From Selenomonas sp. (GTDB taxonomy: Bacteria > Bacillota > Negativicutes > Selenomonadales > Selenomonadaceae), in NCBI GenBank assembly GCA_017635515.1, contig JAGBLH010000073.1:1-36601 (forward strand): DNA of 36,601 nt, given 5' to 3'. Both the position numbers and the translations under genes were made by a program. The notes below the pieces were generated by a model. The model did no database searches. It was given only the letters and a program-made list of their open reading frames with translations, and was not told where the DNA came from. Positions 1-36,601 of this stretch are shown here, piece by piece. Within the stretch, counting starts at the first letter, position 1. Each line of letters starts with the position of its first letter.

Positions 1-671
1 AGATTGCCGTAGACCTTGCCCAGTTTTACCATGGTGCCAGTGGAAAGCATGTTGAGCACCATCTTCTGGGCGGTGCCAGCTTTCATGCGGGTGGAGCCGG
101 TGACCACCTCCGGGCCGGTGACGGGCAGCAGGGCGAGGTCGGAGAGCTCTGCAATCTCGGCCTGCTCCGCGCAGGCCAGGGCGATGGCAGTGGCACCAAG
201 TTCCTTGGCATAGGCAAGGCCACCCTTCACATAGGGGGTGCGGCCCGAGGCGGCGATGCCCACCAGCACGTCCTTGGCGGCAAAGCCTGCCTCTTCAAGG
301 TCAGCCCTGCCCAGAGCCGGGTCATCCTCTGCGCCCTCCTTGGCCTGGAAGATGGCGGTGGCACCGCCTGCAATCAGGCCCTGCACCAGCTCGTAGTCCG
401 TGCCGTAGGTGGGGGGGCATTCCACGGCATCGAGGATGCCCAGGCGGCCAGAGGTGCCTGCGCCCATATAGAAGAGGTGGCCGCCCTTCTGCAGCTTTTC
501 GGCAATCAGGTCGATGGCGCGGGCGATCTGGGGCAGGATTTTTTCCACCGCCTCGGCAACTTTCTTGTCTTCGGCATTCATCAGGGCCACCATGTCCAGG
601 GTGGGCAGCTCATCGATGTGCTCAGTGGCAGGGTTTCTCTGTTCCGTGGTCAGTTTTTCAAGTGCTATCAA
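1..671 (-). CDS. murQ: N-acetylmuramic acid 6-phosphate etherase, 3'-truncated by window edge
   Basis: MurQ cleaves the D-lactyl ether of MurNAc-6-phosphate to give GlcNAc-6-phosphate and D-lactate in cytoplasmic cell-wall recycling. The reverse-strand translation starts [19 protein letters not shown] and contains the sugar-isomerase (SIS) segments [10 protein letters not shown] and [11 protein letters not shown], followed by [18 protein letters not shown], all typical of MurQ. About 223 residues are visible of a usual ~300, so the C-terminus lies outside the window. I chose the TTG at 669-671 because AAAGGAG sits 8 nt upstream; no ATG is near this position in frame. The gene diverges from the lactate permease across a 216-nt gap. 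A possible -10 (TATACT, complement of 728-733) lacks a convincing -35. D-lactate released here and the divergent lactate transporter are a suggestive but unproven pairing. Confidence 0.95.
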
Positions 672-809
672 GTCGAGTTCTCCTTTATTTTTTATTATTC
701 GCCTTCAGTCGGCTAATTCCTATCTATAGTATAACATAATATCCTGCCTGCTTTCCTTACTTGCGTAATTGTCTTACTTTTTTTAAGATAGAACCTTATT
801 CATTTTGCA

Positions 810-838
810 TTGACAGTCTTAGTACCTACTTATATAAT
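810..838 (+). promoter_or_regulatory. Sigma-70-type promoter of lactate permease gene
   Basis: A consensus TTGACA (810-815) and a consensus TATAAT (833-838) are separated by exactly 17 bp. The start codon of the permease follows 50 nt downstream. This is among the closest matches to the housekeeping consensus in the window, so the gene is probably highly expressed unless repressed. I saw no clear operator palindrome next to it. Confidence 0.85.
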
Positions 839-887
839 CGAATGTATTATTCATCAATTTCCATATCAGCAGAAAGGATGTATTGCT

Positions 888-2426
888 TTGTTCCTCATAG
901 CACTCTCACCGATTCTCTGGCTGGTTATCGCCCTGTCTGTACTGCATATGCCGGCGCATAAGGCTTGCTCGGCAGCTCTCGTCATCGCGATTGCGGCAGC
1001 CATGACCATGTTTGGTCTGGACGGCACGCTGGCGGCGGAGGCCGCCCTAGACGGCGTGGCCCTGGCCTGCTGGCCGATCCTCTTGGTTATCATCGCAGCT
1101 ATCTTTACTTATAATCTGGTGGTGCACACCAAGGGCATGGAGGTCATCAAGTCCATGCTCTCCTCCGTCAGCTCTGACCGCCGCGCCCTGATCCTCCTCA
1201 TTGGCTGGGGCTTCGGTGGCTTTTTGGAGGGCATGGCGGGCTTCGGCACGGCTATCGCCATCCCGGCGGGCATGCTGGCAGGCATCGGCATCCCTCCCGT
1301 CATGGCGGTGGGCGTCTGCCTTATTGCCAACTCTGTGCCTACGGCTTACGGCTCCATCGGCATCCCTCTGGTGACCCTGGGCAGCGTCACGGGCATTGAT
1401 GCCACCACCCTGGCTGGCTTCACTTCCCTGCAGCTGGCACCTCTCACCCTCCTGTGCCCCTTCCTCATGACCATCGTCTCCGGCGAGGGCCTCAAGGGCC
1501 TCAAGGGCATGGGCATCATGTGCCTGGCGGCCGGGCTGGCTTTCCTCATCCCCGAGTACGTCATCGCCAGCACCATGGGTCCTGAGCTGGCCGTGGTGGC
1601 TGGTTCCATCGGTGCCATGGCTGCCATCGTGGCTGTGGCCAAGATGCTGCCCGTGAACAATCCCGAGTATGAGATGCATCCTGACCATACGGGCACCGAG
1701 GAGGAAGTCACCGCCAGCAAGGGGCTGGTGGCCTGGCTCCCCTTCATCCTGATCTTCGTGTTCCTGCTGCTCACCTCCAAGCTGGTGCCGGGCATCCATG
1801 ATCCTCTGTCCGCCATCAAGAGTTCTGTGCTCATCTACAGCGGCGAGGGCGGCACTCCCTATACCTTTACTTGGGTGAACACCCCGGGCATCCTGATTTT
1901 CCTGGCAGCCTTCATCGGTGGCACCGTGCAGGGGGCCGGCATGGGCGAGATGCTGGGGGTCTTGAAGAAGACTATCGTGAACCTGCGCTTCACCATCGTC
2001 ACCATCATCACCGTCATCGCCACCGCCAAGGTCATGGACCACAGCGGCATGACTTTGGAGCTGGCCCATACGGCGGTGGCGGTCACTGGCACCATGTATC
2101 CCATGGTGGCAGCCTTCATCGGCTCCATCGGCACTTTCATCACCGGCTCTGCCACCTCCTCCTGCGTGCTTTTCGGCAAGCTGCAGACGGGCTCTGCCCA
2201 GGCCATTGGCGCAAGCGAGTCCGTGCAGGCCTGGATTGCGGCTTCCAACGCCACCGGTGCCTGCGCAGGCAAGATGATCTCTCCCCAGAGCATCGCCATC
2301 GGCGTGGCGGCTATCGGTGCCAAGGGCATCGATGGGCAGCTCTTGCAGTTCGCCGTGAAGGTTTACATTCCCTTCATCATTGTCATGGGCTGCATCGTCT
2401 ACTTCGGCCAGACACTGGTGGGCTGA
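888..2426 (+). CDS. lctP: L-lactate permease (LctP/LldP family)
   Basis: Predicted polytopic inner-membrane lactate:proton symporter, about 512 residues, close to the family length of 510-560. The protein is almost entirely hydrophobic helices. It carries family-typical stretches such as GFGGFLEGMAGFGTAIAIPA near residues 108-127, a serine/threonine-rich ITGSATSSCVLFGKLQ and GACAGKMISPQSIAIG near the C-terminus. The start is taken as TTG at 888, with AAAGGA 9 nt upstream; the reading frame is open further upstream but that part overlaps the promoter. Transcribed alone from the strong promoter at 810-838 and followed by a hairpin at 2499-2521. Substrate could include glycolate or D-lactate, as in other LctP members. 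Gene name is by family resemblance. Confidence 0.92.
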   Translation: MFLIALSPILWLVIALSVLHMPAHKACSAALVIAIAAAMTMFGLDGTLAAEAALDGVALACWPILLVIIAAIFTYNLVVHTKGMEVIKSMLSSVSSDRRALILLIGWGFGGFLEGMAGFGTAIAIPAGMLAGIGIPPVMAVGVCLIANSVPTAYGSIGIPLVTLGSVTGIDATTLAGFTSLQLAPLTLLCPFLMTIVSGEGLKGLKGMGIMCLAAGLAFLIPEYVIASTMGPELAVVAGSIGAMAAIVAVAKMLPVNNPEYEMHPDHTGTEEEVTASKGLVAWLPFILIFVFLLLTSKLVPGIHDPLSAIKSSVLIYSGEGGTPYTFTWVNTPGILIFLAAFIGGTVQGAGMGEMLGVLKKTIVNLRFTIVTIITVIATAKVMDHSGMTLELAHTAVAVTGTMYPMVAAFIGSIGTFITGSATSSCVLFGKLQTGSAQAIGASESVQAWIAASNATGACAGKMISPQSIAIGVAAIGAKGIDGQLLQFAVKVYIPFIIVMGCIVYFGQTLVG

Positions 2427-2498
2427 CACTATCTCAGGGTGTCAACTGTGTCAGTACAGAGGGGCAATTTGTCCTGAAAAAAAACTTGGAAATGCTCT

Positions 2499-2531
2499 CC
2501 GCCCGCTGGCTGTGCGGGTGGGGGGCGTTTT
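2499..2531 (+). terminator. Possible terminator of lctP
   Basis: An 8-bp stem, CCGCCCGC (2499-2506) with GCGGGTGG (2514-2521), including one G-T pair, closes a 7-nt loop. It is followed after a short G-run by TTTT at 2528-2531. The gap before the T-run makes it a weak intrinsic terminator. A smaller inverted repeat (TGACAC/GTGTCA) sits directly after the stop codon. Confidence 0.45.
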
Positions 2532-2559
2532 GTGCTTTCTACCACATATAGTGGGGTTA

Positions 2560-2589
2560 TTGACAGGCAAAACCTAGATATTGTATAAT
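2560..2589 (+). promoter_or_regulatory. Promoter of the nrdD-like/nrdG operon
   Basis: TTGACA (2560-2565) and TATAAT (2584-2589) with an 18-bp spacer; the -10 is preceded by TTG. Transcription would begin about 55 nt before the small glycyl-radical-motif gene. No NrdR box pair was evident by eye. Confidence 0.8.
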
Positions 2590-2651
2590 TTGATTGTAAC
2601 ATGAGCTGAAAAATACATGAAATACAAGTGGAAGGAACAGGTGACAAAGTT

Positions 2652-2939
2652 ATGGTAGTCAACGGCATTGATGTGACGGTGGAAGGTCTGGAGGACGTTT
2701 CCGAGCAGGAAATCCTGAGTTACATTGACTATGTGAAGGAGCATACCGACAACCGCCTGGGCAAGCTCTGCATCTCCTCCGCCGGGGATGGCAATGTGAC
2801 TTTGAACTACGCCCTGATGCCCCAGAAGTTCGAGCGCATCCGCCGCATCACGGGCTATCTGGTGGGCACCATTGACCGCTGGAACGATGCCAAGCAGGCC
2901 GAGGAGCATGACCGCGTGAAGCACGGGGTCCGTCATTGA
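2652..2939 (+). CDS. Small NrdD-like protein with glycyl-radical motif
   Basis: A 95-residue protein whose last ~35 residues, RRITGYLVGTIDRWNDAKQ followed by AEEHDRVKH, closely resemble the C-terminal glycyl-radical loop of class III anaerobic ribonucleotide reductases (R-x-x-G-Y with a downstream VKH). The catalytic barrel, about 600 residues, is absent. Such short proteins are usually annotated as anaerobic ribonucleoside-triphosphate reductase (NRDD family). The 60-residue N-terminal part (VNGIDVTVEGLEDVSEQEI...) is of unknown role. I chose ATG 2652, with AGGTGA 7 nt upstream; a GTG at 2628 is a weaker alternative. It is followed after 25 nt by nrdG, the activase that would install the radical, so the two are likely co-expressed. 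By analogy with GrcA/YfiD, it could act as a stand-alone radical domain or an RNR accessory subunit; that is inference. Confidence 0.75.
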   Translation: MVVNGIDVTVEGLEDVSEQEILSYIDYVKEHTDNRLGKLCISSAGDGNVTLNYALMPQKFERIRRITGYLVGTIDRWNDAKQAEEHDRVKHGVRH

Positions 2940-2964
2940 GGATTTTTGAGAGGAGGGGACAGAG

Positions 2965-3489
2965 ATGAGCAAGATTCGCATAGCGGGCACGGTGGATGAT
3001 TCCATCGTGGATGGGGAAGGCCTCCGCTATACCATCTTCGTCCAGGGCTGTCCCCGCCGCTGTCCCGGCTGCCATAACCCCGAGACCCAGTGCTTCGAGG
3101 GGGGCAGGCTGGCAGATACGGCAGAGCTGCTGGCAGAGATTGCAGCCAATCCCTTGCTGACAGGCGTCACCTTCAGCGGCGGCGAGCCCTTCATGCAGCC
3201 AGCCCCCTTGGTGGAGATAGCGAGGGCCTGCCACAGCAGGGGCCTGAGCATCTGGAGCTACACCGGCTTCACCCTGCAGGAGCTCCACGCCCGCCACGAT
3301 ACGGCGGTGGAGGCGCTGCTCAGTGAGGTGGATGTGCTGGTGGACGGGGACTACAGGGAGGAAGAACGCGACCTCACCCTGATGTTCCGTGGCTCGCGCA
3401 ACCAGCGGGTCATAGATATGAAGGCCAGCCGCAAGCAGAAGAGGCTGGTGCTCCTGTATCAGGAAGAAGCAAACGAACAGAGCGCATAG
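2965..3489 (+). CDS. nrdG: Anaerobic ribonucleotide reductase activating protein (radical SAM)
   Basis: NrdG uses a [4Fe-4S] cluster and S-adenosylmethionine to generate the glycyl radical on NrdD, supporting dNTP synthesis without oxygen. The 174-residue protein carries the cluster motif C29-x3-C33-x2-C36 (GCPRRCPGCHNPETQ), the SAM-contacting TFSGGEPF and the WSYTGF segment typical of NrdG. AGGAGG lies upstream of ATG 2965. It forms a two-gene operon with the small glycyl-radical-motif protein. A full-length NrdD gene is not in this window, which is unusual since nrdD usually adjoins nrdG. The operon ends in a strong stem-loop. Confidence 0.96.
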   Translation: MSKIRIAGTVDDSIVDGEGLRYTIFVQGCPRRCPGCHNPETQCFEGGRLADTAELLAEIAANPLLTGVTFSGGEPFMQPAPLVEIARACHSRGLSIWSYTGFTLQELHARHDTAVEALLSEVDVLVDGDYREEERDLTLMFRGSRNQRVIDMKASRKQKRLVLLYQEEANEQSA

Positions 3490-3495
3490 CAAATG

Positions 3496-3532
3496 CGGGG
3501 GACAGGTGAAGCGTTGCTGTACCTGTCCCCCG
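3496..3532. repeat. 12-bp perfect inverted repeat after nrdG
   Basis: CGGGGGACAGGT (3496-3507) and its exact complement (3521-3532) flank a 13-nt loop, starting 6 nt after the nrdG stop. No T-run follows, so it is not a standard terminator; it may protect the nrdG mRNA 3' end or act with the stronger hairpin just downstream. Confidence 0.6.
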
Positions 3533-3548
3533 AACTCTTGGGAGTGGC

Positions 3549-3587
3549 AAAGGGAAAGCCCGGCCGGTTGGCCGGGCTTTCCCTTTT
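3549..3587. terminator. Bidirectional terminator between nrdG and usp
   Basis: A perfect 14-bp stem, 3552-3565 with 3570-3583 (GGGAAAGCCCGGCC and its complement), closes a GGTT loop. It extends with AAA/TTT pairs and is followed by TTTT on both strands. It lies between the convergent nrdG (+) and usp (-) genes and can end both transcripts. Confidence 0.9.
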
Positions 3588-3602
3588 GGAACTATGGAGG
3601 AT

Positions 3603-4022
3603 TCACTTGACTACCAGTACGGGGCACCTGGCCTGCTCTACGATGTACTGGCTGACGCTGCCCAGGAGCACACCTTTGACGATGCCCAGGCCGCGGCTGC
3701 CCATGACGATGAGGTCGGCATTGTTGCTGGTGGCAAAGTCCAGGATGACCACGGCGGGGGAGCCGGTCTCGGAGAAGGCTTCCTTCTCGATGCCTGAGGG
3801 CACCATTTCCATGGCCCGGTCAAGGATGACATTGCCCGCCTTGGTGACGGCCTCCAGGATGGCATCAGACAGGCAGGCATTGATGGCCAGCTGGTTGATG
3901 TTGGCCACGTAGAGGAAGTTCAGCTTGGCCTCGCAGATCTCTGCTATGGAGATGGCGTGGGTGATGGCACGGTCGGAGCCTTCGGAACCGTCTACGGGGA
4001 CGAGGATGTTCTTGATTTCCAT
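3603..4022 (-). CDS. Universal stress protein (UspA family)
   Basis: A 139-residue single-domain cytoplasmic Usp with an adenine nucleotide-binding fold. It opens with NILVPVDGSEGSDRA and has the ATP-binding signature G-2x-G-9x-G-S (GSRGLGIVKGVLLGSVS), then the C-terminal CPVLVVK strand. These features place it with ATP-binding Usp proteins rather than the non-binding UspA type. AGGAGG is 8 nt upstream of the ATG at 4022. It lies 36 nt downstream of a second, longer usp gene on the same strand, so the two probably form an operon. Target and physiological cue cannot be read from sequence. Confidence 0.93.
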   Translation of the reverse strand: MEIKNILVPVDGSEGSDRAITHAISIAEICEAKLNFLYVANINQLAINACLSDAILEAVTKAGNVILDRAMEMVPSGIEKEAFSETGSPAVVILDFATSNNADLIVMGSRGLGIVKGVLLGSVSQYIVEQARCPVLVVK

Positions 4023-4058
4023 ACAAAAGACCTCCTGACTTTATTCATATGCACATAA

Positions 4059-4577
4059 CTAATTGCGATTCAAAGGGGGCAGGGACTTCTTCACCAGATT
4101 CGTGAACTGGGACAGCAGCCCTTCCTCCTGCGCTGGCGTCTCGGCAGGATTCCTGGCCACCAGCACCGACACGGGGGATTCTTCCAATAGCTGCTGGCTC
4201 ACGCTGCCCATGAGGAAACCTTCCACGGCCCCCAGGCCCCTGCCGCCCACTACGATGAGCCAGTCCTGCTGCTGATGGGCAAAGCGCAGGATTTCCTCCA
4301 CAGGATTCCCCGTGCGCAGGTGGAAATCTGCCACAAGGTTCTCGGGCAGGCTGGCCCGGGCCTTATCCAGCACTTCCTGCTGCTGGTTCCCCACATCGCC
4401 GGCCACCTCATCAGGCAGCCAGCTGTCTGCCTGGCTGTCAGTCTTGCTGTCGAAGTAGGAGACATGGAGAATGTCCAAGGTGCAGCCTGTGGCAAGGGCC
4501 ACCTCTCCCGCCAGGGCCACCGCCTGAGCCGAGCCCTCCGAGCCATCCACCGGCACTAAGATTCTTTTCCTCTTCAT
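4059..4577 (-). CDS. Universal stress protein (UspA family), longer paralogue
   Basis: A 172-residue Usp beginning MKRKRILVPVDGSEGSAQA, with ATP-binding signature GGRGLGAVEGFLMGSVS and SVLVARNP near the end of the fold. A ~25-residue C-terminal tail (residues ~148-172, ending LPPLNRN) extends beyond the domain. I preferred ATG 4577, where AAGGGGG lies 7 nt upstream, over the ATG two codons earlier at 4583, where the spacing would be about 1 nt. A TATAAA-like -10 is visible on the reverse strand (complement of 4603-4608) without a good -35. It is likely first gene of the usp pair; distinct sequences suggest different partners. Confidence 0.92.
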   Translation of the reverse strand: MKRKRILVPVDGSEGSAQAVALAGEVALATGCTLDILHVSYFDSKTDSQADSWLPDEVAGDVGNQQQEVLDKARASLPENLVADFHLRTGNPVEEILRFAHQQQDWLIVVGGRGLGAVEGFLMGSVSQQLLEESPVSVLVARNPAETPAQEEGLLSQFTNLVKKSLPPLNRN

Positions 4578-4651
4578 GGACATTCCCCCTTGATATTTAT
4601 TTTTTATATTCGTGCTCAGGGATGGAAATCCTTCTCACCACAGGGAAATAA

Positions 4652-4704
4652 TTGACAAAGGTTTGGGTCAGATGTTACACTTTATTGAACGCAAAAGTGT
4701 AACA
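4652..4704 (+). promoter_or_regulatory. Promoter and operator-like palindrome of ilvA
   Basis: TTGACA at 4652-4657 is followed after 18 bp by a weak -10, TACACT (4676-4681). An 11-bp perfect inverted repeat, TGTTACACTTT (4673-4683) and its complement (4694-4704), separated by 10 bp, overlaps the -10 and start region. It could be a regulator site or an RNA hairpin at the 5' end of the message; which one is not decidable from sequence. Confidence 0.6.
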
Positions 4705-4727
4705 ATGTAAAACAGGGGGCCGTCATA

Positions 4728-5996
4728 ATGTCGAAAGAGGAACAGCAGGTCAAGGATGTCAAAAAGAATGAGGTGGAAGTGGTGGAGAGCACCACTATCG
4801 CCGATGTGTATAAAGCCGCCCAGCAGCTGGAGGGGGTAGCCCGTCATACGGAGCTCATCCACAGCGAGTTCTTTTCTGAGCATTCCGGCTGCGATGTGTA
4901 TTTGAAACCGGAGAACCTGCAGCATACCGGGGCGTTCAAGCTGAGGGGGGCCTATAATAAAATCAGCCAGCTCAGCGAGGAGGAGCGCAAAAAGGGTGTC
5001 ATCACTGCCTCTGCCGGCAATCATGCCCAGGGGGTGGCCTATGCCGCCCAGAAGCTGGGGGTCAAGGCTGTCATCTGCATGCCTGCCACCACCCCTATCC
5101 TCAAGGTCGAGGGTACCAAGGCGCTGGGAGCTGAGGTAGTGCTCTTTGGGGATGGCTTTGACGATGCCTATGCCCACAGCCTGGAGCTGCAGAAGAAGCA
5201 CGGCTATGTGTATGTGCATCCCTTCAATGATCTGCAGGTGCTCCTGGGACAGGGCACCACGGCGCTGGAAATCGTGCAGGATCTGAAGGATGTGGATGCT
5301 ATCCTGGTGCCCATCGGCGGCGGCGGCTTTGCCTCTGGCGTAGCCCTGGCCACCAAGCTGGCGGCTCCCCATGTGAAGGTCTACGGCGTGGAGCCGGAAA
5401 ACGCTGCCTGCATGCAGGCAGCCCGGCAGCAGGGCAAGATCGTGACCCTGCCCTCTGCCGATACTGTGGCAGACGGCTGTGCCGTGAAGACGGCTGGCAC
5501 TCTCACTTATGAGTTCTGCAAGAAGTATCTGGACGGCATCATCACCGTGTCGGAAATGGAAATCATGGGAGCGCTGCTTTCTCTCATTGAAAAGCACAAG
5601 CTCATTGCCGAGGGTGCCGGTGTTCTGGCCCTGGCAGCTCTGGATAAGCTGCCGAAGGAGCTGAAGGGCAAAAAGGTGGTGCCCATTGTCAGCGGCGGCA
5701 ATATCGACATTTCCACCATTTCCGCCCTGATTGACAAGGCCCTCATCGCCCGTGGCCGCGTCTTTGCCTTCGCCGTCCAGCTGCCGGACAAGCCGGGCCA
5801 GCTCCTGAAGGTGGCGCAGATCCTCACGGATGAGAATGCCAATGTCATCAAGCTGGACCACAACCAGGCCATGGTGACGGATTCTTTCAAGAAAGTACAG
5901 CTGACCGTCACCTGCGAGACGCATAATGAAGAACATATCCAGCGGATTGTGAAGGCGCTGGAGAAGAACGGGTTTGAGATTAGCAGGGTTTATTGA
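4728..5996 (+). CDS. ilvA: Threonine ammonia-lyase (threonine dehydratase)
   Basis: A PLP enzyme converting L-threonine to 2-oxobutanoate and ammonia, either for isoleucine synthesis or for threonine fermentation. The 422-residue protein has the PLP-lysine signature PENLQHTGAFKLRGA (K71), the asparagine loop ASAGNHAQG, the phosphate-binding glycine loop IGGGGFASG near residue 199, and a C-terminal ACT domain from about residue 345 (QLPDKPGQLLKVAQILTDEN). One short ACT domain plus ~400-residue length matches the tdcB/ilvA-short class rather than the two-ACT E. coli IlvA. ATG 4728 follows CAGGGGG by about 9 nt; the N-terminal 25 residues are charged and extra to the fold. Monocistronic: own promoter, hairpin after. 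Biosynthetic versus catabolic role is unresolved. Confidence 0.94.
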   Translation: MSKEEQQVKDVKKNEVEVVESTTIADVYKAAQQLEGVARHTELIHSEFFSEHSGCDVYLKPENLQHTGAFKLRGAYNKISQLSEEERKKGVITASAGNHAQGVAYAAQKLGVKAVICMPATTPILKVEGTKALGAEVVLFGDGFDDAYAHSLELQKKHGYVYVHPFNDLQVLLGQGTTALEIVQDLKDVDAILVPIGGGGFASGVALATKLAAPHVKVYGVEPENAACMQAARQQGKIVTLPSADTVADGCAVKTAGTLTYEFCKKYLDGIITVSEMEIMGALLSLIEKHKLIAEGAGVLALAALDKLPKELKGKKVVPIVSGGNIDISTISALIDKALIARGRVFAFAVQLPDKPGQLLKVAQILTDENANVIKLDHNQAMVTDSFKKVQLTVTCETHNEEHIQRIVKALEKNGFEISRVY

Positions 5997-6005
5997 TTGC
6001 TATAG

Positions 6006-6038
6006 AACAGGGGACTGGCGAGGGCCAGTCCCCTGTTT
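6006..6038. terminator. Bidirectional hairpin between ilvA and sbcC
   Basis: A perfect 14-bp stem, AACAGGGGACTGGC (6006-6019) with its complement (6024-6037), and a GAGG loop, lying between convergent genes. The T-run is only three bases, so termination may be partly structural. Confidence 0.75.
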
Positions 6039-6044
6039 CGCTAT

Positions 6045-9000
6045 TTAGCTGATCTGCCACTTGGCGTGGCTGCCGTGTTTGTCCTTGGTGACTATGAGCT
6101 GGTTGTCTATTTCCTGCTTCAGTTCTGTCACATGGCTGATGATGCCGATGAGCTTGTCACTGCCGGAAAGGCGCTTCAGCACTTTGATAGACTGTTCTCT
6201 GGCGTGGTCGTCCAGGGAGCCGAAGCCTTCGTCTATGAACATGACATCCAGATTGATGGCAGAGGTGTTGGCCTGTATCTGGTCAGAGAGGCCCAGGGCC
6301 AGGGAGAGGGCTGCCATGAAGGATTCGCCGCCGGAGAGGGTTTTGATATCCCTTTCCTTGCCAGTGACGGTGGAATAGACTATGAGGTCAAGGCCACGGT
6401 TTTTGCCTTGCCCCGCATCGCTGATGCCAATCAGTCGCAATTCGAACTGTCCGCCGGACATTTCGGTGAAGCGGCGATTGGTGGCAAAGAGAATCTGCTT
6501 CAGGTAGTGACGCTGGACGAAGGTCTCTATATCCATGCGATAGCCTGAAATTTTACCAGAAAGGCGATTGTACAGGCTTTCAATATGGGCTGCAGAGGCA
6601 AGCTTGCCTTTGCGGGCAGAAAGGGATTTCTGCAGGGCGTCTGCTACGGATTGATTAGATGCAAGTTGCTGCTGGCAGGATTGGAGCTTTTGCGCCAGTT
6701 CCTGCCATTTTTTATTGGCAGAGACTTGCCTGGCCTGAAGATCTTGCAGATCCGGGCGAGGGCGTTCTGCAATGGTCTTGCTTTGGGATTCTTTGCGGCC
6801 TTTCAGCATGTTGATGGCTTCTTTGTATGTCTGGACTTCTTTTTGGAAGCTTTCGCCGTCAGCAATACTGTATTCCCTTACTAAAGCCTGCCAGATATTT
6901 TCTGCCATGTTTTCTTTTTGACAGATTTCTTGATAATCCTTGAGGGCGGAAGCTTTTTCTTCCATCAATGCAGGCAGCTGGCTGAGAGCATCTTTTTTCA
7001 AGGTTTCAGCTTGTTTTAAGTTGGCGGCTGCAGTATTAGAGTTTGCTTCAGCTTGTTGAGTGGCTGCCTCGGCAGAGGCGAATTTTGCTTTCGCTGCTGT
7101 CAATTCTTTTTTTGCTTCTGCTTCGTTTGAGTAAGTATTTTGTGCGGCTAGTGCCTGCAACTGGCCTTGCAGGGCTTGGAGCTGCTTGTCGATCTGATGG
7201 CATGCTTGGTCGGCCTGGGCGGTTTTCGCCTTTAGGGCAGTTGCCTTGGCTTCGCTTTGTGACAGTTGCTTTCTAATGTCTTCAAGCTCAAGGTTTTGCT
7301 TGCTAAGCGAGGCTCTTTTCCTGTCCAGCAGTTCTTTCCACTTATTCAGGCAGGGGGCGATATCGGTTAATTGAGGCTCCTTTGGCAGGTCGATGCTATC
7401 AGGCAGGCTCTGGCGCAGTTTTTCCAGTCTTTCCGTGAATTGCCGCTGATAGTTCAGCAAAGTTGTGCTGGCTCTTCCTGATTCTTCGGCTAGTTCATTC
7501 TGCTTTCGGTTCAGGTCATCTCTCTGCTTGGCAAGCTTTTCGAGTTCCTGGCGTTCTAAGGGCTTTTGGTTTTCATTCAGATGATGGGGAGCAGGGTGTT
7601 CGGTTGAGCCGCACACAGGGCAGGGGAGTCCTTCCTGCAGGCTTTGGGCAAGAAGGCCTGCCTGTGCATCAAGGAAGATTTTTTGCTGGGCTGTGTATTC
7701 GGCTTGTGCCTTGAGATATTGCGCCTGTGCTTCGCAATAGGCCTTTTGGGCAGAAGCAGCAGTTGAATGGGCTTGGGCTATATGGCGCTGCAGGTTTTCA
7801 AGGGCAAGGGTTTCCTGTTGCCAGTCATATAGTTTTTCTTCCTTGTTGCGACATGTTTCCAAGTCTTTGCTGACATTGCCAAGTTCCTGCTGTCGTTTCT
7901 GCCAGTCGGACAGTTGCTGACCGAAATCTTCCTCCTGCTTTTGAGCGGAGACGAGATTCTTTTGGGCGGCCTGTGCCTGTTTTTGCAGGCTGGCGATCTG
8001 GTTTTGAGTGGCTTTCAGGTCGGAAAATATCTGCAGGGCTGCTTTTGCTTTTGTTTCCACGGCGCTGAGAGCATGCAGCGCTTCCTGTTGCAGATTCTGC
8101 GCTTTGGCGAGTTCCTGGCGGGCTATTTCCGCGGTGGCGTTCAAATGGGGCAGGGCTTTTTCCTGTTTGTCTTTTTGCTCTGCAAGGTTGTCAAGGTGTG
8201 TTTGCCTTGCTTGGAAATTTTGGTGGATAGCGGCGATTCTGTGGGCTGTGATGATGTTTTTGGCCAAAAGTTCCTTTTGCTCACAATCTTTTTCCCGTCC
8301 GGCCATTTCAGCCAGGCTGGCATTGAGACTATCCAGTTCTTGGTAAGCCTTGGCCAGATGCTGGGCTTCGGCATGGAGAGCATTGTATTTATCCCGTTCT
8401 GCTGTGGCTTGGATATAGGCTTCGTTGATGGCTGCAGTTTCGTCCTTCAGGCTTTGGCAGAAGGGAGCAAGTTTTTCTGTCAGTGCTTCCACGTCTACGA
8501 TATTGACATTTTTGGCCTGCAGGATACGCTTCCTGAGTTCGATTAGTTCCTCGTCTGCATTTGCGGGCAGGATCAAATTTTCCACTACACCCTGACAGCG
8601 CTGCAGGAGGTGTTTCATTTCTTCTTGCATGTTGTTGTTGCGGGTTTTCAGCTCGTTTACAATGCGGTCGTAGATTTCTGTATCGAAGAGGCGGCGGAAG
8701 ATTTCCTTTTTCTTGGAGGAGTCCAGCCGCAAAAGCTCCATGAATTCACCCTGGGCTATCATGCCCACTTGCATGAACTGCTCTTTGGTGAGGCCTATTA
8801 TTTCCTGCAGTTTGGCGTTGATTTCTGCAATCTTGCCGTTGAAATCCTGGCCGCTGGGCAGGGTAAGGGTAACTTCCTCCTTGGTCTCTATATCCTCGCC
8901 CTTGCCCCGCAGGCGCTTGCGGAGATGTTGGGGCACACGGCGGACAATGTATTTCTCTTCGTGGCCGCCGTTCAATTCACTGAAGGTCAGCTCCACAAAG

Positions 9001-9233
9001 GGCGTGACTTCTCTGCCGATATACTGGCTCTGCAGATCGGTGCTGGCTTTTTTGTTGGTATTGGAGCTGTTTTCTCCGTAGAGGGCAAAGACCAGAGCAT
9101 CGAAGATGGTGGTCTTGCCTGCGCCTGTGTCCCCGGTGATGAGAAAAAGATTCTGCCTGGGGGCATTGAAGTCAATTTCGGTTTTTGCCCCGTAGGAGCC
9201 AAAGGCCTGCAGGGTCAGCTTGATAGGTTTCAT
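6045..9233 (-). CDS. sbcC: Exonuclease SbcC, SMC/Rad50-like ATPase subunit
   Basis: The SbcCD complex cleaves DNA hairpins and processes double-strand ends. This 1062-residue protein has the Rad50/SbcC layout: N-terminal ATPase half with Walker A GDTGAGKTT near residue 34-42, two long coiled-coil arms rich in Gln, Ala, Lys and Glu, a central zinc hook CPVC near residue 538, then the ABC signature LSGGESFMAALSLALGLSD and Walker B DVMFIDEGFGSLDD. Its ATG overlaps the TGA of sbcD by 4 nt (ATGA), indicating translational coupling. Length is normal for the family. The coiled-coil part is visibly AT-richer than the ends, as expected for its Lys/Gln/Glu-rich composition. Confidence 0.96.
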   Translation of the reverse strand: MKPIKLTLQAFGSYGAKTEIDFNAPRQNLFLITGDTGAGKTTIFDALVFALYGENSSNTNKKASTDLQSQYIGREVTPFVELTFSELNGGHEEKYIVRRVPQHLRKRLRGKGEDIETKEEVTLTLPSGQDFNGKIAEINAKLQEIIGLTKEQFMQVGMIAQGEFMELLRLDSSKKKEIFRRLFDTEIYDRIVNELKTRNNNMQEEMKHLLQRCQGVVENLILPANADEELIELRKRILQAKNVNIVDVEALTEKLAPFCQSLKDETAAINEAYIQATAERDKYNALHAEAQHLAKAYQELDSLNASLAEMAGREKDCEQKELLAKNIITAHRIAAIHQNFQARQTHLDNLAEQKDKQEKALPHLNATAEIARQELAKAQNLQQEALHALSAVETKAKAALQIFSDLKATQNQIASLQKQAQAAQKNLVSAQKQEEDFGQQLSDWQKRQQELGNVSKDLETCRNKEEKLYDWQQETLALENLQRHIAQAHSTAASAQKAYCEAQAQYLKAQAEYTAQQKIFLDAQAGLLAQSLQEGLPCPVCGSTEHPAPHHLNENQKPLERQELEKLAKQRDDLNRKQNELAEESGRASTTLLNYQRQFTERLEKLRQSLPDSIDLPKEPQLTDIAPCLNKWKELLDRKRASLSKQNLELEDIRKQLSQSEAKATALKAKTAQADQACHQIDKQLQALQGQLQALAAQNTYSNEAEAKKELTAAKAKFASAEAATQQAEANSNTAAANLKQAETLKKDALSQLPALMEEKASALKDYQEICQKENMAENIWQALVREYSIADGESFQKEVQTYKEAINMLKGRKESQSKTIAERPRPDLQDLQARQVSANKKWQELAQKLQSCQQQLASNQSVADALQKSLSARKGKLASAAHIESLYNRLSGKISGYRMDIETFVQRHYLKQILFATNRRFTEMSGGQFELRLIGISDAGQGKNRGLDLIVYSTVTGKERDIKTLSGGESFMAALSLALGLSDQIQANTSAINLDVMFIDEGFGSLDDHAREQSIKVLKRLSGSDKLIGIISHVTELKQEIDNQLIVTKDKHGSHAKWQIS

Positions 9234-10393
9234 GGCTTGGCATCCCTGTTGTCTTGCACGCTGTTGATGATATTTGCCAGCAGGGCCTCTTCCTCAGGTT
9301 CCAGCTGGGAGAGGAAATCCCTGCATAGTTCAAAGGGGGAAAGGCGGGCCTGAGGTGTGAGGCGGGCCTCATAGTCGGCAGAGAGGCGGGTGTTTCGCCT
9401 TACTTCCAGCAGGTTGGGGAAGGCGGCAGAAAGCCTGTCCTGCATATCAAAGACGTCTAAGTCCTTTTCGTCTGTCAGGGTTATGCTCACGTAGTCTTCG
9501 GAAGGAGCCTGCAAAACCTCTGCGAGTTTTCCCGTAAGTTTCCGCACCTCATGGAGAGGTTTCAGGGGAATGACGGAAGTGATTACCTCTCCCTTGGGGC
9601 CAAGCTCCACTTCAATGACACTCTTTTCCTGTCCTGCCTCGCTGACGGAGCAGGACAGCGGTGCGCCGCAGTAGCGATAGCATTCTTTGCCGTTCAGCTG
9701 CATGGGCTGGTGGATGTGCCCCAGGGCGGCGTAGTCGAAAAGCTCCAGTACATCGCCATTTACGGAGTCGATATTGCCAACGGTGACGATTTCTGAGTCA
9801 GCCCGGGGAACTTCCTCGGCGCTTTTGCCGGTGGACAGGTAGAACTGATGGCTCACCAGCACGTTGCGGGCAGCGCTGTCAATGTGCTCCCGCTCTATCA
9901 GTGCATGGAGGGCGGCATCGTAGGTGAGGCTGCTGCCGCTTTCATCGGTGCCGGTGATGGCCTTCACCATGGAGGGCTTCACGAAGGGCAGCAGGTAGAA
10001 GTGGACGGGGCCGTGTTTGTCTGAGAGGGTGACTTTTTCAATGTATTCTTCCGGCTCCGTGGGAGGCAGGCCAATCATGTGGAGATGATGGCGGCAGAGC
10101 AGGGAGCGGAAGACATTCACCCGCTGGGCGTTGTCATGGTTGCCGGAAATCAGCATGATTTCCATCTCGGGCAGGGCGAGGGAAAGCTCAGTGATGAAAT
10201 TATCAAAAAGGGTCACTGCCTCTGCCGAAGGGACAGATTTATCGTAGATATCCCCGGCAATGACCAGGGCATCGGGCTGCCGCTTTTGGGCCGCTGCTAT
10301 GATTTGCTGGAAAATGTGCCTCTGGTCTTCGCTGAGGTCATGATTCATGAGCTTCAAGCCTATATGCAGGTCTGAGAGGTGAAAGAATTTCAT
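9230..10393 (-). CDS. sbcD: Exonuclease SbcD, Mre11-like nuclease subunit
   Basis: Metal-dependent nuclease partner of SbcC. The 387-residue protein has the calcineurin-type phosphoesterase motifs in order: DLHIG at the N-terminus, AGDIYDKS, SGNHDN, VSHQFYL and LGHIHQP, followed by the C-terminal capping region that contacts SbcC. I chose ATG 10393 because AGGAGG sits 8 nt upstream and the protein then begins MKFFHLSDLHIG; the frame is open 36 nt further but without homology. A reverse-strand TATAAT (complement of 10418-10423) just upstream is the likely -10; its -35 is poor. First gene of the sbcDC operon. Confidence 0.95.
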   Translation of the reverse strand: MKFFHLSDLHIGLKLMNHDLSEDQRHIFQQIIAAAQKRQPDALVIAGDIYDKSVPSAEAVTLFDNFITELSLALPEMEIMLISGNHDNAQRVNVFRSLLCRHHLHMIGLPPTEPEEYIEKVTLSDKHGPVHFYLLPFVKPSMVKAITGTDESGSSLTYDAALHALIEREHIDSAARNVLVSHQFYLSTGKSAEEVPRADSEIVTVGNIDSVNGDVLELFDYAALGHIHQPMQLNGKECYRYCGAPLSCSVSEAGQEKSVIEVELGPKGEVITSVIPLKPLHEVRKLTGKLAEVLQAPSEDYVSITLTDEKDLDVFDMQDRLSAAFPNLLEVRRNTRLSADYEARLTPQARLSPFELCRDFLSQLEPEEEALLANIINSVQDNRDAKP

Positions 10394-10504
10394 AAGTGAT
10401 GCCTCCTTTGTATATTTATTATACCGCAAGGTGTTAGAGAGGTTGAAAGATTTTGCTAAGCCCTGTCATTTTTGCAAAAGCTGGCTTTTTCCTCTTGACA
10501 CATT

Positions 10505-10513
10505 TGCTATACT
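10505..10513 (+). promoter_or_regulatory. Extended -10 promoter of the metal-binding lipoprotein gene
   Basis: TGC followed by TATACT (10508-10513) forms an extended -10 element. A perfect TTGACA at 10495-10500 lies too close (7 bp) to serve this -10. The implied 5' leader is about 120 nt, with G-rich and self-complementary segments (GGACG/CGTCC, CAGCG/CGCTG) ending in TTTTT around 10597-10601, so the leader may be structured. Confidence 0.45.
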
Positions 10514-10638
10514 GTTAATGAGGTTCTTTGAAGGATCTTGTGTATTGTGTTTAGGACGGGTAAGGGACGTTGGCAGCGGCGCTGGGCGCTTTTGTCGCGT
10601 CCTTTTTGTATGGGAAGAACGTAGGAAGGAGTATTCAT

Positions 10639-11547
10639 TTGAAAAGATTTAAGTATGTGTTGTGCGTGATGATGGCACTGCTGTCCCTGGTTATGGCTGG
10701 CTGCGGCGGCCAGGAGGCGCAGAAGGGTGCAAAGGACGGAGATTTTGTCATTGTGACTTCCTTTTATCCTATCTATATTGATGTGCTGAACCTCACCGCT
10801 GGGGTGGAGGGGGTGAAGGTGGTCAATATGACCAAGCCCCAGACTGGGTGCCTCCATGACTATCAGCTGACCACCGAGGATCTGAAGACCTTGGAAACTG
10901 CCGATGTTTTCGTGGTGAACGGGGCGGGCATGGAGAGTTTCCTGGACAAGGTCACCTCCCAGCAGAAGAATCTCAAGGTCATCGATGCTTCCAAGAGCGA
11001 AAAAATCAGCTTGCTGAAGGACGGGGAGGAGGAAAATCCCCATGTGTGGCTGTCCGTGACCTACGCCATCGAGCAGGTGAAGGCCATCACCAGCCAGCTC
11101 TGCGAGGCTGACCCGAAGCACGACAAGCAGTACAGGGACAACGCTATGGCCTATGTAGAGAAGCTGATCAATCTTCGGGAGGAAATGCACGGTGAGCTGG
11201 ATAACCTGCCCCACAAGGAGATCGTGACCTTCCATGAGGCTTTCCCCTATCTGGCCAAGGAATTCAAGCTGAAAATCGTCAGCGTCATCCAGCGTGAGCC
11301 GGGGACGGAGCCTGCACCCAAGGAACTGGAAGAACTCATTGAGCAGGTCAAGGGCCTGCCCGTGAAGGTGCTCTTCACGGAACCTCAGTATTCTCCTACG
11401 GCGGCAGAGACTATTGCCAGAGAAACGGGAGCGAAGCTCTACCAGCTGGACCCTGTGGTGACGGGAGAGGCCACCCCTGAGGCCAAGGATGCTTACCTGA
11501 GTGCCATGCGCGAGAACATGAAGGTGCTGAAGGAAGCCTTGCAATAA
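10639..11547 (+). CDS. Zinc/manganese ABC transporter substrate-binding lipoprotein (ZnuA-like)
   Basis: A 302-residue cluster A-I solute-binding protein for Zn(II) or Mn(II), anchored outside the membrane by a lipid. The signal peptide ends in lipobox MAGC with lipidated C22. Three metal-ligand histidines lie in family contexts: H73 (CLHDYQLT), H135 (NPHVWL) and H199 (FHEAFPY); the later FTEPQYSP segment is also typical. A His-rich loop, common in ZnuA, is absent. The TTG at 10639 is chosen since AAGGAG is 7 nt upstream and the signal peptide then starts MKRFKY. No permease or ATPase gene adjoins it, so its transporter must be encoded elsewhere. A terminator follows. Zinc versus manganese is not decidable by eye. 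Confidence 0.9.
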   Translation: MKRFKYVLCVMMALLSLVMAGCGGQEAQKGAKDGDFVIVTSFYPIYIDVLNLTAGVEGVKVVNMTKPQTGCLHDYQLTTEDLKTLETADVFVVNGAGMESFLDKVTSQQKNLKVIDASKSEKISLLKDGEEENPHVWLSVTYAIEQVKAITSQLCEADPKHDKQYRDNAMAYVEKLINLREEMHGELDNLPHKEIVTFHEAFPYLAKEFKLKIVSVIQREPGTEPAPKELEELIEQVKGLPVKVLFTEPQYSPTAAETIARETGAKLYQLDPVVTGEATPEAKDAYLSAMRENMKVLKEALQ

Positions 11548-11568
11548 GGGACTTCATAGTTTAGAATC

Positions 11569-11601
11569 AAAGGCGGAGCAGATGCTCCGCCTTATTTTTT
11601 T
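11569..11601 (+). terminator. Intrinsic terminator after the metal-binding lipoprotein gene
   Basis: AAGGCGGAGCA (11570-11580) pairs with TGCTCCGCCTT (11583-11593), followed by A and seven T residues. Textbook rho-independent terminator. Confidence 0.92.
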
Positions 11602-11622
11602 GAGAGAGTGATTGGACAGAGC

Positions 11623-12399
11623 ATGAAACGAGAGCATAAAGAGGAAATGAAAAAAAGACGCCGCAATATCTGCCTCAAGGTGGCCTATGACGGCACCAGG
11701 TATCACGGCTTCCAGCGTCAGAGCCCGCCGGTGGTGGCGGTGCAGAATGTGCTGGAAAAGCAGCTGGGCAAGATGTTTGGCGACACCATAGAGATGGCGG
11801 CGGCGGGCCGCACCGATGCAGGGGTACATGCCTACGGGCAGGTGGTGAACTTCTTCACCAATGGCAGGATTCCCACGGAGCGCATTGCCCGGGCGGCCAA
11901 CAGCCTGCTGCCTGAGGATATCACGGTGGTGGAGGCCTGGGAGGGAGATTTTGACTTCTCTGCCCGTCACAGTGCCAAGTCCAAGACCTATCTTTACCGT
12001 GTCCAGCAGGGGGCGGTGCGGAATCCCTTCACTGACCGCTATGCCTGGTATGTGAACCGTCCCCTTGACCTGGCGGCCATGCGGGAGGCTCTGGCAAACC
12101 TCTTGGGCACCCATGACTTCAGCTCCTTCCGGGCGGCAGGGGGAGCGCCCATGAGCCCTGTGCGCACCCTTTACCGGGCAGATATTGTGGAGCAGGAAGG
12201 CGAGATGTTGGAGTTTGTCGTCCATGGCAATGGCTTCCTCTACCACATGGTGCGCAATATCGTGGGCACGGTGGTGGACGTGGGCAAAGGCAGGCTTTCG
12301 GTGGCGAGGTTCAAAGAAATCACCGAAGCCCATGACCGCCATCAGGCCAGCCCCACGGCTCCGGCCTGTGGGCTGTACCTCTATGAGGTGGAATACTAA
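11623..12399 (+). CDS. truA: tRNA pseudouridine(38-40) synthase
   Basis: TruA converts uridines 38, 39 and 40 of the tRNA anticodon arm to pseudouridine. The 258-residue protein has the N-terminal VAYDGTRYHGFQRQ, the catalytic aspartate in AGRTDAGVHA (D65), SAKSKTYLYRV and GNGFLYHMVRNIVGT. The start is uncertain. ATG 11623 has a weak GGA 6 nt upstream; GTG 11608 and ATG 11647 are also possible. The latter gives MKKRRRNICLKVAYDG, close to typical family starts. It lies between a strong terminator and recA. Confidence 0.93.
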   Translation: MKREHKEEMKKRRRNICLKVAYDGTRYHGFQRQSPPVVAVQNVLEKQLGKMFGDTIEMAAAGRTDAGVHAYGQVVNFFTNGRIPTERIARAANSLLPEDITVVEAWEGDFDFSARHSAKSKTYLYRVQQGAVRNPFTDRYAWYVNRPLDLAAMREALANLLGTHDFSSFRAAGGAPMSPVRTLYRADIVEQEGEMLEFVVHGNGFLYHMVRNIVGTVVDVGKGRLSVARFKEITEAHDRHQASPTAPACGLYLYEVEY

Positions 12400-12409
12400 T
12401 GTCTTGTGT

Positions 12410-12445
12410 TTGCCAAGATTTCATAGTAGAATAGAATATATATTC
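12410..12445 (+). promoter_or_regulatory. recA promoter with overlapping palindrome, possible SOS operator
   Basis: TTGCCA (12410-12415) and TAGAAT (12432-12437) with a 16-bp spacer form a plausible promoter. The perfect 12-bp palindrome GAATATATATTC (12434-12445) overlaps the -10. Its GAA-N6-TTC layout resembles the Gram-positive LexA box GAAC-N4-GTTC with C-to-T and G-to-A changes. LexA control is inference. A second short inverted repeat (GGAAAGA/TCTTTCC, 12446-12462) precedes the ribosome site. Confidence 0.5.
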
Positions 12446-12482
12446 GGAAAGAGATTCTTTCCAGGAGAGGAGCAGTGAGATA

Positions 12483-13595
12483 ATGGCAAAGGAAAAGACA
12501 GTGCAGAGAGAACTGCCCGCACCGGATGATGTGGAGGGGCGCAAGGCGGCCCTGGCTTCGGCCCTGAAGCAGATTGAGAAGGATTTCGGCAAGGGCTCTA
12601 TCATGCGACTGGGGGATGCCAAGGCCAGCATGAACGTGGAAGTCATACCTACCGGCATCCTGCCCCTGGATATTGCCTTGGGAGTGGGCGGCGTGCCCAG
12701 GGGGCGCATCATAGAGATTTACGGCCCTGAATCTTCAGGCAAGACCACCGTCACCTTGCACATGATTGCCGAGGCCCAGAAGAATGGCGGCATTGCGGCT
12801 TTCATCGATGCGGAGCACGCCCTGGATCCTGTTTATGCTCAGAAATTGGGGGTCAATATTGATGATCTCCTGATTTCCCAGCCTGACACGGGCGAGCAGG
12901 CTCTGGACATTGTAGATGCTCTGGTGCACAGCGGCGCCCTGGATATCATCGTGGTGGACTCTGTGGCGGCTCTGGTGCCCAAGGCTGAGATTGAGGGTGA
13001 GATGGGGGACAGTGTTGTGGGTGTCCATGCACGTCTCATGAGCAAGGCTATGCGCAAGCTCACGGGCATCATCAGCAAATCCCGCACGGTAGTGGTGTTC
13101 ATCAACCAGATCCGTGAAAAGGTCGGCGTCATGTTCGGCAACCCGGAGACTACCACCGGCGGCCGCGCCCTGAAATTCTATTCCTCTGTACGCATGGATG
13201 TGCGCAAGAAGGACAAGATTACCCAGGGCCAGGATGTCATCGGCAGCCACACCGTCATCAAGGTGGTGAAGAACAAGGTGGCGCCTCCCTTCAAGCAGGC
13301 TGAGTTCGACATCATGTACGGCGAGGGTGTTTCCCGCATGAGCTGCCTGGTGGATATGGGCGTGGAGCTGGATATCATCGACAAGAGCGGTGCCTGGTTC
13401 TCCTATAATGGCACGCGGATTGGCCAGGGCAAGGAAAATGCCAAGAAGTATCTGGCAGAGAATCCTGAGACCTGCCAGGAAATCGAGGGCAAGATCCGCC
13501 AGAAGCTCATGGAATCCCAGCAGACGGAAGCCACTACCGAAGTGGCTCAGGCCATGAAGAGCGCTGAGGATGAGTTCGAGGCTGAGGATGAATAA
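12483..13595 (+). CDS. recA: Recombinase RecA
   Basis: DNA-dependent ATPase that forms nucleoprotein filaments for homologous recombination and triggers LexA self-cleavage. The 370-residue protein shows Walker [10 protein letters not shown] (from about residue 81), the IDAEHALDP segment, Walker B-type [21 protein letters not shown], and the MRKLTG...[28 protein letters not shown] region with loop L2. The acidic C-terminal tail (ending EDEFEAEDE) is normal. ATG 12483 follows GAGGAG by 10 nt. It overlaps recX by 8 nt, so the two are co-transcribed and coupled. Confidence 0.98.
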
Positions 13596-14040
13596 GAAGA
13601 CCGCCCTCATGTATGCGGTGGACCTGCTGGCCCGCCAGGAGCAGAGCGAAAAGCGCCTGCGGGAAAAGCTTCAGCGCAAGGGCTACGAGGAAGAGGAAAT
13701 CGAGGCCGCCCTGGCAAGGCTCCATGAGAAGCATTACCTGAATGACGAAGAAGCCTGCCAGCACCAGTTCGACTACCTCTACCGCGAAAGCCGCAGCTCC
13801 GTGCGGCAGATCTGCCTGAAGCTCCAGCAAAGGGGCTTCGAGGCCAGCCTGGTCAGGCAGTGCGTGCCCCGCGATACCTTCGAGCGCGAGCAGAAGGCGG
13901 CCATGAAGAACCTGAGCCTGAAGTTCAAGCCCTCCGCCGACCAGCAGAAGATGCTGGCCAGCCTCTATCGCGCCGGTTTCGATACCTCGGTCTGCCGAGG
14001 GGCAGTGGAGGAATTTGCCGCTGTGGCGGAAGAAGAATAG
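13588..14040 (+). CDS. recX: Regulatory protein RecX
   Basis: RecX binds RecA filaments and limits recombinase activity. The 150-residue protein consists of the expected three-helix repeats: an N-terminal [20 protein letters not shown] block, [20 protein letters not shown], and the [12 protein letters not shown] block. ATG 13588 lies within the last codons of recA, with GAGG 6 nt upstream. A frame extension of 6 codons upstream exists but has no ribosome site. The C-terminus is acidic (VAEEE). Followed by a rho-independent terminator. Confidence 0.93.
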
Positions 14041-14113
14041 GCACGCCCTAGCCCTGATCAATGGAAAGGTCAGGGGGGCAAACAGGAAACAACTGACTAT
14101 GTAATATGGGCAA

Positions 14114-14146
14114 CGAAAAAGGACTCCCTTGCGGAGCCCTTTTTTG
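14114..14146 (+). terminator. Intrinsic terminator of recA-recX
   Basis: AAAAAGG-A-CTCC (14116-14127) pairs with GGAG-C-CCTTTTT (14133-14144) with one A-C mismatch and a 5-nt loop, and the T-run continues. It separates the recA operon from the NRPS cluster. Another small inverted repeat (CCCTGA/TCAGGG) lies just upstream. Beyond it, up to 14283, I see no convincing promoter. Confidence 0.88.
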
Positions 14147-14283
14147 TGCTTGTGAAGCTATGGGGACATAGATTGAAGAGGAGCAATATGCGATTTTGTC
14201 CGTATATTGGTTTTGGGGGCAGGAATAGGGCAAAAGGTGACGAAATCTTCAGTGATACGTATTTTGAAAGGATGATTTGCATC

Positions 14284-14586
14284 ATGGAAATAAAAAAGGA
14301 AAAAAATGGTTCGGCACTTACACTGATTCTTATTGGCAAGCTATCGATAATGGAAGCCAATGATTTGGGCAAGGTAGTTGATGATGAGCTGGCCGATGTT
14401 ACGGATCTGACCTTTGACCTCAAGGACTTGACCTATGTGTCATCAGCCGGTCTCAGGGTTCTGCTTACGGCCCAGAACATAATGGATGATGCCGGCGGTG
14501 AGATGAAATTGATACATGTATCACCATTTATAAAAGATGTTCTCAAGTTGACCGGATTCAATAAATTTATGACCATTGAAGATTAA
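14284..14586 (+). CDS. STAS-domain anti-sigma-factor antagonist-like protein
   Basis: A 100-residue SpoIIAA/RsbV-like protein made of a single STAS domain. Signature segment LTYVSSAGLRVLLTA contains S53-S54; S54 aligns with the serine phosphorylated in SpoIIAA. In known systems the dephospho form binds a GHKL kinase and releases its partner, and SpoIIE-type phosphatases regenerate it. ATG 14284 has AAAGGA 11 nt upstream, somewhat far. The frame is open upstream, but the extension to 14146 overlaps the terminator of the previous operon. It is the first gene of the eight-gene cluster and lies 30 nt before an NRPS gene. No sigma or anti-sigma factor gene is nearby, so its partner is probably the RsbW-like domain of the MATE fusion at the cluster end. 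Confidence 0.9.
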   Translation: MEIKKEKNGSALTLILIGKLSIMEANDLGKVVDDELADVTDLTFDLKDLTYVSSAGLRVLLTAQNIMDDAGGEMKLIHVSPFIKDVLKLTGFNKFMTIED

Positions 14587-14616
14587 AGTCCTTTTTTAGT
14601 CGGGGGAGATAAGCAA

Positions 14617-17600
14617 ATGGAATTATTGGTGAATGAATCCCTGGCTCAGGCAGCGTCCCATCCTGACCGGCCAGCGGTAATGGACTGCTATGGCACGGAT
14701 GCTTTCCAAAAACTCTTTGCAAAGATGGATGAGGTGCCGTCCCTGGTGGGCGATCGGGAGGGTACCCTTACCCCGGGAGTCAGCGAAAATATTCGTTATA
14801 TACCGAAAAAACTTGCCGCAGAACGGGTCAAAGCCTTTTGCAGCCGTTACCAGCTTTCTGAAGGCAGCTTCTTCATGGGAGCTATGGCCTTGCTGTTGTC
14901 CAAGTACCTGAGCTGCAAGCAGGTTTCATTTTCCGGCGCATACAACGGCCAGGACCGGGCGGGAAAGGATACCACTGTAAAGCGCATTCCGGTTTATGGC
15001 GATTTTACCGAAAACAGTTCTGTAGTTGATTATCTGCGGAATATGGGACGGCAGATTGTCACCAGCATGGGTAACGATACGTATTCCTTTGATGAGGTGC
15101 TGAAGCATTGTCCGGTAAACGAGGATGTGGAATTCATCTATCAGGGGGATTTATTGGCTGATAACATGGGCGGCCATGGCAATGATGCTGGTGAGGGGGG
15201 CAGTCTTCTGCGTGGGGATTCCTGCTCCCTGGAGCCTTGCCATACCGGTATGGTGACAGGCTGCTTTTTCATCCAATTGTTCTCTGCCGATAATCGGTAT
15301 AATATGGCCATTGAGTATCGCAATGAGCGGTTTTCACCGGCCTTTGTGAAACGGTTTGCCCAGGATTTGTTTACCGTGGCCGAGGGACTTTTGACAGAGG
15401 ACTTCATTGGTGATATTTCCCTTCTTACCGAGGAGGACAAGGGGATCCTGGTCCGCTTTAACGATACAGGGGTGGCCATGGATTTTGTGCCGGTGCAGGA
15501 ACAAATTCGCCGTCATGCCCAATTGACACCTGATAAAGCGGCGGTTACGGCTGCCGGCGAGACCCTGACCTATAGGGAGCTGGATGAGCTTTCTGACCAG
15601 GTGGCCCATGCGCTGATACGGGAAGGGGTGGCCAGGGAAACGCTGGTGGGTGTGCTCTTTGACCGTGAGGTTTGGGCCTATGTGGCGGAAATCGGTATCT
15701 TGAAGGCCGGGGGAGCCTTTGTGCCATTTATTCCGGAATATCCGGACGAGCGCATTGAATTTTGCCTGGAGGATGGTCAAATCCCTGTTGTGCTTACCTC
15801 CAAGGCGCTGCTGGCAAAGCGTTCTGCCCTTGGGGAGCATTGCAGGCTGCTGCCCTTGGACGAGCTGCTTGACCATAAGGGGGCAGGATCCGTTGGGGCA
15901 GAGTCTGCCCTGCCAGAGGTTGGGGCGGACGATCTGGCCTATTGCATCTATACCTCTGGTACCACGGGTAAGCCGAAGGGGGTACTGATTGAGCATGAAA
16001 ATATTGCCAACTACGTTCATCGCAACGAGAAATCCACGGAAATCATACACTATACCCAGCCGGGGCGCATTGCCCTGGCCCTGGCCTCCTTCTCCTTTGA
16101 TGTGTCCATTGTGGAGGAGTTTGTTCCCCTGTGCAATGGCTGTTCAGTGGTGATTGCCACCGAAGAGGAAATCCATACCCCAAGCCAGCTGGCCCGGTTG
16201 ATCAAGGACAATGGGGTAAATGGTATCACCTGTACCCCCACCTATCTGCTGGGGCTGCTGGCTATACCAGAAACAACGGAAGCCTTGAAGCAGATAACCT
16301 TTTATGATGTTGGGGCTGAAGCCTTCCCGGCTGGCCTTTACCAGAAATTGCGTGCTTTGCGTCAAGATAGCGTGATCTTAAATGTATATGGTCCTACAGA
16401 GGCCACCATGGGCTGCGCTGCCGAGGAAATGGTGGAAAGCAAGGTGGTTACTGTGGGCACGCCTATAGCCAATACTCAGTTCTATATAGCTGATTCCTTT
16501 GGCAATCCATTGCCGGTAGGCATACGTGGGGAGCTGATGATTTGCGGTCAGCAGGTTGGCCGTGGCTATATTAATTTGCCGGACAAGACGGCGGCGTCCT
16601 TCTTTACCCACGACGGGATCCGGGCCTACCGCAGCGGCGATCTGGCGGCATGGACCGATGAAGGAAAAATCCGGATCTTTGGCCGCATTGATAATCAGAT
16701 AAAGCTCCGGGGCTTCCGCATTGAGCTTGATGAAATAGAAAAGGTATTGATGGAATATCCTGCCATTGACTCAGGGGCGGTTTCTGTCCTGAAAAAAGGC
16801 ACAGGTGAATATCTGGTGGGTTACTACACCTCTGTGGATGAGGTGGATGATAATGAGCTCAAGAGCCATCTGGCCGCCAAGCTGCCTGAGTACATGGTGC
16901 CTAATCTGTTTGTTCATCTGGAGGCCATGCCGCTGACCCCAAATGGCAAGGTAAACAGACGGGCCCTGCCGGAGCCTGATCTATCGGCCTTCAGGGCTCC
17001 GTATGAGCCACCGGCCACGGAGGTGGAGAGGAAACTTTGCCATGCCTTTGCCTTGGCCCTTAATTTGCCGGAGGACAAGGTGGGGGCCCTGGATGATTTC
17101 TTTGCTTTGGGCGGCGATTCCCTCAGTGCCATGGTGGCCATGGCCAACGCCGATATTTCCGGACTTATCGCCGCGGATATTTTCCAGAAGCGTACTCCTA
17201 GACAGGTGGCGGCTGTTGCCATGGAACGGATGAAGATGGGAAGCATGGAGGAGCGAGAAATGGCGGCTCGCAAGCTGCCGCTGGCCCTTACGCCGCTACA
17301 GACCCAGATTTTGGATGTACAGCTTTTCCGGCCGGAGGCCACTATGTGGAGCAATATGCATTTTCTGGTGCAATTTGATCCTGATGTGGTGGATATGCAC
17401 CGCCTGTGCAAGGCGGTTAACCGGGCCATAAATAATCATCCGGCTTTATCATCGGTATTTCGATTTGATGAAAACAGGAAGCTGGTACAGCAGTATGTAC
17501 CTGGTATACTGGAAGAGGTTGAGCTGGAGGAAATAAATGAAGAAACGGTACCAATGCTGCGTGATGTGCTGGTTATGCCCTTTGAAAAAATATTGGATGC

Positions 17601-18525
17601 CTGCCTGTGCCGCGTAAAGGTATTCCGTTCACCGTCCCATGGTTATTTATTTTTGGACATTCACCACCTGCTGATGGATGGCCATTCCCTGGGCGTGCTG
17701 CTGGCAGATATTGTGAATGCCTACTTTGACAGGGAGCTTCCTCCAGATTATTACTTTGCCCTTCGCAGCGAGGAAATCCAGCGGATGGACAATGGCAGCC
17801 TGGATGAAGACCGGGCGTGGTTTGAGGAGCGGTATGGCAACGAAGATTGGTGCAATATGCCGGAGGAAGCCCTGGCTGCCCGGGAACTGGTGGATCGTGA
17901 CCATATTGACCAGGCCGCTGTGGAACAGCGTCTCGGCTTCTCGGCTGATGATGTGAAGAAAGCTGAGAGCTTCTGGGGGGTAAGCCACTCGGTTATGGCC
18001 ATCGGGGCGGCTCTTTTGACCCTGTCCCGCTTCACCGGCAAGCAGCATGTGATGGTGAACTGGATTTTCAATAATCGACTGACCATGGAATCCCAAAACG
18101 CTTTGGGAATGATGATAAAGAATCTGCCGGCGGCTGCCCGGATGGAGGAATATACCTCCATGGCCAGTTTCCTTGCCTCTGTAAAGGAACAGGTGACGGA
18201 AGGTATTGCCCACAGCACCTATGATTTCATGGCAGAGAACTATGAGGCCTTCATAAATGATTGCCTGGAGGTAAATCTGCAGGTGGAAATAAACGGCAAT
18301 GAATTAGATGTGCTCAAGCCGACCATGATTGATCTCAATGATGAATTTACAGCCGCCGGTGCCCGTTTGGAACTGGAGCTGCTGGAAAATGAGTATGGGG
18401 ATGGAGGCTTTGATTTCGAGATGGAATATGCAAAGGGATTGTTTGAGCCGGAGCAAATGAGAGCCTTCTATGAGTTATATGTAAAAATTTTGGAGGGAAT
18501 TGTTCGTTGTGAGGAACAACTATGA
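14617..18525 (+). CDS. Nonribosomal peptide synthetase, partial C-A-T-C
   Basis: A 1302-residue NRPS. Residues ~1-285 resemble only the C-terminal lobe and linker of a condensation domain (YIPKKLAAERVKAF..., then FIGDISLLTEEDKGILVRFNDTG); no HHxxxDG is present. The adenylation domain spans ~290-780, with A3 TSGTTGKPKG from residue 446, A5 NVYGPTEAT, A7 YRSGDLA and the A10 lysine K778 (NGKVNRR). The carrier domain has LGGDS with pantetheine-accepting S835. Residues ~885-1302 form a full condensation domain with intact HHLLMDG (H1016, H1017, D1021). There is no thioesterase or reductase. Aligned by eye to GrsA, the pocket reads roughly D-V-V-T-Y-V-V-M-G-K, which I cannot assign to an amino acid. 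AT-richer than the second NRPS. Confidence 0.93.
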   Translation: MELLVNESLAQAASHPDRPAVMDCYGTDAFQKLFAKMDEVPSLVGDREGTLTPGVSENIRYIPKKLAAERVKAFCSRYQLSEGSFFMGAMALLLSKYLSCKQVSFSGAYNGQDRAGKDTTVKRIPVYGDFTENSSVVDYLRNMGRQIVTSMGNDTYSFDEVLKHCPVNEDVEFIYQGDLLADNMGGHGNDAGEGGSLLRGDSCSLEPCHTGMVTGCFFIQLFSADNRYNMAIEYRNERFSPAFVKRFAQDLFTVAEGLLTEDFIGDISLLTEEDKGILVRFNDTGVAMDFVPVQEQIRRHAQLTPDKAAVTAAGETLTYRELDELSDQVAHALIREGVARETLVGVLFDREVWAYVAEIGILKAGGAFVPFIPEYPDERIEFCLEDGQIPVVLTSKALLAKRSALGEHCRLLPLDELLDHKGAGSVGAESALPEVGADDLAYCIYTSGTTGKPKGVLIEHENIANYVHRNEKSTEIIHYTQPGRIALALASFSFDVSIVEEFVPLCNGCSVVIATEEEIHTPSQLARLIKDNGVNGITCTPTYLLGLLAIPETTEALKQITFYDVGAEAFPAGLYQKLRALRQDSVILNVYGPTEATMGCAAEEMVESKVVTVGTPIANTQFYIADSFGNPLPVGIRGELMICGQQVGRGYINLPDKTAASFFTHDGIRAYRSGDLAAWTDEGKIRIFGRIDNQIKLRGFRIELDEIEKVLMEYPAIDSGAVSVLKKGTGEYLVGYYTSVDEVDDNELKSHLAAKLPEYMVPNLFVHLEAMPLTPNGKVNRRALPEPDLSAFRAPYEPPATEVERKLCHAFALALNLPEDKVGALDDFFALGGDSLSAMVAMANADISGLIAADIFQKRTPRQVAAVAMERMKMGSMEEREMAARKLPLALTPLQTQILDVQLFRPEATMWSNMHFLVQFDPDVVDMHRLCKAVNRAINNHPALSSVFRFDENRKLVQQYVPGILEEVELEEINEETVPMLRDVLVMPFEKILDACLCRVKVFRSPSHGYLFLDIHHLLMDGHSLGVLLADIVNAYFDRELPPDYYFALRSEEIQRMDNGSLDEDRAWFEERYGNEDWCNMPEEALAARELVDRDHIDQAAVEQRLGFSADDVKKAESFWGVSHSVMAIGAALLTLSRFTGKQHVMVNWIFNNRLTMESQNALGMMIKNLPAAARMEEYTSMASFLASVKEQVTEGIAHSTYDFMAENYEAFINDCLEVNLQVEINGNELDVLKPTMIDLNDEFTAAGARLELELLENEYGDGGFDFEMEYAKGLFEPEQMRAFYELYVKILEGIVRCEEQL

Positions 18526-18612
18526 ATATAGCTCGGAAGAAGATGCCCCACCTCTTCCTGATAAAATTCCGCCACGAATACATGGGATAGAATAGGACGG
18601 AGTATCATCGAT

Positions 18613-20883
18613 ATGAAAGATCTTTTTTATAGATTATCAGATGGAAAACGTAATAGTATTTTGCATAAGATGATACGCATCCTCCTGGGCAGCAATCTGG
18701 TTGTGATTCTTGTCCTGGTTATAATTGCCTTTTACGGTTTGGGGTCGGCTCTATATAAAGCTGAGGAAATGGGGAATAGTCTTGGAGAGGTATCATACCG
18801 GAACAGCTCGGACCTGTTGGTGAAGCAGGGGCAGGAGGAGCTGATGTACATTAACGGTGATAATGCCAAAATCATCAATTTGTACATGGTCGCCAATGTA
18901 TTTGATGTGGAGGCTATTGCCCACGAGGCCGGGGCAATGTACCAGCATTCAGAGTTATATTTGCCCAGAAATGCAGCTTTGCCGGATAAAGAAAATTTTC
19001 AACCATTGAAAATTTATCTTCAGCACGGAGGGGAGGTAAACCCAGACGATTATCGCCATGAGATAGATTTGATGGCAAATATTGAAAGTCTCTTGGTTCG
19101 TCTGATGGAAGGCAATGATATGGTGAAATCCTTTTTCGTTGCTTCTCACCATAATTTTACCTTGTTCGTTGATGAAACTTATGAGGGGGAGGATAACAAG
19201 GAAAAAATTCCCCAGGCTGTGTACGAAGCAGTGGAGACCGATTGGTACAAACAGGCGGCAGAACAGGGGAAAACTATTTTTACTGATGCACGGATGTATG
19301 CATTTTCCAATGTGCCAGGCTTGTTTTGTGCCAGTCCATATTATGATGATAATGGTTCCCTGCTTGGAGTGGCTTCCATGGAGATTCCCTTGGAAAATCT
19401 GCGGGTTCTCGTTAAGGATATCAATTTGCCTAAGGGAGGTTTTTGCTTCACTTTGGATAAAAAGGGGAGGGTTATTTTATCCTCCCAAAGTGAGGCTTAT
19501 GAAGCCGGTACGGGAGTGGAGCTGCCCGCAGATTTGAAGAAGGATATTCGCACTGCTGATAACCAAGGCCTGGCCCGGATAGCTCAGGAAATGACCTTGG
19601 GACACAAGGGTATTCAGCAGGCGGAAATCGATGGCGAAGAATATTTTGTGGCCTATGCTCCAATTGAATGTACAGAATGGAGCTTTGCTACAGTCTTTGC
19701 CAAGGATGATGTGATTGCCCCGGTAGAAAAAAACAGGGAAAATATTGAACAGCTTACCGCTGATTTAATAGCCGATATGGAGAGGAATATACATTTTATA
19801 ATACTTTTTATGGTATTATCCATCCTCTTACTGCTCTTATTTGTTATAAAGATTGGACAGAGGGTATCTGGAAAATATGTTGCATCCATTCAAAAGTTGA
19901 CGGACGGGGTTCGTGATATCACCAAACGGGCAATAATTGGTACATTGCACGCTGCGGGTGATTTGACGGATGGAGGCAATAAAAGCACTGATAACAGCTT
20001 TGCGCAGCGGGTGGAAATTCATTCCGGAGATGAAATTGAAGAGTTGGCCCATTTCTTCAATATCATGACTGATGAGCTGGAAGGCTACATGGATAACCTT
20101 GTAGCCGAGACAGCAGAAAAGGAGCGCATTGCCACGGAGCTGACCTTGGCCCATGATATACAAATGGGGGTCTTGCCTCATAAATTCCCACCTTTCCCGG
20201 AACATAGGGAATTTGCCCTTTATGCATCCATGTATTCTGCCAAGGAGGTGGGGGGTGATTTCTACGATTTCTATATGGTGGACGATCATCATCTGGTTGT
20301 GACCATTGCTGATGTGTCGGGGAAGGGCGTTGGCGCGGCCATGTTCATGGCCATATCCAAAACTATATTAAAAAATCTGCTTCTTGCAGGACAGAATATG
20401 ACCCTGCCCCAAATTATGGCCCATGCCAATAACCAGCTCAAGGCGGACAATACTGCCCGAATGTTTGTAACGGTGTTCATTGGCATTTTGGATATAAGGA
20501 CAGGCCGGTTTGAATATGTAAATGGAGGACATAATCCATCTCTGATTTACGCTAAGGACAGGGGCGAGTTCCGTTACCTTGATGTGGAAGCAAATTTTGT
20601 GCTGGGCGGACGCAAGAACATTGCCTATGAAAGCCAGTCGGTTATCCTGAAGCCGGGGGACAGTCTGTTTTTGTACACCGACGGGGTTACGGAAGCCATG
20701 AATGCTGCTGAGGAGCTATATGGCGAGGATCGGTTGTTGGCAGCCCTGAACAAATCCGCCTATAAAGATGATCCTACGGCACTCCTGAGGGAAATTGCCA
20801 GGTCGGTGACTGATTTTGTGGGCGAGGCAGAACAGTCAGATGATATTACCATGCTGGGACTGAATTATTGGGGGCCAGTTTAA
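18613..20883 (+). CDS. Membrane sensor PP2C phosphatase (Cache-HAMP-SpoIIE)
   Basis: A 756-residue RsbU/SpoIIE-class phosphatase expected to dephosphorylate STAS proteins. Order: TM1 ~25-48; a large extracytoplasmic Cache-like sensor to ~385 (containing WYKQAAEQGKTIFTDARMY, and CASPYYDDNGSLLGVASMEI); TM2 ~393-415; a HAMP region with an unusual ~20-residue Gly/Asn/Thr-rich insertion; a short coiled linker; and the PP2C domain from ~535. Metal-binding aspartates are in VGGDFYDF (~546-553), IADVSGKGVGAAMFM, FLYTDGVTEAMN and QSDDITML. ATG 18613 has GGAG 10 nt upstream. It lies 87 nt after the first NRPS and is paired with a second phosphatase of the same design. The ligand is unknown. Confidence 0.92.
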   Translation: MKDLFYRLSDGKRNSILHKMIRILLGSNLVVILVLVIIAFYGLGSALYKAEEMGNSLGEVSYRNSSDLLVKQGQEELMYINGDNAKIINLYMVANVFDVEAIAHEAGAMYQHSELYLPRNAALPDKENFQPLKIYLQHGGEVNPDDYRHEIDLMANIESLLVRLMEGNDMVKSFFVASHHNFTLFVDETYEGEDNKEKIPQAVYEAVETDWYKQAAEQGKTIFTDARMYAFSNVPGLFCASPYYDDNGSLLGVASMEIPLENLRVLVKDINLPKGGFCFTLDKKGRVILSSQSEAYEAGTGVELPADLKKDIRTADNQGLARIAQEMTLGHKGIQQAEIDGEEYFVAYAPIECTEWSFATVFAKDDVIAPVEKNRENIEQLTADLIADMERNIHFIILFMVLSILLLLLFVIKIGQRVSGKYVASIQKLTDGVRDITKRAIIGTLHAAGDLTDGGNKSTDNSFAQRVEIHSGDEIEELAHFFNIMTDELEGYMDNLVAETAEKERIATELTLAHDIQMGVLPHKFPPFPEHREFALYASMYSAKEVGGDFYDFYMVDDHHLVVTIADVSGKGVGAAMFMAISKTILKNLLLAGQNMTLPQIMAHANNQLKADNTARMFVTVFIGILDIRTGRFEYVNGGHNPSLIYAKDRGEFRYLDVEANFVLGGRKNIAYESQSVILKPGDSLFLYTDGVTEAMNAAEELYGEDRLLAALNKSAYKDDPTALLREIARSVTDFVGEAEQSDDITMLGLNYWGPV

Positions 20884-21014
20884 CATTTTTATGGGCGGCT
20901 TTTTCAAAAAATGACTATACTGATGATGTTGGGGCAGGAGATTGGCATAAGAAAGAAGAACTTTCTCCGGATAAGTTAAATTTGGACAGAAAAGCGAAGG
21001 AGAGAATATAGAGC

Positions 21015-23243
21015 GTGAAGGGGATAAGAACCTGGCTTCGGCGGATGGCAGACTACAGCCGGGCCAGCATTAGGCGGCAGGTGCTGTTTTTGGTGCTGGC
21101 TTGCGGCATTGGCACCTTTGTGGCAACTCTCGTGCTGTTTGGCTATTCTATGCATGGCTTGCAGGAAGCGTTGGAAGATGAAGGCCGGGACATAGAGGAC
21201 GTGGTGGCAGAGTCTGTGGGAGACACGGCCAAGAAGCGCACCAGAGCCTGGCTGAGGACCTCGGTGGAGAATGAGGCCGCCCATATGGACAGGGAGCTGT
21301 CTGTCAACGGGACTGATGTGCAGATGCTGGCCGACAGCCTGACCTTGCTGATGCAGTCCCAGGACAAATATGGAATGCGGCAGTTGGTCAATACCCGGGA
21401 GGTGCCGGACATTGCCACCGGCACTCCCTATGTTCATTACAGCCCCCAGTTGGCAGCTGAGGGAGTGGGCTGGGATCTGGCGGCGGAAATCGGCCGGGCA
21501 GCTAATTTTGTGGATGTGCTGATACCCATGAGCAAATCATATCGGGAATATCGTACATCTCTTTTTGCCGCCTCCCGCAAAGGGTATTTAATCTGTGTGG
21601 ACATCATTCCTGGCGAGCCGGGGCAGAGCATTTATCCCTCTGCGGCGGCCAAGAAGGCTTTTCTGGAAAATTTCGATGCCCGCCAACGTCCCTGGTACCG
21701 GTTGGCCCAGGACAAGGGCGGGATAATCTATACGGATGTCTACCTGGGAGAGGATGGACATCTGGAGCTGGCCTGTGCTGCTCCTTATTACGATGAGGAT
21801 GGCTTTGCCGGTGTGGTGGGCATCGGCGGCAGTATCGAGGACCTGCAGCGTCAGGTCAGGAAGGCTTCCATTGGCAAGACGGGCATCAGCTTCTGCCTGG
21901 ATAGCAAAGGGCGGGTGGTGTTGTCCTCCAGCAGCGAGGGGGTGCTGGCCCCGGGGCTGCAGGGAACAGACCTCAGGGAGAACCAGGAAGATACCCTGGC
22001 TGAGGCAGCCCGGCGCATGACTGCCGGGGAGAGCGACGTGGTGAAGGTGCTGGTAGACGGGGAAGAATACTATCTGGCATTTGCCCCCATGCCAGTTATA
22101 GGCTGGAGCTTTGGGGCCCTCATTGGCCGGGAGGAGGTCCTGGCGCCGGCCCAGGAAGTGACGGCCCTGGTTCATGAGGAGATGAAGTATTTCTACGACA
22201 CGCTCAATCAGGATTTTGCCTGGGTGGCGGGAAAAGTCTTGTTGCTGCTTGGTATGCTGGCATTGGCAGCCTTTTTCACCAGCGGCGCTCTGGCTGACCG
22301 TATCCTCCGTCCTATCCGCGCTCTGGCGGAGGGAGTGCAGGAGATAGCGGAGGGCAATCTGGACAAGACGCTGGAAATACACACCGGCAACGAGGTGGAG
22401 GAACTGGCCACCTGCTTCAATGATATGACGGAAAATCTGAAAGACCATGTCCAAAGGCTTTCTCAGGCTGCGGCCAAGGAAGAGAGAGCAAGGACTGAGC
22501 TGGAGGTGGCGGCCAGGATTCAGGCGGGGCTATTGCCTGCGCCATTGAAGCCGTCTGTCCAGACAGGAAAATTTGGTCTCAGCGCCTTCATGGAGCCTGC
22601 CAAGGAAGTGGGAGGAGATCTCTATGATTTCTACTTCCTGAATGAGGATCTTCTGGCTGTTACTGTGGCTGATGTATCGGACAAGGGGGTGCCAGCAGCC
22701 CTTTTCATGGTTATGGCCAAGACACTGCTGAAGGACCAGGTGCTCTTGAGGCGGGAGGAAAAGGATTTGGCCAAGGCGGTGGCAGAAGCCAATGATGCCT
22801 TGGTTCAGAGCAACACCACTTTTATGTTCGTGACGGCTTTCATAGGGATACTACACTTGCCTACGGGGAGTTTTACCTATGTCAATGCAGGCCACAATCC
22901 GCCCCTCCTCTGCAGGAGGGGCAGAGCTGAGTATCTGCCCAAAGCAAAGAATCCCATATTGGGGGTGCAGAGTGGCATGGCCTTTGTGGCTGAGAAAGTG
23001 ACACTGCAGCCTGGGGACTCTTTCTTCCTCTATACCGATGGGGTGACGGAGGCCATGGACTCAGAGGGAGGGTTCTTTGGAGAGCGGCGGCTTAAGGAGA
23101 CTCTCTCGGCAAAGTCTGTCCAGGGAGCCGGAGAGCAGGTGGAGATGGTTCTGGAGGCATTGTCCGCCTTTGTGGGCGAGGCCAGTCAGTCAGACGATAT
23201 CACCATGCTGGCGCTGGCTTATGGCAAAAAGGATGAGAATTAG
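21015..23243 (+). CDS. Membrane sensor PP2C phosphatase (Cache-HAMP-SpoIIE), second copy
   Basis: A 742-residue paralogue of the preceding phosphatase. TM1 lies at ~22-45 and an extracytoplasmic Cache-type sensor runs to ~385 (ARQRPWYRLAQDKGGIIYTDV, and CAAPYYDEDGFAGVVGI). TM2 is at ~402-425, the HAMP at ~427-480, then a PP2C domain with VGGDLYDFYF (~532), VADVSDKGVPAALFMVM, AGHNPPLLCRRG, FLYTDGVTEAMD and QSDDITMLAL. All metal-binding aspartates appear present. The GTG at 21015 is 12 nt after AAGGAG, a long spacing; the protein then begins MKGIRTWLRRM. Sensor regions of the two phosphatases differ, so they may read different ligands. A TATACT at 20916-20921 in the 131-nt gap may give internal transcription. 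It is followed after 8 nt by a STAS gene, a classic phosphatase-antagonist pair. Confidence 0.92.
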   Translation: MKGIRTWLRRMADYSRASIRRQVLFLVLACGIGTFVATLVLFGYSMHGLQEALEDEGRDIEDVVAESVGDTAKKRTRAWLRTSVENEAAHMDRELSVNGTDVQMLADSLTLLMQSQDKYGMRQLVNTREVPDIATGTPYVHYSPQLAAEGVGWDLAAEIGRAANFVDVLIPMSKSYREYRTSLFAASRKGYLICVDIIPGEPGQSIYPSAAAKKAFLENFDARQRPWYRLAQDKGGIIYTDVYLGEDGHLELACAAPYYDEDGFAGVVGIGGSIEDLQRQVRKASIGKTGISFCLDSKGRVVLSSSSEGVLAPGLQGTDLRENQEDTLAEAARRMTAGESDVVKVLVDGEEYYLAFAPMPVIGWSFGALIGREEVLAPAQEVTALVHEEMKYFYDTLNQDFAWVAGKVLLLLGMLALAAFFTSGALADRILRPIRALAEGVQEIAEGNLDKTLEIHTGNEVEELATCFNDMTENLKDHVQRLSQAAAKEERARTELEVAARIQAGLLPAPLKPSVQTGKFGLSAFMEPAKEVGGDLYDFYFLNEDLLAVTVADVSDKGVPAALFMVMAKTLLKDQVLLRREEKDLAKAVAEANDALVQSNTTFMFVTAFIGILHLPTGSFTYVNAGHNPPLLCRRGRAEYLPKAKNPILGVQSGMAFVAEKVTLQPGDSFFLYTDGVTEAMDSEGGFFGERRLKETLSAKSVQGAGEQVEMVLEALSAFVGEASQSDDITMLALAYGKKDEN

Positions 23244-23251
23244 GAGGAAAT

Positions 23252-23593
23252 ATGTCTGATTTACCTATCAGCTACAGCAGCAAAGAAATAAACGGCTGGC
23301 TGTTTTTGCAGTTGCGAGGCCGGCTGGACCGTACCACCGCGGAGGAAACAGCGGCAGTAGGAGAAAAGCACCTTTCAGCTTCTCAGAAACTGGCTCTTGA
23401 CCTGTCAGCTTTGTCATATCTGTCCAGTGCTGGCATCAGGACTATCCTGAAGCTGGCCGGTGGAGCCAAACAGGTGGAAAAGTCCTTTGCGGTAGTATCT
23501 CCTGAGGGCATGGTGAAGGAGATTTTGGAAATGGCCAGGTTGGATATGTTTGTTGACATCTATCCTTCAGCAGAAGAATTGGAAAACGCTTAA
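23252..23593 (+). CDS. STAS-domain antagonist-like protein, second copy
   Basis: A 113-residue single STAS domain (SpoIIAA/RsbV-like). The core LSYLSSAGIRTILKLAGGAK places S59 at the position phosphorylated in SpoIIAA. AGGAGG precedes ATG 23252 by 5 nt, and the gene begins 8 nt after the phosphatase stop, so the two are tightly coupled. A related STAS domain starts the next protein 16 nt downstream. As the likely substrate of the adjacent phosphatases, it would compete with the fused STAS domain for the same kinase; this is inference. Confidence 0.92.
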   Translation: MSDLPISYSSKEINGWLFLQLRGRLDRTTAEETAAVGEKHLSASQKLALDLSALSYLSSAGIRTILKLAGGAKQVEKSFAVVSPEGMVKEILEMARLDMFVDIYPSAEELENA

Positions 23594-23609
23594 ATTAGGA
23601 GGAATTATC

Positions 23610-25202
23610 ATGGATTTTGCAATAAGACAGGAACGTCAGGGAGAGCGCCTGACTATGTTTTTGACAGGGGAGTTCAACAAGCTGGCTATGGATGTCTTTG
23701 ATAAAGAATTCTTGCTGGCAACAGAAGGGGTGAAGGAACTCCTGCTGGATATTTCCGGGGTCACCTATCTTTCTTCGGCGGGATTGCGTTCCCTGCTGCA
23801 AGCGGCCAAGGTCATGGAAAGTCAGGATGGCAGCTTCACGGTGCTCTACCCCCAGGAGGCTGTGATGGAGGTCTTTGAGATGACCAATTTCTCACGCTTC
23901 ATCCACATCATCCAGGAGGGGGAGGAGCCGGCTTCTGCCACCAGGGCTTATTATCCCCTGCGCCCCATCCAGCGCTGGATGACGGATACCCATTTCCGTC
24001 GGGCCAAGTCTACCATGATGAATGCCGGCGCTTTGGTGCGGCTGGATCCTGCTGTGGATTTGGAACGGTTGGCGGCAGCGGTGAACGGCCTTTTGGAGTC
24101 TTATGACATCTTCCGCTGTCGTCTGGTGTTCCATCCTGATACCGGAGAACTTTGCCAGCGCTTTGACGGGGAGGTGGCGAAGGTTTATGTGGAAAGCCTG
24201 TCGGAAGAGGGACTTGAGGAGCGCAAGCAGGCGCTCAGACAGCCCTACGACCTCATTGACCGGCCTCTATACCGGGTCAATATCATAAAGACACCTGAGT
24301 CCAAGTATCTCTATTTGGACTTTTACCATGCCATCATGGACGGGGCGGCTATTGTCCTGCTCTTTTGGCGGGAGATGGAGAAGCGTTATGTGCATGGCAA
24401 TGAGGCCACTGCTGCCAAGCGCCAGCCGTCCAGCTATGCTGACTATGTCAGGGAGGAGGCAAACCTGCCTGAGGAGGAACTGGCGAAGGGGCGGGCATAC
24501 TGGCAGGCTATGCTGGCCGGTTTTGACAAAGAAAAGCACCTGCCTCCTATGGATGGAGGCAGTGGGGAAGCGGGGCCGGAGCATGAGATGGAGACGCCCC
24601 TCAAGGGCATAGAAAAGGGGTTCTTCAGGGGCCGTGATTTCGGTGAGAATACCTTTTTCATGGCGGCTGCCATGCTGGCTATTGCCAGGGCAGCCGGGCG
24701 TAGGGAGGCTATCATCAGCTGGGTCCACAATGGTCGGGCCACCTCGTCTGAGCGGCGCCTCATGGGCTTGATGCTGGATCAGTTCCCCCTGCGCTGGGAT
24801 TTTGATGGCGAGATGACCGTGGGCCAGTTCCTGCCCAGGCTTGAGGCTCGTATAGCTGAGGCTGTCCAGTACAGGAAGGGACTGGATAAGGTTTACGAAG
24901 AAGGCATGGAAACAGGCTGTGCCTGCTTTATCCTTCAGAAGGGCAGTATGGGACGCCGGGGAGGCATGAAGCTGGGGGACACCCAGGCTGTCATTGAGGA
25001 AATGCCGGCCAACGAAATCTCCGCAGCGGAAAATACTCTTGATATTGAGCTGAATGCCCATGATGATGGTACTTATTCTCTGGTGCTGGATTACGATCCT
25101 AACTGCTATTCCCGTAAGGCCATGGAGAAATTTACCAGCCAAGTGGAAAAAATGGCCGTGGCCCTGCAGGATAGTGAACGGAAATTGGCAGAGCTGCTGT
25201 GA
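23610..25202 (+). CDS. STAS domain fused to NRPS condensation domain
   Basis: A 530-residue fusion. Residues 1-~108 are a STAS domain with VTYLSSAGLRSLLQAAK; S56 is at the phosphorylatable position. From ~115 (YYPLRPIQRWM) the protein is a condensation-domain fold with both lobes. Its active-site motif reads YHAIMDG, so the first His of HHxxxDG is Tyr239 while catalytic H240 and D244 remain. The downstream SWVHNGR, and a DQFPLRW segment equivalent to the usual N-x-x-P-L-R/V region, also fit. There is no adenylation or carrier domain. ATG 23610 has AGGAGG 6 nt upstream; the frame is continuous across the domain junction, with no sign of a sequencing frameshift. It sits between the second STAS gene and the second NRPS. 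It is likely a C domain whose docking or activity depends on STAS phosphorylation (inference). Confidence 0.9.
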   Translation: MDFAIRQERQGERLTMFLTGEFNKLAMDVFDKEFLLATEGVKELLLDISGVTYLSSAGLRSLLQAAKVMESQDGSFTVLYPQEAVMEVFEMTNFSRFIHIIQEGEEPASATRAYYPLRPIQRWMTDTHFRRAKSTMMNAGALVRLDPAVDLERLAAAVNGLLESYDIFRCRLVFHPDTGELCQRFDGEVAKVYVESLSEEGLEERKQALRQPYDLIDRPLYRVNIIKTPESKYLYLDFYHAIMDGAAIVLLFWREMEKRYVHGNEATAAKRQPSSYADYVREEANLPEEELAKGRAYWQAMLAGFDKEKHLPPMDGGSGEAGPEHEMETPLKGIEKGFFRGRDFGENTFFMAAAMLAIARAAGRREAIISWVHNGRATSSERRLMGLMLDQFPLRWDFDGEMTVGQFLPRLEARIAEAVQYRKGLDKVYEEGMETGCACFILQKGSMGRRGGMKLGDTQAVIEEMPANEISAAENTLDIELNAHDDGTYSLVLDYDPNCYSRKAMEKFTSQVEKMAVALQDSERKLAELL

Positions 25203-25218
25203 GGAGAGGTTTTGAAGC

Positions 25219-28200
25219 ATGAATAAAGAAGCATGGTGTGACAGGTATCTGTCCGAGGAATGCCCGGAATGCCTGCCCCTGCCTGATGGCAGGGAGCCAG
25301 GCGGGTGGAGGCGTCAAGCCCTGAACTTGACTGCGGCAAGTGATGCTGCGGAGTTGTCGGCAAGCCTGCTGCTTTTGTTGGGGCTATACGGAGGGCTGCA
25401 GGAGGGCGCGTTTCTCCTGCAGCAGGGAGAGTGCCTTAGGCCGGTGCGTCTCAGCTGGCAGGGGGAGGATTCTCCCGAGAGCCTCATTTCACGGGTGCAA
25501 GGCTGGCTGGAGGAAGCAGGGAACTTTGCCTGGCAGGAGGAGGAAATAGCGGAACTTTTGGGTTGGGAGCCGGGCCGGGGGATGGTTCTCTGCCTTGAGG
25601 CGGAGCGCGGCTGGGTACCGGGTGACAGATATGCCCTGGGGTTCTGCAGCTGCGGGAGAGAGCTCTCTATTTGCTATGACCAGGGCAGGTACAGCCAGGC
25701 CCTTGTCCGGGAACTGCTCCTGGCCTGGAGGGAAATCCTCCAGAGCCTGCGAGGGGCACAGTCCCTGAGCAAGGTGCTGGTTGCTTCGGCAGAGACCAGG
25801 CAGAGACTTGATGCCTTCAATGACAATGCCCGGGAATATGACCGCCAGACCACCATAGTGGAGCTTTTCCGTCAGCGGGCGGCAGAGTACCCGGAGCATA
25901 CGGCGGTCATCTACGAGGAGCGGGCCTATACATATGCCCAGGTGGAGGATTTGACTGACAGGCTGGCAGCATATCTTGCCCGGCAGGGGCTGGGAAGGGG
26001 AGACCGGGTGGCGGTCTTCATTCCCCGGTCCGAGTACATGGTCATAGCCTCCCTGGGAGTGCTGAAAGCAGGCTGCGCCTATGAGCCACTGGATCCCAAC
26101 TATCCCGATGAACGCCTTTCCTTCATGGCCAGGGATGCAGAGGTAAAGCTCATCATAGTGGCTGACGAGCTGAAGGCCAGGCTGGAAAATTTCCCGGATT
26201 ACAAGGGGCTGGTGCTCACTATTTCTGAAGCAGCCAGTCTGCCAGAGGCTGCAGAGGAAGAAATCAAGGCAATGGAGGGCCCAAAGCCGGAAGATCTCTT
26301 CATCCTCATCTACACCTCCGGCACTACCGGCGTGCCCAAGGGGGTGCGGCTCCTGCACAGCAACCTCATGGCCTATGCTGCCTGGTACCGCAGGTACTAT
26401 GCTCCCACCCCGGAGACCCGGGTCAGCTGCTACAACAGCTATGGCTTCGATGGCTCCCTGGCAGATATGTATCCCATCCTGACGGTGGGAGGAGCTGTGG
26501 TGATAGTCCCTGAAGAAAAGAAGCTGGACCTGCCTGCCCTGGCAGAGCTGATCCGGCGCCACAGCATTTCCATTTCCGATATGCCCAGCCAGGTGGGGCG
26601 GCAGTTTGCCCTGACCATGGACTGCCCCAGCCTCCGCTACATTGTGGGAGGCGGGGAGAAGCTGGTGTCCTTCCAGCCGGTCTATCCCTATATCCTGGCC
26701 AATGAATACGGCCCCACGGAGGCCACCGTATCCGTCACCTGCTACAATATGACCAAATACGAGGCCGATGTGCCCATTGGCACCCCAAATGATAATACCG
26801 ATATCTACATTGTGGATGGTTATGGCCGCCGGGTGCCCCCGGGGGCTTTGGGAGAGCTTTGGATAGCCGGGCCCCAGGTGGCGGGAGGCTACCTGAACCG
26901 CCCGGAAAAGACAAGAGAGGTCTTCGTGCCTAATCCTTTCTCCACTGACCCTGATTATGCCACTGCGTATCGCACCGGGGACATCGTGCGCTATCTGACT
27001 GACGGCAATATCCAGTTCGTGGGCCGCCGGGACGGCCTGGTGAAGATCAGGGGCTTCCGGGTGGAGCTTTCCGAGGTGGAGGGAGTCATACACGACTTCC
27101 CCCAGGTGGAAAATGCCGCCGTGGCAGCCTGGGACAATCCCGCAGGAGGCAAGTTCATTGCCGCCTATGTGGTGTCCCGGGAGCCCATTGACCAGGAGGC
27201 GCTGGCAGATTTCATCCGGGAGCGCAAGCCTCCCTACATGGTACCTGCAGCCATTGTGCAGCTGGATGCCATCCCCCGGAACCAGAATGGCAAGCTGAAC
27301 AAGAAAGCCCTGCCTGTGCCGGAATTGAGGGGCGTATCTGAGGAGTATGTGGCCCCTAAGAACGACACTGAATCGGAGCTGTGCAGGGGCTTTGCCGCCG
27401 CCCTGGGGCTGGAACGGGCCAGCGCTGAGGAGGACTTCTTCCAGGCAGGGGGCGACAGTCTGAGCATTGTGCGGCTCCTGTCCGAGTGCCGGGAGCTGAA
27501 GCTGAATTTCAACCTTATCTATGAGGGCAAGACCCCCGCAGGCATTGCCACCCTGCTGGCGGAGCGCAGCCAGCAGGCAGCCGGGGAGAAGAAGGAAAGC
27601 CACTTCTTCGGCCCCCTGCAGGAACTGCATTACGATTGGGGCAATTCGCTGGAGGAGGGCTACGGCCTTCACTGTGATGCCTATGTAACCCTGTCTGCTG
27701 TCACTGATTTACAGCAGCTGGCGGTGGCCGTCGAAAAGGTGCTGCTGGCCCACCCGGCAGTTGATGCCAGGCTTACAGAGGCGGAAGGGGGAGCCCTGCG
27801 CTGGAAGCAGGGTGACCTGCAGGAACTGCGTCCCGCTGTGGAAGAGGTGTCCCGGGCAGAGTATGAGGCACTGAAGCCCAAACTGCGACAGAGCAGGAAC
27901 AAGCCTGACACCCGTATGTTCGTCATGCGCCTCTTTGCCATCAGGGAGGAGGATGGCAGCCTGAGCAAGTTGTTCTACTTTGACTTCCTCCACCCCATCA
28001 TTGACGGGGACTCCATTGAGATCTTCCTGCAGGACCTGGATGCCGCCTACCGTGGCGAAGAAGTTCAGCCGGAGGAGTACAGCATCTTTGACTACTATGA
28101 CGAGATAGAGGCAAAGCTGGGCACCGAGGCTTATAAAAAGGAACAGCAGTGGAACCATGATTTTGTCCGCTCCTTTACCAGCCGCCTCAGCGAACTGCCA

Positions 28201-28839
28201 GGAGACCTGGACCCCAAGGGGGAGAACGAAACCAAGGATATCTTCGTGCCCGTCCATGTGGACCTGGCAGCGGTGGATGCTTTCACCAAGGCCCAGGGCA
28301 TCACGGACGGCACTTTGACCGCTGCCGCCTTCGGCCTGCTGCAGGGCCGCAACAACGGGGAGCAGGCCGGGGTGGTGCTCACCATCTACAATGGCCGTGA
28401 TGACATCCGCTTTGAGCGCACCCTGGGAGCCATCTACCGTCACTATCCTCTCTGCGTAAGCTGGGACGAAAACATGGGAGCAGGAGATTTTGTCCGCCAG
28501 ACCCAGGAAAATGTCCTGCTCTGCCGCCGTCATGCCCTCTATGAAGGTGACCCGGTGCCCCTCATCGTGGCCTTCTCCTATCAGGGGGAGGACATGGATA
28601 CAGGCTTCGACTTCTGCGGGGGACGGGCGGAATATGAGGAAATCGAGGACTTTGAGGAGGAGAATTTCGACTTCTTCGTCCACCGCCGCAGCGATGATTT
28701 CTATGTGAACCTGACCTACAATACTCTGGAGTACAGCGATAAATTTGTAGAGACTTTCCTGCAGAACTACGCCCGGGTCATCCATGGCCTGGCGGCAGGG
28801 AAGAAGCCTGCAGATATCCTCCGTGAACTGGAAGCCTGA
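25219..28839 (+). CDS. Nonribosomal peptide synthetase, remnant-C-A-T-C
   Basis: A 1206-residue NRPS. Residues ~1-210 look like a shortened, diverged C-terminal part of a condensation domain, without the catalytic motif. The A domain spans ~213-695, with TSGTTGVPKG from T366, FDGSLADMY, NEYGPTEAT, YRTGDIV and K692 (NQNGKLNKK). The carrier domain has AGGDS with S747. A C-terminal condensation domain (~795-1206) has LHPIIDG, in which the first His is Leu924 but H925 and D929 are kept. Aligned by eye to GrsA, the pocket reads roughly D-G-A-S-I-G-E-V-S-K, which I cannot assign. There is no thioesterase. ATG 25219 has GGAGAGG 9 nt upstream. Spacing of 16 nt before and 15 nt after indicates one transcript with its neighbours. 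Confidence 0.93.
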   Translation: MNKEAWCDRYLSEECPECLPLPDGREPGGWRRQALNLTAASDAAELSASLLLLLGLYGGLQEGAFLLQQGECLRPVRLSWQGEDSPESLISRVQGWLEEAGNFAWQEEEIAELLGWEPGRGMVLCLEAERGWVPGDRYALGFCSCGRELSICYDQGRYSQALVRELLLAWREILQSLRGAQSLSKVLVASAETRQRLDAFNDNAREYDRQTTIVELFRQRAAEYPEHTAVIYEERAYTYAQVEDLTDRLAAYLARQGLGRGDRVAVFIPRSEYMVIASLGVLKAGCAYEPLDPNYPDERLSFMARDAEVKLIIVADELKARLENFPDYKGLVLTISEAASLPEAAEEEIKAMEGPKPEDLFILIYTSGTTGVPKGVRLLHSNLMAYAAWYRRYYAPTPETRVSCYNSYGFDGSLADMYPILTVGGAVVIVPEEKKLDLPALAELIRRHSISISDMPSQVGRQFALTMDCPSLRYIVGGGEKLVSFQPVYPYILANEYGPTEATVSVTCYNMTKYEADVPIGTPNDNTDIYIVDGYGRRVPPGALGELWIAGPQVAGGYLNRPEKTREVFVPNPFSTDPDYATAYRTGDIVRYLTDGNIQFVGRRDGLVKIRGFRVELSEVEGVIHDFPQVENAAVAAWDNPAGGKFIAAYVVSREPIDQEALADFIRERKPPYMVPAAIVQLDAIPRNQNGKLNKKALPVPELRGVSEEYVAPKNDTESELCRGFAAALGLERASAEEDFFQAGGDSLSIVRLLSECRELKLNFNLIYEGKTPAGIATLLAERSQQAAGEKKESHFFGPLQELHYDWGNSLEEGYGLHCDAYVTLSAVTDLQQLAVAVEKVLLAHPAVDARLTEAEGGALRWKQGDLQELRPAVEEVSRAEYEALKPKLRQSRNKPDTRMFVMRLFAIREEDGSLSKLFYFDFLHPIIDGDSIEIFLQDLDAAYRGEEVQPEEYSIFDYYDEIEAKLGTEAYKKEQQWNHDFVRSFTSRLSELPGDLDPKGENETKDIFVPVHVDLAAVDAFTKAQGITDGTLTAAAFGLLQGRNNGEQAGVVLTIYNGRDDIRFERTLGAIYRHYPLCVSWDENMGAGDFVRQTQENVLLCRRHALYEGDPVPLIVAFSYQGEDMDTGFDFCGGRAEYEEIEDFEEENFDFFVHRRSDDFYVNLTYNTLEYSDKFVETFLQNYARVIHGLAAGKKPADILRELEA

Positions 28840-28854
28840 CAAGGAGGTTTGTCC

Positions 28855-30621
28855 TTGAGTTTGAAGGAAAAAGTGGATCATGCTTATTTTACCCGCAGGA
28901 TGTTTTTGGGGGCAGTGCTGCCTGCCCCCTTGGCGGGGATTGGCCTGGCCTTGGCGGAAATGGGCCACACCATTCTGGTGGGCCATGCCATCGGCACGGA
29001 GGGGTTGGCTGCCGTAGGCTTTGCCTCGCCCCTTTTCCTGCTGGCGGCGTTCTTTGTTTTTGGTCTCTCCATGGGTGGAGCAGTGATCTATGCCAATCTC
29101 ATGAATGAGGGGAAAAAGGAGGAGGCTCTCTCCATCTTCCGTTTCTTCCTGCGGCTGTCTGCCGCCATCGGCTTCGGTGTGGCAGCCGGAGGGCTGCTGA
29201 TGGAGGAGGGCTTGCTGGCGGTGCTGGGCACTTCGCCGGAGGATGGGGAAGCCTACCGGCTGGCCAAAAGCTATATCTCTTACATCCTGCTGGGGATTCC
29301 CTTTGAGATTCTCATGGAGGTGGTGACCGCCTACCTGAGGAATGACAATGCTGACACCCTGGCCATAGCCCTGCAGACTGTCAGTGGCGTGGCCAATCTG
29401 GCTGTCAGCGCCCTGCTCCTGCTGGTCTTTGACTGGGGCATTGCCGGCTGCAGCTTCGGCTTCTTCATTGCCAATGCAGGGACTTTTGCCATTGCCATGG
29501 GCTATCTCTGCCTGGGCAGGGGGCAGCTGCGGGTGCTGGGCAGGGCCGCCTCCTTCAGGGAGTCCTTCAAGGCTCTGCGGCTGGGCTTTGCCACTTCCTC
29601 TGAGTACATCTTCGATGCCCTCTTCACCCTGGTGGCCATCCACCTCATGATGGATTTGGCAGGCACCGAAGGGGTGGCGGTGTTCAACATCATCGAAAAC
29701 CTCTCCCTGTTGTTCATCTTCATCTACGAGTTTATCGGCAAGACGGCCCAGCCCCTCTTTTCCACCTTCTTTGCTGAGTGCAATTTCACCGAGCTGCACC
29801 GTGTCTTCCGCTACTGCCTGATATATTCTCTGCTCCTGGGCATCCTGGCTACAGCCGGGGTGATGGTCTGGCCCCAGGTGCTGGACCTGCTCTTTGGCAT
29901 GGAGGATATCGGGGACGTGGGCAAGGCCTACTATGCGGCCAGGGTCTTCTGCATCGGCACCATCTTCATGGGCGTATGCTTGCTGCTGCAGAATTACCTC
30001 CAGTCCGAGGAGGATGAGAAAGGGGCTTTCCTGGTGGTCTTCATGCGGCGCCTGGGGGCCAGCCTGCCCCTGCTGTTCCTGCTGGCGGAGGGGGGCTTCT
30101 ATGTCTTCTGGTTCGTCTATCCCCTGGGAGAGCTGGTGACGCTGGCGGTGCTCTGGCTTTACCACAGGCGCCGGGGGGAGCGCAGGTCCATCTCTGACGA
30201 GCGGGTCTACAGCGCCTCCTTCCTGGGCCATGCGGAGGCTGTGACTGAGCAGCTGGAGGCCATGGAGGATTTCGCCGCCCGCTGGGGGGCTGATGAGAAG
30301 AAACGCTACCTCCTGCGTCTGGCCCTGGAGGAAATCTGCGAGGAGGAAAGCAGTCGCCTGCAAGGCAAGGGGAAGGAAGTGCTGGTGCAGCTGACACTGA
30401 TTGCCAGGGAAGATGGCATTTTCGAGCTCCATTTCCGTGATAATGGGGAGGAGTTCGACCCCTTCCAGCTGGCCCGGGAAGCCCTGGCCCGTAAGCCCCA
30501 GGGCATGGCAGAGGCCGCCCGTGACACCCGCGGCCTGGGCCTGCACATGGTCAAAAGCCATGCAGCCAATCTTTTCTATCGCAGCTATCACGGCTTCAAT
30601 ACATTGACGCTGTCTATTTGA
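28855..30621 (+). CDS. MATE-family exporter fused to RsbW/SpoIIAB-like ATPase domain
   Basis: A 588-residue protein. Residues ~1-440 form a MATE/MatE antiporter with about 12 membrane helices (GHTILVGHAIGTEGLAAVGF near the start). Residues ~450-588 form a GHKL ATPase domain of the serine-kinase anti-sigma type, with LALEEICEEES (~490), RDNGEEFDPF (D529) and TRGLGLHMVK (~558-567). The conserved Mg-binding Asn of the N box is replaced by Glu, so ATP hydrolysis or kinase activity may be altered. TTG 28855 is chosen because AGGAGG is 7 nt upstream; the TTG at 28849 is too close. As the only RsbW-like domain in the cluster, it is the probable partner of the three STAS domains, and could couple product export to the switch. 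It ends at a strong terminator. Confidence 0.9.
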   Translation: MSLKEKVDHAYFTRRMFLGAVLPAPLAGIGLALAEMGHTILVGHAIGTEGLAAVGFASPLFLLAAFFVFGLSMGGAVIYANLMNEGKKEEALSIFRFFLRLSAAIGFGVAAGGLLMEEGLLAVLGTSPEDGEAYRLAKSYISYILLGIPFEILMEVVTAYLRNDNADTLAIALQTVSGVANLAVSALLLLVFDWGIAGCSFGFFIANAGTFAIAMGYLCLGRGQLRVLGRAASFRESFKALRLGFATSSEYIFDALFTLVAIHLMMDLAGTEGVAVFNIIENLSLLFIFIYEFIGKTAQPLFSTFFAECNFTELHRVFRYCLIYSLLLGILATAGVMVWPQVLDLLFGMEDIGDVGKAYYAARVFCIGTIFMGVCLLLQNYLQSEEDEKGAFLVVFMRRLGASLPLLFLLAEGGFYVFWFVYPLGELVTLAVLWLYHRRRGERRSISDERVYSASFLGHAEAVTEQLEAMEDFAARWGADEKKRYLLRLALEEICEEESSRLQGKGKEVLVQLTLIAREDGIFELHFRDNGEEFDPFQLAREALARKPQGMAEAARDTRGLGLHMVKSHAANLFYRSYHGFNTLTLSI

Positions 30622-30626
30622 AATTG

Positions 30627-30658
30627 GCCCGGCAGGGGATAACCCAGCCGGGCTTTTT
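30627..30658 (+). terminator. Intrinsic terminator of the NRPS/partner-switch cluster
   Basis: GCCCGGC-A-GGG (30627-30637) pairs with CCC-A-GCCGGGC (30643-30653), with one A-A mismatch and a 5-nt loop, followed by TTTTT. It begins 6 nt after the last stop codon of the cluster. Confidence 0.92.
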
Positions 30659-30786
30659 CTATGCGCCCAGCAAAACGAATCAAAACTTCTGCTGCCTCAT
30701 TTTGATGAAGCCAGCAAGATAAAAAAGGGAAAACCCCTTCTCATGTAGAAAGAAAGGCAATAGCTATTTCGTAGGAGGGAATGTGT

Positions 30787-32583
30787 ATGTTTTTTATGAA
30801 CTCTGTGAAAGGACGGCTGACGGCCATGTTTGTGGCCATCGGTGTCCTGGCCACTCTGACAGTAGGCTCATACTTCATCTTCAGCACTATCCAGGAAAAC
30901 AAAGAGGAAAATATCGCCTACAGGAAAAACCTGGAGGAACACTACGACAGGGAAATCAAGCTGCAGACAGAAGCTCTGGTATCCTCCCTGAACGGCATCT
31001 ACTCGCAGCAGCAGCAGGGCAAGATCACCGAAGCCCAAGGCAAGGAACTGGCTCTGGCTACCATCAGGGCCCTGCGCTACGATGATGGCAAGGGCTACTT
31101 CTTTGCCGATGAGAAAGATACTGGCATCTGCGTGGCCCACGCCACCCTGGGCTCCAAAGTCGAAGGCAAGATGCGCCTCAATGACAAGGACAGCAACGGC
31201 GTCCTCTATATGCAGGAAATCTTCAAGGCAGCCCAGCAGGAGGGCGGCGGCTACTCCAACTTCGCCTTTCCCAAGCCCGGCGAGAGCACTGACCTGCCCA
31301 AGCGGGGCTATTCCATGGAATTCAAGCCCTATGGCTGGATCATCTGCACAGGCTCCTGGATTGACTACATAGACGAGGCGGCAGCCGCCTATGTGGCAGA
31401 AAATGAATCCGCCCTCTACAGCAGGATTGCCATGGCCGCCGTTATCATGCTGGTGATTTCCGCCCTGATGGTGGTCTTTGGCATCAAGCTGGCAGGCGGC
31501 TTCAGCGGCCCCATCTCCTTTGTCACCGGACGCCTGCAGAAGTTTGCCCAAGGAGATTATCGCCAGGAACCCATCAATCCGGAATTTGCAAGCCGGCAGG
31601 ATGAAATCGGCCAGATGGTGGAAGTGCTGGGAGTGATGGGAGGCAGCATGAGAAAGCTTTTGGATGCCATCCGCAGCTCTGCCCAGCAGGTATCTTCCGA
31701 TGCCGCCCAGCTGAATGAAATGACCGCCCAATCCGCCACCGCCAGCCAGCAGGTGGCCGAATCCATCACCGATGTGGCCAACGCTACCAACACTCAGCTC
31801 ACCGCCATCACCGAGGCTACTGAGGCCATGGAAAACCTGCTCTCCCGCATAGAGACCATGGCCCACAACGCCCGTCGGGCTGCGGTAGAGACCAAGCAGG
31901 CCACGGACGAAGCCCAGAAGGGGGCCGAGGTCGTAGACCGCACCGTCAAGGATATGGCCCGCCTCAGCGAAGTGGTGGGTGAATCTGCCCGGGTAGTCAA
32001 CAGCCTGGGCGAGCGCTCCGACACCATCGGCAAGATCACCGATGACATTTCCGGCATTGCCGAGCAGACCAACCTGCTGGCCCTGAATGCCGCCATCGAA
32101 GCCGCCAGGGCAGGAGAGGCAGGACGGGGCTTTGCCGTAGTGGCCGAGGAAATCAGGAAATTGGCAGCCCAGTCCGAAGAAGCCGCCAGCCGTATCGCCT
32201 CCCTCATCGCCCAGATCCAGCACGAGACAGAGCAGGCCGTAAGCAGCATGCACGACGGCACCGCCCAGCTCACCTCCACTCAGAAAAGCGTGGAGGAAAC
32301 CGGCCAGGTCTTCGACCAGATCGTAACCCTGGTGGACAAAATCGCCCAGCGCTCCCAAAAGATTTCCGCCGACTCCCAGGAGGCCGGCGCTAGTGCCAAA
32401 ACCTGCCGCAATTCCATCGACAATATCAGCCAGATGAGCCGCAGCGTGGTATCCAACGCCGAAACTGTCTCCGCCGCCACAGAGCAGCAGACCGCTGCCG
32501 TCCACGAAATGAACACCAACACCCAGCAACTGGCCAGGATGGCAGGAGAACTTGAGCAGGAAGTAGCGAAATTCAAGGTGTAG
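30787..32583 (+). CDS. Methyl-accepting chemotaxis protein with single Cache sensor
   Basis: A 598-residue chemoreceptor. TM1 spans ~10-32; an sCache_2-type periplasmic domain follows (~36-190; containing [15 protein letters not shown], and [22 protein letters not shown]). TM2 is at ~213-233 and the HAMP at ~236-290. A long signalling coiled coil has its hairpin tip [19 protein letters not shown] at ~426. It lacks a C-terminal CheR/CheB tether pentapeptide. sCache_2 domains often bind small carboxylates, but the ligand is not readable here. ATG 30787 is preferred because AGGAGG lies 8 nt upstream; the ATG at 30781 is only 2 nt from it. Monocistronic, between two hairpins. No flagellar-type promoter was recognised upstream. 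Confidence 0.94.
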
Positions 32584-32605
32584 ATACCCTGCTGGAACAA
32601 TAAAG

Positions 32606-32638
32606 AATAGCCCGGCAAGTGAATCCTGCCGGACTATT
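32606..32638 (+). terminator. Hairpin after the chemoreceptor gene
   Basis: AATAG-C-CCGGCA (32606-32617) pairs with TGCCGG-A-CTATT (32627-32638), with one C-A mismatch. The T-run is interrupted (CTATTGCTTTAT), so it is a moderate terminator. Confidence 0.7.
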
Positions 32639-32692
32639 GCTTTATCGCATTTGATCAGCAAGCCTCTAAAAAGAAGAAATGATACAAATAGA

Positions 32693-32721
32693 TTGACAAT
32701 TACATATAACCATGATATAAA
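32693..32721 (+). promoter_or_regulatory. Strong promoter driving the degenerate CRISPR repeat pair
   Basis: TTGACA (32693-32698) and TATAAA (32716-32721) with a 17-bp spacer. Transcription would start near 32728, about 50 nt before the first degenerate repeat. An AGGAGGG (32730-32736) follows without a good ATG/GTG/TTG at normal distance. Readthrough into cas3 is possible, since no terminator is visible between. Confidence 0.85.
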
Positions 32722-32776
32722 TAATAAATAGGAGGGAGTCAAACTGCTGATTGATAGTGCAGGATTGCAAGAATCA

Positions 32777-32858
32777 GTTTACCGCTGCAAGAATGCGGCT
32801 TAGAAGGTTTGTACTTTTAATGTTGTGATTCAGTTACCGCCGCGAGGTGGCTTAAAAG
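32777..32858 (+). CRISPR. Degenerate type I-F mini-array (two pseudo-repeats, one pseudo-spacer)
   Basis: Pseudo-repeat 1 (32777-32806) starts GTTTACCGC, has a 4-bp CCGC/GCGG stem with an enlarged 9-nt loop, and ends in the 8-nt handle CTTAGAAG. Pseudo-repeat 2 (32832-32858) starts AGTTA, has a 5-bp stem CCGCC/GGTGG with loop GCGA, and ends CTTAAAAG. Both follow the type I-F repeat plan of 5 nt, hairpin and the 8-nt CTTAGAAA-like handle, but they differ from each other in sequence and length. The insert between them (32807-32831) is 25 nt, shorter than the usual 32. This is not a normal array; it looks like a crRNA-like regulatory RNA gene. The 337-nt interval 32584-32920 holds only this element, its promoter, its target and the preceding hairpin. 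Confidence 0.75.
32799..32850 (+). ncRNA. Predicted crRNA-like regulator (CreR/CreA type) of the cas operon
   Basis: If Cas6f cuts after each hairpin, the product would carry the 5' handle CUUAGAAG, a 25-nt guide (32807-32831) and the 3' hairpin of pseudo-repeat 2. Its first 15 guide positions match the DNA at 32887-32901 at 13 sites: GTTTG, then ACTTT, then AAT, with mismatches only at positions 6 and 12. Those are the positions that Cascade flips out and does not read. Beyond position 15 similarity stops, as expected for RNAs that bind and block without triggering Cas3 cleavage. The RNA itself, its ends and its processing are inferred, not seen. Confidence 0.65.
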
Positions 32859-32869
32859 GTGTTGATTGG

Positions 32870-32918
32870 TGATATATTTATACACCGTTTGAACTTTAAA
32901 TAAATTTAAAAGGGAAGT
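32870..32918 (+). promoter_or_regulatory. cas3 promoter region with PAM-flanked target of the crRNA-like RNA
   Basis: An extended -10, TG-A-TATATT (32870-32878), places a start near 32885; its -35 is weak. The dinucleotide CC at 32885-32886 is the type I-F PAM, directly followed by the partial protospacer from 32887. A full 32-nt footprint would reach 32918 and cover the start region and the cas3 ribosome site (AGGGA, 32911-32915). Binding there would block cas3-cas8f transcription, whether it starts here or reads through from 32728. Confidence 0.6.
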
Positions 32919-32920
32919 TC

Positions 32921-35848
32921 ATGATGGAATATATGAAATTACTTTCAGGTATACTGGTACTTACCTCGTTGTTGCACGATTGGGGCAAAGCCAATGATGC
33001 TTTCCAGGAATCGCTGCGAAAGAAGAAAGCGAGAGATTGCTATCGTCACGAGTGGCTTAGCTGCAAGCTGGTGGAGAATCTTTGTGCTGCTGCTGATAAC
33101 GATGCTGATTGGCTTCAGCAGCTTGCCGAAGGAAAAATTGATGAAAAGGCTCTTATCGCGGCAATACAAAAAAACTATGCTCAGGAGATAGGTGAAATGC
33201 CACCTATTGCCAGCATGATTTGCTGGTTGATTCTGTGCCATCATCGAATGCCGACGCTGGAAAAGGAAGCATGCGCTGGCTTCGTGAAAGCCGAGGGCAG
33301 TTCTTTTCAAGAGGTGCTTTCTTTAATTGAGCCTGGATGGGGATATAAGAAAACCGCAGAGGCGAAAATTCCCCTATTTTCCAAGGGGTTGCTGCTTGAT
33401 TCGGCAGTTTGGCTTCAGAAGGTGAAAGAAGCCAGTCAGGCAGTGCTGGATGAGCAAGATGGGTTTCTGGAAATATGGGATAATGACAACACGAGAATTT
33501 TCTTATTGCAGGCGAGAATTTGCCTGATGCTGGCGGATTATACTGTTTCGTCAGAGGAGGCTGATAAAACATGGAAAGGTGGGAGACAGGTCCTATATGC
33601 TAATACCTGCCAAGGAAAGCTGAAGCAGAAACTTGCTGAACATCTGGTTCGTGTCTCTCAACAGGCTGTTCAGACAGTCATTGCCTTGCCAAAACTAATG
33701 GCTGGTATGAAACAAGCAAGAAGTGTGGAGAAACTCCAACAGGCAAGTGCAATGCCTGAGTTTGTCTGGCAGGACTTGGCAGTGCAGGCTGTGCGTGAAA
33801 ATAAGGCGCAGATTGAGGATGAGGTTGGTTGGTTTGTAGTCAATATGGCGGGAACAGGCTGTGGCAAAACCTTTGCCAATGCCAAGCTGGCCATGGCTAT
33901 CTCGAAAGATGGAGAATCCCTAAGGTATAGTCTTCTGCTGGGACTTAGAAGCCTTACACTGCAGACCGGTGACGAATATCGCAGTCGTGTAAGGCTAAAC
34001 GAAGACGATATGGCTGTATTGATTGGTTCTGCTACGGTCAAGGAACTGCATGAACGCTTGGAAGTTGGAAAAGAGGAATTTGAGACCGCTTGGGACGACA
34101 ATAGTGATACTGCAAATATGAATGAGCTTTTGCCTGGTGATATTGATGGTGGCGTTGCTCAGGGAGAAGAGGTTTTGGCGGCGCTCTTTCCTCAGCGCAA
34201 TGAAGATGCAAGCCAAAAGCATCGCAGATTGCTATATGCACCTGTGCTGGTGTCCACCATCGACCACCTTATGCCAAGCACGGAAAGCATTCGCGGGGGA
34301 CGTTATATGCTGCCTGTGCTGAGGATGATGACGGCTGATATTGTCATTGATGAGATAGATGATTTCACAGGCAGTGATTTGGTAGCTATAGCAAGGCTTA
34401 CGCATCTGGCTGGCATGCTGGGGCGCAATGTGATATTGTCATCGGCAACTATCCCGCCTGATTTGGCCGAAGGTTTATTTTCTGCCTATAAAAGCGGACG
34501 GGCACTCTATGCCCGTTTCTTTGGCAAAAGCAATGCTATCAACTGCGTTTGGTGTGATGAGTTCATGACCAAAGTAAAGTTGATGGACAACCAAAAAGCA
34601 GATGATTTCAGGAGGGCTCATGCTGCGTATGTTGAGAGCCATTGCAAGAAACTTCTGGTTCAGCCGCCGAAAAGATGGGCCTGGATAAAGGAGTGCAGTG
34701 ATATTTTGAGGAAAACAGGCGATGAGCGGCGAAAAGCATATTGTGAATCTATGAAAGAAGCGGCAGTCATTCTTCACCATAATTACTTCGTAACAGATAA
34801 GAAAACAAATAAGAAAGTATCAATTGGTCTAGTCCGGACAGCGAATATCAGGCTTTGTGTGGAAGTTGCCAAGTATTTCGTGGAGACAGCCGTGTGGCCA
34901 GAGGATATGGCACCGAGGATTATGGTGTATCATAGCAGGCAGACACTGCTTTTGCGAACCTTGCAGGAGAAATATCTTGATGGAGCCTTGAAGCGCAAGG
35001 GGCAGGACACAGAGAAGATTGATTTTACAGATAGTGTAATGCGTAAGCACATAGACGAAGCAGACGAAAATAATATTTTGTTTATTGTCATAGCTACACC
35101 TATCGAGGAAGTAGGCCGAGATCATGATTTTGACTGGGCCATATTGGAGCCATCTTCGTATCGCTCGCTCATTCAGTTGGCTGGTCGTATTCGCAGACAT
35201 AGACGTGCATTCAAGGCAAAGGCTTTAGGCAATATCTGCATAATGCAATATAATATGTTGGCTTTGGAGGGGAAAAAGATAGCATACACCTTGCCGGGCT
35301 TTGAATGTGAGGAATATGTCTTGGAGACACATGATTTGCAGCAACTGGTAGATGTTGAGGGCTTGGCCGAGAGAGTAGATGCCATACCAAGAGTCAGCAG
35401 GCGGGAAAGTTTAACACCAAAGAGAAGATTCATAGATTTGGAGCATCAAGTATTGAGCGATTTTCGCAATCTTTCCAATGTGGGAGCAGCTTTTATTCAC
35501 GGCTGGCAGGATGAGTACTGGTATTTGACTGGTTTGCCGCAAATTTTGAATCCTTTCCGGAAGGGGGAAAAAGATAGAGAATTGTATCTAAGAAAGGATG
35601 ACGTGGGGCGGTATAGATTCTATGAAATAGATGAGGCGTCTGGGGATTTTCAGCTGATTGAAGAAACCTATGGCATCGTTCATGCTGAGGTTGAAGAAAG
35701 TGAGAAGTTTTGGCTTGAGAGGGACTATGGCACCGCAAGCGGGGGTGATAAGGAATGGAGTTATAGAGTGGGACTGCTGACTATTTCTGATAAGAAACGC
35801 GAGCGCATCTATTCTGATCAATATGGCATGGTTGAGCTTGTTAGGTGA
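32921..35848 (+). CDS. cas3: CRISPR-associated helicase-nuclease Cas3, type I-F, without Cas2 fusion
   Basis: Cas3 unwinds and degrades DNA marked by Cascade. The 975-residue protein opens with an HD nuclease motif, LLHDWGKANDAFQ (H19-D20), close to the I-F form. It then has Walker A GTGCGKT (G311-T317), a DEID box at D477-D480, SSAT at 507-510, and QLAGRIRRHRR (~752-762) as motif VI. In canonical I-F systems the HD domain is preceded by a fused Cas2 domain of about 90 residues plus a linker; here only 18 residues precede the HD. ATG 32921 has AGGGA 5 nt upstream; ATG 32924 at 8 nt is equally possible. AT-richer than the genes to its left, consistent with acquisition of the locus. Followed by cas8f after 12 nt. 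No cas1 is in the window. Confidence 0.88.
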   Translation: MMEYMKLLSGILVLTSLLHDWGKANDAFQESLRKKKARDCYRHEWLSCKLVENLCAAADNDADWLQQLAEGKIDEKALIAAIQKNYAQEIGEMPPIASMICWLILCHHRMPTLEKEACAGFVKAEGSSFQEVLSLIEPGWGYKKTAEAKIPLFSKGLLLDSAVWLQKVKEASQAVLDEQDGFLEIWDNDNTRIFLLQARICLMLADYTVSSEEADKTWKGGRQVLYANTCQGKLKQKLAEHLVRVSQQAVQTVIALPKLMAGMKQARSVEKLQQASAMPEFVWQDLAVQAVRENKAQIEDEVGWFVVNMAGTGCGKTFANAKLAMAISKDGESLRYSLLLGLRSLTLQTGDEYRSRVRLNEDDMAVLIGSATVKELHERLEVGKEEFETAWDDNSDTANMNELLPGDIDGGVAQGEEVLAALFPQRNEDASQKHRRLLYAPVLVSTIDHLMPSTESIRGGRYMLPVLRMMTADIVIDEIDDFTGSDLVAIARLTHLAGMLGRNVILSSATIPPDLAEGLFSAYKSGRALYARFFGKSNAINCVWCDEFMTKVKLMDNQKADDFRRAHAAYVESHCKKLLVQPPKRWAWIKECSDILRKTGDERRKAYCESMKEAAVILHHNYFVTDKKTNKKVSIGLVRTANIRLCVEVAKYFVETAVWPEDMAPRIMVYHSRQTLLLRTLQEKYLDGALKRKGQDTEKIDFTDSVMRKHIDEADENNILFIVIATPIEEVGRDHDFDWAILEPSSYRSLIQLAGRIRRHRRAFKAKALGNICIMQYNMLALEGKKIAYTLPGFECEEYVLETHDLQQLVDVEGLAERVDAIPRVSRRESLTPKRRFIDLEHQVLSDFRNLSNVGAAFIHGWQDEYWYLTGLPQILNPFRKGEKDRELYLRKDDVGRYRFYEIDEASGDFQLIEETYGIVHAEVEESEKFWLERDYGTASGGDKEWSYRVGLLTISDKKRERIYSDQYGMVELVR

Positions 35849-35860
35849 GGAGGGGTAAGG

Positions 35861-36601
35861 TTGAGTGTTTTTCTGGATGAACTTGCAAATAAAGCCAAAA
35901 AGGATAAGGATTTGAGGGACTGTTTGCTGAGACTGGCCGATAATGCCTGCAAAATCGAACTGGCTACACATATCGGCAAATATACAGATCCTGAACTGCA
36001 GATAAATTATTGCGTGTCTACGGATGGCGTGGCTGACAGTAATTATGTGATGACTAAGACTGTGAATTGCCAGGTTGATATGTATGGCAGTGCCTCATAT
36101 GCTGCCACTAGCAGTTTGCTGACCAAGAAACTGGAGGATGGCAGGACAGTATATCAGCATCTCAATAATGATGATATGTTGCGGGAAGATATAGAATCCC
36201 TTGGCCTTGCTTATGATGAAATCAAAGAAAAGCTGCTTGCTTTCAAGAAGCCTGATAGTCATGCGCCCATAGGGAATAAGCTTAGGCAAGTGTTTTTTCC
36301 TATCGGAGATACAGATCACCTGCTATCAGTCATGCAGCCTGCCTGCATTATCCAGGAATTGGCGGCTAGGACAAGGGCGATGAGGGAGTGGAAGTTTGCA
36401 GCAAGGAAGCCGGAGGCTGATATTGAGGAATACAGTGAGATTTATGGGATGGTGAGCACCAAAATAGGAGGTGCCAATGCACAAAACGTGTCTATAGGGA
36501 CTACTGGCATGGATGCGAAAATGTTGTTGTCAATGCCCCCAAAATTCGAAAAACGAGTCATGCTGCCTAGAAATGATTTTTTCAAAGAAAAAGTGTGGTT
36601 C
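35861..36601 (+). CDS. cas8f: Type I-F Cascade subunit Cas8f (Csy1), truncated by window edge
   Basis: Large subunit of the type I-F surveillance complex, which contributes to PAM recognition. The visible 247 residues include a segment with MYGSASYAATSSLLTKKLEDGRTVYQ at ~74-99 and VSTKIGGANAQNVSIGTTG then LLSMPPKF at ~202-230. The latter correspond to the GGTxPQNIS...LLxSLPP block typical of Csy1. The start is TTG 35861, with AGGAGG 7 nt upstream (MSVFLDELANKAKK), which is why an ATG-only search would miss it; no in-frame stop occurs before the window end. It lies 12 nt after cas3, so they share a transcript. Genes for Cas5f, Cas7f and Cas6f are expected beyond the window. Divergent from Pseudomonas Csy1, so assignment rests on the conserved block and context. 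Confidence 0.78.
   Translation, partial: MSVFLDELANKAKKDKDLRDCLLRLADNACKIELATHIGKYTDPELQINYCVSTDGVADSNYVMTKTVNCQVDMYGSASYAATSSLLTKKLEDGRTVYQHLNNDDMLREDIESLGLAYDEIKEKLLAFKKPDSHAPIGNKLRQVFFPIGDTDHLLSVMQPACIIQELAARTRAMREWKFAARKPEADIEEYSEIYGMVSTKIGGANAQNVSIGTTGMDAKMLLSMPPKFEKRVMLPRNDFFKEKVWF

Follow-up and report, generated by a model that had tools for sequence, protein, structure and literature searches.

Directly upstream of the cas3f gene in a stretch of Selenomonas DNA of 36,601 nucleotides (the window, which makes up all of contig C7 in an assembly of 316 contigs), a pair of degenerate type I-F repeats flanks a 25-nt pseudo-spacer (32777-32858), and the beginning of this pseudo-spacer matches a PAM-flanked site at the cas3 start. 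The same geometry recurs with different seeds in related I-F loci. Based on these comparisons, the mini-array is very probably an autorepressor of the cas3-csy1 operon, of the kind represented by CreR and the CRISPR mini-arrays. A sequence-only reading of this DNA had proposed a self-targeting crRNA-like repressor of its own cas operon, and our analysis supports that reading, with the mechanism itself still a prediction.

The cas3f locus and its mini-array

Type I-F CRISPR-Cas systems consist of cas3f and csy1 through csy4 accompanied by a 28-nt I-F repeat, and ordinary I-F systems carry Cas2 fused to Cas3. The window itself holds two members of this set on the + strand. The first is cas3f (32921..35848; TIGR02562 and Pfam), which scores 721.8 bits with profile positions 112-1042 of 1110 aligned. 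Because the alignment to TIGR02562 begins only at position 112, the Cas2 part is missing. The second is csy1 (cas8f; 35861..36601; PF09611, 106 bits), which begins 12 nt past cas3, forms one operon with it, and is truncated by the contig end. The locus contains neither cas1 nor cas2, and the gene upstream of the mini-array encodes a chemotaxis receptor (MCP) rather than Cas1.

The csy2 through csy4 genes of this system lie beyond the contig end and were not found elsewhere in the same assembly, in which its array is also not assembled. Searches of the source genome return only other I-F repeats, along with two csy3 genes that are more distant (54% and 39% identity to the csy3 of a sister genome, G001). 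This sister shares the locus (cas3 88% identical, the same receptor gene and a nearly identical leader), and carries a complete csy1-csy4 set and an array of GTTAACCGCCGTGTAGGCGGCTTAGAAA. Because csy2-4 and the array are absent from the window's assembly, a working complex in its strain is assumed from G001, and the window repeats are judged against the G001 repeat.

When the G001 repeat is scanned over all 36.6 kb of the window, the best match begins at 32777 and the second best at 32833. Thus, the two elements described by the sequence-only reading as degenerate I-F-style repeats around a 25-nt pseudo-spacer are the two best matches available, and its expectation that the true repeat should resemble them is borne out, as judged by the repeat of G001. 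The first repeat (32777..32806, + strand), identified by this match, by folding and by a scan for hairpins with handles, contains the stem-loop CTGCA-AGAA-TGCGG (32785-32798) followed by the 5′ handle CTTAGAAG (32799-32806). The guide (32807..32831, + strand) reads GTTTGTACTTTTAATGTTGTGATTC. The second repeat (32832..32858, + strand), identified by the G001 match, by folding and by its retention in G001, contains the stem CCGCC-GCGA-GGTGG (32837-32850) followed by CTTAAAAG, such that 30 nt separate the end of the handle from the second stem. A generic repeat finder missed this degenerate pair, and neither an Rfam search of the window nor searches of plasmid and phage collections gave a match.

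Both repeats can fold into a hairpin with five base pairs and a loop of 4 nt (CUGCA-AGAA-UGCGG for the first and CCGCC-GCGA-GGUGG for the second), and both hairpins end either just before CUUA or one base after that point. Folded alone, repeat 1 gains one extra pair, which involves the first C of the handle. Repeat 1 lacks the canonical CCGCC stem: in place of CCGCC/GGCGG its helix includes a G-U pair and closes with A-U, which leaves cleavage by Cas6f less than certain.

A putative promoter for the mini-array, P1 (32693..32721, + strand), was read by eye as TTGACA and TATAAA separated by 17 nt, with TG placed one base upstream of the -10 element, and lies inside the stretch that is deleted in G001. 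A sigma-70 consensus scan of positions 32560-32960 reported no promoter; P1 is not listed because the scan demands T at position 6 of the -10 element. Between the mini-array and cas3 there is no consensus promoter. A putative extended -10 element in this interval (TG-A-TATATT, 32870..32878, + strand), read from the sequence, may belong to a second promoter, P2, that would tentatively place the start of cas3 transcription near 32885; P2 is tentative because it has no sigma-70 consensus match. The cas3 ATG at 32921 is preceded by the Shine-Dalgarno-like AAGGGA (32910..32915, + strand).

A strong Shine-Dalgarno-like sequence, AGGAGGGAG, is also present between P1 and the guide (32730-32738). Short open frames that follow it overlap the mini-array, with a CTG frame ending at 32803 and a TTG frame ending at 32828 (stretch 32730-32828), and these could encode a leader peptide, be left from a gene that was lost, or exist by chance.

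The site matched by the guide (32887..32901, + strand) is flanked by CC (32885..32886, + strand), the PAM of type I-F systems (PMC7305327). The target from 32887 reads GTTTGAACTTTAAAT, and within its first 15 nt the guide, GTTTGTACTTTTAAT, mismatches only at positions 6 and 12. Both the coordinates and the letters of this 13-of-15 match agree with those first reported. Hereafter, the 13 positions within 1-15 other than 6 and 12 are called the core. Among the 5,952 CC sites of the window, 32887 is the sole site with no core mismatch, and any other site has at least four. When the target region was dinucleotide-shuffled and all CC sites on both strands were considered, two or fewer mismatches in 15 arose in 5 of 100,000 cases and an exact match to all 13 core positions in none of 100,000. 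The original estimate of one in a million for a chance match is too strong; taken by itself, the window justifies a figure of about 5e-5 per region, and the comparative evidence described below is far stronger. An empirical null, in which 474 true spacers were compared with 12 promoter regions, never exceeded 11 of 13 core matches. Local duplication was considered as a source of the match and is unlikely, because the similarity stops after the first 15-17 nt and does not extend upstream.

Covariation of guides and targets among relatives

A family search covered 189 genomes, 24 of which carry cas3f; an order-level search covered the same genomes. Many of the cas3f-bearing relatives have a two-repeat mini-array between cas2-3 and csy1. 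Specifically, 11 other I-F loci of the Selenomonadaceae combine a mini-array with a target that has CC in its flank and is located at the promoter or the start of csy1. The sequence-only reading had held that relatives should keep the seed-target match as well as the repeats, and these 11 loci do so. With the window included, all 12 guide-target pairs have the CC PAM and the same (+) strand sense, and the target lies at the promoter or start of csy1, or of cas3 in the window. Most targets in the relatives run into the TTGACA -35 box of csy1, and in G131 (L064) the target covers the csy1 -10 element.

The 12 pairs represent 10 different seeds. No mismatch occurs at positions 1-5, 7-10 or 13-15, whereas five pairs mismatch at position 6, seven at position 12, one at position 11 and eleven at position 18. 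For example, the G163 guide TTTATATATTTAATTATC differs from its target, CC-TTTATTTATTTTATTATT, at positions 6, 12 and 18, and the G046 guide ATATTTGAATCCTGAGGAA differs from CC-ATATTTGAATCTTGAGGAA at position 12 only. Within positions 1-15, 12 of the 13 mismatches are at 6 or 12 (binomial P of 3.6e-10 if mismatches were placed at random, a value to be read with the knowledge that the loci are not fully independent). Guides attain core scores of 12-13 of 13 against their own promoters, and no more than 10 of 13 against the promoters of loci with different seeds. The type I-F complex pairs in a 5+1 pattern and tolerates a mismatch at every sixth position (PMC7305327), and in type I-E complexes positions 6, 12 and 18 are flipped out (PMC5965380). 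The alignments show covariation between guides and targets that follows the 5+1 rule of I-F pairing.

An unsupervised scan for handles and seed-target matches, which examined 654 handle-like sites, recovered 11 of these mini-arrays; that of G046 was found separately, as its handle falls outside the filter of the scan. Duplicated matches located at array sites made up most of the remainder, and two further matches, with one core mismatch each, lie on the minus strand. A strict mini-array pattern matched in 12 of 380 genomes of the class, and its reversed control matched in none. One of the strict matches, in G248, lies inside a gene and is an evident false positive. The first-repeat hairpins are kept through paired changes (CCATC/GATGG, CCGTC/GACGG, CCACC/GGTGG and CAGCC/GGCTG). 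The mini-array of G179, whose contig ends before csy1, was left out of the target test. In two cases, L066 (G179, reverse strand, 7770) and L090 (G046, 8700), the mini-array handle is CTTAGCAA instead of CTTAGAAA, and the true repeats of G046 carry CTTAGAA.

Could the window element be the remnant of a decayed ordinary array, in which two old repeats and a spacer persist without function and match the leader by chance? Its repeats are indeed degenerate, it has been deleted in G001, and an orphan repeat pair on contig C196 demonstrates that such relics exist in the same genome. Regardless, the match is unique in the window and arises at 5e-5 per region by shuffling, none of the 474 true spacers attains the observed core score, and 11 relatives share the geometry with different seeds and with mismatches almost only at 6 and 12. 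The covariation already contradicts this explanation, and we consider it quite improbable.

A module resembling CreTA, in which the guide would repress a small toxin rather than cas genes, has in its favor the strong AGGAGGGAG and the short frames that run into the mini-array. However, within the window the guide targets the cas3 leader only, and not P1, and the relatives with a located target all have it at the csy1 promoter or start. We assign this possibility a very low probability. Through these 12 loci, the family offers a natural collection of self-targeting I-F guides whose mismatches are nearly confined to 6 and 12, the flipped-out positions, a pattern that amounts to an evolutionary read-out of how the I-F complex reads DNA.

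Predicted repression, placement and loss of the guide

In the autorepression scheme that we propose, the mini-array would be transcribed, probably from P1, and Cas6f would cut after each hairpin to yield an RNA composed of the 8-nt handle CUUAGAAG, the shortened guide and a 3′ hairpin. This RNA would load into the I-F (Csy) complex, which could then pair with the site at 32887, next to its CC PAM, along the first 15 nt of the guide and in the 5+1 pattern. Binding is predicted to stop after about 15 nt; because positions 16-19 would be unpaired, the R-loop would be incomplete and Cas3 would not cut. A complex held where the cas3-csy1 operon begins would block initiation, or elongation from P1, and thereby lower synthesis of the very complex that represses. 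Repression should lift when the complex is scarce, filled with crRNAs from the array, or blocked by an anti-CRISPR. Whereas these steps are deduced from sequence, the repeats, guide, PAM, seed match, conservation and guide-target covariation are directly observed.

The guides of the mini-arrays are short. The distance from handle to second stem is 24-26 or 29-30 nt, and a true I-F crRNA has 37 nt over the same distance. Cascade can repress by promoter occlusion or as a roadblock (PMC5904413). In type I-E systems, Cascade blocks promoters less well when mismatches are PAM-distal (PMC5904413), which counts against the proposed scheme; it is a matter of speculation that the shortened guides are an answer to this weaker blocking. 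As a tentative extension, which we regard as possible but doubtful, short guides might give rise to a Csy complex that is smaller by one or two Cas7f subunits and binds without the ability to recruit Cas3, so that the repressor would differ from the complex that kills. The same speculative reading would have the regulator follow the cas8f promoter, so that fusion of the operon in the window's lineage moved it to its present place before cas3. If guide length does set the size of the complex, then two RNAs would yield the killing and repressing forms of one machine.

A different use of the RNA, as an antisense element or attenuator acting on the cas3 message, might be suggested by its position in the 5′ leader, where transcripts from P1 would contain the mini-array. 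The guide, however, runs in the sense direction relative to the cas3 message (and to the csy1 message in the other pairs) and hence cannot pair with it, which excludes antisense pairing of this kind. Such an action would also leave the PAM and the 5+1 pattern unexplained. There is hardly any likelihood that this alternative is correct.

In eight relatives of the set L049-L068 that have csy1 directly behind cas3 (gaps below about 90 nt, estimated from alignment starts), no mini-array was found, and relatives in the same set with a gap and a separate csy1 promoter usually have one. In the window, cas3 and csy1 are joined too, yet the mini-array heads the joined operon, before cas3; the window, with cas1 and cas2 also missing from the locus, is the derived case among the mini-array loci. 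In some other relatives the mini-array is absent or deleted. In the closest relative, G001, the regulator has been lost naturally: at this locus (L026, reverse strand, about 3560) a 140-bp deletion corresponds exactly to 32692-32831 of the window, such that P1, the first repeat and the guide are lost while the second repeat and the target are kept. The guide is therefore dispensable there. No cas1 gene was found anywhere in G001.

These losses raise the question of whether the window carries a real mini-array, formerly an autorepressor, that is now decaying and unprocessed in its strain. The weak stem of repeat 1 and the deletion in G001 favor this view, and the absence of cas1 from G001 adds that control of an adaptation-less system may be relaxed. 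On the other hand, no mismatch affects any of the 13 seed positions that are read, P1 has the look of a strong promoter, and the hairpins end beside CUUA as in true repeats. We judge decay to be unlikely, although clearly the most credible of the alternatives to a functioning autorepressor. The window and G001, with and without the guide and with near-identical targets, constitute a ready experiment on the worth of autorepression.

Relation to known systems and other I-F loci of the genome

The sequence-only reading knew of such regulators in other CRISPR systems and had not seen this particular one described; mini-array regulators were published in 2023, a type I-F1 example among them. Shmakov et al. 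(2023) reportedly found CRISPR mini-arrays with spacers partly complementary to cas promoters, including that of cas8, and tested a type I-F1 case experimentally. The window element resembles these in its two degenerate repeats, its spacer that partly matches a cas promoter and its position beside cas genes, and it differs in having its target in the leader of cas3, at the head of a cas3-csy1 operon that is fused and lacks cas1 and cas2. Because such autorepressors are already published, we file the element under a known control principle. Autorepression by crRNA-like RNAs is familiar, and the element is a well-supported further case of it, with a placement that is new and comparative evidence that is unusually clean.

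CreR RNAs, known from types I-B, I-E and V-A, have limited complementarity to a cas promoter and are predicted to mediate autorepression that is relieved by crRNAs or anti-CRISPRs (PMC13131331, PMC12737573). The window guide likewise has limited complementarity to a cas promoter or start, but belongs to subtype I-F, is shortened, and has mismatches with 5+1 spacing; its repression is also predicted. In keeping with mini-arrays and CreR, repeats that are degenerate relative to the G001 CRISPR repeat surround one spacer beside cas genes, the seed is complementary to a PAM-flanked cas start, and guide and target covary in relatives (12 pairs, 10 seeds).

Two other classes are less similar. CreA of CreTA is a crRNA-like RNA from degenerate repeats that guides Cascade to a promoter (PMC9458426). 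The window element shares this origin from degenerate repeats, but its only target in the window is the leader of a cas gene, cas3, with no toxin gene or toxin promoter under it. Racr RNA anti-CRISPRs are solitary repeat units of phages (PMC10651486) and share with the window an I-F repeat mimic outside an array. In contrast, the window has two repeats and a self-matched guide on the chromosome, next to an MCP gene and cas3, and it is neither a solitary phage or prophage unit nor matched in the phage collections.

The source genome contains additional I-F elements. The orphan two-repeat mini-array on contig C196 (L012, about 1458-1521, minus strand) has the guide TATATATTCTTGGTTGTCTTGTTTT, which is similar to that of G002, and adjoins TnpB and recombinase fragments. 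A search of its own genome for a second target of this guide gave only weak matches, at the level of the reversed control, and the pair appears to be what is left of a cas locus since lost. A third I-F set on contig C216 (L005, 9292-14200) includes csy1-csy4 and an array of GTTGACCGCCGTGTAGGCGGCTTACAA; no cas3 was found in its upstream stretch, and there is no mini-array at csy1. Finally, contig C172 (L004, 5032-8838) carries a type I-F locus in the order csy3, csy4, csy1-HNH, csy2, with an array repeat of GTGTACCGCCGGATAGGCGGTTTAGAAG. The HNH nuclease domain fused to csy1 places this locus in the published Cas8-HNH kind, which was described from Selenomonas (PMC10910872).
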